This document shows, in pieces, positions 1-64,000 of a stretch of DNA of 64,000 bases (positions are counted from its first letter, which is position 1; each line of letters opens with the position of its first letter). The notes below the pieces were generated by a model that had not been told where the DNA came from, searched no databases, and saw nothing but the letters and a program-made list of their open reading frames with translations. This DNA comes from Escallonia rubra (lineage: Eukaryota; Streptophyta; Magnoliopsida; Escalloniales; Escalloniaceae): NCBI GenBank assembly GCA_033065855.1, contig JAVXUO010001795.1:1-64000 (forward strand). Reading direction: 5' to 3'. The translations under genes and the position numbers were made by a program.

Positions 1-510
1 GCCCTGTTCATTTATAACCGAAATTAGGCCACCTGTGGAAGATGACGCCACCGGCCTGCCACCCTGCTTATCTGATGGTGCAACCACTTCGTTGAAATCC
101 CCAATGCCCATCCAAGGTCCTGGGAAGGAATCAATAACATGCGCTAAGTAGTCCCAGAATGCTTGTCTAAAATGCCTATAAGGGGGACCATATACTGCTG
201 AGAAGAGCCACGGAGAAGTAGGGGGTCCGAGAACACAAAGAGCGTTGATTATGTTTGGAGTAGAAGAGATCACTTCCAGGTCCACTCCTAGCTTCCAAGC
301 TAGGCAAAGACCTCCTGCAGTGTTTGCAGGTTCAACAAAATGCTGGTAAGAGTACCCGAGGCCAGTGAGAAAAGAAGAGAGGTAATCAGAAGAGATTTTG
401 GTTTCAGAAAGAAAGAGAATTTCAGAGGGGAAGGAGCGAACAAGTCGCCGGAGGGCTCGGACCTTTTTCCAAGTCCCGAGCCCTTGACAATTTCTGGATA
501 GGATCAACAT
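1..510 (-). mobile_element. LINE (L1-type) ORF2, N-terminal endonuclease domain, cut by window edge
   Basis: Read on the minus strand from the ATG at 510, the frame is open for all 170 codons to the window edge. It shows the plant L1 ORF2 endonuclease (exonuclease-endonuclease-phosphatase fold) pattern: an N-terminal ILSRNCQGLGTW stretch, then FLSETKIS with the catalytic glutamate, then GGLCLAWK, YGPPYRHFRQAFW and WMGIGDFNEV with the D-x-N motif. In this family the domain nicks target DNA to prime reverse transcription. The reverse transcriptase would lie outside the window at lower coordinates. No stop codon interrupts the visible part, unlike the other retroelement pieces here, so this copy is comparatively fresh. 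Upstream, at 511-700, lies a duplicated 28-bp segment. Confidence 0.85.
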
Positions 511-536
511 GGTGGGGGTGGTTGGAGGTGAAGACC

Positions 537-662
537 TCCTTCCACATTGATAAAGAATTGGTTTTGGGCAAGGACAGAAGAGGTGAGGGAGGGAGCAGAA
601 AGATGAAGTCCATGAAGTCGAGCAGGCTAAGAAATCCTTCCACATTGATAAAGAATTGGTTT
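537..662. repeat. 28-bp direct repeat at the LINE 5' side
   Basis: The 28 bases starting TCCTTCCACATTGATAAAG occur at 537-564 and again at 635-662 with no difference seen. The repeat period is 98 bp. It lies just upstream of the LINE ORF2 start. It could be a local duplication made during LINE insertion or a plain tandem duplication. Confidence 0.8.
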
Positions 663-699
663 AGCTATCGTTTAGAATTCTTTATTCTCATATATTTTA

Positions 700-1540
700 T
701 TTAGATTCAATCACCGTAAAACATTTTGAATCGTGTTTAAACTCCTTGAATATTGACATGAATTAGTAAACCTGGGAGCTATAAGGATGATGTGTATTGT
801 TGGCGTTATAAGGATGGTCTGTTGGTTGGGTTAAACTAGTACCTAAATGGACTAGTCATTGTATATATGCCTATGTAAAACGTATTGAGCATTGCCGGGT
901 GGCTTTGCTATAGTGTACTGCTCATGTTCAATGTCATACACTCATGTGTTTATATTACCTGAAGTGGTTTGAATGCCTATTAATTTGGGGATTGAGTTGA
1001 TACTCGTCCCTATGTTTATATCGAAACAACTGTGGTTTCATTAAAAAAATTCTTCGAAAGGATGTTATTTGACTTGAATGTAAAATTGTTCGAATCGTTC
1101 GTCTATATCGAAATGCTGTGTTTTATTTGAATTTTTTTTTTAAAAACTATCATTTGACTCTATACAGAAACTTGTCCGAATCGTTGTTGTTTTTAAATCT
1201 TTGATCGAACTCACTGGGCTCTCAACTCACTCTTCTTTGACTTCCTTTCCGTAGGTGATAACCAGTCATAGGATGCCTGAGTATGGAATAAAGCTGAATG
1301 TGAGAAATCAAGTTTTGTATTTATCATTAGAGCCCATGCGTGGGTGAATGTTATTGTTTAAAATTTTAAGACTTAGATTAATGTTTCATCTACGATAGTT
1401 TACTAAGATTATGATTAATTATTTAGTTGCTCTGACAGTTTGCGGTGTTATTCAGTTAAGTTTTAAGGATACTATTGTCTTAGGTAAGTGATTGAGCGAT
1501 TGTTAACATTCTTGAATTTTCGGGATGTAACATAAGAAGA
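700..1540. other. AT-rich non-coding sequence, possible gypsy LTR remnant
   Basis: No credible coding frame. The texture resembles decayed gypsy-type LTR sequence, ending near 1525 in a TTTCGGGATGTAACA stretch that is common at the ends of plant gypsy LTRs. No matching second LTR or primer-binding site was found, so the assignment is weak. Confidence 0.3.
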
Positions 1541-3430
1541 GTCTTTATAGGGGGCACTTGTATATCTCTAGCGGAGATAATGTTTTAGGGCTTGCCTTTT
1601 CCATGATGAGTCTTTATGTCAGAGCAACCAGAGTGTGCTGAGGTAGTGTCTCAGAGGATTTGTCTACCTAATAGGGCGAGGTTGTGTCTTGCAAGAGTCG
1701 CCTACCTGGTAGAAGATGAGCTACTGTGCCACTTGGAGCTGCCTGAGGTAGTGTCTCGAAAGAGTCAACTACCCAAAGGGATTCTATAGAATCTGAAGGT
1801 GTGTTGAAGCATATTTCACGACCAATGAGAGGTGCATATGTAGTGAAGAAATGGCCAATGCAGGGGGCGCGATAGTACGATGGAGTTCCTAGGGCACGTC
1901 TTTATAAGTAGCGCCACACTTGGGTGCAACAAGATGTGTTCAGTACCGGGAGCACGCTCAGTGGAGATGGCTCGGTGGTGCAGACAATCAGTGTCATGTG
2001 GGGGCATGTAACACAGAGGTGGCGTATGGGCATGGCCTGTGTTATCAAAGGTGAACCTAGGCATAAGGGACGGGGAGTGTGCCTCGCCTAGGCGCAGTCC
2101 CTTCAAAAAGGCGCGCGCCTTGCGGGCCTAGGCGCCCAGTTGCAAAGCGGTGATGGAGGCGCAGTTTGTTCTCTTGTTGTTGTTCATTATGCTAGCGCCC
2201 CATCGCAACTTGTTGTTCTGTTTCAAGTAAATGTATTCCTTTACTTCACTTTTTAGACAAATAAGATGAAATTAAGGAGAAATCTCTACCAAACTTGGAG
2301 CCAATGATTCCTTTTTTAAGAAAACATTGTTTCCTTAGCCCTTACTATTGATGATGATGACATTTTCATGTTCACTTAGGATTAAGTACTTCTCATTGGA
2401 TTTTAAATTTTTTCTAGTGATTAAAATTTGTTAAGTTGTTATGTTTTGAATCTTTTACGTGATTTTATTGGATTAATACACTAATATCTATTTATTTTTA
2501 TTTTGTGTCTCACTTTGAAAAGGTGTGCGCCTGCGCCTAGACTCCAGGGACCCTTTGCCCCTTAGGTGTGCATGCACTTTTAATAACTATAGGCGTGGCT
2601 CATAGACGTAGTGCCAAAGGCACATAGCGTGGATATGACATTTGAGAGCATTCAAGGACTGTTCTGCGTGGGTTTGTACTATAAGAGGGGCACATGAGCA
2701 CATACAATGACCACAGTGCCAGGCGCACATAGCATCGAAGACGTTGGTCGGGCACGGTTGGGCACCACATGGTGGGGGCATGATGACGAACATCATGGAG
2801 CATGGAGTTCCCAAGGATCCAATAATTGATTAAGTAGGGAAGCCTCCACTTGGTGTTGGTTGGATGACCCAAGGAGAAGAGGTCAAGGTAAGGGTACTCA
2901 AAGAGAGAGTGTGAGACCTTAAAAAAGGTGATGGCAAGGAGATCAGACTGGTGAAACCCCCAATGGAGGTGAAAGCATGAAGATGGGGGTGAAAACCGAT
3001 CCCTGTATACCAATGGGAGGTAAGAGAAAGACCTCAAGGAAAGGGTGAGATCCCTCCCTTATGAGAAAGAGAGAAGGAGCTCAAGAAGGAGAAAAAAAAC
3101 CGCCTAAAGGTGGAGGGGAGGCACCAAAGAAGGGGGTCTAGGCCAACCCCTCAGAGGAAAAAACACATAAGGCTAACCCCAAGGAAAAGGCCATGGCCGA
3201 ACCACTAAAAGCAGGCCATGACCAACCCATGTCGGGAAGGCGTAGGTCACTTAAAGGCCAAGGGGTGTACCAATTCCAACATTTGAGTAACTTTTTGGAT
3301 AAAATGGCGCAGCACATGACTTGCAGGTGTGGTCCCAGCTAACTGAGTTGGTGGCATTGGACTTTGACTATTGATTATTTACTGATGTGTCTCGTAAAGC
3401 GAGACCCGAGTGTGTAGCCAAGATGGGTTA
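1540..3430 (+). repeat. Dispersed repeat family, copy A
   Basis: The first part (about 1600-1800) is a degenerate array built around GAGGTAGTGTCTC and GAGTCGCCTACC. It is followed by GC-richer text (GGGGGCATGATG..., GGCCATGGCC, CCAACCCC) and a closing part with AAATGGCGCAGCACATGACTTG and AGCGAGACCCGAGTGTG. The same order of motifs recurs at 21650-25670 (copy B, interrupted) and partly at 33360-34583 (copy C). No open frame of significance is present. The class is unclear; a non-autonomous retroelement or a large decayed element is possible. Confidence 0.7.
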
Positions 3431-4825
3431 GCGACAACAAATTTAGCCATTTCTTAGCAAATTTTAACATCAAGTCCTGTTTAGTCTACGGATGCAATTG
3501 ATATTACGCCAAATGGGCACCCTTGAGTGAGATTGCACCATAAAGTCAAGGATATTGGTAATATTATCCCAAAAGAAACAGGAGTGACTCTTGTTGCTTA
3601 AGCATTTTCCGAGAGTGGCAACTTAATTGATCAAATAAAAAGAGGTCAAGAATTCTAACTTATATCTGGAATTTTTTTTTGTTTGGTAAAAAATTAAGAC
3701 CTCACTCAAAAACATGGTCGAGTACGAAAATTAACAAAAAAGTTGTTTGAATTCACCTTTTAGGCTATGGAACACTTGAAAAAGCATCGTATCAATAAAT
3801 TAGGTTGTGAAACACTCGAAGCAATGTCAATACCAACTAGTGTAAAACTCTTTAGAGTAATCCATTTTATACCCACTCTTTATGTGGTACAATGTTCCAT
3901 GGTTCGTAAAAAGATCAAACCGACGATCCATATTTACGTTGCTAAGCAAACGAGAGATCCATGTACCCTCCACTCTGGAGTTATTTCATGCATAGTCATA
4001 TGACTTTAGGTAGAATTTAATATCCAAAATGAAACCCTAACGACTACTGCAGTTACGTACCCTGTAAAGCCTTTAATGTCGAATGACCGTTTATGGTTCA
4101 TTGGAGTTTAATTTGAAATGCAGCATATATTTTAGTTTTATCTTCATATGAGCAAAAATCTCTACTTGTAAATTGTAATGAACAGAAGTTAATATTAAAA
4201 TGATTAATGATGCATCTGCCTCAATCATTGATTCAGCGCTTGCCCATTTAATAGTGCTGGAATTTTAGCAAAAATCTAAGAGTAGCAGTCTAATGATGCT
4301 GTGTTGCTTTGGACTTTGGAGCGCTCTAAGATCCAAATTCTGCAATATGTCTGCTGCATTGACTGGCTGAACACTTCGCCATCATGAGGCTGGTGTTTGC
4401 TTTCAAGTTTCAAGCCATCAAAACACCGACAATGACAATAATCACCTAAAATCTTCCCTCCCCTGCTACGAATGGTCAGGGAGTAGAGAGAGAAAAGGAC
4501 CCTTGGGGCATGGGGAAGCAGGCAGGTGGATCAGTGGGGGACACCCCCCACGCCTTTCTTTCAATCTCATCAACAAACTGTTTGAATAATTTGCTTCAAT
4601 GACAGAAGAGTCGGTGAAAGAAAAGCAGAGAGGCCCCTCCCTTTTCCTTGGCCTTCCCCCAACCCCAACCCCCAAACCAAACCCACCTCGCTGTCACTTG
4701 ACTTTGCTGCTGAGTTGCTCACTGTCAAGGACGAGGGTACAGAGCCAAGTATAAGCTTAAGCAATTGCGCAAGTGTTTGTTTGTGTGTATGTGGGTTTAT
4801 TGGTCTCTCTTCTTCATTATTCAAG
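3431..4825. other. Intergenic sequence and KIX gene upstream region
   Basis: No gene is recognised. The 78-codon frame at 3767-4003 matches nothing known to me. The last 350 bases, with pyrimidine-rich leader-like text at 4640-4825, probably hold the promoter and 5' leader of the gene that begins at 4826. No convincing TATA box can be assigned. Confidence 0.5.
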
Positions 4826-6752
4826 ATGCCTAGACCAGGCCCAAGACCCTATGAATGTGTTCGAAGAGCTTGGCACAGCGATAGACACCTACCCATTCGA
4901 GGCTCTCTCATTCAAGAAATTTTCAGGCACTCATTCTCTCTAAACAAACACACACACACACACACACACTGGGATTGGAAACTAAATAAATATGTTTTTT
5001 GCAAGTATTTTGTTTCTATGTTGATTCGTATGAGCTCTTTATGTTTTTCAAAGGGTTGTGAACGAGATTCATAGCACAGCAACTAGGAAGAACAAGGAAT
5101 GGCAAGATAAGCTCCCTGCTGTCGTGCTAAGAGCCGAGGAAATTATGTACTCTAAAGCCAATTCTGAGGTTTGTTCTGTTCAAGTTCAGGCACTTCAACT
5201 TATGCTTTTGCTTTATATTTTCAGTTGGGCATTGTGTTCATGTAGTTTCTTTTACATTGTTTTACATGTATTTTCTTTCTTAGAATGAGTATGTGAATCT
5301 CAAAACTCTCCGCAACAGAGTAAATGAGGCCATTGATACTATAATTCGACGAGATGAGAGTGCCGAGACTGGAGTCTTTTTGCAGCCTTGTATTGAAGGT
5401 ACCCTTTGCTCTTTGTGGGGTTTTAATTTCTGAAATACAAATGTTATTTCGAAATTTGATATGTGAATATATATGTATTTACATTCGTTTACACCCTTGC
5501 GCAAGCACACAGAGAAACTGAAAACATGCTCCTTTCCAGCAAAATCTGGGTCCTCACAAAGTTAGCTTACCTATTCGATGTAATTATTACTTCGTATAAG
5601 GCTTATGGATTTACCATGAAACCCTTTGTATGTTGAAAATGGGGAAATTTTTTTGGACGCAACATAAAAGACACCACTAATTTGTTTAAGGGTTCAATCT
5701 GGTAAAGATAAAGTTTCCTAAAACTCAGAGAAACCAATTTTGGGACAGATGGAGTTTTAGATTTTGTTAATTTTGTATTAGGGCTGCAACGATTTAATAG
5801 CTATAACCCGTGCTAATACGACTTACTACTAATCTTGGTGGAATCTGTAATTTGCTTAGCTGCTCTCAATCTGGGCTGCACTCCAAGAAGAGCATCAAGG
5901 AGCCAACGTTACAATACTCCGAGTTGTTACCTTAGCAGTCCAGAGCCTAGCAATGTTCCTTCATGCAATGTCAAGAACTTATCTGAGGGGAATAATCCCG
6001 CCAATAGCCAGTACATCTCCCACTATTCAAACTTCATGGAGCCAACTGCCATGAATTCCACCTATTGTGGTTTGGAATCTCTCGGTCCTGTTGTGCAAAA
6101 CATGAGGCGTGCGGTTAATCTATCTCGTTTGTCATCTGTGAGTTATCCTCCAAGTGGTAGTAGATGCTTGGGTACTATTCCATCAGCTAGCTCATGTTCA
6201 CCTTGTCCATTGTATTATGGAGATTGCGTTCAATCTAAAGAGTCCAAGATTGATATTGGTACAGCTTCCAATGAGGTTTCTCACCGTATTGAGCCAGATG
6301 AGATGGATGTCAAGCAAAATGTTTCTTCTTGCAGTGCAGATGCACTGAACAGCTATACAAATATAGATTGCAAAAAATCTCCTATGGACACACCTGGAAA
6401 CGGGTGTGATCTATCATTGCGGTTAGGACCTCTCAAGGTTCAGTGTGTAAGTATCGATAATAGTTGGACTCAAGAGGTTGAAGATGTTGGTTCGAGCTCT
6501 TTGCAAGATGGAAGTAAACTATCTCAACAAATGGACAAAGAATTCTCTTTCTTTCCCAAGCCTGCTGCTGATAACCCATCAGACTCGAGTTCAAGTAAAT
6601 GGAGTTATGATGCTGAAAAATTGGATCTAGAGGCAACACTAAGAAAGCGAAAGGCAGTTCTGAGTCATCAATCTGAGGATAGGCAATTTCATTGGCACCA
6701 GAAGTTCCCATATAATCAATTTAGTGGAACTATGAGAAAGGCAGGTCCGTGA
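4826..6752 (+). CDS. KIX8/KIX9-type transcriptional adaptor (KIX domain + EAR motif), four exons
   Basis: Proposed exons are 4826-4926, 5054-5168, 5284-5398 and 5860-6752, joined in phase to give 407 residues. The N-terminus (MPRPGPRPYECVRRAWHSDR, then RGSLIQEIF, NKEWQDKLP, VLRAEEIMYSKANSE, DTIIRRDES and EAALNLGCTPRRASRSQR) is the signature of plant KIX8/KIX9. In Arabidopsis these nuclear proteins bridge PEAPOD repressors to TOPLESS and restrict meristemoid division and leaf growth. The EAR motif LSLRL is present at residues 295-299 (6411-6425), as expected for TOPLESS recruitment. The central region is serine-rich and divergent. Intron 1 lacks a GT donor and appears to begin with GC after TTCAG; introns 2-3 are GT-AG. 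Seen: motifs and splice phases. Known: the family role. Inferred: the same role here. Confidence 0.82.
4948..4969. repeat. (CA)n microsatellite in KIX intron 1
   Basis: About eleven CA units directly follow exon 1 of the KIX gene, within the intron that has the unusual GC donor. Confidence 0.9.
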
Positions 6753-9700
6753 ATTGAATTCTGCTTCAATAGTTCCTTTATGAATTTTTAAAACGGTACA
6801 GCACGTATCCATTTATCCCCCCTGTAATCTTGCTGTACTGTATGGCTAGGCTTGAAGGCTACTAATCTAATGAGCTGCCTGTAATGTTTAGAGTGCAAAT
6901 ATAGTCCTAATTTCAGATGTGTACAAAGTTCTAATTTTGAGAAAATGCTACTTGTAGAATATGAAGAAAAGATTTTGCAACACTAAACTGCATCAATAAG
7001 TTTGTGTATCTGCCTACTTGAAATTGTCATACAGTTTTCAGAGGACGAGTGTTTTGGTGAGCCACCTGGGAAAAGATATGGATTGTGAACATAGCTTTTC
7101 CTGATGGATGGCGGTGATTAAGTCTAGCCTTTTCAGCCTTTACTTACTCTTTAATCCCCCCCACTCCCCAAAAGGCACATGCATGCACACACAGTCCAGA
7201 AGAAATGGAGATAGATCACAGTAAACATTGTGAATGGAAGAGGAAGGTCATCTCATCACAAGTTCCTGGAATTATTTTGAAAGTGATTATGAGAAGTCAA
7301 GCTGAGAGTGGACGTTTGGAAAGACAAGAAAATAGTAATCGCCCAGAGCTGGCTAGACGATTTACAAGGGTGCTGCTAAGCCATTATTGTGAAACTGCTG
7401 TAGATTTTGACGTGCCTGTACAATTCATTGTAGAGTACTCGGGTTATTAACCATGGTAAATGGAATAAGGCTTACTTATCCACATTAAAAGGGGTAGATT
7501 AAGGCTTGTGAAGCTCAGGTGATCTGGTTTACCTAATCCAGTTTGTAAGATGCTTACTTTGCAGGTCATTCAAAACAAGTAAATACATCACAAAACATCT
7601 ACTTTGCAGGTTCTTTGGGATTCTGTGCGTTCATATTCTCCACCCTGAAATTTTGATGTGGATGAGTTTTTGTACAGTTTTTACTTTTTAGTGTACGTAG
7701 ATAGGTACTCTTCATGTACAAGGGTCGAGCCTCCTGTTTTGTGTTTTACATTAAAAAACCGAATGCTTGCTAACATCATAGCCGTTGTATGGGGGAATTA
7801 AAAGAGGTTAGCTGCTGTACTTTACATGCGTAACACCTAGTCTGTATGAATCTTCCTGATAGAAGCTGGATGGTTTTTTACGCTTCGTCTTAGTTTGAGC
7901 AAACTGAATTTTGCTGTTCCAACATATGCTTGAGGCATTTGTTGGGAGCAGGATAACACATAAATAGGAGGAGCAAAGAGGATTCCTGCACTCTAGATCT
8001 TCAAAGAGATAACATTGTTTTTATGGATCTATGTTTAGTAGGACTGGACAGGACCTGTTCCTTAAGTGGATAGAATTGAGGTGTCTCTAAAAGGAATCTA
8101 ATTGTTATCCTGAACCAGTGTGCTTTTGGATCATGGGCCCTGTGCTCCTCTAATTGAGAAAGGGGAAGTAATGATGAATAAATAAGGGTGCTTTTGATTG
8201 TAGTGGTGGCCGATGGTTTTAATGGCTCTTGGGTTACATCAACTACTAATTCTAAGAGGAGTATCTTAACTTCCTCGACTCCCGTCCCATGTTATAATTG
8301 GTTCAACTTTGATCCAGGGCTTATGAATTAATTTCTGGGAATTTAGAGAGGAGGTGAATAAAATGTAAACCAATTTATGCATGCACTGGTGTAACAATCA
8401 CTGGTTTTTTGTGAAGGTTGATTTATTATGCCATTTAAGATTGACAAACCTGTTTCTTTCTTACGATGTCATTCAAAGAGCAGTGTAACTTGGGCATAAT
8501 GATGGAAATGTACCCTTAGCTATGAAAAGGTACCCTTACATGGAACTGAGACTCAAGATCCATATAGTACAGAAACTTTCTTGCATGATTGTTGATGGTA
8601 GAGTTGCTTATTTCTGTTGGAAATATGATGTAGAACATTTCTTGCTTAAACAACAGGGGATAAAAGATACTAAACTTTGTTTAGTTGCGAAAGGCGTTGG
8701 TTTCTGCAATTTTTTATTAAAATATCCGAGGTAGTTTCAGGAGGGAAGGGGAGTGGTGGGGTGACGGCTATGCTTCAGTAGAAGTTCTTGGTCTTTAGAA
8801 CTTCTGCGAGGAATATGGAGTGAAATACTGAAATGTGCCTGAGAGGATTTTGTGAATGCCATTTATCAGTGGAAGGAAAAAGGAAATGAAGGAAATGAAG
8901 AAGTTAAGGTAAATGGTTTATGGATTCAGTTACACCATATTGTACAGCACAAGCTTTCTAGACAAGAGCATGCCCACAAAAGAAGTGATCTATATCCCCT
9001 GCTCTTATGGTTACTATAAGTTGGAAAGCCATGAGGTTGCTGGAGATGGAATCTGATTGTTTTGCTGGAGTTACGTACTCTACTGATTAGGGAGGGAGAG
9101 GAAATGGAAAAAAAAAAAAAAAACGCGACTTATTACTCTCATCAGGTGACTTTTTTATTCCTGGGAGAGACGCGCTTTTGAATTAAGTTTTGTTAATTGC
9201 CGTACAGTGAAAAATTTCTTGATCAATGATACTGATAATAATGCTTATACCCTTTGACTGGTGGCTAACACTAGATTTTGCATGCTGTCGATCAAGCATC
9301 AGCAGGAGGATCCGAACTTGCTACCCTGTGCTAATCCTTTTGTTTTAAAAATGTGTTATTATTAGTGATTTAGGAAGGTGATCTAGAAAGTGAATAACTG
9401 ATGGAGGATCCTTGGTGTTTGAAGTAAGATACGTTTCTGAGATTGCTGGATTCCATGCATGCTTTCAGAGAATAAGGTTCAAGTTGTGGCGGAAGGATGG
9501 ACCCCTGATAAAGTAAAAGCTATTGAAAGGTTGTTTACATGGAACTGAGATTGAAATGTCTTTGTAGTCAGGAACAGCACAAACGAGGTGATCAGCTATC
9601 ACCTATTGCTTTCCTATAGCAGGGAATGTCTCCCCACTCAACATGTTATCAAACGAATCATAAAAGTTGCTTCAAGTCTTAGGTACGTATCACTTTTTTT

Positions 9701-10008
9701 TTTTTTCTTTCATATATTGCTTTCACATTCTTTGCCATTGATAATGATGATTGAATGTGGAGAGAGATAAAGAAGTTATAATGGAGTCATTTGCAGTCAA
9801 GGATGATTGGATTTAGTATGTACTTTTCTAGACCACTGTCGAGTCTGTTTGCCTTCTATTCTTCCCCTTTACCTCCAACAGAGAAAGATACAAGTACCTT
9901 AAGCAGTAGTTGCAACTGCAAGACCATGGTTATCAGATTTGAAGTTTATGTCAGTCTCTTTCAATTCGTCTCAAAGTTTTGTTAATAGAAAAAGTTTGAA
10001 GATTGGGT
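6753..10008. other. 3' flank of KIX gene and gene-free spacer
   Basis: The 3' untranslated region of the KIX gene probably occupies the first few hundred bases. A further 81-codon frame at 7205-7450 and several shorter ones have no recognisable motif. A 17-base A run lies near 9108 and a T run near 9692; no flanking duplication was found for either. I see no gene here. Confidence 0.5.
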
Positions 10009-12919
10009 TCACAGTTGGTCTAAACACTCATCATCTGTGATGAGATAAGATGTTGAAGTGGTAGCAGAAGAACTTATCGGTGATGACGACGACGATGATG
10101 AAGATCGGGTGAAGTTGAATTCTATCTGCAAGCGCTGATGGAGTGAGTAATATGGAACTGTCTCCTTCTTCTCTTCCTGTTCAAGTTCTTGAAGTGGTAT
10201 AGCAGCAAGAAACCTCTTGATGTACTCCTTGCAACACCCTCTGCCACTACAGATTATCTCCTCGCTTTCCTCTTTGGAATTAGCAGTGTCCTGCCCTGCC
10301 ATTTCCTCCGCGCTGACCTTTTGCGTTTTTATTTTTGCGTGGATCGAAGTTGACTCATCAAACCTCAATATGTATGCTTGCTCACAACCCTCAAAAAGCC
10401 GCTCGCCCAATGTGTCAATGATATAGTAAGCGTTCACGTCTGCCTTCAACACGAAGAAATGGTCATTCCAACTAACTATATAAATCCTCGGTTCATGTTC
10501 ATCAGCCTTGGTCTCGACCTCATTCCATAGCTCATCAAAGGACATGGCTCCTTTCAAGGACTCAAACTTTTCAGGGCCGAAAAATCCTATATATGATTCC
10601 TTGCGGGAAACATGTATGGGACGAAGATCAGCGTGCAAGATGGTCTCTAGATCAAAATGTTTGTTGGGGAAGTCATTTACGTAGGCATTGTTGTTGCACA
10701 GCTTTTGCCATTCAGAGGAACCATCGATAATGAGTTTGTCGAACTCTGGCCTACTTGGCATCATATTTTGGTTTGATTGGAGCCAGTGGGCAATAATAGC
10801 AACAAGTGCTGTGCATGCGCTCCCTCCAGCAGCTTTGTCGCTGCGCTGGTCGAAGGAAGCGAAGAATACATTGGCTCGGAGCTTCGTCGATCCATCTCTA
10901 CTGGTCAGATCTCTTGTTTCCCAGTTACTTGTCGTGCTGCTCTGATAGGCTGTTCTAGTAGGTTTGGTGACATTTTCATTCTGCAAGAAAGAAATATGCA
11001 AACAACTGAATATGAGAAGTCAACATTACTTCACAGTATCAAGGATTTCATAACAAGTGTGTTAAGACGAGTAGAAAGCAATTTGAAAGCCCAGATAGCA
11101 ATTCCACTCATTTTGTCCGAGACTTCTGTACGGCATCTGCAGGGGTGGGTGTGTGTGTATGGAGTGGGGAGGGTTTGGTGAGTTATTTTCATACTCTGTT
11201 GTGCATCTTCTTTGATGGTTCTCATTTTTCTCTACCAGGTACTGAGATTCGATGACTATTCATAGTTGTTACCTAGACACAAAGGCAGGTTGACCTGGTT
11301 ACGTACCTGTGCGGAAGTAGAGGCGATATCATTCCTGTTCTCGTCTTCGCTAGTCTTTATCTTTTCCGATTTAAAACTTAATCGCCTCCTTTTCCAAGAG
11401 AAGAACGGAGCTTTCTTTACCAAGTCCAAACGATTACCAAAACTCGATGACAATCTTGACTCGTTTCCCGAGTTTGTTTCTGAATTGCCATCCGAGTCCG
11501 TTTGACCTACACTTGCTTCATCGTGGTTTTGCTCATTCTTCCTCTCCTCTTCGTTCTCTAACAGCCCATTGTTCGCCGAACCATTCACCTCAATTGGGTT
11601 TTGAACGAGTCCTGTCGAGTCTTGAGAGTCTCTAATCTCGGCAAAGCTCAAGAACACCTGTACAAGTTAGACAACTAACGTCATAAAAATTTAGAAACAA
11701 ATAAAAGCATCTCTTAGGAGTTATTCTATATAATAACATATCTAACCACTTTATACCAAATGGTCACCACTTTTTCTCAACACAATCTACTCATTGTTGA
11801 CGAGTTGCCATAAACATAATTTTTTGGTAAAAGTTGTGGAATTTAGCACACACTTGCAGTCCTTATCGAAAGTGCATGAATGAGTAATTGAACAATCTTA
11901 AATCTATGTTCCATTATTGTGAAAAAGTGGACTTGAATTGGTCAGCTTGAAAATGTCAACTGACTGTCATTTGTACGAAAACGGCAACGCAAGAAGTGGC
12001 CCTATAATATAATTTATGGCAATTGGCAGGATGCTACTCGTATGAACATGACAAAGCCACCCTTATTAAAATGTAAGCATAATGTATAAGCCCTGTAATA
12101 TTCTCGGAAGCTGCTTCCTTACCAGAAGGGTACTTTCTCTGGCAACCCCGGCAACCTGTAAACGGATCGGAACTTCTTTTTCAACCCGTGACTCCATATT
12201 CGACGCCATTTCTGCTATATTTAGCGATGCCTTCCCGATGGTTTGTGACTCCATGTTCGACGCGATTTCTGCTATATTTAGCGACGCCTTTCCGATAACC
12301 ACCATTCTTTCCTTAGACTCGCCCTACAAGAAAACAACTCAAAATCATAAAAATTAAGTACATCGAAAATGGAAAAAAGTTAAAACTGCTGTAACACATC
12401 CGGTTTAGCGTTGCGAAACCATTTACATTCGCTTTACGATAAGAACAAACCTAAATCATGTTGCATCAGAACTCAAAGCTCGCGTAAGGCCGGAAAAAAA
12501 AATCAAATGTCAGCCAGTAGTTTGACGTAGAAACTTACATACGAGAGACTGAACGAGACATGCCACGGGCCAAATTTCTGAACGTGATCATCTCCGGACA
12601 CCGTCGAAAAGCAACACAAGTTCTCGAACTCGTCGTCCCACTCAACCGGTGCGCCTGGCTTCGCAACACTCTCGCCGGAAGAATCCTTACGCCGCCTGGA
12701 TGCCCGGCGGAAAGGGACCATCCCTGCCCTCGGAGCACCTTTCCATCTCATCTGAACAGCCAATACTTTCTCTCCTCCATCTTCACCACGATCCTCCATT
12801 CCATCTTCCAATCCTCGCAGCAGCCTCATTTTCTCCACCTTCACCAGAAACCTCCTTGTCAGCGCCGCCGTGGCAGCCGCTGACGGCCACGGTGACCACC
12901 TCGTCAACCTAACCACCAT
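10009..12919 (-). CDS. NT-C2 (EEIG1/EHBP1-type) domain protein, four exons
   Basis: Minus-strand exons are 12919-12539, 12323-12123, 11657-11307 and 10980-10009. All junctions are GT-AG in phase 0, giving 634 residues. The first exons encode an N-terminal C2 fold: MVVRLTRW...PWP, EWDDEFENLC and WHVSFSLSY, then IGKASLNIAE. A VFLSFAEIRDSQDS strand follows, with the basic FFSWKRRRLSF block after it. The last exon holds the conserved plant block (SRDGSTKLRANVFFASFDQRSDKAAGGSACTALVAIIAHWL, quoted here only by position 10945-10760) and a serine-rich tail. Plant relatives are uncharacterised; NT-C2 domains are thought to bind membranes or tether proteins. Exon 2 carries a 57-bp tandem duplication. 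The gene is divergent in orientation to nothing nearby; its promoter should lie at 12920-13250. Confidence 0.85.
12188..12301 (-). repeat. 57-bp in-frame tandem duplication within NT-C2 exon 2
   Basis: Units 12188-12244 and 12245-12301 differ at only a few bases. Each encodes 19 residues of the form IGKASLNIAE(I/M)ASNMES, so this conserved C2 strand occurs twice. Reading frame and both splice sites are kept. Confidence 0.9.
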
Positions 12920-13508
12920 TTTATTTAGGTTCCTTAAAACGCAAGCACAGAGAGGGAGAGGAGAAGAAAAGAAAAAAAATTGGTCTTAATATTACGACAA
13001 AGTGACAGCTTTTATACGGTGCAGTGCGGATTAGGCAACGAGTCCGTGTTCGGTTTTACCGGGGCAAAACCGAGTGAACAAGGAACCAGCTGCCTGCCAC
13101 GTCATAAGATGTCCTTCGCTCGACGACTTATTGTTGATGTGGCGGGATGTGAATGGTGGTTGTGCGTGGAAAAAAGGGTGCGTATGTAGCTGATAAGCAC
13201 TAGAAGGTTTAGGTTGTCATGGGGCGAATGACGAGGCGACACGTAACCTAGGACAGAGGAATATTACCACGTGCGTATGTTTCGGAAAATCCAATGTGGA
13301 GGGACATACGGGTCGCGGACGAATGGTATTGCGTGAGGGGCCGTATTTACGCAATTCATTGGGGGATGAGATTGAAGGAAGACTTTTTTTTTTTTTTTTG
13401 ATTTATTCTGAATTTTGCTCAGCTTGATGATTGAAAAAATAAAAATCAAAGTAATTAAAGAGTATGCGAGACTGATTCTTGGAAATAGATGTTAGATGAA
13501 ATGAAGAC
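12920..13508. other. Upstream region of the NT-C2 gene
   Basis: This stretch holds the probable promoter and leader of the minus-strand NT-C2 gene and an 18-base T run at about 13383-13400. No other gene is seen. Confidence 0.5.
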
Positions 13509-14171
13509 TAAGGGTGTGTTTGATAACACCATTCAGCACTTAAAACTGAAACTTTTCAGTGATTTCAAATTAAGTGCGTTTGGTAACGCATTTTTTTTAT
13601 CACTTAAAATAATAAGTGATATGTTAATTGAAGACCAATATTTTAAGTCACACACAATGACTTATCACTTATCATTGAACACGGTCAATGATTTGGAATT
13701 AAAAGATTGGACCAATAAAGGACAGCTTTGCCCCAACTGCCTCATCTTCTTCCCGTTTCACCTGTTCGTTGCTGCGCCGCTGCTGCTCTGCTGTGCCGCT
13801 GCTGCCTCATCTTCTTCCCGTCTTCACCTGTTCATTGCTGCGCCGCTGCTGCTGCTGCTTCATCTTCATCTTCTTCTTCCTTGCTGATTTGCCGCCTCTT
13901 CTTCTCTTTTCACGGTACTAAAGGTGCGTGATTTCCCGGTGTTTCATTACATAGGTGTCGCTTGATTTGTGAATGTAATTAGGGCTTTTTTTTCCCAATT
14001 CATATTGGATCGAATTTCTTGTACATCTTGTATATCTATCTATGTACGGTGGGGAGCCCTGTGGTTTGATTGGGAGGGATCTCAGAAGATCAAGGAGCTT
14101 CTGAGAATGTTCCCTTTGAATCATATGAGCATCCAGAGGGGAGCTATGTTGGCTTTGAGCTTGACTCTAGT

Positions 14172-14468
14172 CTCGCTAACAGCCAGCCAAAGAACTCCAT
14201 AACCCAAAAAGGAAGTGAAAACGCCAACCATAAGAACAGCCCAAGGTGGGAACTTGTTGCAGGCGATGCCTGGAAGAATACCCACATTTTCCCCAATGTC
14301 ATTTGCAACACCAAGCATGGTCAGCTGCTGCTGACTAAAACCCAGGACTGATTTGAGAGAAGAAGAGTACAGAGCAAAGGTGTAGGCATTCCCAGCAGCT
14401 ACTTGGACCCAAACAGCAGCTGCAAGACCCACCCACGGTGGTCTACTGCCTGCCTTTAGGACTGCCAT
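14172..14468 (-). pseudogene. Captured N-terminus of a nodulin-like MFS transporter (NFD4-type)
   Basis: On the minus strand, from the ATG at 14468, the frame reads MAVLKAGSRPPWVGLAAAVW, then AAGNAYTFALYS, LKSVLGFSQQQLTMLGVAND, IGENVGILPGIACNKFPPW and GVFTSFLGYGVLWLAVS. This is the typical start of plant nodulin-like major-facilitator proteins: first membrane helix, conserved GNAYTF and the FSQQQLT loop. It stops matching after about 97 residues, where the sequence passes directly into TRVKLKA from a LINE. Full family members are 500-600 residues, so this is a fragment with no expected transport function. The frame is still open, indicating recent capture. Confidence 0.8.
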
Positions 14469-14540
14469 TTGTGGGTGTTGGTGAGATGTTTCATTCAGCA
14501 ACTCAAGATCTTTGAAACAAAAAAGTTTATGTTTTTATAT

Positions 14541-14737
14541 GAATGCCCAAAGACAGAAAAAGACTAGTCTACTCAGAGCAGTCTGCCATAATTCTTTTGC
14601 ATAAGGACATTGAGCAAACAAATGGCATTCATCTTCCTTAGCTTGATTACACAACACACAATTATCCTCTTGGATTACATTCCAAGCTTTGAGCTTGACT
14701 CTAGTTCTAAGACATCCTTTGCATAACATCCACAAGA
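14541..14737 (-). pseudogene. LINE ORF2 C-terminal zf-RVT fragment
   Basis: Minus-strand translation gives LWMLCKGCLRTRVKLKAWNV, then CVLCNQAKEDECHLFAQCPY and AKELWQ. This is the zinc-binding region (C-x2-C...H-x4-C) that follows reverse transcriptase in plant LINEs. It abuts the nodulin-like fragment; the two share the TRVKLKA coding stretch as an exact 20-bp repeat. Confidence 0.8.
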
Positions 14738-15297
14738 TCAAGGAGCTTCTGAGAATGTTCCCTTTGAATCATATGAGCATCCAGAGGGGAGCTATGTTGG
14801 CTTTGGTAGATATGGGAGCGGAAGCACGACAAGCTGATCAAAACTTTATGGTGAACTTGCGGGAGCAGATTGCAACTCAATTGTTTAATTTGAGGTTGTA
14901 GTTCATATATGTAATAATATGACTTTTAACTATCTAATTATTGCTATTTTTTATCGTGTGACTAATTTGAATTTTCTTTTATGTTTTAATGTTACGCATA
15001 CAAATTAGATTTGAAATATCCATTATTGATATATTAATACGTGAGATGTGCAATAATATAACGAGGTTTATAAAGTTTCAAAAAGCAGAGCAAAAGGGTA
15101 TTAGTGTCAACCTAAACAGTTTTTAGATTTCAGTTGTTTTTTTTATCAAACGGAATAAACTACTTCAGCACTTAAATTGCAGTCAAGACCAAAAAAATTT
15201 CAGTGCTTAAAATTCAGTAGCTTAAAATTTTCAGTTGTACAAATTCAGCACTTAAGTTTTCAGTACTTAAATTTCAGTTTTATCAAACACACCCTAA

Positions 15298-15940
15298 GTG
15301 TTTAATATTTGAAACTAGTTTTGACTAGTTTACCTTTAAGCTATCAATCGTGTTTAAACAAAAAATAAAATAAAATAAAAATACTGAAAGCAGTTTTCAT
15401 GCGGTAAAAATGACCAAAACTTGTATTTGAATAAAAATACTAAAGTTCTTTGTAATTAATAATTCTTTTGGGTACTTTACTTGGTCAAATTTGACTATGA
15501 ATTTTTTTAATTGATAATCATCGTTTGTTATATTATGATTTAATTAATTTTTTAGCTTTTCAAAGTTGATTTAATTAGTTTTGTATCGCAACTTTGATCA
15601 TCTCAAAATCAAATTCCGAACATGCTCTAAATCGTCGAAGGCAATTAAATCCTACATTCATGAAAGTGTGCAATATGGGCATCTTCTTGAAGAATCAGGT
15701 TTGATAGAAAAATATATAGAATTACACATCCACTTTGTCTTGACAATTAAAATTTGGGTAAGTTAAACACGGCACGCACCACCGAGGTTTGCCTTAAACT
15801 ACACACGACGACTACTAAGTATTTGTATTACACTAAGATACACATTTTTATTTTTCTGCTAACAGAGTTAAGAGAACAAATGAAACGATTGTGATATTTC
15901 TCGTAAATAAATAAATTTACTTCTCTCTCTCACACACCAG
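15298..15940. other. AT-rich spacer
   Basis: No coding evidence. Simple AT-rich sequence with short A runs. Confidence 0.5.
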
Positions 15941-16675
15941 TCTCAACGGAGAAGTGACTCTGCTCGTCCTTCCACACCTCTGTCGAGGACTTCTTCACCT
16001 CCGCAGCCAAACTAGGCCTGAAATCCACCAAACCCTCCCTCAAAGCCCTAATCTACCGCCTTCTCCGCCTCCCTTTCCCTCTCCCTCTACCTCCATCGCC
16101 CAATTCAAGCACCTCTCCACCTCAACCACCCCCACCCAATCACCCCCTCCCCTCCCACCAAACGCCTCCGTCGATCCTCGCGCGACTCCAAAACCACCAC
16201 CTCCAAAAATTCCGCTACAAATGACCACGAAAATGCCAAAAAGACTGTCACTGAAAGCCACGAAATGCCGGTCGATTTACTGCTAGCTGTCAGCGAATTG
16301 CACGACAATTTAATTGTATTCGAATTCGATTCAGTTTTATTATCAGAGTTTGCAAACTTATATGAGGAGTGGTGGAAGGAAGAGTTAAGCCCTAATTTCA
16401 CAAACGCTACGTTGCTGTTGTCGATGTCGTTGACGTGGAAGAAGAAAGTGGATATTCACCGAGTTTACGTGCTTTGCAAGGCGTTTAATCTATTCGATTT
16501 TGAGGATGATAGTATAGAGGACTTGAAGCTGCTTCTCATACGGTGGGTGATCTCACCGCTGTACTTGAAGACGGAGGACGAGAGGTGGTTCATGGTGTTC
16601 ATGTTCGGACTGAACGGGCAGCTCGTGAAGGAGCGCTCACGATGATCAGGTCACAGATCCCGTTTTGTTGCCGGT
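15941..16675 (+). pseudogene. Intronless, exon-skipped copy of condensin-II subunit CAP-G2
   Basis: The N-terminal part reads, with an ACG in place of the start and an early TGA, as a CAP-G2 beginning: SSFHTSVEDFFTSAAKLGLK and STKPSLKALIYRL. After a frame change it continues through SSRDSKTTTSKNSATNDHE and joins directly to PVDLLLAVSELHDNLIV. Then follow YEEWWKEELSP, WKKKVDIHRVY, FEDDSIEDLKLLLIRW, PLYLKTED and MFGLNGQLVKE. A second shift precedes LTMIRSQIPF. CAP-G2 is a HEAT-repeat subunit of condensin II, over 1000 residues in plants. Only about 240 residues from two separated regions remain and no intron is left, which suggests a retrocopy of a partial or alternatively spliced mRNA. It is not functional. 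Confidence 0.75.
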
Positions 16676-19290
16676 ATTTGTATCTGCCTCTGTATGTTTG
16701 TAGGGAGTGGTTTGGCGTCGGCGGCGGAGACTGGGCTTTGGTTGTGGTGGCTAGGCTTTTTTTTGGTAAGAAAGAGGAGGAGGAAGACCTAAGGGTATTT
16801 TTGGTATATCGTAATAAATTTGTAATAGCCCTAAAAATTTTTGACGGTTTCCTAACGAAATGGGCTTTGTGTAATACAATGACAAACCACAGAGGGCGGA
16901 GAGTAATAAAAATACCTAGTAGGCGCTGTGTGTAATTTTAGGTAAATCTTAGAGGACCATGTCTAATTTACCCTTTTAATTTTGGTTAGTTTCCAATTTA
17001 AAGTTACTTTTAGCTTTTTTGATTTGTAAATTTTCAAGAGCCTTAACATAGGCTTGAGAACCTTTTTCTTTAGATGGAAATGATTCCATTAGATATAGAT
17101 TTCAACAGAATTTTAAAACAAGTTCAAGTTTTAAATAAAAATTAGCTTCTTAGAATCGGCTCCAAAATAAACTTAACCGGAGATTAAGCGATTGAAAGAT
17201 CACATGGAGAGGTTTTTCTAAGAAAAGTAGATAAGATAAAATATATTCTCTCACATTAATAACACCAATTATTTTAGGCAAACTCCAAATTATCAATAAA
17301 AAATGAGGATAATCAATCATTTGCTAATCAGCATCTATTTTCAAATCCGAGACACGATTGCATTCTTTTTCACAATATATATATATATATATTAAGTTCC
17401 GCATCTGAGTAATTATTCATTTGGAAAATGTGGAATTTAATTACCAGATGAAAAAAAAATAAAAAATGAAGGCAAAAGACAGTTTCTTTTCCTTTTTATT
17501 TTTTGAACTTTACACATTAAAGGAGGAGAAATATATGATGGGTATCATTTTTCATGGTACTTTTGGGTTGTCTTTTTCCCTGAAAATTCATATCACAAAA
17601 AAGATTCAATTAGAACTACGCTTGTAGAAGAGGCTGCAACTCATTCGTGCAGCGGTAATTAAGTCATCAAACAGGGCCGGTGAAAAGAATTTTGTGACTC
17701 TAAAAAGTGTTGTCAAAATTTGTCAGCGAAAGCATATACATATTTCTCACCAGTCGTATATACTAGCAACTAATTGTCGCTAATAAAAGAGTTGTACCCT
17801 CTTGCTACAACTCTGATTATTGCAAAAGTTTATCATTTAGAGCAGAATAGAAGACTAATTTCCTCCCATAAGGTTCTTCCTTTGTTAGGATGGTGGCCCA
17901 AAAGAGAATTCGGGATAGTATTTAGTCCTTGGGCTGCACATTATACCATTCGACTGGACATGATACCATTGGGCTGAATATATATGGGCCTTAACACAGG
18001 TAAAAGAGGGAGGACAAATGTAGCAAAAAGATTTCAAGATTTTGGTGCTATTCCTTAACTTGGAATAAAAGCTAACAGGGTGCTATATAAGGGTACAAGT
18101 TCATGCTGAGCCAATTTTTATATGTTTCCTAGAACTAATTTTTATGGAGAAATTTTTGCACCAACTAGTGTCATTGAGAAAGACGTAAATATAACGATGA
18201 AAGAAATGATCGATGTGGGATAACTAATGGATAATAGGAGCTTTTCAAGGGTGAGAATTAACACACCGTTGAAATTGATCCAAACTGTTTAAAGCGAATT
18301 GATTCAGTTTGAACCGTCCAAAACTCTTAACGGTTTGGTTTCACATCTCTCGAACCAACCTCGGTTTCATTCGGTGCATGGATTAATTTTCTTAAATCAA
18401 TCACAAGATGAATTGAACCGACATATGACATATTAATTAATTTTGTGACATTTCTTTCATTATTTTCGTATACATGGTACTAAAAAAGTCAAATAAACAA
18501 AACCCTTGAAGTTAAAAGACAAGAAAATAATGAGAGCACTTATATAAAAAAATTATAGTAATAAATATCTCTTGTATGTTCACTCATTTTTTGTTGTATA
18601 TCAATGATAAAGACATACTTGAGTTTTCAGTACAACATATACCTTAAATAATACTTATATCATGGGCACTTAGATATTGAATATAACAAGAATGTGTGCT
18701 AGATAATATATAACTTCAACAATTAATATTATTTGGATTGAACACGGGCAACGAGCTCCGGGGAGTCGGCGCGGGGGCGTCGCGGCGACGGCGCACAGGC
18801 GACGGCGGGCGTCACGGAGTGGGCGCGAGGCCAAGGAAGAGCATGCACTGCACGAGAGGTAGGAGGCACGCCGACCCCCTAAGGAGGAAGGTGGCCGACC
18901 CCCAAGGGGGAAGGCGCGCCAAGGTTGTTTCGAAGGAGAAAATGCACGTGACTTGGGCATGATTATTTAATTTGACTGGCTTGGGAGCGTTGAAAAATTG
19001 ACCGTTGAATATGGTGACGTGTTTTGCAAAACAGGATCCTTGTGGGCCCTTAGGTACGACCAAAGTAGGGTTGGGAACAAACTTTCAGCCTTTTAGCAAC
19101 AAATGAATATGAGAAATAGTATATAAAATGATAAAAATAGTCTCTCCCAACTAGTAACAATAATAGTAATATCAATAACAATAATAACCCGTATGTTGAA
19201 GTTTACATATTACTAAAGGCCATGAAAAAAGAATAAAAATATAAAAAGACAATTTTACATAAATAAGAGAGGAAACTATATATATATATA
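16676..19290. other. Gene-free AT-rich spacer with a GC-rich island
   Basis: No gene is recognised. It includes an (AT)n run at 17377-17392. A sharply GC-rich block at 18735-18930 contains CGGCG and CCGACCCCC repeats; it resembles the GC-rich part of the dispersed repeat family, but I could not align it. A further (TA)n run lies at 19278-19295. Confidence 0.45.
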
Positions 19291-19311
19291 TATATGGAGC
19301 TGATCCGTTGA

Positions 19312-19480
19312 TAGCGCTAGCAACTTGCTAGCGCTGTTTGGCCGTCCGCTACATTATGTAGCGGACGATAATTTACCGTCCGCTACATAATGTAGCGGAC
19401 GGTGAAAAAAATTGCTATTGTGGTGCGCAATCTGGCCGTCCATTCTCGCCCGTAGACGGCCAGATTGCGCTAGCAACTGG
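19312..19480. repeat. Cluster of four perfect DNA palindromes
   Basis: 19313-19335 (11-bp arms, AGCGCTAGCAA), 19344-19366 (11-bp arms, GTCCGCTACAT) and 19376-19402 (13-bp arms, CCGTCCGCTACAT) are each perfect with a 1-bp centre. At 19425-19440 and 19455-19470, 16-bp arms (GCGCAATCTGGCCGTC) surround a 14-bp loop. The first palindrome's half GCGCTAGCAACT recurs at the far end. This would form strong hairpins and may be the core of an unclassified foldback element. Confidence 0.9.
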
Positions 19481-20539
19481 AGAAAGATTATGTTAGTTAA
19501 AGACAAAAAACTGATAGAGAATGTTGGGCTATTCTAACGTTTTGGCAAAACATTAGAAATTGATGGAATTGCAAATATATTACAGAATTTTAAAGTGGGA
19601 CATGTTGACATGAGAAATGCAAAGTCTATTTAATTGGTTGAATATCGAATGCTTAAAAGGAATCAAATCAAATTGAGGAAGAGAGAGGGAAAGAGAAAAT
19701 CCAGATGGTGACCTAAGAGAGTATTCACGTAAGTGGTGACTTGACAACATTTTCTCAATTTTGACCTTCATATATATATGTATATAATTTTCTGTCGCTT
19801 TCCTATAAACGACCCTTTTAAAGATCCTAAAAGGGTGAAAAAAAACAGAGTGAGCACAAGTTGCCTAGTAACGGCAACAATTGTAAATAAAACATCCGAT
19901 TACAAAAGAAAAAACACCATATTCTAAAAGCACCAAATGAACAGTAACACCAATAAATCAACCTTCAATCCCAAATGTAAAAGTTCTTTTGTGTGAAGGA
20001 ACAATTGACTTACTGATTGATCATCTTAACCACCAATAACATCTTGACTCATAGGTCGGCCATGCATATGATAAGCACATGATAAGAGCCACAAAATGAC
20101 CCTGAGTGAGCCAATGGGTTGTTTAACTCAATCACTAAAACATACTTTCAAAGAACATCTTGTCCATTTGAGGAAATGGAATGTAATTTATCCAAAGTCA
20201 TCAAATAATAAGAACAATAGATCAAATTTTCACATTAAAAATGATCAAGAATTTTGCGATCGAGAATATTTGAAGGCATGATATACATCAAATGAAGTGA
20301 CACACGTGAAAGAAAGAAACTTCCTTATCTCCAAAAAAATAATCTTTCGAGCACAGGTAAACTCTTATTCTCCTGTGTATTCTTAAAACACACACACACA
20401 CACACTCTCTCTCGCCAAAGGGGACAATTATGATTTAGTACAAATTTTGGAGGACTACAGCAGGAGTTTCTAAAGCATGAGGTGGAAACGAAGCACAAGG
20501 TCACGAGACATGCTGGAGTCACCTAACAAGGCTACAACA
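19481..20539. other. Gene-free spacer
   Basis: No gene seen. A (CA)n/(CT)n microsatellite lies at about 20387-20413. Confidence 0.45.
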
Positions 20540-20900
20540 ACAAATGAACGACAATGCTCAAACAATGTGGTGTCCCGCTAGATTAATGACACGTCATAAG
20601 CACGACGATACGGAGATAGCACGAGGTGTCAGTGAAGGAATTGAACAACATTGATTCGCTAACAAGCACGAGGTGTCGTGACATATGACGCCGTCTGACA
20701 AGTACAACAATGCTACAGCAACGCAATATTTCGGTCAAGGAACACACCATAACTGACTCACACATTTAGCACAAGGCGTCGAGATAGTAGGGCAATATGT
20801 AACAAGCACGACGACTATTAAGCAAACATGATGTGGCATTAGTATAAAAGTATTGCAATAACTAAGGCTCTCGAGTCTGACTTGCGGATTTTCCAATGTA
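20540..20900 (-). repeat. CACCTCGTGCTT repeat family, copy 1
   Basis: On the minus strand this reads as repeated CACCTCGTGCTT and CGTCGTGCTT words with similar spacing. The block at 48500-48860 has the same series on the plus strand. The two are diverged, inverted copies of one repeat whose class is unknown. Confidence 0.65.
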
Positions 20901-21640
20901 CCACCTGAAGGGAATTCATCTAGATGTAGCAAGGCATTGGATTAAGTGGAACAAAAACAAGATATCCGATAATGGTGATATTTTAGACTATACTTTTCTG
21001 TTAAAGTTTGTTTCATGATTCTAGTTCTCGTTCTATGGAAGTGGGTTTGTAATGCACGTGGATGTGCCATAAAGAGTACATTTGGACTCAGATGGCAAGT
21101 ATGATAATGTGGGATAGAGCAAGGATAAGAGCTAGCAAGGGGAAACTTAGACAGAGCCTGAGGTTTAGGGGCGAAGGCGTGGAGTGAGTATAGGAGACAG
21201 TCACAACCCCAACATTAAGGTCAAAATGTCAAGGTCCAAAGTTAGAGTCCGACACCAAAGTTATTTCTCTCTCAATAATTGGTTAGCTGAAGATTTAGTG
21301 TTAGTAAATGAACTGTCATATGTTCTATAGTCCGGAAAATGAGTTCACAAGTCCATCATTTATAGGTAACTGAAAGTAACTTGTCATCAACTGATACGTG
21401 GCACTCCCAGTCTCGTTGTGGGTGCACCATGTCTGGGGTCTTTCATAGATACCCAGATCACCAAAATCACTTGGCCTGCTCCTCACAGTCTTCACTCCGA
21501 ATTTTGAGGAAGTTTGACTCATATAAGTTAGTGCAGCCAGAGAATACCTTTGATTTAGTCACCAATCGAATAGCCTTGTTAAGTCTCATAGAGACATCAA
21601 TAGATGTAGAGAACCAGATAGAGTTGTGGGATGGTTGAAG
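20901..21640. other. Gene-free spacer
   Basis: No coding or repeat feature recognised. Confidence 0.4.
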
Positions 21641-24600
21641 CATGACTTCCAAGCAGACTAGGCATGATGCTCTTCGAGGATCTGCTCTTGTCTTGGAGTG
21701 ACCGGAGGTTCATGTTCCTTAGAGGTGCTATTGAAGTGCCCATATGCCGGAGCATGTAGACTAGTCATGTAGCCACCGTAGTAGATATAGTACCTTGGAA
21801 GAGTCCTTACCCCACAATGATTTCTTGTGCTGAAGCACTCAAAGCGCCTCAATTCTCTTACCCAACGGACCAAGGTAGTGTACTTAAGGAGCGCCTACCG
21901 GACCCGCCGAGATAGTCGCCTACATGGCAGAAGCTAAAGCAGTCCTCGTACTAGAGCACTTGGAGCTAACTGGCGGAGATAGTGTCGTGGTGGAAGTTGC
22001 CTAACTCTCAGTGAATCTTTCTACAGAAACACTCAAAACACGCCAAGGTAGTGCCCCGGAGGAGTCACATATTTGACGAAAGATGATTTTTTCGTGCCAA
22101 AGCACTTCGAGCTCCTTGGCAAAGATATTGTCACGGGAGTAACCTATCCCGCGATAAGCTGTTGCATCGGTGCATTTCGAGAGGGCCAATGTAGTGTCTC
22201 AGAGGAGTCACCTAATCGACAGGTCGAGGTAGTGTCATAAAGGAGTTGCCTTTCATGTTGAAGAGAAGACATTATAACAGGGCACTTAGAGCTCGTTGAG
22301 GTAAGTCGCCTATTTAGGGAATGCTTCACATTTTTGGAAAGTGGGTCAAAACATGTTCCATAACCAAGATGAGGTGCATAGGTGAATAAATGGATGAATG
22401 TCGGGGGCATAATATTATGATGGAGTGTCGAGGTATGTCCGTACAAGTGTTACAATGCATGAGCGCTACAGGGTTTATGCGATGCTGGGACACGCTAGCT
22501 AGAGATGGCACATAGACACGATAGATGAGAGCTTTACGGGGGACACATAACAATGAGGCAGACTATGGCCGCTATTATTTGACGTAGTGCAGGGAGCACA
22601 TAGCAATGAAGATTGTAGTCGGGCATATTTGGGTGTCATTACACTGGGGCACATCAATGTTATGGAGCACGGAGCCTCCAAGGAGCTAAGGGTTTACTAA
22701 GTATGAACGAGGACCTCACGTGGTGTTCGTAGGATAACCCGAGGAAATGAGGTTAAGATGGGGTACCCAAGTACCCAAAGGATAGATGGTTGAGGTGGGG
22801 GTACCAAATGGGTGCCCAAAGTACCCAGGGAGAGGTGGGTATATCAAAAGGGTGCTTAAGTACCCGAGAAGAGGTCGTCGCGGTAAGGGCATCAGAGGGT
22901 GCCTTAGACCCCTAGGGAGGTGAGGACGTAGAAGGGGAAAAGATAGCATGAGAGGTGAAGGCATGTAGAGAGGATGAATACCCCAAGGAGGTGGAAAGAT
23001 CTTTTGCCAGGGGGAAGGGGGAAGAAAATATCAAGGAAGGGGAGACACTCCTCCCCAAGTGGGGGCGGGTGTGGAAGAGAAGATCGAGGGGGAGAGAAGA
23101 ACCCCTCCCATGGGGGAGGGCAAAACCCCAAAGAGGGGGCCTAGGCCAACCCCTTGAAGGGGAAGGCTAGGATAGACCCTTGGGCGCGGGGGGGGGGGGG
23201 GGGGGCAGGGGCGCTACAGCTGTCACCATAGGGAGGCGAGCACTACAAGAAAATTCACTTTTACCGACGGAATTTTCCGTTACTAAAAGTGGGTATTCCG
23301 TCAGTAAAGACTTTTAGCGACGAACTGTCCGTCGCTAAAAGTCCGTTGGTGACAACCCCGTCACTAAAAGATTAGAGACGGAATTTGGTTGTCTGTCGGT
23401 AAAAATTGATTTTTACCGACGGAATTGATTACTTTTAGCGACGGAAATTCCGTCGCTAAAGGTATTTTCTATATTTTGACTAATTTTTGAATTTTTTTCG
23501 AAAATATTTCTAAAACTTTTAGCGACGAATTTTCTGTCGCTAAAAGTACGTTGCAAAGTCTTTAGGAACATTAGTTTTGTTAAAAATGTGTCTCTAAAAT
23601 GTTTATTGATATGTAAGAAGACTTTTAGCGACGGAATTTCGTCGCTAAAAAGCTAAAATATGTTCTTTTTTTTGGGGTTATTTTTTATAAATTCAAACCT
23701 ACTTCAAACAATTAATCCTAACCAACCAACCCAACAACAATTTAACTCTTTACACTAAGATTCATCCTTTATCAAAGTTCAAGTAATACAAATAAAATTT
23801 ACATGTTCACTAAATACAATAGATGACATTGTACAAATCCAAAAAAACAAAATAACAAGTTTCATTGAAACTAAAAAAATATAAATCAAGATCCTTGCTC
23901 CGAAGCCTGAAAAATATCTCTATGTTACGTATTCAAGGACAATTCCAATCACACTCCTTGCAACTGATGATGAGCCAATATCCACATCGATCTGCATATA
24001 TAAGATGTTCTTTTAGTTTAATGTTATTCAAGGAGCAGAAGGAACAAAAACCTAAACCAAAGGGAACTCTAATAGGCATGTTTAACTGTAAAATAAGTTA
24101 GATAAAACCAAGAATGATATTTTAGGATCAAGATTAACCATTAAGTGACAAAGCATACAGTTGACACTTTTCTTCCTACAAGATATATGTACAAACACAT
24201 TACTCTAGCCAACATTGAAGAAAACCACAGTTCATTGAAACACTTTAGAAAATGGCAACTTCAAAGTATATGCATAAACAAATTTGCATAAACAACTGTT
24301 CAAAGTATATGCATAAAAAACTTCAATTAATTTGCCAAGCCAAAATAGCTAAAAATTTCATTCATTATTCTTGTCACGCTTTATCGCTTTTGGTTCCTTT
24401 TGAATATTGTTCAAGTAAAAGCACAACTGCTATTGATATACTCAATGCTAAAGACCATGTCAATGTTCGCTTGTCAAACCTAATTCTAAAGCCCTAATTA
24501 AAGTAATTTTATATAACACCCTTAATTCCATACTCTAATTGAAACCCCTAAACTTTAAAACCATAATCTAAAACAAATTAACAATCAATTAGTCCATTAG

Positions 24601-25670
24601 AAGAACAAGAAAACGAAAATCTAACAAATCTATTCTAGAAAAAGAACAAGAATTGAACTACTGAAGAATAGAAAAGTCATCAATGGAAGGATGAGAAATT
24701 AAAGAGATAGAACGAGATTGAGGAGGAGGTGAGCACTTACCGTCGGCAAGACTCGAGATATAGGGCTGAGGTATGGTCGCCGCCGCCGGCCGGTGGAGTC
24801 CGGAGTCTAGACTCGAGAGAGATAGTGAGAATCGCAAGTTGGAGAGACCAGAGAAAGAGGCGAGAGTGCGTCGTGCGTGGGTTCTGAAGTCGTAGAGATC
24901 CAGTGTGGTTCCACCCCTAACAGCGGCAGCAGGGGTGGGGGTGGGTGGCTTTGGAGATGGGTGCCATGGGAGGTGGGAGGGGGGCAGCGGAGGTGGGCTT
25001 CGAAGCTGGAAGGGTGAGAGAGATCAAGAGGCAGAGAGAGAGAGGAAAAAGAGGGGGACGAGTGAGCGGCGGGGAGAACATAAAGAAGGGTAGGGTTTCT
25101 CTAATTTTAATGACTTTTAGCGACGGTAAAAATCCGTCGCTAAAAGTTATTGAAAAATCGGAAAAAAACATTTTCTGAGCCAAAAAATCCGTTCAAAAAT
25201 TAAAAATTAAAAAAATGAGAATTAGCGATGGATTTTTCTGTCGCTAATAGTCCGTCGGTAAAAGTCTGTCGCTAAATCTATTTACCGACGGGTTCCTCTG
25301 TCGGTAAAGATATTTAGCGACGGACTTTTACCGACGGACTATTCCGTCGCTAAAAGAGCCTTTAGCGACGGAATTCTGTCCGTCGCTAAAATTCCGTCAA
25401 AAAATGAAATTTTTGTTGTAGTGGAGGCAGGTGATCCCTAGTAGGGGAAGGCCAGGCCAGTACTCCAAGGGGGAGCTAGGCGCCCTATCGACACCTTTTT
25501 TGGGGCAGACGCATAGATTCCAACAAATACTTTTTCGAACAAAATGAAGCGGCGCGTGACTTGAAACAAATGCTTTGGGTTAACCAGGTTGGTTATGTTG
25601 AACATTGATTGTTGAATGTATACAAACACGTCTTGAAAAGTGTGACCCAGAAGTAATCAGAGATGCATAT
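21641..25670 (+). repeat. Dispersed repeat family, copy B (split by CACTA-1)
   Basis: The left part, 21641-23240, has the GAGGTAGTGTC/GGAGTCGCC array, then GGGTCAAAACATGTTCC, the GGGGGCATAAT block and CTAGGCCAACCCC. The right part, 25424-25670, has CAAAATGAAGCGGCGCGTGACTTG and AAAGTGTGACCCAGAAG, which line up with the end of copy A. Removing the CACTA element between them restores a unit of about 1.85 kb, equal to copy A. An 18-base G run lies at 23188-23205. Confidence 0.75.
23241..25423. mobile_element. CACTA-1: non-autonomous CACTA (En/Spm) element, 2183 bp
   Basis: It begins CACTACAAGAAAA at 23241 and ends TTGTTGTAGTG at 25423, flanked by the 3-bp duplication GAG (23238-23240 and 25424-25426). 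Both ends have many subterminal copies of TTTAGCGACGGA and its complement, also as TTTACCGACGG, the binding-site-like repeats typical of this superfamily. No TNPD/TNP2 transposase frame is present. Minus-strand text near the right end (25100-24741) is GC-rich and leader-like, and ends at a good splice donor (GTAAGT at 24740-24735). It may be the first exon of a lost transposon or captured gene. Confidence 0.92.
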
Positions 25671-28600
25671 GCAAGATAGGCGTGCTACCAACACCAAGTA
25701 TCAATGAAAGAAGTTCCCACATCAATTTTCTATTTAGTCCATGATCACATGTTGTAAGCCTAAAAAAGATGATATGCTGCAGTCTTGCTTTTGGTTGTTC
25801 CCGTTCGCAAAAATCTGCGCCTAACTCTAATTCAATTATTACCGACTAGAATATAGCATGAGGGGCTTCATTCCCCCTCCCCCCGACCCCCCCAACAACG
25901 ACGGATTCTTGTGCATTTCCGTAATCGTGGACCTTTACTTTAGGATTAGGTGTTAGTGGTAACGTTTGAACCCAAGCCAAGTACTAACTATTCAAGCAAG
26001 ATTGACTTCATCTAAAACATAAGGCCAATAATTTAAATCAAGTTCTAGTCCATAGACTAAGCTATCAAAGGGTTTCGTCAATCCCAACCAAGCTTCAATC
26101 CGGTGAAGGACTTGCTATGTCAACTAATCTTCAACAAGAGGAATTTGATGCAAAATCCTACCAATCTCTCTTTTGTGCAGTAGTAGGACTCAAGAAACCA
26201 ACACCGCTCCACTCAATGTTAAAAACTCTTTCCGGGTTTGAAAACGAAAAAGCTTAGGGTTACCTAATGCTTATTTTAGTTAAAGTTTGATGATGTTTTC
26301 TTCTTTCTAATAGTGCGTTTAAGATAATGTCCATGAACTTGTATCGGGTCTTCTCCCTTTCTGCAATCCATATTTCTTAGGCTGCACTTTTCAATGCACA
26401 ACACAAACGATTTTTGCCATGGTTCACACTTCTGGGTTCATGTCCCACAAGAAATAATACTATATTTCCATTTACAGCTTCTAGAATGTATGGTTGTCAC
26501 AACCAATGATGCTTTAAACACTTCATTGTGCTTTTCTCAAACCTTTTGTTTGTTCATACCCAGAACAAAAGTCAAAAGGAAACGATCCTCCCTTAGGTAT
26601 TGCCCTTCCTAACTCAATGTGTTTCATGTCTAGAATCTCAGGACCCGTCGGCTGAAGTGTTTTTAAGTCAAGTTATGACTGTAGCGACTTTGACATGACT
26701 CTGCAAGCAATGTGGCACACGATCCGGTCTCGTGTCTCTTGCCAAAGTGGCTGTGCGCAAGCTGGCTCTTTTAAAGATGATTCCACGAGGAGTAGTTAAA
26801 TTATTCTCTCCATGGAGATTGAGGCTCTCCGTATTGTAGGTGAGGCTGAGGTGTAACAATCAGGACGGATTCTGCATGTAACGTTATAAATTGCATGTAA
26901 AATTTTTAGTTGTTAGTGTAATAATATTGATCTTCTATGACAGATTTGGTGCTTGAGCAATATTTAATAAACTTGAATTATTTCTAGTCTCCAATTTAAT
27001 ATGACGTGCAAAAAGAATTGTAAGTAAACATGCAAAAGTACTATTATCACAACTATATAGAGGTTAAAAAATTTGCTTAAATTCTTCCAATTTCAAATGG
27101 CTTTTATTGGCACTTCAGGGCGGATCTTGGAAGTCTAAACCGGGGGTGACCTAAAAGTGATTAAAAAAAAAAACAATTGACGGCTAGCACATAAAAATTC
27201 GAAAGTTTCAAGTTTACATAAAATACGAAAACTCACAAACACTAGATTTAGAAATAGTTAATCAATGTTTCACAAAGCAGGAAAACATAAGAAAAGTAAC
27301 TCTTCAGATATGTATGAATTGATGGTCAACGTGAAAGACATCGGTGGTGACCAATGTTAGAGAGTTTAGTGTTCGGCGGTAGTGATCAGCAGTGGTGGTG
27401 GTGGTTGTGGTTATCAATGGCTATGATGGTTGGCGGTGTTGGAAAGTTTGGGTGTCTTGATCAGTGGTGGTGGCAGATCGGCGATAAGTGGCTGCGGTGG
27501 TTGGTAGTGTTTGTTGTTTAGTATTCGGGGGTGTTGGTCATTGGTGGTGGCAGTTAATGGGTATGATATTGGTAATGTCCGTGGTTTGGTATTCTTAAGT
27601 GATAGGTGTTAGTGACGAAGATTGAAGAGAATAAGAGACATAAAATGCTTCCAACAAAAGTTGAAAGATATTGAAAGATAGCTCTCATAGACAAAAAAAA
27701 AAAAACTTAAACTGAAAAACTACAAACTCCAAAATAGGGTTTTAAAAAATAGCCCAATTTAGAAACTGGTTTATGAAACTGAAGGGAGAAAAAAAAAATA
27801 CCTAAAACTGTCTGTCGAACGGTAATATTTTTTCAGTTTTTAAAACTAAATAAAAACTGTTTCAAACGCTGCCCAAGTGTTTTTATCTAAATGAATCTAG
27901 ACTAGGTGGCAAGTTGTAAAAGCAAAAATGGCCAAAACGTAGAAGTTCCAAACAAGATGGTTTAGCATTAATGATTTAGAATTAATGATCCAGACCGACA
28001 AGATATTGAGTGATTTAGAATTAATGATCCTGACCGACAAGATATAACTCTTCCTTTTATTACATGGGTGGCTCTCTGAACTTAGAATACTAAATGGTCG
28101 CAACAGATGGTTTAGCCGTACATGACATTTACCCCACAAAAGAGACTTTGCAGAGAGCTAGACGACTACAAAGCCCACAAGGCGAAAGCGACAGCGTTTG
28201 TGAGTTGGCCACATGGTGCCAGTCATATGATGTCTACGTTGCGGCCGTCACCAGTTAGTTGCATGTGCCCTAATGTTTGCTCAGCCACGTTCCCCTTCTT
28301 CAAGTCTTCAACACCGTACCCTTTCTCCCTGTTTTTCCTCTCTTCCGAGTGGAAGTTAAGAGCACCCAAATGGATGCTTAACTGGATGTGCATACAGGAT
28401 AAGTTTGGATATGATAGTTTGTTTGACAAATGGTACGTGCCACATACTTCTTATGCAACTTCCCGTATTGATATATTCAAGGGCAGAGCTAGCCATTTTT
28501 GCTCATGGAAGTCCAGGATCAAAATATTCATAAACCAACGAAATCATAGTCTCAAGATGTTAGTTTAAAGATTGCATAATGGAAGAAGGTATCTCCATAT

Positions 28601-28960
28601 ATTTGAAGAAGGGACTAAGTTCACAAGCTCTTAATTAGCAATACAAAGATTGCATAATAGATGAAAACTGAATTACCAATACAATGGTTCTCTTTTTAAG
28701 TGGCAACTATGGTATATGGTTAAGCATACAAAGTCTATGAGCAAGTGTGCTGTTTTTAAAAGCTTGGAAGTTATTCCTAGCTAATCAACGTTCACAATAT
28801 CGTTTATGTCAAACGTGATGCATCAATGCAGCTTATATCTTCTGACATGGAAAATTTATTTTGAATTTTATATAACCCTCAAAGTGTAACTGCATCCAAC
28901 TTCCAAAAAGTCCCAGTTGTTTCAAACTTTTCATTATTGGATTGGAATATAATTCCATGG
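25671..28960. other. Gene-free spacer
   Basis: No gene recognised. A GGT-rich low-complexity stretch lies at 27380-27570. The 148-codon frame at 28122-28568 has no recognisable domain and is not called. Two 30-base near-copies of GATTTAGAATTAATGATCC lie at 27973 and 28013. Confidence 0.45.
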
Positions 28961-28974
28961 TATTTACATGAGGT

Positions 28975-29205
28975 TCTTTTTTTTTGTTTTTGGGTCAAGT
29001 ACTAATATAATAATAAAAGTTATATTACACGGATCCATTGGGGGCAAAACTCCACTATACATATCAAAAAGCAAAAGGGAAGTAGTGCCATCCAGAGGGT
29101 GGACAAAAGTAGTAGATATAAAAGTGTCGAGGTTGGCGGCTTTAGCTAACGAGTTCACAACAAGATCAGCCTCGCGATAACAAAAAGCTAGCTGTATAGC
29201 CAGAC
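28975..29205 (-). mobile_element. 5'-truncated LINE 3' end with poly(A)
   Basis: Minus-strand translation gives READLVVNSLAKAANLDTF followed by ISTTFVHPLDGTTSLLL, the end of the LINE RNase H region and tail. Then come about 50 more bases and an A run (T run on the plus strand at 28975-28985). The 5' truncation point lies near 29205. GAGGTTC occurs beside the A run and near 29241; it could be a short target duplication but is too brief to trust. Confidence 0.7.
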
Positions 29206-29695
29206 GTTGGTGGAGCAGAGTCAGGCAGTCGCGGAGGAGGGGGAGGTTCCATTGTTTGCCGTGTACTGTGGACCTGTGCCTTTTTCTTATTTTTAGAAAG
29301 TACCCCAGAGGGCTTAGTTGATCCGTGATTCTTCTTTATGCTTCGTTTCCTTTTTGTTCGTTTCGAGAAGTACATCAATCAATTCCGATTTATTATTTTT
29401 CTCTTGATACGTTACCCATCGAGATGCATAAAGTTTGGAAGCAAAAAATATTGCTGCCTTTTTGGCTGGAAAAAGGTCTCACAAAAATAATGAAAAAGAA
29501 AATGACTTGCTAGAGGTCTACAAAGAGTGCCGCACTGTATTTAGCAACAATTTTTCCATCTAAATGAGGGAAGTTAACAATTGGTAAATCATTTTCCGTT
29601 TAAAAAGTCCCCAACAAAAAAAAAAGAAAAGAAAAGAAAAGAGAATTTAAATTTCCTGTAAAACCTGGAATTTTATGAATGGCTTCATGCACTTT
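29206..29695. other. Spacer
   Basis: Nothing recognised beyond an A-rich run near 29617-29640. Confidence 0.4.
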
Positions 29696-30748
29696 AAACC
29701 TGTGTTTGGATAAAAACTGCACTAAAATCCCAAAGTTTACAACTAGACACCCAAGACCTCAAGGTTTGCCATCGATTGCAATAGAAGGATTATATTAACG
29801 GATGTGAGAAAATCCGTTAGTTATCAAGGGTAAGATGGTCAACTCACTAGTTCTAATTAGTTTGTAATCTTCATCTTCCATCACTTCCCACCACCATCAC
29901 CATCACCATCACCGTCACCGTCACCGTCACCGAACACCACCAACAACATACACTAAAAACTTTAAACACAATTTAAGAATCACAAAAAAAACAAAAAAGG
30001 AGAATAGAAGGACTTGAGGACCTTTAATTTGAAATTGAACACCATGTGATTGGGGTCTTTGGGCTTTACAGTTGTTGTTGATGGTAGTGGTTCGATGGTG
30101 GTGGTGGCGGCAGATCAAGGAAGACGGGGTTTGTGCAGGAGGGATCTTACGGTGGAGTTAGGTTTGGGTTTTGGTCTTCAAACGACAGATCAGGGGCGGA
30201 GTTGGGTTGGTCTTTGGGCTTTACAATTGTTAGTGATGGCGGTAGATCTGGTGGTTGTTGGTGCAGACGTGGTTGGGATTGGTGTAGGTGGTGTTTTTTT
30301 TTTTTTTTGGGCAATTGTTGGTGGATGTTATGGTGGTGGTTAGGTGGTTGTCTAAAACAATGTTGGTGGGTTGACGATGGTGATACATTGTGTGGTTGAG
30401 GTGGAGTTGAATTGGGGGTAGGAGGAGGATCAACTAGTGCCGGTGGTAGTCGAGCGCTAGCGAAGTGGATCGAGGTGGAGGCTGGGTTTAGGGAAGGAAA
30501 AGAAAAAAAAAGAAAGAAAAAAAAATGAGATGTATTTTTTATCTAGACCGTTGAAATTGATTAAGAATGACCTTTCCTAAAATAATACAAAGTCTTACAT
30601 GAAAAGATAGAAATATTCTTACAAATTAACGGAATTATTGACTGGCCGTTAGTGAAATCCTTCGATTGCAATAAATGGAAACTTGGGTCTTGGGTGTCTA
30701 GTTGTAAAGTTTGAAGTTTTAGTTGCATTTTAACCAAACACAGGATTT
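29696..30748. mobile_element. Long-TIR DNA element, unclassified (about 1.05 kb)
   Basis: The left end (AAACCTGTGTTTGGATAAAA...) and the complement of the right end match for about 110 bp with small differences. They share TTTACAACTAGACACCCAAG and the TTGCAAT(A/C)GAAGGAT segment. ACTTT flanks both ends (29691-29695 and 30749-30753). Long inverted repeats suggest a Mutator-like element, but no 9-bp duplication is evident. The interior has (CACCAT/CACCGT)n at 29892-29932, two near-copies of GGTCTTTGGGCTTTACA at 30054 and 30209, and GGT-rich text. No transposase was found. Confidence 0.7.
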
Positions 30749-30753
30749 ACTTT

Positions 30754-31600
30754 TGCAATTAAGCCCTTATAAATTCTCAAGCAGTTAAGGGCAGTCAAAT
30801 TTCCTGGCTGTCTAAACTTCTTCAAACAAATCACAACTGGAAAACTTGTGTAAACTTTTCCCTCCAAATTCTTGTGGTGAATTGCCCCCTATTTAGTACA
30901 CTAGCTCCATCAATTTATTTCCAACGGTCATCGTTGATGGTTCGACAAAGGGCTGGCTAAGCTCCAGTTGCCTTTTTATTGTGAAAAGAAGAAGAAGAAG
31001 ATGACCGTAGGATTAAATTGAGACGAAGTTTAGATTACGGAGGTGAAGGGGCTCCATGGTCTCCGACCTTGACGGCAACTTGTGGTTGCCATAGATACTT
31101 GTGCGGAAAAAAATATGCCTATTTTTATCTCTAGTAAAAGCTCTCCAATATGTGACTCAAGCAAGCACCCACCACTGATCGCCACTACCAACAACCAACT
31201 CTGACTATCTTATGTAATTATGTTCAGTACTTCCCTAATATGTATGTATTATGCAAAGCTATTTCGTATTGGATTGTCCATCCTTGGCACATTGTTACAT
31301 CAGTTTATGATCGTAGTGATGCACGTTAAAGGTTCATTCTATTGTGATGTAATAACTTTTTTTATGTTAGTGGAATCATTTAGTAATGGACTACGATCCT
31401 CTCTGTTACAACATTATCCCAACTTCACCAAATACAACGATGGTTGATTGACACATGAAAAAATTATTTTAAACTGATAAATTATTGACACATTATCAAG
31501 TCACCTAACCTAGGTTATGGTTAGTTGTGAATAAGAGTTTTGCATGACACTCGAGAGACGGACGAGTCCATCTTCTTTACGATGAAGCCCCATTGAAGGG
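30754..31600. other. Spacer
   Basis: No gene recognised. Confidence 0.4.
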
Positions 31601-33275
31601 CTGTTATGGTGAAACCACATGAGGGGATAAGAGGACTTAGCTTCAATAGTGAAATACAACCATGGAAGCAATTTTCCAAACACAACCAATATAAGCAAGA
31701 CAATCCATCAAATAGTTTCAAGAAACCAACATTGGAGGTAGCATCATCAGGGACAGACGACCTCAGATCCACAAAAGCAGCATTGGATTTGGTGGTGGGT
31801 GTGGCCGAGGTGGGTATTACAAGACCACGGTCACCAAGTCAAGCCCTTGGCCATCAAATCAAGACTTTGACCAGCAAGACACTTCGCAACCAAGTCTACT
31901 TTGGTCACCAAGGCACTTGGTTATCAAAACACTTGGCCACGAGATTGTACATTTTTCCATCATTTGAATTCTTGTAATTTCTATAGAACTTGTCTATAAA
32001 TAGGCTTACATAGTAAGAATGAATGTAACCAATTCTAACCAATAAATTATTTTACATATTTTACATGGTATCTGCCGACTTTGGATTCTTTCATTCTAGT
32101 TCTGTTTAAATGGCTTTCCCCTGAAATCCCTCTCCTTCTTCCTAATAATGTTACTACACGATCTTTGGAGTCTCCATCTCCATCTTTATCGATCTGATCA
32201 GTTATCACATGATTTATTCTACTCCAACCATTACTGTTCCTGCACTCGAACTTATCGACAAACAACTTCAATAGTTGCTCTTTTTGCTTTGATTTTGTAC
32301 CTCTGACTCGTTGGCTCATCTTGCTGGCTAGTCATTTTCTCTTGCAAGTGCTTCCTTTGGAACTCTACATAGGTTATAGACTTTGGTGCCACGTACCACG
32401 TGGTCGTTGATGTAGGTCTCTTCGATACATTCCAAAAATTGCTTATTTGTCTTCTAGATGGTTCCCTTGTCTTAGTTAAACAGAGCGCTTTGATTCCCTT
32501 ATTTCATAATTTTTGGTCGTTGATGTAGGTCTCTTCGCTACATTCCAAAAATTGCATAGTTCTTTGCCTATTTGTCTTCCAGATGGTTCCCTTGTCTTAG
32601 TTAAACAGAGCGCTTCGATTCCCTTATTTCATAATTTTGTCCTTACTAATGTTTTACATGTTCATTCCTTTCACTTCAATTTGTTCTCTTAGTAAATTTA
32701 TCGCTTCATTCCAATGTCCTGTTATTTTTTCCGTTGATAAATGTGTGTTTGAGGACCCACGGACGAAAAAAAAAAAATTCGGCTTTGGATTCTCCCCCTT
32801 CTTTTGCATCCACCACAACTCAAGGTTCTCACTTTGACCTTTAGCATTGTGTGTTTAGGTCATCCAGCCTTTTCTCTGTCTCCTAAACTAAAGGCCTAAG
32901 ATAGCATTTCCATTTCAAATAAATGTACCTGGACGTTTTGTCCATTAGCAAAACAAACTTGTTAACCTTTCCTTCTACTATGATTTCTATGACTTATTCT
33001 TTTGAATTAGTGCACTTTAATGTTTGGGGTCCTTTTCTAAGGCACCTGGAACTATTTAATATTAGTTGATGATTATTCTTGTGGCTCTTTGATTTACGTA
33101 ATGCATGCTAAAGCTTGCTTTACTAAGATTCTGATATAAGATAAGGTGCGTCAGCGCTTTCATTTCCATTATTTTGCCATCATTTTGCCAAGGTCAAAAC
33201 CTAATTTAATGTCAACATACGACGAACTCGATCTGACAATGCTCGTGAGTTCTTGATAATCAAACCTTTCAATAT
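31601..33275 (+). mobile_element. Ty1/copia retrotransposon remnant
   Basis: An LTR-like segment ends at 32065 with TTTTACA. It contains CTATAAATAGGC at about 31994 and AATAAAT near 32041. Its start is uncertain; TGTTATGG at 31602 is a candidate. A primer-binding-like TGGTATC follows at 32066. Most of gag is missing. Around 32370-32690 a protease/pre-integrase part reads GATYHVVVDVGLFDTF, LPDGSLV and NVLHVHSFHFNL, then SKFIASFQCPVIFSVDKCVF. At 33000-33245 a broken integrase reads HFNVWGPF, VDDYSCGS and TRSDNAREFL. Reading needs several frame changes. The reverse transcriptase is absent. A dispersed repeat follows immediately. Confidence 0.75.
32400..32637 (+). repeat. Tandem duplication in the copia remnant
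   Basis: GGTCGTTGATGTAGGTCTCT begins copies at about 32401 and 32514. The units are about 112 and 124 bp, and the second has extra bases after AAAAATTGCATAG. The duplicated part encodes the protease to pre-integrase segment. Confidence 0.85.
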
Positions 33276-33359
33276 TTAGCACCCTTGGGGTGCTTCAACA
33301 GCCTATTTTTGTTTTTAGTTCAAAACACAATAGGGTGGTCAAGTGTAAACGTTGTCATA

Positions 33360-34583
33360 TTCTTAAAGATAGTGTTGCGGAGGAGTCGCTCACCATACGG
33401 GCCACGACAGTGTCCTAGAGGAGACACCTACCAGATGGATGAGGGTTCCTTGTGCCAAAGCACTCAAAGTGAGCCAAGGTAGTGTATGTCCTGGAAGAGT
33501 CATTTATCTCGTGGAAGAAGAGTCCTCATGCTGGAGCACTGAAAGCTCCCTAGTAAAGCTGGTGTCATGAGTGAGTCACATGTATCGTGATGAGTCCTTG
33601 TGACGGAGCACTTAGAAAGCACTAAGGTAGTGTCCTGGAGGAGTTGCCTACCTGGTGGAAAAGAAGTCCTCATGTCAAAGCAGTCGAAGCTTCCTAAGGT
33701 AATGTCTAGGAGACAGAGGTGGTGTCTTGGAGAAGTCGCCTACCTTGAAGGATGTTGCACAATTTGGAAAACGGGTCAAAGCATGTTCCAAGATTAAGGT
33801 GAGGTCCACATGATATGGGAAGAGATGAACCAACGTCGGGAGCATTTTCTTGACTCAAAATGGGAGCAGGTATGAAAAAGGATCTTAGAGTGTCTAGGGT
33901 TGGGCAGGAGGCTCTCTTAAGGTTTTCTTTTTTGGGGATGATTGTGTAAGTGGCATGGGGGATGTGTGGTGTGCCAAGGGCACGCTAAACGAAGATGGTA
34001 TGGGGCCCTGGTCACTGACTATTGTGCGAGGCACATGACATGAAGACACCACATGGGTGTGGCCGAGGGAAGTAGTGTCGGGGGCGTGTATATCAGGAAC
34101 GACGCTCGGGCATGGTTGGGTGTCACCGCGTGGAGGCGCGGCGACAGGCGCAACAGTCATGTAACGTAAAGATGGTGCTTGGTTAAGGTCGAGCATCGTG
34201 GGAACTGGCCGTAGTGCCGGGGCTACGTACTCACGGAGACGGTGCACAGGCGCAGTCAAGCAAACGTATATGCTGGGGGTCGGCAACAGAGGTCAAAGAG
34301 CAAAAAGCCCCCTAGGAGAGGAGGGACCAATGAGGCAAGCAAGGAACGAAGAAGAAGAGAGACCAAGGAGCAAGGAGAGGGGGTACAAATGAGGGGCTAA
34401 GGCCTTGCTCCATCTTTTAAGAAGGGGCACTGGTTGGCACCCCACTTTAGCCCTATCTAGCTCATCTAATTAAAGTAGAGGTTCTGGTTGGCGCCCCCTT
34501 GCCAAGCGGCATGCCATTGACTCTTTTATTTAAGGAAGAGGCACGCCTCCAACACTTGGAACGAGCGCTCTGGGTTGATAAGA
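33360..34583 (+). repeat. Dispersed repeat family, copy C
   Basis: The same order as copies A and B: the GTGTCCTGGAGGAGTCGCC array at 33370-33750, GGGTCAAAGCATGTTCCAAG, a CGTCGGGAGCAT block, then a GC-rich part. It stops at the left end of CACTA-2. The 3' part seen in copies A and B is not found after the transposon, so this copy is truncated or diverged. Confidence 0.7.
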
Positions 34584-35169
34584 CACTATAAGGAATAAGG
34601 CTTTTAGCGACGGGAAAATTCGTCGCTAAAAGCCTAGATTCCGTCGCTAAAACTTTTAGCGACGGAATCCCCGTCACTAAAAGTCCCTCGTATAAAAGGC
34701 CGTTACTAAAAGTTTTGCGACGGAATTATAAAATCCGTCATCTAATATAGAACGTTTGGCGACAGATTTATTTCTAAATTAGCGACGGAATATCCGTCGC
34801 TAATTCTATTTTAATTTATTTTCTGTTTTAAGAAAATTATCGACGGGATAAAATTTTTAGCGACGGAATTAATCCGTCGCTAAAAGTCATTTTTTAAAAA
34901 TTTTTAATGCCCAAACCTGTAGTAAAAAACTCAAACCAATTGGGTCCCATCCTCCGTCAACAATCTCAATATCTCAAACGCACGATTAACAATCTAAAAT
35001 CATTAATTAACAACCTAAAATCATCGATCAATAATCACAATGATCAAATGCACAATTAACAACCTAAAATTATCAAACAAATAGTCAATGTTCAAATAAC
35101 CCAAAATTGTTCAAAATGTACAAATCCGATGCGATTAATTTAAAATATTGTCTAATTATGGCTCAGGGT

Positions 35170-35581
35170 TCAACATTGGTGGAAAGGTTTTTCACAAGTG
35201 CTTTGATCAAACACCAACACTTGAAAACGCATTTGCCCCATGTGTTCAAAGATTATAAAGTCTCCTAGATGGAGGTCATGCTGCTGCACGAATTCGTTCC
35301 AACCCTCTTCAAAGCAAAGTTCCTCTTGGCCAAGCTTCTTCTTCAATTTAACAGGCCATGACCCCTTGCGGCTGGTTAAAGTTGCTTCAAATTTCAATGT
35401 GATAAGCAATCTGCAAAATGTTACCGGTATGGCCTAACATATTTATAATACAGTAAGACAGGTAAGTTTTTAACCAAAGATAAAACTTTTAACACACACG
35501 AAAACACAGAAAACCAGGCATCATGACCTTGAAGAAGTGCATGCCAACTAAAACGTCCCTGTTCACCGAAGCAGAAGCCAT
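35170..35581 (-). pseudogene. Captured B3 (REM-type) DNA-binding domain fragment
   Basis: Minus strand. From the ATG at 35581 the frame reads MASASVNRDVLVGMHFFKVM and MPGF, the usual first exon of a REM-type B3 domain. After an intron-like gap ending in TTTTGCAG at 35411, the second part reads ITLKFEATLTSRKGSWPVKL, LCFEEGWNEFVQQHDLHLGD, FIIFEHMGQ, then FQVLVFDQSTCEK, with a stop at 35170. Such domains bind DNA in plant transcription factors. The middle of the domain (the usual L-x-IP strand) is missing between the two parts. Intron traces show capture at the DNA level, not from mRNA. Function is doubtful. Confidence 0.8.
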
Positions 35582-37009
35582 TTAACCTACTTTAACATGA
35601 AAAACCAATCGAGCATTATTCAATTGATGAGCATCAATTTCAGAGCTGAATTAAATCTATTAAATGTCACACTGTATAAGACCTTTAAGCTTTTAGTAAC
35701 TAAATTATGTTAAAGTGATGCACATAAAACAAACGCAGAGAACACAACAAGCACATAGATCTTTCGAAGTAACTAGCTTTTCTATAAAAGTACTATCAAG
35801 TGTCACTGTTTTCTACAATTTTGCCATCAACCTAGCGAAAACAACTTTTAGCGACAGTTTTAAATTAAACAACACTACATAGTAGTAAGAGAACCAAAAT
35901 CAGAAGTTTGCTTGCCACTGATCGATAAAAGGAGATAAGATTAGAACATGCTTGTTACAAGTATCTTTGTGCAGCGAGAAGGCAATTAAACCTCATGAAC
36001 TAAGCCTGCTCATGAGTCATGACCTCCGTAGTGCCCTTACCGTAAGATCAGATTAGAAGCATGTATATCTTGAGTCAACAATCTCATTCGAGGCAATAGG
36101 CATAATGTGTACCGACGGACACTGTCAATCGAACGCAGTGTCCGTGTCCGTGCTACCTAACAGGTATCTCAATCCAATTGGGTCCCATCCTCCGTCAACA
36201 ATCTCAATTCTCAATTCTCAAATGCTCAATGCAATAAAAATTAATAAAAATCACACATTCAATCCAATTAGGTCCCATCCTCTGTAAAAAATCTCAATAT
36301 TTCAAATGCTCAATGCACAATCAACAATCTCAATTCTCAAATGTTAAATATACAGTCAACAATCTCAATTCTCAAATGCTCAATGCACAGTTAACTTAAT
36401 ATAAAGAAGTCTAACAATTAGAACTAAATCCCAGATATCTCAAATAGCTATTGCATTACTGCAAAATGGGCAATGTAATCTAAGAGAATGCATAGTTCAA
36501 ATTCTACCCTTTCCATTTCTGTAGTGAGCATTACTCTAACTAAAACAAGTGGCGCTCCTTGAAAATAATCGTTAGGTCATAGATAGAAAGTAAACATCAT
36601 TTCCAACTCTTAAGATGCTACTCATTTTTTCATTTTTTGCTAAAATACATGTCGTGTGTTATGTGACTATTGTTAAAATATATATGTCCTGCCTATTGAA
36701 GTATTATGTATAACTATGCCTAGTGATCCTTCTCGTCTTCATCGAATCCCAATAGCGACCCTTTGCTGGTTGCACCGAGGGTGCCTTTCACAGTTTAAAA
36801 GGCGTAGTTTGGAAAATAGATGGAAAAAGAGAAGGAAAAAAAAATATGGATGCCAAGCTGCATAGATTGATCACTCCACCCACGGCGCTTAGTTGGGCTT
36901 ACAATAATTTTTCATTTTTATGTTAATTTTATCGATAACAGGATGATACATCTTTTAGGAGGAGTGTCACGACCAATAACAAGGCGAATTCCTTTCAAAT
37001 AACTACTTA

Positions 37010-37285
37010 TAGCACAAGTCGTGCACTTTCGGCAAACTTATGCGCCATACTATTACTTGTTCGTTGTAGTTGCCTAAATGAACTTCTTCTCTTATAGCTT
37101 TGTTCCATGCTAGAGTCACCATCAAGGAACCCCCTCTAGCTACGTTCTTCTAAGCGCCATGTGATCTATAGGAAATTGAATTACTTCATGTACTGTTACT
37201 TCTTTTGCAATTTTGGATCCCACCCTCAAATATGGCCGCATTATAGTTAATTTTCATCACGCCATTTGGTGGAGGTGTGTGAACT
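37010..37285 (-). pseudogene. RNase H-like (RVT_3) retroelement fragment inside CACTA-2
   Basis: Minus-strand translation contains PPPNGVMKINYNAAIFEGG, the typical entry of plant LINE-related RNase H domains. A possible later match is LMVTLAWNKAIREE, with stops and frame changes between. It is short and decayed. Confidence 0.45.
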
Positions 37286-38396
37286 CAACGTAAAATACTC
37301 CCCTTGAGTAGCTGTGCATCTCATGAGCCTTTCATGAATTGATGCAGTACCGAAAATGCCACTCATATTCAATTCTGGAGCCATCCCTTTCATTGGACTC
37401 TACATAATTTCGAATCGTTCCAGCAACACCAACATAACATAAAAAAGAAGTCAAAATCATTGGCTGAATAGTTCTATGGCATCAGTCGAAGACTAGGTTG
37501 CATCATATACTTGAATAGGTTGCCAATCAGATAAAGGAAAGGAAATTGCAAGATGATCCGCAATCGCTATAAAAAAAAAGACTTGATGAAGCTTTCTTCT
37601 TGTTTTCATTTCAGTAGAGTGGCAAGAGCTCGTAACCCAAGGGCATTCATCCAATGCTGACTTTTAGGCATAGCACTGGTTAGCTCATCTGCTAGCATGT
37701 AACCTAGGGGCATTCATACAATGCTGGCCTTTTTTTTTATTTTTCATTATCTGTTTCTAAACCAAAATTTCTCAACATTTTCTACTAACTTTAGTTTGCC
37801 CTAGAATGCAATTTAATTTGAGTTTCATCATTGTTATGCGGATAATGTTGCACAAGAATTGAATAAATAAGACTAAACGGAACTTAGCTTAAGGCACAAT
37901 AGCCAGCGGCAGTGGAGGGCGGCGGCGTCGGTGGCAGTGGAGGGAGGGGTCACCGTGGAGGGAGATTTCCGGAGGTGGGTCACCGTGGAGGTTGGTCGCC
38001 AGAGCAGAACAGCGGTGGGAGATTTTTTGGAGAGAGAAACGGGGGAAGAGAAAGAAAGGCAGATCTGATTGTTTTAATCGAGGACTTTTAGCGACGGATT
38101 GGTCCCGTCGCTAAAAGTCTGTCGGTAAATCGTGATATCTATCGACGGAAGTTTTGGCGACGGATTCCTTCTGTCCCTAAAACAATTTTATAAAACCCTC
38201 GAAAAAATTAATTTTGTAAAAAAGTTTTAGCGACGGTAATTCCGTCGCTAAAAGACCGCCAGGAAAATATTGTCGGCAAAAACTTTCGCTGACACTAACT
38301 TCTTCGGTAATCAGTTTTTAACGATGAAATTTTACCGACGGATTGTTCTCCGTCGGTAAAATTCCGTCGCTAAAAACGTGTTTTCTTGTAGTGAGA

Positions 38397-39343
38397 TTAA
38401 AGTTAATATATATTTTGAGATTTGAACATTTTCACTTCATTTTTGTTTTTACAGGTTTAAATTGTGTCATTAGTAAGTGCCACTTAAAAAATCATTTGGA
38501 GTTTGGAGTGAGTTTATCAATTTTCGATGTTTTGTTATTTTAGTTTCAACTTACCAGAAAATTATGATTATTTTTTTGTTTTGTAGAGACAATCTCAAAG
38601 TTTGAATAATATTTTTTTTGCTACTCAATCTCAAATATTTATTTTCCATATATATTTACAACTGAGATATTCATGAGCGTCATGTATGAGTAACGTTTGG
38701 TTATATTATTTTTAAATTGTTGTGCAAAGACTAGAATATATAAATACACGCAAATGATATAATATTATAGATGTGATGCTAGTATTGATGCACATAGGCA
38801 TACAATTCTTTTTGCATAACTCATGCACTTGGAGACCAGAAATGCTTGAAGCTTAGTTGATGTCGTTTCTTACACCAATTGTAGTCATATTAGATCAATT
38901 CAATAACATTAGCGACAAAAATTTTTACATGTAATTTTTGGCTTCTCTGATGTGACATCCTGAGTCCGCCCTACTTTGAACATTAAAAATTTATTGACAT
39001 TTTAGAGAAGCGGGACTTGAGAGTGGTCAATAATACGCAGCTAAAAACGAATAGCAACAAAGTAGTTTTCTTACGGAAACAAAAGCAATCCCTTTCATGT
39101 AAATCCTCGACGAAGCATTGCTAACTCGTTTTGACATTTGGGGGATTAAGCTGAGTTTTGTTGAAATTTGCAAGCAACGACTCCCATCACCAACAATCAC
39201 CGTCAAAAAAAGAAAAAAAGAACAATCACCCTCACAAGCATCCTTTTAAACTTTTGCCTACACTTTTGTGCTTAAATGACAGGCGAACACATAACCGGCA
39301 GTACATGCTCCCAAAGTCCCATCACCGGGCATGTGTCTTCTTG
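38397..39343. other. Spacer
   Basis: AT-rich; no gene recognised. Confidence 0.4.
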
Positions 39344-39356
39344 CTAGTTCATGTAT

Positions 39357-39425
39357 ATATATATTTTTTTCGAAAAACAGGATGATTTTATTTAATTAAC
39401 AGTGAGGACAGGATGATTACATGAA
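39357..39425 (-). mobile_element. 69-bp retroposed fragment with 13-bp target duplication
   Basis: CTAGTTCATGTAT occurs at 39344-39356 and 39426-39438. The enclosed 69 bp start, on the plus strand, with a short TA/T run followed by CGAAAAACAGGATGATTTT, i.e. an A-tailed minus-strand insert. This is the pattern of a severely 5'-truncated LINE or SINE insertion. Confidence 0.7.
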
Positions 39426-39438
39426 CTAGTTCATGTAT

Positions 39439-42400
39439 GTCTATAATGAATTAGTTCCCTTTCGTTTTTGAACTAAGGATTTAGATGTGTCAGTATAGGC
39501 AATTTAAGTGTCTCTAAAAACACCTGAAATGAAAATTTTGGTCACTTTTCGTGTGTAGTTAAATTGCAAATTATTGCTGAAGATTTACATCTCATTTATT
39601 GTTAAAAATAAATTAGCAAAAATAAATAAATAAAAAGATTCATCATATTGCTATGGTGCCGCTGCCAATTTTACAATGAATGTAGACTTATTTTCTCTGA
39701 TTGGAAAGGAACGTTAAGCAACCCTACTTCATGAATGCTTCAAAACACAATTGCCACTCGAATAATATATAACATTATAAAGGGAATGCTGCTTTGCCTT
39801 GGAACTATTTTTCCAAAGCGTGGCTCCAAGTGATGCAGCTTTTGATCAATTTATTACCTTATTGTTACTTTGTTGAAATTTTGAGTATATTCTTGTCAAT
39901 TTACACTTAATCTAAACTAGGTTATATTGGAGCCCACTGTTAGAAAACTCGGCCACTCCTTGGAAAACTTTATAAGTTATACCAACTTTTTTCCCCACTT
40001 TTCTAAGCCTATGTCAAAAAAAATTAATTGCTATGATTATAGTGACACGTGTTAAGGCTGGTGGATGACATCTAAGAAGTTGTAAAATTTTCAAACGATA
40101 GAAAATAAAGTATAGTTATCTTAATTTCTTTTACTGGTTGTACACGTCAGCTCGTTACATCCGTTGCGTTGCACGGCATAAGTTCACCATTCACGTTGTC
40201 CTAAATTTTTGCACTGGAGTCAACGCCTGGCTAATTACAGTAATGCCCTCTTTGGCTCCTTATGTATTTTCGTGTTGCAACTACTATTATCATCAGCATA
40301 AGCCTTTTGACTCTGAACATGGTCCTACTGTCGCATTAATCTATGTTAGCAAATCGTGTTACAGTTGTGCACATTATTGGGCTATTATTAAAACTTTTAA
40401 AGATCAAGGAATTTCATCTGCTCGTCACGTCCTTGCTTGTAGTTGAGATGCTCGAGTCTCTTTATGAAGCCAGGGTTTAATGGAATTTCGTCAATTTCAA
40501 ACCTTGACATGGATAATGATGATGGACTTCTTACATAAAAACGGACGGACCAAAAAAAGGGAGGGCAACCCCAAAAAGCTTTGAGATTTTTTATTTGTTT
40601 GGAAAGAAATGCAAAAATAGACGGAAAAAAGGTGAGAAAATAGCAACACCCTAAATTACTAGAGACAGTGTTTCCATAGAAATACTAAGAACCTGCTTGT
40701 GGGAGGAGAACGCCAGTTGAAAACGGCTGCCAATAACCCGTACGCCAAAGAGAGCAAAAAAAGGAGGAATCCACCTAAGGAATGGGTTGCGTCTAATTAG
40801 TAATGAAATTGACCACAAATTTTATCTTTTCAAACTTTAGCTTGAAAGCACATATGCAAGGGGTCATTCCTATACGAATGCGAATCTACTTACGGCTATA
40901 TCTAATCTCGTGATCCCTGAAAAAAGAGTAGAAGAGATGATTTGATTATTTTATTTTTATTTCTCTAACGAGGGATGCATAAAATATATACATATGGTCC
41001 AAAGGGAGCAAGGATTTCAAGGAAAATCGGGAAGATTTCGATTCGAACTATTTTTAAATGATTAAATTGCATCAAGAACATTTTGTTTAATACTGCAAGA
41101 GGTGTAGAGAAATTTTGAAGATAAACTAAAATGCAAAATCACAATACTTGATTCAGTGGGCCCTTGTATCATTGATGTTTGAGGGGAAATTAACAACGTA
41201 ACAGGATCATGTCTCAAGTTTTGACACGAATAATTGCTGCTAATACCTAGTAGCCAAGATCCGAATTCCCAAGTCAGTCCAGAAAACTAGGGTTATTATC
41301 ATCATAAGTCAGTCAAGAAAACTAGGGTTATTATCATCATAAGTCAGTCCAGAAAATTAGGGTTATTATTTTAATCCCATAAAAACAGCCACCTTAACCA
41401 CATGTTTAGGTTTTCTCCAATGGTTTTTGCATGTGCTTGTTGATTTGGTTGTCTTAAATCCTCTCGGCAATCCCAATTCTAGTAAAGTATCAGTACAGTA
41501 ATTCTGTCACAATTTGGAGTCACATCACACAGATTTCCTTCTTTTGATAAATAAAAGTGAAGAAATATATATCTCCGGATAAATAGTACATATATAATTA
41601 ATTTTTTTTTATCCTTTTTAATCTCTTCTTGTATCATATCAACTCCTCCTTAATTAAATGTACCCAAATAGTCAGACCAATGGATAGGTCAGGCCATTTA
41701 TTCGTCGTAGAGACAAAGAAACCGCGTTAGGAGAACGAGAAGTTGCATGTGCCAAAACAACAAGCGCCCCCCCACCCCAACGCCAGGATAAATATCATAT
41801 AAATGAAAAAAGTTAGGCTTTTTAAACTTGTAATTAAAAAAGTTAGTTTTGTAATGAATAATGTGACACATCTTGATTCATGTATTTGAAGAACATTTGG
41901 TTTCAACAGGTAAAATGTCATCTTAGTTTGGAACTGCTTTTTTGCAGCATACTTAAAAAGCCTAACATTATTCAAACAATGAAGTAGCGTGTGTTAAGAC
42001 ACGTACTCTACAAACCTGTATCATGTAACAGTATAATAAATAATACTTAACCTTCTTTTAGTTAAACACAAAATTATTCTTGCTTTTGTAAAAAGGTATT
42101 TCTGCGCGTGTGAATAAGAATAGTCAACGAGAATATTCAACTTTTATAGCAGGCTTCTTTCCTTTTTCTTTTTTCTAATTTGGTGCAAAGTTTTGGAAAC
42201 AAAAAGTACTATTAGTACCCCTTATATACTTTTTAATCCTATTTTTGTTGCTAAACTATAATACAAATAACTTTTTCACAGCAAATGAAAAGGTGTAATA
42301 ACATATTGAGGAGTGAACATAGTAAGTACTCTTTTAAAAAATATATCTTGTATAATATTTGTCATTCCTAGTTAGTGAGGTTCATTCTGTACTAACACCT

Positions 42401-43690
42401 ATTTTGACTATCTTTTCTATTTTTTTTGTCACTTCAGGAGCAGTAACGACAAATTTCAGGCTTTGAGAGGTAAAACGGTGAAACAATTGACCAGCCCTAC
42501 CCCGTTATGAACTACCAATATGCAGAATAGAAAGAAGAAGAAAAAAACTGATTCTCTTGTGATACAATCAGTGGTCATTTCCGAAAAGAGTTCCAAGGTA
42601 AAACCAAAAGTACTTAAAGTGACATTAAGATGGGGAAATTTTACAACATATTTAGCTTAACTCACTTTAAGCATGGACTACACGATTGAATAAGCATGGA
42701 CTCTATGGACCCCCAGGCTATACGGTTCTGCAGACTCTCTCACTGGTGAGGTGTGCACGTAGTCAACTATACAGTACTTGAATTCCTCATGGGTTTAATG
42801 TCTGGCGGACCATTTTCTTCCCACCAAGAAGATGACCCAATGGAAAATGGATCTGATATCTTTTTGTGTGAGGTTGTTTCAACTTTCATGTTAATTTCGT
42901 GGAGCACCTAAAGGGTTTGTTTTGCGTTTTCTAATATGTAGGATGTCTATGGGGTAGCTATTCCTGCGAAGAAACTTTTATCAAGAGGACATTCGTGATC
43001 GGTTCATTCCTATCAAAAAGATTTATGCAAAGACTGTGGGAAGGAAGATAAATGTCAAAAATGACTTCGACATTATCTTCCAAAATCAGGAAAATAATTT
43101 TAGAAATTTTTCATAATTGTACCCTACCTTATTGAAGCTTGCACTAAAAGGTTTAATGTCCAAAAAGAATCAATCAATTTCATTGATTGGTTATAGAGAT
43201 ATAATGTCTCAAAGTTGAGTATTTAATAAGGTTTTGAAAGGGTCATTATATAAGTTCCCACATTGTTCGGGAAATAGAAGGTTGAGGGTATTTAAATGGC
43301 CATGTGACATACCTTATAGCTCTAAAAACACAAAGTATGCATGGTCATATACTCGCACATGTGTAGTGCACCGCACGCGCGTGCGCTCGCGGGCGACGGC
43401 GTAAAGGTCCTATTGGTGCATGTGTGCATCGTCGCTAGGAGCTCTCGCCCCGAGCCCAGCCTTAACTTTTTGCGCAAAATTCAGCCTGTGAACAAGGATG
43501 GGTGTGATTTTTTTGACTAAAACAGTGTGACTGTTGGTGAATTAGACAAAATTTTATGTTTTGTTTAAATTCAAATGACACTTGTTCATGGTATCTTTTA
43601 GTTCAAAGTTGCACCTGTTGATAGTGTCTGTCAGATTGTGACACTTAAATGATACATGCAGAGGTATTTAACTGTCACAACTCATTGCAC
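39439..43690. other. Gene-free AT-rich spacer
   Basis: No gene recognised. The 102-codon frame at 40138-40446 has no known motif. The only structured feature is a 3 x 35-bp tandem repeat at 41271. Confidence 0.45.
41271..41371. repeat. 3 x 35-bp tandem repeat
   Basis: Copies begin AAGTCAGTC at 41271, 41306 and 41341, with one or two mismatches. Each contains ACTAGGGTTATTATC; the last is slightly shortened. Confidence 0.95.
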
Positions 43691-44900
43691 CTATTCAAGG
43701 CACCCGTTAGTGCTCTATAAATAGGGCTGATGGCAGACTTATTTCTCTCTCTCAAATTTCTGTCTATTGATTACAATAAATGTAATCAATAATGTTTTGC
43801 CTGTTTTATCTTGGGAGTCATATTTACTGCTATCCTAAGCAGATTCTAAAGAAGCAAACACTGCCAATAACGAAAAAGTGCATAACATTCGGCTCTGGCC
43901 ATCTTTTTGTTTTCTCCGTACTGCCTTATTTTTCCAGAAAATAAAGGGCATGCTTTGGTTGATCTTTGGCAGCCATGAATGAAAGGAAGCATGTGACACC
44001 CTTACATGACTATTATCAAATAAGAACACCCATTGGCATGATCTCTCAAAGAAAATGATTAAAATCTTAGATCAAGGGACTTTGTTAGTGTTAGAATACT
44101 TATTGAAGATGAACACATCATGCATGGAGCTATTGCAATTAGATCCAGAGAACAGAATTACGGACTATAAGCTACTATGACTCTTGATCAAAAGCTTGAG
44201 GCTTGAGTATGCAGGGTACATTGCAGCTATTGCAGGGTGGCAGAAGAAGGCTTTTGCGGAAGAGTTAGAAGCATACTCATTAGCCATGAGATGTTGCTAG
44301 TCAAAGATGGATCCACAAAAATTGAGGACAAAGAGGAAACTTTGTTCTCTAGAGTTTCATCATGCAAGCGACACTGTAAGAATTCATCTAGACGTGATAC
44401 AAGCAAATCAAGGAAAAGTGGAGATGCTAACAGTTATGAAGATAACAAAAATAAGGTATAAGCCAAGCGAGGAAAGCCATTCTATCATTGTGGAAAAGAA
44501 TTCCACATTGAAAGGAGTTAACAAGTGAGCCCTATATTTACCGAGTACCAGCGATGACTTGTAGCACGAAGGAGCTTGCAAGCTAAAGGGAGAAAATTAC
44601 AATGATTTCTAGGATCCTTTGGCAAATTATAGGTCAACTATTGGTGATATAGGTCAACTGTAGAAGAAATCAAGGATTTGGCCTTGACAACTACAGTGGT
44701 AGACGATCGTGATGCCAAAGCATTTAGCTATTTAAGGGAGAGGATGCCATGACCGACTATGCGGGCAAGTAGATCAAAAATTAATATTGTTCTCACATGA
44801 CTGGTGACGCGAAAGTTTTTGAGAGCATGCAACCATTTTAGGCGAGCACTGTAGTTGTGATGTCAGAGGAACAAAGAACTAGAAACATCGAATGAAGCAG
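43690..44900 (+). mobile_element. Second Ty1/copia-like remnant
   Basis: CTCTATAAATAGGGCTG at about 43710 and ACAATAAATGTAATC near 43775 look like an LTR promoter and poly(A) signal. Downstream, a stop-interrupted frame at 44440-44515 reads RGKPFYHCGKEFHIERS, a damaged gag zinc knuckle. At about 44790-44840 YCSHMTGDAKVFESMQPF recalls the copia protease region (CS-x-HMTGD). There are several stops and frame changes. No integrase or reverse transcriptase was recognised. Confidence 0.5.
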
Positions 44901-47900
44901 ATATTTGACTTAGATATCGTGACAAGGTTCAACGAAGATTTTATGCCAGTGGTGTTTATTGTGTTTCTGAAATAACAACAAACTTTTTTTTACCGAAATG
45001 TGGTTTTGAATGGTAAAAAGTCATCTCAAAGAATATGAATCAACAAAAATAGGGGAAAATGAGCCCAACCGTAAATTAGTTCATGAAAAAGGTGAATATT
45101 ATATCTCTTACTCGACGATTCTCTAAGCATGAGGTAGGACCTTTTAATGCTGGTGCTAATTCACCCTGAGGACATACAATTGAAGATATCGAGTAGATGA
45201 TCTTCTGTGCAATGTCAACATCTGTCATATAGTTAAGATGCTCACCTACTTTATAGCTGTTCAAGAAGTAATTGGGTAAAAAGTTACGTGGAAGAAGGAC
45301 ATTGTTACATTAACGAAATAAGAGATTGATGGGCTTCATTTCTTCTATGGTCCAGCTTACCCTTATTGTTGGATAATCTAGGCTTAAATCTGGTTTTGAT
45401 GATAAAAACAGATTAACTTTGTTCTAATGTGTGCTTTAAGTGGATTCTTAGTACTTCTGCACTTTTGAGAAATTGATTATGTTTAAATAAGCTTAAAGCT
45501 ATAGTGGAGACCAGAAAAAAGCTTCATCTAGTCCAATGTTAATGAGCACTAAAAAATGTATAGGCTAAATTACTATAAATCGTGATTGATTTTACTAATA
45601 TGTAACTAATCTTGGTTTGATGACCATAACCTAGAATGATCTTAGGATACGTTGTGCATTGCATACAAATTCAAAATCTTACACAAGCATGCTTCTTGAA
45701 AATGAGTGAACTTTGGAGCTAATTTAGATTTTCTCATAAATAGTTTTGGAGCTAATCTTTTCATATGTAGATAACTCTTTTCATCAGCAATCCAATCAGA
45801 AAAAATGGCACTTTAATCTGATCTTCAGAAAGAAAGTTATGCCTAAAATAAAAGCATAGGTTTTTAAAAACAAGAAAACCAATATAGTCTATTGTATTGG
45901 ACTATATTGAGTCAGTAGGCCTCAAAAAGTGGAATGCAGTCGGTTGCATTATATTATAGTAGGATGTAAGCTCCAAGATTCAATAATAACATCTAGTTTT
46001 GCAAAAAATCATGCTAAATCTTCATATAACGGCTATATTTCATGTCCACCATATAAAATTGGTTTGAGGCTTCATCATACACCATGGAAACATATTTCTA
46101 AGGTTCCATACATTAGAGAAACATTAAAGCTCAAGCACCATACATTTTCTCTCAATTTCAGGATTTTATATCATTAAGAGAGCATCTTTGTGAGCAAACT
46201 ATTATTTAGAGTGAGCATTCTTCAAGTCATCAATTCTCTCATCTCCCTAGTGTATTCGCGCTTCATTCGTACTTATTTCCTTTAAAGAGAATTTCTTGTA
46301 CTCAAGTGATTGTTGTACGAGAACTATGATCGAGGCTTGGAGTTGTCATGTCTTGGCTGAGCTTTGTTGATTCAAGGCTTGTGCTTGGCCTGGAGATACC
46401 ATCAAGTATTTGTAAGAGTTTTGATCTTGACAAAAAAGAAGAATGTTACTAATGGATTTTAGTGCTCTTATAAAAAGACCTTATAGGTGCATACATGCTT
46501 TATGGTAGTTCAAGTAAAACCATTTAAATCTCCTTATCAAGTACATCTAACTCAATCTTTTCTTATTTTTTTCTCTAATTGTTTGATATTGTGTAGTTAG
46601 CAAATTGGTTTAGCTTCTTCGTTGATTTGCTTAAAATATATGTTTGTGATTAGCTTAAAGCTTTCATTAATGTTCAAAAACTTTATTCATCCCCTTGTAG
46701 GGTTATTTAATCAATTTTGTTATAGATGTAGACTATCATGAAAAAGGAGTACTTTTATGCCATGCAGTGTCGTACGGATGATGGAAAATATAAGATGAAG
46801 AACTGCAATCAACTCTGAATGTTGACAGACGTAAATGAGAGCTGAGTATTGATGTAGAAGAGTTAGCTAAACAGATAAGCATGTTTATGCATAATCAATA
46901 AGACCTCATCCAATAGAAGTTCATTAGATTTTGTAGTACAAGGAAGGTATAATAATTCATGAGATTCTCTTTTGAGAAGGAAATGTGTGAATTACTTGAA
47001 TCTTATGTACCGACTATGCTTGAGGCATAACCAAAACAAGATAAATATTTAGTTCGTAAGGGGGACCTTGGTGCAGTAACGTGCATCATATTTAAGTACA
47101 ATACAATGACATATGGTCATACAAGAATGTCAAAGACTCACACCATTTATGACTGAAGCAAAGCAGTATTATTATGAATATTCTGTAGGCGAACTCTATG
47201 AAAATAAGAGTGCAAGACAACTAGTAGAAAGTTCAATGTTTCACGGTTGTAGAACAATAACGAATTCTATCAACACTTCAGGGGGGATAGAGTTTTGAAA
47301 GAGGATATTTTTCTTCTCCCAAAAGATTTTAGAAGTCGAAGGATGCTTGACATCAGCAAATAGTTGATGCAGAGAGGAATGCTAAGAAGTCATCACCGAC
47401 TTGAAGTTACGAAGTTACTTTATCGGGACACTTTATTTAGGAGTTTTAATTTCACCTAGTTCATTTAAATTTAAGTTGTGTATTACTAGGGATAGTTTGG
47501 TAGTTAATTATATACGTAGGGGCTACTAAGTCATGTTGAGTTATGAGTGAGTGAGTTTTATTCATAGTCTTGTGTTAGAGCTTTTGTTATTGGTTAAATA
47601 ACGAACATCAAGTTCTCAACTATTATGGTGACATGATTGTTTAATTGGAATATGTAGACTAACAAAATTTGTCCAGTTAAGATATTGTTATCAAATCTTT
47701 CTTTTTTCTCGTGATTTATTATTTGTGCCCCAATCATTAATGCAAGAACATTGCTGCTATATTGTAATGGCATTTTTGCTGCAACATCCCTCTTCAAGAC
47801 ATACTTCATATTGAGATCTAGATCAACTCCTTCCCTTAAGCCGAAATCAACTCTTTCAAGAGCATTCTTTGAAAGCACCTAGATCCACTAGTAATGTCTA

Positions 47901-48430
47901 CTTCTAGGTTAAGACGAAAACCTCTATACTTGTTTTTGATTCTATAGAACAAGAATTAGCCTCGAAACCACAATGCTCCCAAAGCCTGACAATGCAAACT
48001 TTGTTACAATCACCATTTTGAATAATCAAAACGTATATGAAATCCTCTTGAAAGGAAATGAGTAAAACTGGAGATATAGATACAAAGACAAATGTACGGA
48101 TGGGTGACTTGAATGAGTGCTCTCTCAACTGAAGAAGCTAAGAATGGGTGCTTTCTCACATACGGCAAACTTGGATCAAGATCACCCAGTTTGTTGTGGT
48201 ATTACTTAACAATGGCCAGAGTAGAAGATCTTGTGCTATGTGGGACAAGGTCAAGCTTTGGCCTTAGAAAGGATGGGAGATTCTGATATCTCATATTAGA
48301 TGTGAAAGTGTTTCTGAAAGATCTGACCTATATTCTTAAGAGTTCTTTAGCTTGCCATTCCAAGGTGACATTACCATGTGCTAAGGCCGTGTAGTTGGTT
48401 CGTTACGCCAAACCTCACCACCACATGCAA
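44901..48430. other. Decayed sequence, no gene recognised
   Basis: TGTTGGATAATCTAGGC at 45367, with GGTTTTGATGATAAAAACAG after it, resembles the start of a plant copia LTR, but no partner was found. Several short open frames (45929-46177, 47594-47878) show no motif. Confidence 0.35.
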
Positions 48431-48499
48431 CCGATGTAACACCCTGAGTTTTTAGAGGTGCCCAAAAGAATTAGTGATTGAGAGAAAAATGATGATGAT

Positions 48500-48860
48500 G
48501 ATTTTTAGTGACAATTGGGATTGGCATTATTGTGCTTGTTGGGTGTCATCATGCAATCGTGACACCTCGTGCTTATTGAGGAGCCAGTATTGGTTACTTC
48601 TCTGATCCACACCTCGTGCTACCTATCATCGTCGTGCTTGTGATCTATCAATACATTATCACGAACACGTCGTGCTTCGAACCTTGTCGTGCTCTGGTTA
48701 GCATTGTCCTGCTTATTAGGTGGCACAACTTTGTCTCATCACCTCGTGCTTCGAGCCTTGTCGTGCTTTGGTTAGCATTGTTGTGCTTGTTAGGTGGCAT
48801 AGCCTTGTCTTGCATTGCGACGTCGTGTTTCTTTACACCTTGTGCTTCCTAGAAATTTCT
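48500..48860 (+). repeat. CACCTCGTGCTT repeat family, copy 2
   Basis: CACCTCGTGCTT/CGTCGTGCTT words recur at 30-60 bp spacing. An internal near-duplicate of about 85 bp, TTCGA(A/G)CCTTGTCGTGCT, starts at 48679 and 48762. It is inverted relative to the copy at 20540-20900. Confidence 0.65.
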
Positions 48861-51012
48861 ATAAATAACCCTTTGATCTCTTTTTAGATTATTTAAAGTT
48901 ATTTTTGAATTTCATCGATACAAAGTGAGTGAGAGAAGAAGATCAGTCGTGATTATGAAATAAGAGGATCATATGGATTGATTTGGAGAAATTTTATGAG
49001 TAGTTTCTTCATAATCTATACTATTTATTAAGACAAAACTTAGTTTGGTGTAACACCTTTTTGGTGTTACATTCAGACTCATCCTGGTGCATTCAAGTGT
49101 CCCTAATATCAAATTTTCCTAAATTTCCCATTCTCTTAACAATTGTAGAGTGGACCACTAGGGCAAAAATGTCAAAAGACACTAGCCCACTCTTTAATTT
49201 CAGTTATTTACAAGACACCCTCCCTTCACCTTATGTCCATTCTCTCTTCCTGCTCTTCCATTATGGACTGCAATCCGTTAAGAACCGGTGTAAAACTCTG
49301 CTCTTCAATTTTCCACCGGTAAGGTTCTTTCATCTTTGTTACTCATTTCACAACGCGCACAACCATTTCTATGAAATTCGTTGGGTTAGAAGGTGGCCTT
49401 TTTAAAACTACCTTTGGTTTTTTATTCCTGAAATTCGTTGTGTTTGTGGAGACTAGAGAGGTGGTGGCCGAGTTTGGTAGGTTATGGTGTTGTGGCTGTG
49501 GCGGTGGGCAGGGGGTGTGTTTAGTTGTGGTTCGTTGGCTGTGGATAGTTGTGGGTGAAGCATCAGTAACCCCCTAGTAGGGGGCCCCTACCCACTTATC
49601 ATCTTTCACTTCTCTATCTATACATTCCACCAAAAGCCTCTAATATGTTGAAGGTCATGTGGAACAACTCACACTTATTTACCCTGAGAAAAGAAGACCC
49701 AGTATTTCCTACGATCTCTGCCACAAATCTCTCTCAAAGACCATGTATCTGTTTGGTTCCAAAGAAACTATAGTAATTTATCATTGAACTACGGTGAAGG
49801 TTGAGAATACTCTGTTTGTATTTTGTCAAATGGTCGAGGTGACGCCATGGCAATACTTATGGCATTGAATCCCCCTGAAGTGGAGGTATCTAGTGGCCAC
49901 GATTCAATTTGAGCCGGTGGTCGTGGGTTTCCGGATTCGTGGTTATTGGTGGCAGCTATTCAATGGGAGAGAGATTATTTTTCATATAAACACACGCATC
50001 GTGTGTGTTTTACTGCTTGTTTAGGTAAGGGGAATTTCATATCACTATCCTTTTATGCCACGTGGTTATTTCTTAACATTCGTCATACTCTTAGACATTA
50101 TTGTCATAAAAATCTTGCTCAATGCTTGTTTTGAGTATTAGTAAAGAACTTGGTTTTGAAATATGTTTGTGACGTGGCTTAAGTACTTTTGATCAATGAC
50201 AGTGCTCTAGTAATTTGTCTACGTGCATGATACGTTTTGATGATGATATAATAAGCTTTGATGGATCCCTTTAAGGATACCAGAAGTAAGATGCTGAAGT
50301 GTTATGTTTGATGCGCACATTGGATATTGAATTGGTTTACTAATTGTTCGGAGTACTAAACCACGGTAGTGTTGACGGTCTGAGCACCGAATATTTTGAC
50401 TGATCTTGAATTGTTTCGCATGTTTGATTCTGATCTTATAGTGCTATGATTATTTCACTTACTGTGCTACCCAGCTCACCCCCACCATTTACCTTTCCAC
50501 TGCAGATGATTATTTTGGTGAGCATATTCAAGCAGGATGTGAGCGAGACTTGCAGTTTTGGAGTTTAGAAATGTTTCTAATTTCTTTTTAGGACTTGTAA
50601 TCTGATCGCGATTTAGTTGTAATTACGTTGGAAGATATTGAATTATATGATAAGCGACTTGGGTCGTCACAGTCGATGTTACACCACAACTACAACTGTC
50701 ATTGTTGTGGCCACCACTGCCATCGTAGTGGCCACCACTGTCACCGTGACCACCACCACCACTGTCACCGTGACCACCACCACCACTATTATCATCAGAC
50801 CACTCTACCATGACCGTTACTATAGCCTCAGTCCCCACTACAGTGCCACCAAATCACTGCCACCACTATCGGCATAGTGTTTGCTATCATCATCACATCT
50901 GCCATGCATCACCCTGTCCCCACTCTAACTTAGCGCCACTAGCATACATGAAACCATTTAGCATAAATTTATTTCAATCATAAACAGTCTTTTCGAACCT
51001 CGCAACTTTTTA
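48861..51012. other. Spacer with probable gypsy LTR remnant and CCACCACTGTCACCGTGA repeats
   Basis: No gene recognised. The stretch 50340-50640, with TGCTACCCAGCTCACCCCC, resembles the LTR of plant Tekay/Del-type gypsy elements. At 50690-50790 an 18-bp-type repeat (CCACCACTGTCACCGTGA) follows. Confidence 0.4.
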
Positions 51013-51390
51013 TTTCTTTTAGGGTTAATTACAAAACTGTCCCCTGTGGTTTACACATCTTTGCACTTTGCCCCTCGTGTTTACAACTTTTGTAATAATG
51101 TCCCATGAGGTTAACAAAACCATTGCAATTAACTCCAAAACTGAACGGTCGTTCAAATTCAGCCATTAACAGCCCACGTGCACAGCACACCCAGTTTTCG
51201 CATGGGTAGATCGGTCATTTTTTATCCCCATGTTCCCTTGGTTATGACGAAATCATTTTTCGATCCTCATGTTCCCTAAGTTCAGTGTTGGTATGGTGTT
51301 TAAAAACAACAAAGTTTTCAAGGAAGCTGTTAGGCAACATTCTATTTTAGAAGGAAAACCAGTGGTATTCCCGAAGAATGAATCAGGGAG

Positions 51391-51630
51391 GGTTAGGGCT
51401 AGGTGTGCTTCAGAAAGGTGTCCATGGTAGGTGTATGTATCTAGGATGCAAGGAGACAATGAGGTTGATTTGGTTGTGAAGACTGTAGTAACCCAGCACA
51501 CATGTACCAGGGTTAGGGCTAGGTGTGCTTCAGAAAGATGTCCATGGTAGGTGTATATATCTAGGATGCAAGGAGACAATGAGGTTGATTTGGTTGTGAA
51601 GACTGCAGTAACCCAGCACACATGTACCAG
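51391..51630 (+). repeat. 120-bp in-frame tandem duplication of the transposase zinc ribbon
   Basis: Units 51391-51510 and 51511-51630 differ at only a few bases. Each encodes 40 residues with RARCASERCPW and THTC-type ligand residues (QHTCTR). Both copies have the same TAG right after the CPW codons. Confidence 0.92.
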
Positions 51631-53204
51631 GGTTCACAAGAATAAACATGTGACCAGTACTTGGCTAACTGCTAGATACATTAGAGATTTCAAATTAAAT
51701 CCTCAAATGAAGGTTGGTACTTTGAGAAATACATTGATGAGTGATCACAAACTAGATGTGCCACTTTGGACAGTTTATAGAAGCAAAAGAAAGGCATCAA
51801 TGATGGTTGAGGGTAATATAATGAAACAGTTTGGGCAGTTAAACTCTTACATTGATGAGCTAAGGAGAAATAATCCTGGCACCACTGTAGATCTATAGTA
51901 TGAACCAGGAGGCCTAGGACAGGGTGAGTATAGGTTTCAAAGGATTTATATATGCCTTGGTGCATTGAAGGAAGGGTTCAAAGCTGGGTGTAGGAGATTG
52001 ATAAGGCTAGATGGGTGCTTTTTGAAAGGTCCCACTAATGGTCAGCTCTTGACTGTAGTTGGCATTGATCCCAACAACCAAATGTACCCAACGACATATG
52101 CTATTGTGGAGGCTGAAAACAAAGACTCTTGGGGTTGGTTTGTACAGCTTTTAGGTGATGACTTAGAGATAGAAGATAGTTTGAGATGGACATTTTTGTC
52201 TGACAAGCAAAAAAGGTTGGTTGGGAGCATAGAGTCATTGTATCCTCATACTTAGCACAGGTTTTGTGTTATGCACTTACATGTAAACTTCAAGGCAGCA
52301 GAGTTTACTAGGATTACTTTGAGAGATGCTTTGTTTGTTACAGCCAAGGCAACCAATGTGGTGAGATAAGAACATAGAATGTAAGAGATGGCTGACATAG
52401 ATAAGGAGGTAGTGGCTTGGCTTAATGATAAGCCACCTACAGAATGGTCTAGGTCACATTTTAGTACATATGTTAAATGTGATGTTCTTTTGAATAATTA
52501 TTGTGAGAGCTTCAATGCAATGATAAAAAGAAGCTAGGGATAAATTAATCATTACCTGTCTTGAAACAATAAGAAATACCTTGATGGCAAGGTTGAGGTT
52601 TTCTAGGGAACAAGCTGAGGAATGGAATGATGAGATTTGTCCTACAATACAGAGGATAATTGAAAGATGGAAGGTGTATGCTGACGAAGGGATACCATCA
52701 CACTCAAGGGATTTGAGGTTTCAGGTAGCATGTCCATAGGAGGTGGGACTTGAATGGAATTCCCTGTCCCCATGCCATTGCATGCATTTGGCACAAGAAC
52801 CTAGTAGTAGAGAATTTCATCCATGAGTGATACAGTATTGAAACATACAAGAAGTCCTATGCACCCATCATTAACCCAATGAATGGTCCAAGTATGTGGC
52901 CTAAAAGTAATTTGCCCTTCATTCTACCCATCACTTATAGAAGGCCAAGTGGTAGACCTAAGAAACTGAGGAGAATAGACAAATATGAAGCTGAGGATAA
53001 CATAGGCACTGACAAGATGTCAAGGAAAAGAACAACAACTAGATGCAGCATATGCCATCAGCTTGGGCACAATAGGTGGAAAAGCCAGAGCAACAGACAT
53101 AATACTTCCTCAGTAAGCAATTATTGATTTTATTTAGTTGGCCTAATTGTTGTTTAAACTTTAGCTTAATGTATTGTAACCTCTTTAACGAGGAGACATG
53201 CCAA

Positions 53205-53347
53205 CTGAGCAAGGCAGAGCCTCACAACAGGGAGATATGGCAATTGAGCAAGGCAGAGCCCCCACAACAGAGAAATATGGCAACTGAGCAAGGTATAGCC
53301 CCACAACAAGGAAATATGGCAACAAGCCGCCGGGGGGGGGGGGGGGG
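53205..53347. repeat. Degenerate tandem repeat and G16 run in MULE
   Basis: Four copies of a unit of about 38 bp, ATATGGCAACTGAGCAAGGC plus AGAGCCCCACAACA, lie at 53205-53325. A run of 16 G follows at 53332-53347. It codes for a QG-rich linker of the transposase. Confidence 0.8.
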
Positions 53348-53797
53348 CAGAGCCCCAAGAATGTAAAAGTTACCAGTATGTAAACTCAAAAAATGTATTT
53401 TGAATTGTATTTATAAATATGTGTATTTACTGAAAATGTCTTTGTGCAGACTAGGAGGCAACAAATTTCATCCCAACCAAGCCAAGGTGCTCCACAAAGC
53501 TCAGCTGTTACGGAGCAGATACCAGCAAGGTTTATGCCAAATCCACAGTCAACAACCCAAAGACCATCATGGCCTATACCAAGCATGGTAGAGCCACAAC
53601 CAACATCAGGCCAAGACACTCCATTCATAATGAGAGGGGGTAAGAGGTACGTGAGTTTGTCAAATCTGAAAGATGCAGCTGTTGGAGGTGGCCAAAGCCA
53701 AGGTGGCCAGAGCATAGGGAAAGAGAAGACATCCAAGGGAGGTCCAAGCCAGATGAATGAGAATTCAAAAGACAAAGGAGGCCCCCAAATCCAACTG

Positions 53798-54794
53798 TAG
53801 GACAAATGAGCACAAGATCAAGAGCAACTACAAGGAGTCAAGGTGAAGGACAGACAAAGGCTGATGCAAAGGGAAATGGAAAGCAAAAGTGTTCAGATGC
53901 CAGTGTAGCCTAGTTTTGTGAATGTAGAGGACTCACTGTTAGTTTTTGTTCAAAGTATAGGTAGGTTGGATGATTTTTGGAAGGTAGTAGATAAATTAAT
54001 AGGTGGCTGGTTTTTGGAAGCCTATTATATACACTAGAAGATAGTGCCAAAGTATATATTTTTGTATGATGAATGTAATTGGAATTGGAAAGGATGATAA
54101 TGTTTCTATGTTGGATGTAATTTAATTGGAAGATTGATGACAAAAACATTGATTGTGAATCTGTATGTTGGATGTAATGTAATTTGATTAATTCTGATGA
54201 GATTTGGTTGTAAAGAAGATTTGATCAAGAGCAGCTGTTATTGGATGTAATGTAATTTAATTGGAAATAAAATTTGGTTGATGAAAAAACCATTGGTTGT
54301 AATGTAATGACAGATTGTGATGATGTTTTATTTCATCCATGTGATGAAAAAGATATTTTTGCACTTGTGATGAAAGAGATATCTGCCATTGAGATGATGC
54401 AATTGCATTGTGCTGTATTATAATTGGAATACAACATGTAGTGTTTAGGGACAGGTCCATTTCAACATGTAACAATGTACATGGGACATATTTGTCCTGA
54501 AAATGTAAACCCCAGGATACACTTTTGTCAATTATTTTAAAGGGCAGGGGACAAAATTGCAAAATACATGGGACACTTTTGCTCGGTATGTGAAAAGTAC
54601 GGGGGACACTTTTGCCATTAACATTCAAACCACAGGGAACAGAAATGCAAAAATATTGAAATTGAAATTAGCATCATTATTTTGTTTCAGTACACAACTT
54701 GGAAACATGGGATGTTGATTCTTTTAGTACAATCCCTCATGCCATAGCTCAAAACATTACAAAACTCCCTAATTCATTACATTCCTAGCAATTT
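53798..54794. other. MULE interior between its two genes
   Basis: AT-rich, with repeated TTGGATGTAATGTAATTTGA words (54110-54300). The part 54470-54660 contains several GGGGACACTTTTGC/GGGACAAAATTGCAAAA words that echo the terminal repeats (CCCCTGTGGTTTACA). Confidence 0.6.
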
Positions 54795-55162
54795 CTACAA
54801 GCTATTGCCCACATCTTTGCCTCTAATGTTGCTCACGGCCTCTGTCTCATCGCCAAAATCAGACAATAATGCAAGCACAATCATTAGAAGCAACACCCAA
54901 CTACTAATTGCAACAATCTTCCAAAATCTCTCCTTTGACCTGTTAATCGTGATTGGAGGATCACGCCAAGCAAAAAATCCACACCTACCAACCAGTGAGA
55001 ACAAGGAGATTGTTCATTCAGATCAGGAAATTGAAGAAAAAAAGGGTTAAACACAAAACCCACCTGGTTGCTGCAACTCCAGAATCTTCGCCCCGAATTT
55101 AGATCTATCCACGAAATCTTTTTCATGGCTCTCTGACCACACTGACAGTAGACATCAACCAT
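54795..55162 (-). CDS. GRF zinc finger + membrane segment protein encoded by the MULE
   Basis: Minus strand. Exon 1 is 55162-55064 (33 codons): MVDVYCQCGQRAMKKISWID, then LNSGRRFWSCSNQ, with a GT donor directly after. The second part, to the stop at 54795, reads RCGFFAWRDPPITINRSKER, FWKIVAISSWVLLLMIVLAL, then LSDFGDETEAV. Together they give the GRF-type zinc finger (C-x-C-G, GRRFW-x-C, CGFF-x-W) followed by one hydrophobic helix (residues about 60-75). GRF fingers bind single-stranded nucleic acid in other proteins. The acceptor before the second part (GGTAG at about 54987) does not give the right phase, so the splice is uncertain or damaged. The gene reads inward from the right inverted repeat, which would supply its promoter. 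Confidence 0.7.
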
Positions 55163-55522
55163 GAGATGGTTCTTCGAAGTCTCTATCTCTCTCCTTCCCT
55201 GAAGTCTCTCTCTCTCTCTCCTCTCTTGAAACCCCTGGAGAAATACTGGAGCATAAAGAGATTTTGGAGGGAAATAGAAGTGAGTGACAGTTTTGGAGGG
55301 AACATGGGGATTGGAAATGACCGATCTACCCATGCGAAAACTGGGAGTGTTGTGCACGTGGGCTGCTAACGGCCGAATTTGAACGGCCGCTCGATTTTGA
55401 AGTTAATTACAATGATTTCGTCAACCTCAGGGGACATTATTACAAATATTGTAAACACGAAGGGTAAAGTGCAAAAATGTGTAAATCACACGGAACAATT
55501 TTCTAATTAACCCTTTCTTTTA

Positions 55523-56744
55523 TTTGCGAAAACAAAAAAGTAAAATACTTATTTAAATTCCATATTGGTCTAAAACAAATTCGATTTTATAAGATATTCA
55601 AGCTCTAGAGGAAGTCTAATTCCACTTTTATCTTTTAATTAATCTCGTAAGAGAGAGGGGTATTCCAAGAAGTTGACTATAACAAGGGACCCACTATCTC
55701 TCAAGTTGCTTGACATCCATGGACGCCGGTACGAGTTGGTTGAGAGAGCTTGACTCTTTCCTCACATTCGTCCAACCTCACATTTAACTATCACAGCAAG
55801 CATTCATTTCCTTTGAGGATCTCCCCATCCACCTTCTTTCAACATTTCATAATAATATACACATATGCACCCTATATGCATCTGTGTGACTGTATATTTC
55901 TCGATTAAACAATCCATTATCTGATTAAACAAGTTAACTATGGATCTGTCGTCCACATAATACAAAATCCCAGTTTGAAAGTTTTTGTGACAAAAACGTT
56001 TAAAAAAAGGTTGAAACCCATCTCATATTTCTCCAATTATTTGACATAAGCACAAGAAAGCTGTTTCAGCGCATTCTGTTTGTATTTTTCATCTTGATTC
56101 CAGAAAAGGCCAGAGGCCCTTGTCTGCAAATCCACTTGTTTGTGCCCAAATTTAGTCAGCTTGTTGTATTGAATTGATACCTACCTCTCAATGGTATGTA
56201 ATTCTGTCAGTAAAGCTTGCTTCTTTGCTGCTGCAATTGGGTCTTTATCTCGTTTCATGGCTAAATCAAGAGTACCCATTTATTGTTACTGGTGATTCTC
56301 TTCTTGCTCAGTCTTTATTTTAGTGGGTCTTTGTTCAGTTTGGTGGTCGTGGTCTCTTTTTGCTGACTCTTGTGGTTTCTTGAAACTTTTATATGGGTTC
56401 ATGGGTAATTGAAGCTTACCCATGAATTGACATTGATGATCCTCTTCTTTTCTTGTCCTTTTCCATCTGGGGGTCTCATGTCATGCTGGTATGCACTTCT
56501 AAATCTCAATATTTGGTGTTTGTAAAACCAGTTGTTCAGCTTTCTTGCAGAATTTTGGGTTTTCATATCATTGCTTGGTGCAGAATTGGAACTTACTTCA
56601 TATGTAAACAGTTCATGGGTTACTTTTCTTCCTTTCTTGGCCCTCAATTTCCAAATTGAAATCCCTTCAATTTCATTTTCATTTTCATTTTTGGCTTCAA
56701 TTTTCCTGTATTCAGCTGAATATCGTCTTTTTATTGACGTGATC
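55523..56744. other. Upstream region of the SD2-5-type kinase gene
   Basis: AT-rich sequence. Probable promoter and 5' leader lie within the last 600-700 bases. CTTTCTTGCAG at 56539-56549 could be the acceptor of a leader intron. An in-frame ATG at 56532 would add 71 residues, but they lack a signal peptide pattern. Confidence 0.5.
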
Positions 56745-59198
56745 ATGGAGACTAGGACATTTTGCTATGTTATGGCAATGTGTTTGATATTTCTCTTTCT
56801 GCCTAAAACTTGTCTGGCTAGTGTACAAGTTATTGGCAAGTTGGAACCAGGGTTTCAAGCCTCTCAGATGAAGTGGATAGATAATGATGGGATTTTTCTA
56901 GTATCCAACAGTTCAAATTTTGGCTTAGGCTTCAAGCCTACCAAAGATGTGACGATGTTCCTACTTGTTGTCAAACACTTGAGCAGTTCAACGGTAATCT
57001 GGTCTGCAAATAGAGGATTCCCAGTTTCGAATTCCGATAACTTTGTGTTTGATGATAGTGGTGATGCTCACTTACAAAGTGGGGAAACAGTAGTTTGGTC
57101 TGCGGGTACTGCCAATAAGGGTGTTTCTGCAATGCAATTGCAGGATTCTGGGAATCTGTTGCTGCTAGGAAATGACAGTAGTATAATTTGGCAGAGTTTT
57201 GGCCATCCAGCAGATACCCTTTTGTCCAACCAGGAATTCCGTGAAGGGATGAAACTTGTAAGCAATCCCAATAACAACCTGAGCTATATCCTTGAAATCA
57301 AGTCTGGAGATATGATTCTTTATGCAGCTTTCCCTACTCCACAGCCTTACTGGTCTATGGTAAAGGATAACCGAAGAACCATCAATAAAATTGGCGGTGA
57401 AATGAGTACTGCCTCGCTTGATGGCAAATCATGGAGGTTTTATGACCAAAGCAGAGTCTTACTCTGGCAATTTATCTTCAATCAGGACACTGACACAAAT
57501 TCCACTTGGATTGCTGTTCTAGGAGATGACGGCTTTATCTCATTTTCTAGACTTCAGAGCGGAGGTTCTGCTAATCCTTCCTCCACCAAAATTCCACTTA
57601 ATTTTTGCAGCACACCTGAACCATGTGGTCCATATTCTGTATGTTCTGATGTCAATACCTGCCAGTGCCCTTCAAATCTTGCTTCGAATCCGAACTGTAT
57701 GCCGGAAAATGCCAATTCATGCAATGGATCAAAGGGTTCTTTTGAGCTTGTGAGTCCCGGGGATGGGCTCGGGTATTTTGCGCTTGGTTTTGTTCAACCC
57801 TCTTCTAAGACCGATTTAAGTGGTTGCAAGAGTTCTTGCCTTGGCAACTGCTCTTGTCTTGCTTTGTTCTTCGAAAATAGTTCCGGGAATTGCTTTATGT
57901 TTGATCAGATAGGAAGTTTGCAAAGCTCCAATGGTGCTTCTGGTTTTGTTTCACTCGTTAAGATCTCCGGTACTGGAGGCAGCGGAGGAAATCCTGGAGG
58001 GGGTGGAAGCAGCAAGAAACGTGTTCTCTATATCACCATCATAGCTGTTTGTACAGTACTTGTGATTCTTGGTCTACTTTTTGCTGGAATTTATTATTAC
58101 CGAAAGAAGAACAAGGAATTGCCGGAGCCTCTTAAAGACAACTCTGAAGAGGATAATTTCTTGGAGAGTTTATCCGGGATGCCAGTTCGTTTTTGTTACA
58201 AAGATCTTGAGACTGCTACTAGTAACTTCTCAATGAAACTTGGGCAAGGAGGGTTTGGATCAGTTTATAAAGGGGTTCTGTCAGATGGAACACAATTGGC
58301 TGTGAAGCAATTGGAAGGCATTGGTCAGGGAAAGAAAGAATTTCGAGCAGAAGTTAGTATCATTGGCAGTATCCATCACCACCACTTGGTGAGGCTCAAA
58401 GGATTTTGTGCTGAAGGCGCTCACCGCCTCCTTGTTTATGAGTACATGGCAAATGGTTCTCTTGATAAATGGATCTTTCGGAAAAATGAAGAGGGTTTCA
58501 TGTTGGATTGGGACACGCGATACAACATAGCAGTGGGCACAGCCAAAGGGCTGGCATATCTCCACGAGGATTGCGATGTGAAAATCGTTCATTGTGACAT
58601 AAAGCCGGAGAACGTGCTTCTCGATGATAATTACCTTGCCAAAGTCTCGGATTTTGGTCTAGCTAAGCTAATGACTAGAGAGCAGAGCCAGGTTGTCACG
58701 ACGCTAAGGGGAACTAGGGGGTACCTTGCACCAGAGTGGATCACAAACTACGCGATATCTGAGAAGAGTGATGTTTATAGCTATGGAGTGGTATTGCTTG
58801 AGATCATTGGTGGTAGGAAAAGCTATGACGTGTCAGAGAACTCAGAGAAATCCCATTTTCCATCTTATGCTTTCAGGATGTTGGAAGAAGGGAAGCTGAA
58901 AGACATCCTCGACTCGAAGCTGCAGATAGACGAACACGACGAGAGGGTTCCTATAGCAATTAAAGTTGCATTGTGGTGTATACAGGATGATATGTACCTA
59001 AGACCACCAATGACAAAAGTTGTCCAGATGCTTGAAGGTCTCAGTGTTGTCCCTCCACCACCAACTTCTTCTCAAATGGGCTCCCGACTTTATGCGGGCT
59101 TCTTGAAATCGACCAGCGAGGAGGGCACTTCGTCAGGACCATCAGATTGCAACAGTGATGCATATCTTTCTGCTGTACGTCTTTCAGGGCCGAGATAG
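56745..59198 (+). CDS. SD2-5: G-type lectin S-receptor-like Ser/Thr kinase, SD2-5 type
   Basis: Intronless, 817 residues. The start at 56745 gives a proper signal peptide (residues 1-25, ending TCLA). A bulb-type lectin domain follows (WSANRGFPVSNSDNFVF, LQDSGNLLL, IIWQSFGHPADTLL), then an EGF-like segment (CGPYSVCSDVNTCQCPS). A PAN-like cysteine region (CKSSCLGNCSCLALFF) follows. One membrane helix lies at about 427-451. The cytoplasmic kinase has its glycine loop LGQGGFGSVYKG near 500, lysine 521 (AVKQLEG), HCDIKPENV with catalytic D618, DFGLAKL at D636 and APEWI. HCD instead of HRD makes it a non-RD kinase. Known: this family sits in the plasma membrane and signals from the cell surface; the ligand is unknown. 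Length and order match Arabidopsis SD2-5 (about 820 residues). No break is seen. Confidence 0.95.
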   Translation: METRTFCYVMAMCLIFLFLPKTCLASVQVIGKLEPGFQASQMKWIDNDGIFLVSNSSNFGLGFKPTKDVTMFLLVVKHLSSSTVIWSANRGFPVSNSDNFVFDDSGDAHLQSGETVVWSAGTANKGVSAMQLQDSGNLLLLGNDSSIIWQSFGHPADTLLSNQEFREGMKLVSNPNNNLSYILEIKSGDMILYAAFPTPQPYWSMVKDNRRTINKIGGEMSTASLDGKSWRFYDQSRVLLWQFIFNQDTDTNSTWIAVLGDDGFISFSRLQSGGSANPSSTKIPLNFCSTPEPCGPYSVCSDVNTCQCPSNLASNPNCMPENANSCNGSKGSFELVSPGDGLGYFALGFVQPSSKTDLSGCKSSCLGNCSCLALFFENSSGNCFMFDQIGSLQSSNGASGFVSLVKISGTGGSGGNPGGGGSSKKRVLYITIIAVCTVLVILGLLFAGIYYYRKKNKELPEPLKDNSEEDNFLESLSGMPVRFCYKDLETATSNFSMKLGQGGFGSVYKGVLSDGTQLAVKQLEGIGQGKKEFRAEVSIIGSIHHHHLVRLKGFCAEGAHRLLVYEYMANGSLDKWIFRKNEEGFMLDWDTRYNIAVGTAKGLAYLHEDCDVKIVHCDIKPENVLLDDNYLAKVSDFGLAKLMTREQSQVVTTLRGTRGYLAPEWITNYAISEKSDVYSYGVVLLEIIGGRKSYDVSENSEKSHFPSYAFRMLEEGKLKDILDSKLQIDEHDERVPIAIKVALWCIQDDMYLRPPMTKVVQMLEGLSVVPPPPTSSQMGSRLYAGFLKSTSEEGTSSGPSDCNSDAYLSAVRLSGPR

Positions 59199-59620
59199 CA
59201 GCAGCAGAACGTGCGGTTTTCTTCGAGTTTTGGCTTTTCTGGTAGTATGCCATGTACGAGGATCTCATATTCAGGCACTTTGTAGATCTGTAAGTTTACT
59301 CAAATTTTGTAATGCTAGCCATCAGAGTGTTATTACATGCATGTTTGCTCTGTAAATAAACTATACTAATCTCTTCAATCAAAACATAGTCATTCAATAT
59401 GATCAGATTCTGCTTTCATTCAGAACGTGCTTGCAGCAGCCAATTATCAGACTCATCGAGATAATGGAGTTGAATAGTTGATGAACGTTTGGTTAGAAGT
59501 TTGAAAAAGAATTATGAGCCCTTTCCAGATCTCATCCGGGAGTTTGTCTGTCAGATGTTCTCCTTTATTGCTTCAGTGAGCCGAAACCTTCAGGATCTAA
59601 GCGAAGTACCCAAAAGACAA
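59199..59620. other. 3' flank of the kinase gene
   Basis: Probable 3' untranslated region; AAATAAAC near 59353 could be the poly(A) signal. Nothing else recognised. Confidence 0.5.
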
Positions 59621-59626
59621 ATTTCT

Positions 59627-59842
59627 TCACTCCAATCCTTGTTGAAGAAATGTTGCAGGTTTAGTTGAGAAACCAACAGTGCAAACTTGACCTTTTCTTC
59701 CCTCCTTTTCCGGCACAGCGAAATCGCCTTCAGCCCATGGAAATTCCTGCTTCCACGTCCCTTCAGACAGCGCAAACGCCAGCTTTCTATAGTAATGGGA
59801 CAACTTGAGATCTTGATGAATTGACTTGGGACTTTGCCTTCA
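59627..59842 (-). pseudogene. Unidentified C-terminal gene fragment
   Basis: The minus-strand frame ends LSHYYRKLAFALSEGTWKQE, FPWAEGDFAVPEKEG, then GQVCTVGFSTKPATFLQQGL and a stop at 59629-59627. The composition looks like real conserved protein, but I do not recognise the family. An in-frame stop lies just upstream of about 59842, and no start or splice site is evident. It is probably a remnant or the last exon of a lost gene. Confidence 0.4.
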
Positions 59843-62800
59843 CATTCGGAGGTATAAAAACCTTGAAATCACAGATTTTACTGTCCAAACCTTGAAAAAT
59901 GAGTTGAACTTTAGGGAAAATGATCTCATCTCTGAAGCTTCATATAATCCAATCACTTTTAGAGAACCATTAGGACTTTCTTTCAAAAAGTGTTGTCTTC
60001 CTACCCCCAAATATTTCGTGGTGGTTAACTATGGTAACGAGTACAAGATCATACGAGAAAGGTTCGTCAACTTACACGCATAATTCTTGTGGGTGACCAG
60101 GGCAGAAAAAACACAACACTAATTTCATATTCTGGAATTCGGGTTTGACCAAAAAATGTGCGCTCAAATTTTCAAATCATGTTCTTGAGCACGAAAAATT
60201 ATTGGGTAATTTTTAAACTTTTTTTTTTCAAATACATACTTAACACAACTTTCAACTACTAATTGAGCAACTTTCGGCACGTGATCAAATATTATGTTAA
60301 AAATAGTTCAAAGCTGATTATGAAAATCAATTCTTTTCTTTTTGTTTCTGGAATCGTTTCAGAATCAACCTCTTAGTAAAACTTGAAAACCAAGCTTAAT
60401 TTTGTAGAGAGTTTTTAGCTTTCCCTTCTAACGAGTTGGTTACCAAGATACCACCACATCTTTTCCTTCTCTCTTTTGGGCTGAGATTGGCCCGGGACAA
60501 AGCAACAAAGCAAGCTTCCCCAGTTTCAGGTCCTTCCAGCCAAGCTTTGGTTGTACATTTTCGTACTTCTCAGACTGAGCACCGTGGGCAAATGCTTCAA
60601 GTTCGAGCACAAATTTGACGCGATGCAAGAACAAGGCAACTTCAGTGGCTACAAGTTCTACCTGCATCCGGCAAGGGCTTCGAGTTTGTTTTGTATCACG
60701 ACTTCTTTGTTTAGCATCAAAGTTCCTAACATCAGAAAAATTGTTCTTTCGACGCTTCGCTTGAGATTTGGTCCCGTCCATCCCCGCCCGCTCCAGAGTC
60801 TGTGCCAATTCATTTAGTTATGACATGATCCGATTCAGTTATGATAATTATGCATTCAACTTGAAGAGTTGAGATTTTCTTTATTTTCTTATTGCTTTTT
60901 TTTTCTTTCTTTTTTGAAGTTCTCGTCTAGTACGCACCTGCTGCTACTCGGTGATTGTGATGGTTGTAACATGACTTGTATACTCCTTGCAACTAATCTT
61001 AATGTTGTTCCTATGACATTAGTCTATAGTACTTGCTCTGCATCAAGATGGTATGGTTAAATGGCTTACTGCAAGGAGCCCTATTTGCCTATTGTGTTGT
61101 TGCCAAGTTCACTGGTGTACGTGAAGTGATTAAAAGCTCGACCCTCGTTGATGGGCCTGCACTGAGGTTATTCTCTATTGTAATACATGGACTGCACCTG
61201 TTGCTATGATTGTGACCTTGTGAAGTGATTTCGTCTGTAAAGCGTGATATATTTGTATCCCATGAAATGGTAGTCCTTACAATTAATGTAAGGCATTTCC
61301 GGCACATCTTCCCTCCAGGTCGCACAATGCTATAATACACTTGAAGCTACTGTGGTTTTACCCCAAGCTGGAGTTTCATGGAAGTACCTTACCTTGAGTT
61401 TTTCACTGCTATAGTGATAGTCAAACTGTATTATGTATGGTCCCCTGTACTTTTTCTGATTGACCATACTACTTTGTATATATTTGCTCATTTTCTTTGC
61501 AAGATCTGTCGAAACCCGCTTGTGTTTATACATGGCTAGAAATCAAGTGAAGCGTCATATAAATGTTAGGATCAAGAGCATATACTACTGCTAGTCTTTT
61601 CCATAGATCCTAGTTATGATTATGTTTGCCTTGAAACTCTCAGGCACGCGTGAGGTGTGGTGTGGTCTCATGTTAGAGATGTGCGTAGGTTGTGAGGTGC
61701 GCAGGCATACCAAGTCCTGATGGGACGATATGTGAAACACAATTTCTAAAAATAATTTTAATCCTTTGGCTTTTGGGGGAAAAGTGCTTAGTCTGACTTC
61801 TTCAATCGATCAATGAGAGCTTAAGAATATCCTTTGAGTTCTTTTTGCCTATTTAAAGTTGTAGCTACTCCACTCTTCCTCCTAACCAGGTCAAGCATAG
61901 ATAATACAATGAAAAGAAAGAAAAAAAACCAGTTTAGTTCCATAATGGGTACATCTGAGCTATACAGTGAAAATGATGCAACCTTAAATGTATATAGCAC
62001 TTGATACAAAGATTCAATATACTTTGGAAGTTGCCTGGGTGAGACATGCAATTGGCTTAATATTTTGCCCTAGCTTAAGACAAATCTATTTAATTAAGGT
62101 AAATGAAGGCCTGATAACGAAAGTACGTGATAGCTTATGCTTGGTGCTAAAGAGGATTAATTCAGACAACATTTATGGCTTTTATAGCTCAGTTGTAATC
62201 ATTTGGCCTCTGGTCGATAAAATCTGGGGCTGATATGTGTTCTTTGGTATGCCTGCTTTGTTGCTTTGCTTACGGCAAGCCTCCATAACGATCCAATTTG
62301 GAACTGTCATGTGCACAATATTCATGTTTTACTATTGTGCTCGCGCTAAGTCCTCTTGAGTGAATCAACGTTGCCAAGTGTTTGGACCGAACATGACCTT
62401 ATTTTCCCTCCTCGGCTAAGCTTCAATCCAACCGTTGCCACATTCTTTACAACTCTCCTCTTGTTGACATATAATATAAAATAAGGAAAAGTTTTAGGTC
62501 CTATGTGAAGGAGTCATGCCTCTTGCCTATGTGCAGAACCTACCACACGTTGTTAAGCCATTATGTCTCGGTTTGATGGTGTGATTTAACAGTTGCCAAC
62601 TTTTTCCACTAACATTAGTGCAAATCAACCTTAAGTAAATCATAATCCTTAGGCCGATTTCTTATCATTGATGACGTGGCATGCTCAATGCCTTCAAATC
62701 TATCAGCCTCGCCCAGGTCGATATGTTGCACTTTTTTATGGTATAAAGAATGCTCCTTAATAAAGTGTGTTCAACAATTTTAATTGCTGTGAGTGCTACA

Positions 62801-62905
62801 TTAGACTTCATGTGCCACGTCAGCGCGTCTTCTGATTTGACGGTTTAATACAACCATAATTGTGAGGAGACATGGTACTGGTGTCTTCAACTTATCCCGA
62901 GGTTT
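59843..62905. other. Gene-free spacer
   Basis: No gene recognised. The 122-codon minus frame at 60440-60808 has no known motif. Confidence 0.45.
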
Positions 62906-62908
62906 TTA

Positions 62909-63292
62909 GGCCTCGTTTGACAGGACTTTTTTTTTTCAGTTTTGAAAACTGAAAAAAATAAACGCGTTTGCTATCCACTTTTCGTTTTTTTTTCTTCAGT
63001 TAAAAAAATCAGTTTTTAAACCAAGACTGTTTTTTGAAAACTCTAAAAATGAGCTTCGGTTTTCAGTTTTGGTTGTTTTTTTAGACCACCACCACCCTCC
63101 CACCGCCGGCAGCCACCACCACCATCACCGCAAACCACCAAAAAAAAAAAACTGGGTAATCAAACACAAAAAAAAAAAATTCAAAATAAAAACTGGGTTA
63201 TCAATCACACTTTTTTTTGTAATTTTTTTTTAACTGCTCTTTAATTTTTTTTAGAAACGAAAAAAGAATTTGAAAGTTTAGTCAACAGAGCC
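62909..63292. mobile_element. Tourist-like MITE (PIF/Harbinger), 384 bp
   Basis: Termini GGCCTCGTTTGACAGGAC and, on the other strand, GGCTCTGTTGACTAAAC are flanked by TTA at 62906-62908 and 63293-63295, the duplication typical of Tourist elements. The interior is a T/A-rich string with a CCACCACCACC block at 63091-63140. Non-coding. Confidence 0.75.
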
Positions 63293-63540
63293 TTAAGTTC
63301 TGCCTTTAAAAATTCTCAACGACCAGGTAATATTTGAAGTTCCATAATGATTATAATGATCTTCAATCACTGCATCTGCCTTAACCCTTTATGAGAACCG
63401 TCAATTTTTTCTCTGTGTCCTCCTTTCTTCATAGCCTAGAGAATGGGCCGATGGGTCAATTGATAGTAGCTGTTATTCAGGCATTGGTCTATACCAGTTA
63501 TCTGGGGCTAGTATTTCCTCTTAGGTTGTATTTAGGTAAC

Positions 63541-64000
63541 TTTTTTTTTTTTTTGGAAGAAGAGTAGGAATTATTTACCAGAAAAGAACAATCGGGAAAT
63601 AGAAAGATAGGATGATAATACTGAAATCTGACAACCCAGTTGAGACCAAGCTGCAAGGCTAACTGAAAAGCATCAAATTCATCCCTGGCCGTAAGGATGT
63701 CTACAGTTGCGCCAATTGGCGACCACAGCTTGTTGAACAGTACCAGACCAACCCCAAACTTTTGATCAACGGGGGACCCAACAACCGAAATGGAGCAAAA
63801 GACTGGTGAATGTGGCAGCGGGCAATCGCAATTATCTGAAAAATAAACGGAATGTGGCAGGGGGTAAAAGTGTTCAAAGCAGTCCACAATAACATCAGGG
63901 TATGCCTGAGAGGTGCAGTCAGCTTTGCGACAAGAAATCTGAAAAGCTGAGGTGTGGATGATACTATACAAAAGACCTCGACTTTGAGCAATAATCGAGC
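63541..64000 (-). mobile_element. LINE 3' end with poly(A), cut by window edge
   Basis: The T run at 63541-63554 is the A tail of a minus-strand element. Upstream on that strand, VGSPVDQKFGVGLVLFNKLW, SPIGATVDILTARDEFDAFQ, then LALQLGLNW and IFLFPDCSFLV resemble the RNase H-like end of plant LINEs. The frame is open to near the tail. The catalytic residues are only partly preserved. Confidence 0.5.

Follow-up and report, generated by a model that had tools for sequence, protein, structure and literature searches.

In the maize element MuDR, both genes are driven by terminal repeats of about 200 bp, and the second, mudrB, has been described as necessary for integration (excerpts of PMC8224964); mudrB is reported from Zea only (excerpts of PMC3276141). 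Other Mutator-like elements (MULEs) carry accessory open reading frames (ORFs) that include antisense plant-mobile-domain ORFs (excerpts of PMC6446971), a ULP ORF in grapevine (excerpts of PMC2528002) and the reversed ORF of the Abermu elements, whose origin and function are left open in the excerpted text of PMC9168764. The GRF zinc finger of NEIL3 is known to bind single-stranded or forked DNA (excerpts of PMC9266487). Here we analyze a MULE in a window of 64,000 nucleotides from Escallonia rubra (contig JAVXUO010001795.1; the window is this whole stretch of DNA), in which the second gene encodes a GRF finger followed by a predicted membrane helix, and we conclude that this gene is almost certainly a conserved accessory gene of these MULEs.

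A decayed two-gene MULE in the window

An inverted-repeat search (seed 12) reported a sole inverted pair of at least 30 nt between positions 40000 and 64000, at 51021-51238 and 55297-55514, and the element that it bounds has the following parts:

51013-51021, no strand: left target-site duplication, TTTCTTTTA, an exact 9-bp match
51021-51238, plus strand: left terminal inverted repeat, from the inverted-repeat search
51022-55513, no strand: decayed MULE copy, with terminal inverted repeats, 9-bp duplication, and MULE and DBD_Tnp_Mut domains inside
51248-53127, plus strand: transposase remnant with DBD_Tnp_Mut, MULE domain and a SWIM region that is partly missing, from domain search and alignment to a relative
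53452-53800, plus strand: probable last transposase exon, with a 78% match in locus L026
55297-55514, minus strand: right terminal inverted repeat, upstream of the GRF gene, from the inverted-repeat search
55514-55522, no strand: right target-site duplication, TTTCTTTTA, an exact 9-bp match

The arms are 218 nt long and 87% complementary, in keeping with the long terminal inverted repeats of the MULE superfamily, and they differ from each other by 22 transitions and 6 transversions (K2P 0.144). The perfect 9-bp duplication at both ends corresponds to the target-site duplication of about 9 bp that marks MULEs. Reading inward from the left repeat on the plus strand, the transposase remnant retains matches to the MULE transposase domain (PF10551, E 1.9e-11) and to the MuDR DNA-binding domain DBD_Tnp_Mut (PF03108, E 4.4e-11), both above the cut-off. 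On these features, the element is a decayed member of the MULE (Mutator/MuDR) superfamily.

When compared with the transposase of locus L024, the window remnant contains seven in-frame stops and two frame changes, and neither a complete SWIM finger nor an open transposase frame was found in this element. Two of the seven stops fall in a 120-bp tandem duplication at 51389-51628 (98% alike), both copies of which carry the identical in-frame stop. Between the transposase exons we noted by eye an unbroken run of 16 G at 53332-53347, possibly a sequencing or assembly artefact. Adjoining the element is an 890-aa open frame at 56526-59198, which we take to be an S-domain receptor-like kinase.

The second gene encodes a GRF finger and a predicted membrane helix

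The preliminary description of this DNA had proposed a second MULE gene that reads inward from the right inverted repeat and joins a GRF zinc finger to a membrane helix, and our analysis bears this out. The gene lies on the minus strand, from an ATG at 55162 to a stop codon whose last base is 54795, with 135 bp between the right repeat and the ATG; the coordinates 54795-55513 first given for it take in the right repeat. Its parts, in the model that we use, are:

55064-55162, minus strand: GRF exon 1, with the first three zinc-binding cysteines (family model), from the family alignment
54993-55063, minus strand: GRF intron of the family model, 71 nt in the window, with donor GTGGGT kept and CTG at the acceptor position
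54795-54992, minus strand: GRF exon 2, with the fourth cysteine, hydrophobic helix, tail and stop, from the family alignment
54861-54917, minus strand: hydrophobic-helix codons, from hydropathy

Spliced on paper with an initial 68-nt intron model, the predicted protein matches the Pfam GRF domain PF06839 with E 2.3e-9 and 37.7 bits against a cut-off of 25.9, whereas the unspliced frame alone scores 21.8, under that cut-off. The model contains the four zinc-ligand cysteines that are also found in the diverged lineages A-D described below, and the closest solved structures to it are the NEIL3 GRF fingers (E 2.1e-8). It has a single strongly hydrophobic stretch, residues 60-78 of 99, with a mean hydropathy of 2.69. 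The GRF gene is convergent with the transposase and adjoins the other repeat, which is the second position and orientation of mudrB, as had also been pointed out. The window copy is the relic of a two-gene MuDR-type MULE.

Splice sites and damage in the W family

Over the range tried in the window, the frame-keeping introns comprised one GT-AG pair, which gives the 68-nt intron at 55052-54985, and three AT-AC pairs. We dropped this 68-nt model for the family model after aligning 22 copies across exons, intron and leader, namely the window copy, locus L026 and 20 fetched copies of the same lineage (hereafter W). The intron is 72 nt long in L046; most copies have the donor GTGAGT or GTGGGT and the acceptor is CACAG. 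Among the 21 W relatives aligned with the window, 19 keep the acceptor AG and 20 the donor GT. The intron that had been claimed for this gene is thus, as judged from the alignment, real in the W family and damaged in the window copy, where the acceptor position reads CTG. Both parts of the coding sequence remain open, but with this acceptor lost the window copy probably no longer makes the GRF protein by the splicing that its family uses.

Internal exon stops occur in three of the 21 W relatives (L026, L036 and L041); in L026 the start ATG is gone and there is one stop, and the L039 gene runs past the usual stop position. In 19 of the 20 fetched W copies, a match to the right repeat lies directly upstream of the ATG, ending 107-145 bp before it, which makes it plausible that the right terminal repeat drives the GRF gene. 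The exception is L036, which has an upstream flank of just 120 bp and a short repeat match elsewhere.

The GRF gene travels with the transposase

We searched the genome (566 Mb, 3222 contigs) with the window MULE piece as query and scored 150 of 1015 candidate places, defining a close W-type transposase as one of at least 70% identity. Among the matches listed, there were 59 such places, and for 53 of them a W-type GRF place lay within 8 kb on the facing strand. The distance between the two genes was 2.4-3.0 kb in 47 of 54 W cases, and 75 of the 77 transposase-GRF pairs within 8 kb were convergent (both among the matches listed). By simple arithmetic, 84 GRF places scattered uniformly over 566 Mb would give about 0.14 neighbors for 59 transposases. 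As the W copies descend from one another by transposition, this pairing means that gene and element move together, and does not represent 53 separate events.

MULEs are known to capture genes, and the preliminary description had offered two origins for the gene: an accessory gene belonging to this MULE lineage, or a host gene that had been captured. Capture of a host GRF-helix gene by the window copy alone would account for the presence of the gene in the element and for nothing further. By the refuting condition set out in that description it fails, because the gene sits in dozens of elements: the close transposases that share its place and orientation and the 22 copies that align across exons, intron and leader rule it out, and we regard its probability as negligible. 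The other origin, an accessory gene of the lineage's own, is upheld by the same pairing and by the enclosed elements described below.

We next consider the places that count against a constant partnership. Among the matches listed, six of the 59 close W transposases had no partner GRF gene and 30 of the 84 GRF places had no W transposase. One of the six (C624:95062-95295) is half of the L026 transposase, the other half of which lies with the GRF gene about 6 kb beyond C624:95062; this W copy was probably split by a nested insertion. Among the matches listed, the 91 less similar transposases comprised 16 with a convergent GRF gene, one with a GRF gene in another orientation and 74 with none. 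We fetched four of these 74. L056 and L057, which represent two further lineages, each contain a GRF gene that faces the transposase and has a split finger and a terminal helix; no GRF gene was found in the fetched 5 kb of L058 and L059, and these two of four loci weigh against the accessory-gene reading. In L058, from position 1653, an 842-aa frame, presumably a LINE-type protein, lies downstream of the MULE transposase, where the second gene would be expected.

The reverse search, for the GRF family, gave at least 115 matches in the genome, with 150 of 345 candidates scored. From these we fetched 20 GRF loci with 10 kb around them, picked to span the score classes and not at random. A MULE transposase was found in 16 of these 20 loci with window transposase pieces as queries, and in all 16 it was on the opposite strand, facing the GRF gene. 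The four loci lacking a transposase match were L016, L021, L027 and L028. L027 (5348-5956) is a gene with a GRF finger and a CCHC zinc knuckle, with no MULE match in 10 kb, and is probably a host gene; L028 resembles what we take to be an APE2-type protein. L016 (4532-8454) appears to be a shortened derivative of lineage C, perhaps a non-autonomous form, with 75-nt repeats (89%), a 10-bp duplication, a partial GRF gene and no transposase match. No relatives of the GRF protein, of the terminal-repeat pattern or of the MULE piece were found in scans of viral_contigs.

Five lineages enclose both genes and keep the protein plan

In seven elements from five lineages (A, B, C, D and W), the transposase and the GRF gene lie together between terminal inverted repeats that are flanked by an exact 8- or 9-bp duplication:

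Window element (lineage W): both genes enclosed, 218-nt repeats, duplication TTTCTTTTA
L024 (lineage A): both genes enclosed, 116-bp repeats, duplication TAATTTCTA
L011 (lineage B): both genes enclosed, duplication AAATTGATT
L025 (lineage B): both genes enclosed, duplication AAAAGGAAA
L013 (lineage B): both genes enclosed, 8-bp duplication ATTTGCAC
L018 (lineage C): both genes enclosed, 79-bp repeats, 8-bp duplication AAAATATA
L022 (lineage D): both genes enclosed, 48-bp repeats, duplication AAAATTAAA, five bases outside the aligned repeat

Because we searched for these duplications across a range of possible element ends, any single short A+T-rich match is weak when taken alone. In the remaining loci, the duplication search gave a T run only (L017), or repeats were found with no duplication (L009, L010), or the repeat ran up to the end of the fetched sequence (L012). 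We found no repeat pair in L014 even after extension, no convincing pair in L015, L019 and L020, a 51-nt pair far from the gene with none near it in L023, and one repeat only in L026.

The GRF domain PF06839 was detected above the cut-off, at 30.0-34.8 bits, in one member of each of lineages A-D (L014, L011, L018 and L022), and L018, L022 and L024 have open transposase frames, 880-980 aa long, that contain DBD_Tnp_Mut, MULE and SWIM domains. Four cysteines are invariant in a 7-row alignment of the A-D GRF proteins. A profile of these proteins matches NEIL3 with E 8.9e-10 and, weakly (0.26), structure 5u6z, which we take to be APE2. The GRF proteins of lineages A, C and D are divergent, being 22-24% identical to those of B, with the finger and helix kept. 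By sequence, the single hydrophobic helix lies close to the C-terminus, as in tail-anchored proteins, and is followed by about 1-20 residues in lineages A-D and by about 30 in L056 and L057 (counted by eye); for L013 and L016, the most hydrophobic segment lay before the Met or within a truncated frame. Some lineages have a charged linker, read by us as coil-like, between finger and helix. In W, and apparently in L056 and L057, an intron interrupts the finger, which is a single open frame in A-D, though B groups with W. Judging from these gene structures, W, L056 and L057 differ from A-D by intron gain or loss within a transposon gene.

Selection and descent of the second gene

Because the window copy no longer has its acceptor and carries a heavily damaged transposase, we dropped its open GRF frame as a sign of selection and judged selection between copies. 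We calculated dN/dS from Nei-Gojobori counts and applied Fisher tests with rounded counts to four chosen pairs; pairs of copies are not independent, and since copies decay freely after insertion, all of the ratios mix selected and neutral time.

Between the W subgroups, the GRF gene had a dS of 0.215, a dN of 0.120 and a ratio of 0.56 (bootstrap 0.34-0.92, with 10 of 1000 at or above 1), and the ratio for the finger alone was 0.41 (0.21-0.78). Among the four tested pairs, dN/dS in the GRF gene was 0.28 for the D pair L022/L023 (p 4e-5), 0.19 for the B pair L010/L025 (p 0.017), 0.40 for window/L026 (p 0.016, computed on the initial 68-nt intron model) and 0.59 for the A pair L014/L024 (p 0.15, not significant). 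The remaining B pairs with differences at both site classes ranged from 0.24 to 0.72, the remaining A pairs gave 0.54 and 0.67, and the four C copies differed at silent sites only. Three W ratios were not significantly below 1: 0.74 (0.34-1.57) for the helix and tail, 0.82 (0.41-1.84) among the recent copies of the larger subgroup, and 0.61 (0.38-1.06) in the smaller one. A dN/dS significantly below 1, the sign of purifying selection that had been suggested as a check for this gene, is seen between W subgroups and in the D, L010/L025 and window/L026 pairs, but not for the W helix and tail, the recent W copies or the A pair, and these last results count against our preferred reading. For the transposase, dN/dS was 0.55 in D, 0.32 and 0.19 in A, 0.94 in B and 0.51 in C, the B and C values not being significant.

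A passenger without function, copied because it lies between the terminal repeats, would fit the ratio near 1 in recent W copies and the many broken copies. We consider this very unlikely, given that finger and helix persist across diverged lineages, of which there are at least five and probably seven, and that dN/dS is below 1 between divergent copies.

The two genes do not always show the same divergence within a pair. In the D pair, dS was three-fold higher in the GRF gene (0.338) than in the transposase (0.098), whereas in the A pair L014/L024 it was over two-fold lower (0.183 against 0.445), although the counts in the short GRF gene are small. Unequal dS in one pair means that the two genes did not always move together or that they differ in rate, and the pattern suggests possible exchange of modules between elements. 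Separate uptake of related GRF-helix genes by different MULE lineages, or swapping of the module, would agree with these values, with the low identity of the A, C and D proteins to B, and with the splitting of the finger in W, L056 and L057 where the A-D frames have no intron. On the other side, place and orientation are constant in every lineage examined, the MULE-free GRF loci L027 (GRF plus CCHC) and L028 do not have the finger-helix plan (150 of 345 candidates scored), and trees of the transposase and the GRF gene from the same 12 rows both split {W,B} from {A,C,D}, with support of 100/100 and 98/97, respectively. The other splits of the GRF tree have weak support, and the analysis flagged long branches in it. 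The shared split would fit old joint descent and is compatible with exchange too; overall, we judge repeated capture or exchange to be rather unlikely as the explanation for the gene.

A proposed role for the GRF protein

In the explanation that we prefer, the second gene reads inward from the right terminal repeat, which would serve as its promoter, and the encoded GRF finger would bind single-stranded or forked DNA as NEIL3 does, with the C-terminal helix tail-anchoring the protein in the ER or nuclear envelope. By analogy with known fingers, nucleic-acid binding is quite likely, and the sequence of the C-terminal helix makes membrane anchoring likelier still. Taken together, an old accessory gene that is driven by the right repeat and encodes a strand-binding finger with a membrane anchor is a probable reading of these data. 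The anchored protein would then help the element, most likely in that it holds or protects the strands that excision and re-insertion leave exposed, and the gene would fill the place that mudrB has in maize. This last step, a helper of (re)insertion, is argued from analogy and we put it forward tentatively, as the more doubtful part of the proposal.

Two other roles would also leave the gene as an accessory gene. The protein could shield the element from silencing or repair, with no part in the transposition reaction, for which VANC of the Arabidopsis element Hiun is a precedent among MULE accessory genes (excerpts of PMC6446971); the fast divergence of the GRF protein would fit an arms race. 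Pfam searches with the window model and with members of lineages A-D showed no likeness to a silencing protein, and we think such counter-defence improbable, though not strongly so. Alternatively, a membrane protein could limit activity by retaining the transposase, or the RNA for it, outside the nucleus, as might suit a small nucleic-acid-binding finger that bears a predicted terminal membrane helix; self-regulation of this kind seems to us distinctly unlikely.

Comparison with known systems

Maize MuDR resembles the window element in that a transposase and a second gene read inward from two terminal repeats, and it belongs to the same 9-bp duplication class. We liken the GRF gene to mudrB by place and orientation alone and do not file it as mudrB; no description of MURB as a GRF or membrane protein was found in the literature searched.

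The ORFR of the Abermu MULEs of grasses is similar in being a reversed ORF between the transposase and the 3' repeat, in elements with 9-bp duplications, and in having Ka/Ks below 1 (excerpts of PMC9168764). Its Ks is higher than that of the transposase, as in our D pair and unlike our A pair, and it differs from the GRF gene in that its position varies between species and no domain is given for it in the excerpted text (PMC9168764; compared by description only). A rice Abermu element without the reversed ORF is reported to have been recently active (excerpts of PMC9168764). This argues against the second gene being generally required and counts against our preferred explanation. A broader possibility is that a large part of plant MuDR-type MULEs had the GRF-membrane gene as their ancestral second gene, with Abermu ORFR and perhaps mudrB as diverged descendants and with membrane tethering of cut ends as its role. 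We hold this to be unlikely; if true, it would mean that a dedicated tail-anchored binder of exposed strands draws the cut ends of these MULEs to a membrane, which would probably be that of the nuclear envelope.

MULEs with PMD, ULP1 or VANB/VANC ORFs also carry an extra gene beside the transposase, often antisense (excerpts of PMC6446971), but the domains of those accessory ORFs are other than GRF, and the term GRF does not occur in the main texts of that MULE survey (PMC6446971) or of the grapevine survey (PMC2528002). GLU-U7, a GRF-domain gene inside a MuDR-type element (a Pack-MULE) of the Oryza Ghd7 region, is alike in content and differs in being described, in the excerpts on which this comparison by description rests, as a captured gene fragment (PMC3503983). 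It is the nearest case we found, no GRF gene being presented as a MULE accessory gene among the matches listed from the open-licence literature. A plant GRF gene that has been annotated as a host gene, or as a Pack-MULE capture, may in fact be a transposon accessory gene.

The GRF fingers of NEIL3 and APE2 belong by sequence to the same finger family as that of the MULE gene. Both are parts of large repair enzymes that are not known to have a terminal membrane helix. MULEs with a second ORF in reverse orientation are well established, and the GRF-helix gene is a newly recognized kind of such an ORF. The second gene of Mutator has long been obscure, and the plan of a finger with a terminal helix, present in at least five lineages of one genome, provides a handle for functional tests.
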